A stretch of 7,406 nt of DNA, taken from NCBI GenBank assembly GCA_030630935.1, contig DAOVMD010000142.1:1-7406 (forward strand). The letters are read 5' to 3'. Within the stretch, counting starts at the first letter, position 1. Every line of letters begins with the position of its first letter. Made by a program: the position numbers and the translations under genes. The notes under the pieces were generated by a model. That model had not been told where the DNA came from, did not search any database, and saw only the letters and a list, made by a program, of their open reading frames with translations. This DNA is from Candidatus Mcinerneyibacteriota bacterium (GTDB lineage Bacteria; AUK180; JAQVHJ01). Below are positions 1 to 7,406 of the stretch, piece after piece.

Positions 1-1337
1 ATGTTTTTGTAATGTTACCTTCCTGTGTTCCTGCTACGAATTTCGAGACTTCAGGTGCAGCATTAAAAGCATTTGACCTTCATCCATTAATGAAGGAGAA
101 GTGGGTAGTAGGTTTAGGTGAGATGATGAATTTTCCCGGCGTATTAAATAAGGATCCCGTTGTACTTGACAAGATTTCAATTGCGATGGGCGAGCGTATT
201 GATGGTCATGCTCCCGGTTTATCTGGGAAGCAGTTAAATGCATATATTTCAGTAGGAATAACCTCAGATCATGAATGTACCGTCAAAGAAGAAGCTCTTG
301 AAAAGTTGCAGAAGGGAATGTATATAATGATAAGGGAGGGTACTGCGACTAAGAACCTTGAAGCGTTATATCCTGTCATAAATGATTTTAATATTTCACG
401 AATTATGTTCTGTACAGATGACCGTCATCCTAATGATTTGTTAAATGAAGGGCATATTGATTTTATTATCCGTAAGGCAATTAAACTTGGGCTTGATCCA
501 ATCAAGGCGATTAGAATTGCAACATTAAATCCTGCTTTATACTTTCGTTTGGAGAAGCTTGGAGCGATTGCACCGGGCTATATGGCCGATCTTGTAATTT
601 TAAATAATCTTGAAGATTTAGATATTTATAAAGTCTTAAAAAACGGTAAATTTATTTCAGAAGGTAAAAAACTTACATTCATACCACCACAGTATCCCGA
701 GCTCAGGATCCGCGGTACGGTAAATATTAAATGGCTTGATGAGAAAGATTTCATGATCCCTGCAAAAGAGGGTAAGAAAGCGAATATAATTAAAATTATA
801 CCGAACCAGATTATTACAACTGCGATTAAGGACTATCCAAAAATTAAAGATGGTTATGTTGAACCTGATACTGAGAAAGATATTTTAATAATGGCAGTTG
901 TTGAAAGGCATCTTGCTTCGGGTAATATTGGTCTTGGCTTGGTAAAGGGATTTGGTTTAAAAGAAGGCGCGATTGCATCATCTGTTGCGCATGATTCTCA
1001 TAATATAATTGTAGTAGGAACCAATGCAAAAGATATTTTACGTGCAGTGATAAGGGTCCGCAGCAGGCAAGGCGGGCTTGTTTTTGCAAAAGATGGTGAG
1101 GTAGTAGAGAATTTACCCTTACCGATTGCGGGTTTAATGTCCAGGGAACCATTAGAAATTGTTCATGAAAAAATGGAAAGTCTAATAAAAGCAGTTCAAT
1201 CTGCAGGTTCTTCTTTAAGTGCTCCATTTATGCAGATGTCTTTCCTTGCATTACCGGTAATTCCTGAAATAAAATTAACTGATCAAGGTTTGTTTGATGT
1301 AATGCAATTTAAATATATTGATCTTTTTGAAGAATAG
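1..1337 (+). CDS. ade: Adenine deaminase, 5'-truncated by window edge
   Basis: The product hydrolyses adenine to hypoxanthine and ammonia in purine salvage, as a cytoplasmic metal-dependent amidohydrolase. The frame is open back to the left edge: the codons before the ATG at 12 read V-F-V, and VFVMLPSCVPAT matches an internal conserved stretch of the family. That ATG is therefore internal, and the real start lies outside the window. Bacterial AdeC proteins are about 575-600 residues, so roughly 130 N-terminal residues are missing. Counting from the ATG at 12, conserved blocks are GEMMNFPGV (36-44), DGHAPGLSG (64-72) with SDHE (85-88), FCTDDRHPNDLL (133-144), and GYMADLVIL (189-197), which closes the amidohydrolase part. 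The adenine-deaminase C-terminal domain follows, with GLGLVKGFGL (307-316), VAHDSHNIIVVGTN (325-338) and LPLPIAGLMS (368-377). The stop TAG is at 1335-1337, and a permease gene begins 7 bp later. The identity is secure. Any link between purine salvage and the transporter is inference. Confidence 0.93.
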   Translation, partial: VFVMLPSCVPATNFETSGAALKAFDLHPLMKEKWVVGLGEMMNFPGVLNKDPVVLDKISIAMGERIDGHAPGLSGKQLNAYISVGITSDHECTVKEEALEKLQKGMYIMIREGTATKNLEALYPVINDFNISRIMFCTDDRHPNDLLNEGHIDFIIRKAIKLGLDPIKAIRIATLNPALYFRLEKLGAIAPGYMADLVILNNLEDLDIYKVLKNGKFISEGKKLTFIPPQYPELRIRGTVNIKWLDEKDFMIPAKEGKKANIIKIIPNQIITTAIKDYPKIKDGYVEPDTEKDILIMAVVERHLASGNIGLGLVKGFGLKEGAIASSVAHDSHNIIVVGTNAKDILRAVIRVRSRQGGLVFAKDGEVVENLPLPIAGLMSREPLEIVHEKMESLIKAVQSAGSSLSAPFMQMSFLALPVIPEIKLTDQGLFDVMQFKYIDLFEE

Positions 1338-1344
1338 GTGAAAC

Positions 1345-2310
1345 ATGAATTCAAAAATGAATAAACTACTAAACAAGGGTTGGTTTTTAGCACTCATCTT
1401 TTTAGGACCTGCATTTTTGTTCCTAATGGTTTTTAAGATTATACCTATAATTTATGCATTGATTATTTCAATGTCCGATTATGAATTCAAATTTTCTGGT
1501 ATAGTATGGTTTAAAAATTATATTCTTGTTTTCAAAGATGCAAAGTTCTGGCAAGCCTTAGTTAATACTTTCTGGTATGTTTGTTTATCAATACCATTGA
1601 CATTAGTAATATCATTATTTTTTGCAGTGCTATTAAACTTAGGAATTAAAGCTCGAAGTTTCTTTAGAACTTCCTATTTTCTGCCGTATATTACTTCAAT
1701 GGTTGCAGCTGCAATTGTTTGGAAAGCTTTGTATCATCCTACTGATGGGGGAGTTATAAACTCAATTCTGGGGATAGTTAACATTAACCCGCTGTTATGG
1801 CTGGAAGAACCCCGCGGGATATTTAATATGATGTTTAATTTAAATCTTCCGGGTGCATTAGGAGGACCCAGTTTAGCACTATTCGCAATTATCCTCTTCA
1901 GTGCATGGAAGGTCATGGGATACCAGGTAGTAATCTTACTCGCAGGTCTCCAAAATGTTCCTCATGAGTTATATGAAGCTGCAAGAATTGACGGAGCAAA
2001 TAGAATTCAGCAATTCTTTAAAATTACATTACCGTTATTAACACCAACTTTATATTTTCTGGTGATTACATCGACAATATTTTCGTTTAGAGTATTCGCC
2101 CCGATTTATATGATGACCGGTGGTGAAGCTGGTGGAGCACCGGATGGAACAACGTTAGTAACTGCATTTTATATGTATCAATGGGCTTTTGCTCCCGGGT
2201 ATAATGATTTCGGATATGCCGCATCAATGGCATTTATCCTATTCTTTATCATTCTTGCATTCACATGGGTACAGCGTAAGTTCAGTGAGAAAAAGATTCA
2301 CTATCAATAA
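1345..2310 (+). CDS. ABC sugar-type transporter permease, MalF/UgpA-like
   Basis: This 321-residue inner-membrane protein is one of the two permease subunits of a carbohydrate-type (CUT1-like) ABC importer. Hydrophobic segments lie near residues 13-42, 73-98, 110-129, 175-200, 230-252 and 291-310, the usual six-helix pattern with a cytoplasmic N-terminus. The EAA loop that docks on the ATPase is clear: EAARIDGA at 211-218, followed by KITLPLLTP at 226-234. Other family signatures are GPAFLFL (21-27), RTSYFLPY (108-115) and WKALYHP (126-132). The length is ordinary, and the large extra periplasmic loop of E. coli MalF is absent. The ATG at 1345 has an AGGTG just upstream with short spacing; the next in-frame ATG, at 1357, has no such site. 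The gene sits 7 bp after adenine deaminase and 11 bp before the partner permease. The substrate cannot be read from the sequence; sugars, polyols and glycerol-3-phosphate are the usual range. Confidence 0.92.
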   Translation: MNSKMNKLLNKGWFLALIFLGPAFLFLMVFKIIPIIYALIISMSDYEFKFSGIVWFKNYILVFKDAKFWQALVNTFWYVCLSIPLTLVISLFFAVLLNLGIKARSFFRTSYFLPYITSMVAAAIVWKALYHPTDGGVINSILGIVNINPLLWLEEPRGIFNMMFNLNLPGALGGPSLALFAIILFSAWKVMGYQVVILLAGLQNVPHELYEAARIDGANRIQQFFKITLPLLTPTLYFLVITSTIFSFRVFAPIYMMTGGEAGGAPDGTTLVTAFYMYQWAFAPGYNDFGYAASMAFILFFIILAFTWVQRKFSEKKIHYQ

Positions 2311-2315
2311 AGGAG
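2311..2315 (+). promoter_or_regulatory. Ribosome binding site deciding a TTG start
   Basis: AGGAG begins directly after the stop codon of the upstream permease and lies 6 nt before the TTG at 2322. This spacing supports TTG initiation of the MalG-type permease over the unsupported ATG at 2349. Confidence 0.75.
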
Positions 2316-2321
2316 AATAAA

Positions 2322-3491
2322 TTGAAAGATGCAACTGAAAAATTATATATGCATGAAAAGATTCTATTTTATCTAGTCTTATCGTTGGGGTTGATCGTTG
2401 CAATTTATCCTTTTTTCTGGATGGTTGTAACATCTGTCAAAACTGATAAAGAAGCTATCTCAAATCCCCTTGCATTACCCACACATATTTTTAAGAATAC
2501 TGTTGGTGTTAAAATTGAAGAAAAACTAAAACAGGAATCGGAGAATTTTCAACCGGTTCAATTTAAAGAGAAAAAACTTCCTGTTTATTTAAAAGCAGCA
2601 AAAAAAGATTTAATAATGGGAGTTGTGAAAATAAAAGCTGAGATTGACGAGAATGGAAATATTACAAAATCAAAGATTGCATTTTCAAATACATATTTTA
2701 AAGCTCTCGAGCAAGAGGTTTTATCAGCATTCAACGAATCGAAATTCAAACCTGCAACCCTTGATGGTAAATCGGTTCCAGTGAAGATTAATGTAACATA
2801 TCAATTTACTCTGGCAGGAATTTATAACTTCAAAAGAGTTTTCCATGAGGAGCCCTATTTCTTCAGGTTCTTTTTAAATAGTGTATTTGTTGCGGTTATC
2901 TCAACAATATTAAGTCTTTTCTTAACTGCAATGGCAGCATTTGCATTTGCCCGGCTTGAGTTCAAAGGTAAGGAGTTTATATTTACCATGTTCCTTGCAA
3001 CAATGATGATTCCGGCACAGATGCTGTTAATTCCAAATTTCTTAATTGTTGCAAAGGTTCTTAAGCTCTACGACACGTATGCAGCTTTAATTCTACCCGG
3101 ACTTGCAAATGTTTTTAATATTTTCTTATTACGTCAATTTTTTAAAGCAATCCCGCAGGATCTATTTGATGCGGCATCAATTGATGGAGCTAATACCTGG
3201 AGTGCTTTCTGGAAGATTTGCATACCATTATCAAAAACAATTTTAGTGACGACAGGTTTATTTGCATTTATTTTTCAGTGGAATTCTTTTATTTGGCCTT
3301 TGATAATCCCGACGTCTCCTGAAATTAGACCTATTCAAGTTGGGTTATCAACATTCTCCAGCCAGGCCGGGTCTGATTGGAATCTTCTCATGGCAGCGTC
3401 ATTTATTACGATTTTCCCATTAGTAATTCTTTATTTCTTTGCTCAGAAACAACTCATTCAGAGTTTGGCAAGAACAGGGCTGAAAGGGTAG
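2322..3491 (+). CDS. ABC sugar-type permease, MalG/UgpE-like, with TonB-C-like insert
   Basis: This is the second permease subunit of the importer, and at 389 residues it is about 100 longer than the usual 270-290. Helix 1 is at about 14-36 and ends in the family pattern YPFFWMVVTSVKT. The normal MalG core resumes at RFFLNSVFVAV (182-192), with later helices near 184-208, 218-242, 252-275, 302-322 and 354-374. The EAA loop reads DAASIDGA (283-290), followed by KICIPLSKT (298-306). Between helix 1 and helix 2, residues about 58-165 form an extra region whose core (85-163) resembles a TonB C-terminal domain. A MalG-type N-terminus is cytoplasmic, so this insert should be periplasmic. The chosen start is TTG at 2322, because AGGAG at 2311-2315 sits 6 nt upstream; the next in-frame ATG (2349) would remove nine residues and lacks such a site. 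The frame is unbroken and both flanks are MalG-type, so this is an internal domain insertion, not a join of two neighbouring genes. The stop lies 5 bp before the binding-protein ATG. Confidence 0.9.
   Translation: MKDATEKLYMHEKILFYLVLSLGLIVAIYPFFWMVVTSVKTDKEAISNPLALPTHIFKNTVGVKIEEKLKQESENFQPVQFKEKKLPVYLKAAKKDLIMGVVKIKAEIDENGNITKSKIAFSNTYFKALEQEVLSAFNESKFKPATLDGKSVPVKINVTYQFTLAGIYNFKRVFHEEPYFFRFFLNSVFVAVISTILSLFLTAMAAFAFARLEFKGKEFIFTMFLATMMIPAQMLLIPNFLIVAKVLKLYDTYAALILPGLANVFNIFLLRQFFKAIPQDLFDAASIDGANTWSAFWKICIPLSKTILVTTGLFAFIFQWNSFIWPLIIPTSPEIRPIQVGLSTFSSQAGSDWNLLMAASFITIFPLVILYFFAQKQLIQSLARTGLKG
2574..2810 (+). other. TonB C-terminal-like domain inside the MalG-type permease
   Basis: This region covers residues 85-163 of the permease. 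What I see is an N-terminal LPVYLKAAK, like the P-x-Y-P-x-x-A opening of TonB_C. Then comes GVVKIKAEIDENGNITKSK, like the G-x-V-x-V-x-x-x-I-D-x-x-G-x-V strand pair, followed by IAFSN. A helix pattern ALEQEVLSAF leads to KFKPATLDGKSVPV (the F-x-P-A-x-x-x-G-x-P-V block), and a final strand INVTYQF ends the domain. These elements occur in the order and spacing of the TonB C-terminal family, which folds as a small alpha/beta domain in the periplasm. A charged, helix-prone linker (residues about 63-84, with EEKLKQESENF) precedes it. The family assignment is pattern recognition without a profile search. A role in contacting an outer-membrane receptor or the binding protein is inference. Confidence 0.82.
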
Positions 3492-3496
3492 TGAAT

Positions 3497-4753
3497 ATGA
3501 AACTAAAAAATCTCACAAAGTTTATTATTATAATTCTGATTGCATTCTTTATATTTTCAAGCTGCAACAGGAATAAAAAAGACGATAAGACCTTAATTTT
3601 CTGGCATGTTATGGGCGGACGAATTCTTGGTGACGCATTAAATGAACTTGTAGATAAGTATAATGCTACCAATCCGGAATATAAAGTTGTTGCAATTCAT
3701 AAAGGTAAATACAGTTCATTAATCCAATCAATTATGGCATCAATCCCAGCAGACATGCTTCCTGATATTACACAAGCATACGAATCCTGGATCACTAAAA
3801 TGGATACAGCAGATGTTGTTGTATGTCTCGACGATTATTTGGAAGATAAAACGATACTTGATGATTTCTACCCGGTACTTTATCGAAACAGTATGTACGA
3901 CGGTAGATTTTTATCCATGCCTTTTAATAAAAGTGTTTATGTGATGTATTATAATAAAGATATGTTTGAACTTCATGACAAAACCCCGCCTAAAACGTGG
4001 GATGAATTCTATGATTTATGTAAGTATTTCACAAAAGATGAAGATAATGACGGGAACCCGGAACGTGTAGGATTTGCTTTTATTCCATCAAACGGATTGT
4101 ATTTAACATTATTTAAATCTTTTGGCGGAGAAATTTCTGATGACCCGCAATCTTTTCTTAACCTGGATTCACCAGCTGGCTTAAAAGCATTTACATTCTT
4201 ACATGATTTGCTACATAAAGAACGTTCAATTAAAAGATTTTCAGGTTATGAATTTCAGAATGATTTTGCACAGGAAAAGGCAGCAATGATTATTACATCC
4301 TGCGTATCACGGTCTTATTTTGAGAAAAAATTAAATTTCAAGTTAGGTATTGCGCCCTTACCCGGGGATAAAGTTGCAACAACAGTTCTTCAGGGAACCA
4401 ACCTTGTAATCTGTAAGAGCAACCCTGAGCGTGAGCGTGCAGCATTTAAATTCCTTAAGTTCTTGATGGAACCTGAGAATGTTGCATTTTGGGCTATCAG
4501 AACAAAGTATGTACCTGTAAGACGTTCAGCTTTGGAGACAGAAATCTACAAAGATGCTTTAGAAAAGGATCCGCTGCTGGCTGTACCGCTTGAGCAGTTA
4601 AATGAATCATTCTTTGAACCAAGAGTAATTCAATGGTATCGGTGCAGAACAATTTTATCTGATACAATTGATAAGGTTGTTACGGACAGGAAAAAACCTA
4701 AAGAAGGTTTAGAATATGCAATTAAAAAAATAAAAAAGGAGATTCATCATTAA
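3497..4753 (+). CDS. Extracellular solute-binding lipoprotein of the ABC importer
   Basis: This 418-residue protein captures the substrate and delivers it to the two permeases encoded upstream. The start is ATG at 3497: it gives a clean lipoprotein signal, MKLKNLTK followed by a hydrophobic run (9-20) and a lipobox-like FSSC with Cys23 as the predicted lipidated residue. The same frame is open further upstream inside the permease gene, but starting there would place about 40 polar residues ahead of the signal. AAAGGG at 3483-3488 is a plausible ribosome site. Family 1 binding-protein features include LIFWHVMGG (33-41), YYNKDMF (151-157), PPKTWDEFYDL (164-174), DEDNDGNPERVGF (181-193), EKAAMIITS (260-268), GIAPLPG (284-290), and a C-terminal KFLKFLMEPENVAFWA (318-333) typical of UgpB/MalE relatives. 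The order permease-permease-binding protein is compact, with 5 bp separating this gene from the last permease. The ligand is not identifiable. Whether the lipid anchor is in the inner or outer membrane is also unknown; Asn, not Asp, follows the Cys. Confidence 0.92.
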   Translation: MKLKNLTKFIIIILIAFFIFSSCNRNKKDDKTLIFWHVMGGRILGDALNELVDKYNATNPEYKVVAIHKGKYSSLIQSIMASIPADMLPDITQAYESWITKMDTADVVVCLDDYLEDKTILDDFYPVLYRNSMYDGRFLSMPFNKSVYVMYYNKDMFELHDKTPPKTWDEFYDLCKYFTKDEDNDGNPERVGFAFIPSNGLYLTLFKSFGGEISDDPQSFLNLDSPAGLKAFTFLHDLLHKERSIKRFSGYEFQNDFAQEKAAMIITSCVSRSYFEKKLNFKLGIAPLPGDKVATTVLQGTNLVICKSNPERERAAFKFLKFLMEPENVAFWAIRTKYVPVRRSALETEIYKDALEKDPLLAVPLEQLNESFFEPRVIQWYRCRTILSDTIDKVVTDRKKPKEGLEYAIKKIKKEIHH

Positions 4754-4767
4754 TATTTTAATATTTT
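4752..4767 (+). repeat. Two tandem copies of AATATTTT
   Basis: The 27-bp spacer between the binding-protein gene and the chemoreceptor gene opens with a perfect 8-bp tandem duplication, beginning inside the stop codon. It is purely A+T and sits just before the chemoreceptor ribosome site. It could keep the translation start unstructured or be chance in an AT-rich genome. No convincing -35 element is placed to make it a promoter, and no terminator hairpin is present in this spacer, the largest in the window. Confidence 0.5.
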
Positions 4768-4773
4768 GGAGAG
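4768..4773 (+). promoter_or_regulatory. Ribosome binding site of the chemoreceptor gene
   Basis: GGAGAG lies 7 nt before the ATG at 4781. It overlaps an in-frame TTG at 4766, which therefore cannot use it, so the ATG is preferred as the start. Confidence 0.75.
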
Positions 4774-4780
4774 TAATTCA

Positions 4781-6487
4781 ATGAAAATTCGAAATCTAAA
4801 ATTTCGGTTAGGAATTAGAGTTCGCTTAATGATTGCAATTGTAGTACCATCTCTAATAATTATTTTAATCTTAACAGGGATTTATGGTAATAGAGAGAGA
4901 TCTACATTGCAAACTGAATATGAAAAACGTGTTATTTCGCTTGCTAAAATCTTAGCTCATTCCAGCCAGGTAGGAGTTTTAACTGCAGATAAATCATTTC
5001 TTGACCAACCTTTCTCAGGAATTTTTGAGTCAAATAAAGATTTGAAATATGCAGCAGCTTATGATTTAACCGGCAATGCTGTCATTTCCCGGGAGGAAGG
5101 GGAGGATATGGTTGTTCCATTAAGCATTCCTACAGATATCTTAACACAAATTAAAGATAAACCAATTTCCTTAGTATTTATCCAAAATAAATTAATGGTT
5201 TCTTATGAACCGATATTTCAAATTACTGATGAACAGAAAGAATTAATAGGTGTAATATACTTAGCTTTTTCTACTAAGTATATAGATGAGAGATCCAGAG
5301 CGACAAAAAAGACAGGTTATGCTCTGTTTGTTACTTTCTTTATTATTTGTATTATTATTGCATTGTTTTTTAGTCATATTTTGGTCACGCCAATTAAAAC
5401 CCTGGTTCAAAGGTTCAAAGAATTTGCTCAAGGCGAAGGTGATCTTACCAAGAGGATTGAGAAATTATCAAATGATGAATTAGGAGATCTAGGTGAGTGG
5501 TTTAATATTTATTTAGATAATACAGAAAAGATGGTGAGGAAGATTAAGGGTATTTCAAAATCCGTCTTATCATTTGCAGAGAATCTTTCAGCATCATCTG
5601 AAGAGATGTCTGCTTCTACTGAAGAAATATCTTCAACTATTCAGGAGATATCTGAAGGTATGAACAGGCAGACTGTTAAGGTTAAAGAATCAAATGATTT
5701 AGTAAGTCAGTTTCAGGATACTGCAAAGAACATTGCAGAGAACTCAAGAATTACAAATGAAATGTATAAGAAGATGAGTAAGATCGCTATTGAGAACCGG
5801 CAGGATATTGATAAATCTACCGCTGCATTAATGGAGATTAAAGAGGTTGTTGAAAATTCTGCAAAGGTCATTATGGAGTTAAATGATTTATCTCAACAGA
5901 TTGGGAATTTTGTAAATACGATCAAAGCAATTGCAAATCAAACAAATCTATTATCATTAAATGCATCAATTGAAGCAGCAAGAGCTGGTGAAGCAGGACG
6001 AGGTTTTGGAGTTGTTGCCGAACAGATTAAGAAACTTGCAACTGAATCAGCTGAAGCATCTGAAGAAGTTGAAACGATGATAGAGAAGGTTCAGGAACAG
6101 GTAGAAGAGGTTGTTGGAACAATGGCTGTTGGTGCAGAAAAGGTGAAGGGTGTTGGAGAGATGTCCAAGCGTTCAAAAAATGCTATGCAGATGGTTATGG
6201 AAGCAATTGCAAATGCAAAATTAAAGATTGAAGAAATCGAATCTATGACGAGTAATCAAGTTGCCGGAATTGAACAGATAGTTGAATCAATTACTGAGAT
6301 ATCTGCAATTGCAGAAGAGGGCGCTGCTGGTACAGAAGAAGCTTCCGCATCTACCGAAGAACAAGCTGCTTCCATGGAAGAACTTGCTGCATCTGCACTT
6401 GAACTTTCTAATATCGCCCGAGAATTAAAGGCTGAATTTGAAAAATTTACTACTAAAGTTGATCTTAAGGAGCAAAAATTTGAATAA
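4781..6487 (+). CDS. Methyl-accepting chemotaxis protein (transmembrane chemoreceptor)
   Basis: This 568-residue receptor would signal to the CheA/CheW array in response to a periplasmic stimulus. It has a basic N-terminus, helix 1 at about 17-36, a periplasmic sensor of about 140 residues (37-177), and helix 2 at about 178-200. A HAMP module follows (about 200-253, with [10 protein letters not shown] and [10 protein letters not shown]), then a long cytoplasmic coiled-coil signalling domain. The hairpin tip is canonical: [20 protein letters not shown] at 381-400, then [20 protein letters not shown] at 401-420. Glu/Ser/Thr-rich stretches around 269-285 and 517-535 look like methylation helices, with ASTEE occurring in both. 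The sensor contains [13 protein letters not shown] (91-103), a Cache/CHASE-like strand pattern, but I cannot name its ligand or subfamily. The C-terminus (LKEQKFE) lacks the NWETF-type CheR tether. The gene starts 27 bp after the binding-protein gene, so it may report on the same substrate, either directly or through the binding protein. That link is inference. No che genes are in the window. Confidence 0.95.
6467..6472 (+). promoter_or_regulatory. Ribosome binding site inside the chemoreceptor 3' end
   Basis: AAGGAG, the strongest Shine-Dalgarno match in the window, is embedded in the last codons of the chemoreceptor gene, 7 nt before an in-frame TTG at 6480. It sets the start of the LipM-like gene at that TTG rather than at the upstream ATG at 6438, and points to translational coupling between the two genes. 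Confidence 0.8.
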
Positions 6488-7313
6488 AGAATTTCGAATT
6501 ATTATTGATCAAAATCCTAATTCTTCCCAGGTTAATATGGCAGTTGATGAAGCCATATTTTTAAATTATATTACAGCTCAAAACCCGATTCCGGTTCTAA
6601 GATTTTATAGATGGGATCCTCCCGCTATTTCAATTGGATATTTTCAGAAACCTGAAGATATTGATATTGAAAGTTGTAAAAGAATGAATATTGAGTTTAT
6701 AAGGAGACCTACTGGTGGAAGAAGTGTTCTTCATGATAATGAATTAACATATTCAGTTATCGGAGGAAAGGAAAAGTTCTTTGAAAATAAATCTTTAATT
6801 GATATATATTCAATCATCTCAAAAGCTCTTGTGAAAGGGTTAAGAAAATATGGATTTGAAGTTGAATTTAAAAAACCCGATTATAAAAATAATCAATATC
6901 ATTTGAAAGTTCTTTGCTTTGATTCAACTTCAACTTTCGAAATAACTTTAAATAATAAAAAAGTAGTTGGTAGTGCACAAGTTCGGAAAAAAGGCGTTTT
7001 CCTTCAGCACGGTTCTATAATTCTTAGTCTTGATAAAGAAAAAGTTGCCCGGTTACTAAAAATTAAAAATATAAAGCTCCTTGAGAAAGCTTCCGGGTTA
7101 CTTGATGAAATGAAAATTCAAAACTTTGAGATTGAAAGATTAATCTCAAATCTGGTTTCAGGATTTTCCGAGGTATTTGGAATGGAAACATGTAAATCAA
7201 TATTGTCGGAACAAGAAATTGACTTCACACAATTATTAATCGAAAATAAATATTCCAAAGCCTCATGGAATATAAATGCAAAAGAAATTAAAAATGAAAA
7301 AGTCACAATTTGA
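6480..7313 (+). CDS. lipM: LipM-like octanoyltransferase / lipoate-protein ligase family
   Basis: This 277-residue cytoplasmic enzyme belongs to the biotin/lipoate A/B ligase family, which loads octanoyl or lipoyl groups on lipoyl domains (GcvH and 2-oxoacid dehydrogenase E2). Visible signatures are NMAVDEAIF (19-27), [16 protein letters not shown] (41-56), [19 protein letters not shown] (75-93), [20 protein letters not shown] (161-180) and a late NKYSKASWN (256-264). A cysteine in the VLCFDS context (Cys146) aligns by motif with the acyl-accepting Cys of B. subtilis LipM. K161, before the VVGSAQ motif, matches the conserved acyl-binding lysine. The length is close to that of LipM (about 278), and the extra C-terminal domain of E. 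coli LplA is absent. These points favour an octanoyltransferase over an ATP-using ligase, but the two are hard to separate by sequence alone. The start is TTG at 6480, 7 nt after AAGGAG, overlapping the chemoreceptor stop by 8 bp. The upstream ATG at 6438 would only add residues read from inside the receptor gene. The next gene overlaps its 3' end by 20 bp. Confidence 0.85.
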
Positions 7314-7406
7314 AAAGTATTCGTTATTTTTTATAAACGGCGATGAAGAATATAAAAAGAAAAAATTAGTCGAGGAAATCAGGGATTATCTTCTGGAACT
7401 GATTAC
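7294..7406 (+). CDS. Start of possible DNA polymerase III delta subunit (3'-truncated)
   Basis: An ATG at 7294, inside the last codons of the LipM-like gene, opens a frame that runs uninterrupted to the right edge (37 complete codons). The visible protein begins [10 protein letters not shown] and continues LFFINGDEEYKKKKLVEEI. A hydrophobic strand followed by a G-[DE]-E-x-[FY] turn and a charged helix is how HolA (delta subunit of the clamp loader) usually opens, with patterns like YLLYGEEEYL. That resemblance rests on about 25 residues and remains tentative. The gene overlaps its neighbour by 20 bp, which favours a real coupled gene. The Shine-Dalgarno sequence is weak, with only A-rich sequence containing AAAGAA upstream. 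Other AAA+-like or unrelated proteins remain possible. Confidence 0.5.
   Translation, partial: MKKSQFEKYSLFFINGDEEYKKKKLVEEIRDYLLELI

Follow-up and report, generated by a model that had tools for sequence, protein, structure and literature searches.

Results

The locus and its gene neighborhood

The window (the whole stretch of 7,406 nucleotides that was analysed) comes from a draft genome, G000, with a total length of 3.16 Mb, 471 contigs and 80% completeness. All genes of the window are situated on the + strand, to which all coordinates below refer; they code for an adenine deaminase, two CUT1-type permeases, a solute-binding protein, a chemoreceptor and a lipoate-ligase-like protein. The adenine deaminase (1..1337; TIGR01178, 534.7 bits) is the first operon gene seen; its 5' part is cut by the window end, and its place in the gene order is shared with relatives. 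Next come PermA (1345..2310), a MalF/UgpA-type partner permease matching BPD_transp_1 and having UgpA as the best NCBIfam match, and PermB (2322..3491), the main subject of this work. The solute-binding protein (3497..4753; SBP_bac_8, E 6e-44) starts with a lipoprotein-like signal (..FIFSSC), the lipobox being read from the sequence. Ahead of the TTG start of PermB we observed a Shine-Dalgarno-like AGGAG (2311..2315), while the PermB ortholog in genome G001 has ATG in the position aligned with this TTG.

Within the phylum, the comparison included seven genomes: G000 and G001, which make one family, and G002-G006, which make a sister family. The binding-protein gene is located directly downstream of PermB in the window, and the same holds for all six relatives (the G001 copy is partial, at a contig end). 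It is followed by a gene of a methyl-accepting chemotaxis protein in the window as well as in all five sister-family genomes. Within contig reach, the sister-family operon consists of a phosphopentomutase-like gene (assigned by inspection), adenine deaminase, PermA, PermB, the binding protein, the chemoreceptor and the lipoate ligase. We also observed that the operon order (window 1-7313; L042-L047) is kept through the phylum, with the phosphopentomutase-like gene standing ahead of it in the relatives.

This conserved content points to a substrate of the nucleoside or ribose type and to chemotaxis tied to the importer. We recognised no gene of a cognate ATPase in the window or in the conserved operon, and no gene of a TonB-dependent receptor in the operon of the window or of its relatives.

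PermB is a MalG-type permease with an extended loop 1

The 389 aa PermB has, in a single open reading frame, a match to BPD_transp_1 (PF00528; residues 204-378, 60.3 bits) and a match to TonB_C (PF03544; residues 87-164, 44.2 bits for the whole protein). An AlphaFold2 model was made from a 12-row alignment with a mean pLDDT of 79. The best structural matches of the model were the alginate importer, SugB and MalG chains, with Z of 20-24. The PF00528 match, the MalG fold and an operon that also encodes a partner permease and a binding protein identify PermB as a MalG-type (CUT1) ABC importer permease.

Transmembrane helix 1 (residues 8-41; 2343..2444) was located by hydropathy and corresponds to the model helix 2-38. 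It is followed by the lead-in of loop 1 (residues 42-86; 2445..2579), which was delimited by alignments and modelled with low to middling pLDDT. The lead-in carries the motif 'NPLALP', common to the sister family, where it is found at the insert boundary. The TonB_C domain itself takes residues 87-164 (2580..2813). Right behind its last strand, a modelled helix (residues 165-176; 2814..2849) leads towards TM2, the next helix being 180-211. The permease core, from TM2 to the end of the protein (2820..3491), has 87% identity between the two fused orthologs described below. Overall, loop 1 of PermB has 134 residues compared to 25 in short-loop orthologs. A preliminary description of the locus had put the excess between helices 1 and 2 at about 100 residues; by our count it is ~109.

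The insert is a TonB C-terminal domain

The same description had claimed a TonB C-terminal-like domain in the first periplasmic loop of the MalG-type permease and had proposed an HMM search of the insert against PF03544. In this search, the insert alone scored 47.7 bits (E 2.2e-12), well above the curated cut-off of 24.6 bits, and the match spanned model positions 3-79 of 79, i.e., nearly the whole model. The TIGR01352 (tonB_Cterm) match to PermB was also above its own cut-off. A profile built only from the other TonB_C domains of the phylum found the insert with E 4e-18, while a profile-profile comparison of the insert with the TonB set, itself left out, gave E 1e-13. TonB2 (2k9k; E 0.0034) was the solved structure that the insert matched best in sequence.

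The structural elements modelled with usable confidence are a helix at residues 88-92, strands at 100-108 and 114-122, a helix at 127-139 and a strand at 154-164. This helix-strand-strand-helix-strand order is the one expected for a TonB C-terminal domain. When the whole PermB model was searched with Foldseek and VIA-align, only permeases appeared among the matches listed, the core filling the lists.

The profile matches, with which the modelled element order agrees, confirm that the PermB insert is a complete TonB C-terminal domain located between helices 1 and 2. The domain claimed earlier is present, but its signature motifs need small corrections: Leu, and not Pro, comes after the Tyr of the opening motif (PVYL), and the proposed 'G-x-P-V' spacing is inexact, the last motif being FKPATLDGKSVPV.

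TonB_C domains were also seen at the C-termini of proteins other than TonB in the phylum. For example, L051:2514-4106 codes for an AhpC/TSA thioredoxin fusion with a proline-rich linker and L075:790-1743 for a PEGA protein; further cases are a 478-residue repeat protein (L048:1808-3241) and a lipoprotein-like protein (L049:421-1155). An apparent Ton operon, recognised by inspection, is present in the window genome (G000 C230; L052:226-5508), with genes for a TonB-dependent receptor, an ExbB-like protein, three successive ExbD-like proteins and TonB.

Authenticity and spread of the fusion

In a draft as fragmented as G000, assembly or binning could in principle have joined a fragment of a TonB gene to a permease gene. 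However, the family's only other genome, G001, is a different draft and has kept the fusion in full length (73% identity over residues 1-389), in one open frame and in the same operon; the reading frame stays open across both junctions. Since a second genome carries it full length, the fusion is not an assembly error. A chimera is refuted in substance and we consider its probability negligible, in line with the earlier opinion that a gene-fusion artefact was unlikely.

The survey of orthologs, restricted to orthologs of PermB, covered 52 genomes: 7 of the phylum along with 39, 2 and 4 genomes of three other phyla. Judged by the best orthologs inspected or listed, the combination of BPD_transp_1 and TonB_C occurred in 2 of the 52 genomes, both in the family of the window. 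L023 (JAQVHJ010000194.1), which has the same match, probably belongs to the same genome and was not counted as a third. We found no description of this architecture in the open-access literature, and we know of no protein combining BPD_transp_1 with TonB_C.

Variability of loop 1 among the orthologs

In the sister family, loop 1 of PermB has 126-230 residues (the G002 sequence is cut at the contig end) and opens with NPL-x-x-P, as in the window. The inserts of this family had no match to TonB_C or to any other Pfam family. The idea that they could be diverged TonB_C domains was rejected at the sequence level, with E of ~0.3-0.4 in profile-profile comparison and E of at least 0.5 in the profile search. 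A model of the sister-family PermB of L045, made from a 5-row alignment, had low confidence (mean pLDDT 36.5). By appearance, the loop 1 inserts of L045 and L046 (G004 and G005; 229-230 residues) are made of partly repeated short beta units (K-x-Y ... EVELL).

Among the orthologs of the second phylum (39 genomes) and of the others, some have a loop 1 of ~25 residues; therefore, transport as such needs no insert. Further classes outside the phylum are loops of 69-94 residues with a charged helical look and loops of ~73 residues with a beta look. We also noticed two unusual cases. In the MalG-type permease L130:657-2141 (G012), TM1 and TM2 are separated by an insert of ~217 residues, which includes two additional hydrophobic stretches that probably span the membrane. 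In L119:751-2157, loop 1 has 220 residues with coiled-coil-like repeats, compared to 69 in the close relatives L121 and L122, the cores being almost identical; this growth could be either a recent expansion or an assembly error.

Comparison by hhalign showed a weak likeness (E 0.0027, probability 11%) between the ~73-residue beta insert and the C-terminal portion of the insert in the sister family; by eye, the likeness is shared with L147 from a third phylum. These comparisons give hints that a short beta insert in loop 1 may be old. If so, TonB_C would have replaced or joined it, in one family.

In the permease tree, the two sequences with TonB_C formed one group (100/97) and the sister family formed another (100/99); the two groups together made a clade (100/100). 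On this tree, the loop classes, seven in number, required seven changes, with six being the minimum, and the classes cluster. The contents of the loop have been swapped among orthologs; therefore, loop 1 of this permease branch is an insertion hotspot.

Evolution of the embedded domain

When the two fused genes are compared, the TonB_C part has 50% identity with dN of 0.40, compared to 87% identity and dN of 0.088 for the permease core. Thus, the domain evolves 4-5 times faster than the core. The dN/dS ratio is not given because synonymous sites are saturated.

In the tree of the TonB_C domains of the phylum, the two inserts stand alone on a long stem (support 100/100, length 1.73), while their deeper placement is weakly supported. 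A recent copy from a TonB of the same genome is ruled out by such a position. The lone, long-stemmed pair fits one gain of TonB_C, in one family, as the probable origin of the insert.

Discussion

A proposed role of the embedded domain

We propose that TonB_C in PermB has been co-opted as an arm for docking or retaining the operon's lipoprotein binding protein, and we give this reading a probability of roughly 0.5. A contact is suggested by position: the domain resides in loop P1 of the MalG-type subunit, and the binding-protein gene is the next one in the operon. In the proposed scenario, TonB_C would have been acquired once by the insertion hotspot of loop 1, in one family, and would stand on the periplasmic face of the importer. 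There it may hold the binding protein through a surface contact or through pairing of edge strands, the mode in which TonB_C domains bind TonB boxes. The domain would serve as a protein-binding module and not as an energy transducer, comparable to the way in which MalF, with its periplasmic domain, and MalG, with its loop P1, hold the maltose-binding protein.

In the maltose importer, MalF has a separate periplasmic domain contacting the maltose-binding protein, and the contact of P1 with the binding protein is known mainly from MalG biochemistry and genetics. Loop P1 of MalG contacts MalE, and the N-lobe of MalE interacts mainly with MalG, according to Daus et al. (2007) as cited in PMC3150292. 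The arm is supported by the use of TonB_C outside Ton systems in the phylum, e.g., in the AhpC/TSA and PEGA fusions. The swapping of loop 1 contents from lineage to lineage fits partner-specific arms as well. The faster divergence of TonB_C than of the core would be expected of a partner-specific surface, though relaxed constraint fits equally. What counts against the arm is that only two genomes carry TonB_C in PermB and that relatives with a loop of 25 residues transport without any insert.

Alternative explanations

The preliminary description had doubted that PermB works as an ordinary ExbB/D-powered TonB, and our data agree. Helix 1 is a permease helix, ILFYLVLSLGLIVAIYPFFWMVV, without the His that is nearly always present in the anchor helix of the bona fide TonBs of the phylum. 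The lead-in of about 48 residues has 4 Pro compared to 86-108 residues with 13-21 Pro in these TonBs, so both the TonB-type anchor and the long proline-rich spacer are missing. This is also a warning that a TonB_C match alone is no proof of an energy transducer. The description had further offered two docking partners, an outer-membrane TonB-dependent transporter or the binding protein. Docking across the envelope would mean that the domain binds the TonB box of the transporter and that the substrate is channelled directly to the importer. Receptors are plentiful, with 10 plug-domain matches in G000 (next to 13 TonB_C matches), and TonB_C domains do bind TonB boxes by pairing through strand beta-3 (PMC11658791). 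Still, the domain of PermB is tethered at both ends, with just ~15 residues, mostly helix in the model, between its end and TM2; therefore, it must stand on the inner membrane and can hardly reach the outer one. The periplasm is ~200 Å wide. TonB boxes, on the other hand, project only ~20-30 Å into it, as seen for BtuB (PMC11658791). Moreover, the Tyr-Pro motif found in nearly all other TonB_C domains of the phylum reads Tyr-Leu in both fused proteins, and no receptor gene was recognised in the operon. TonBs and receptors are present in all seven genomes of the phylum, so their presence does not separate the families, yet loop 1 of the sister family has an unrelated insert in place of TonB_C. 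Given the tethering, the operon and the sister family, we consider direct docking onto the outer-membrane transporter unsupported and very improbable, and favor the second option, docking of the binding protein. Slightly less credible again is the wider notion that the embedded domain binds TonB boxes, be they on receptors or, as a box-like strand, on some other protein of the envelope, and so couples the importer physically to an outer-membrane transporter. If true, TonB-box coupling would amount to a transport path across both membranes; to our knowledge, a direct path between an ABC importer and an outer-membrane transporter is known in no bacterium.

Two other explanations, while unlikely, deserve more weight. 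The domain could be a passive ornament, folding harmlessly in a loop that tolerates insertions and having no function worth naming. The loop contents do vary wildly and expand even in near-identical relatives (220 residues in L119 compared to 69 in L121 and L122), and the rate of divergence is 4-5 times higher in the domain than in the core. Nevertheless, it is maintained in full length, in frame and above the cut-off in two genera whose permeases are 27% different; synonymous change is saturated, with the dN of 0.40 staying far below it, and KKDLIMG and several other stretches are identical in both fused proteins. Somewhat more doubtful is that the arm binds a different periplasmic partner, such as the neighboring chemoreceptor, ExbD-like proteins, peptidoglycan or an assembly factor. 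Protein binding is a general property of TonB_C domains, and the chemotaxis gene comes after the binding-protein gene both in the window and in each of the five genomes of the sister family. However, the chemoreceptor gene is linked equally well where the insert is of another kind.

Significance and comparison with known systems

The TonB C-terminal domain, the textbook part for energising the outer membrane, can thus be inserted in the middle of an inner-membrane ABC permease. Loop P1 in the permease branch of PermB is a natural site of whole-domain swapping between relatives. This swapping gives an evolutionary handle on the role of loop P1 in type I importers and also marks a site tolerant of domain insertion.

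Compared to MalG of E. coli and the MalFGK2 complex (CUT1, a type I ABC importer), PermB has the same core fold (VIA Z ~22 to MalG chains), the site of its insert is loop P1, and the partner permease and the binding protein are encoded next to it. However, there is no domain in P1 of MalG; in MalFGK2 the large additional domain belongs to MalF and sits in loop P2 of that subunit, whereas the extra domain of PermB belongs to the MalG-type subunit and is of the TonB_C kind. With the C-terminal domain of TonB (PF03544, e.g., TonB2, 2k9k), the insert shares a full-length profile match and the order of elements. Unlike in TonB, the domain is placed between two permease helices, tethered at both ends, with neither the anchor nor the proline spacer, and has Tyr-Leu for Tyr-Pro. 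The closest parallel in usage is given by the non-Ton proteins of the phylum, L051 (AhpC/TSA), L075 (PEGA) and others, where TonB_C is joined to periplasmic or secreted proteins. In L051 and L075, though, the domain is C-terminal, while in PermB it lies within a polytopic transporter, as an internal insert.
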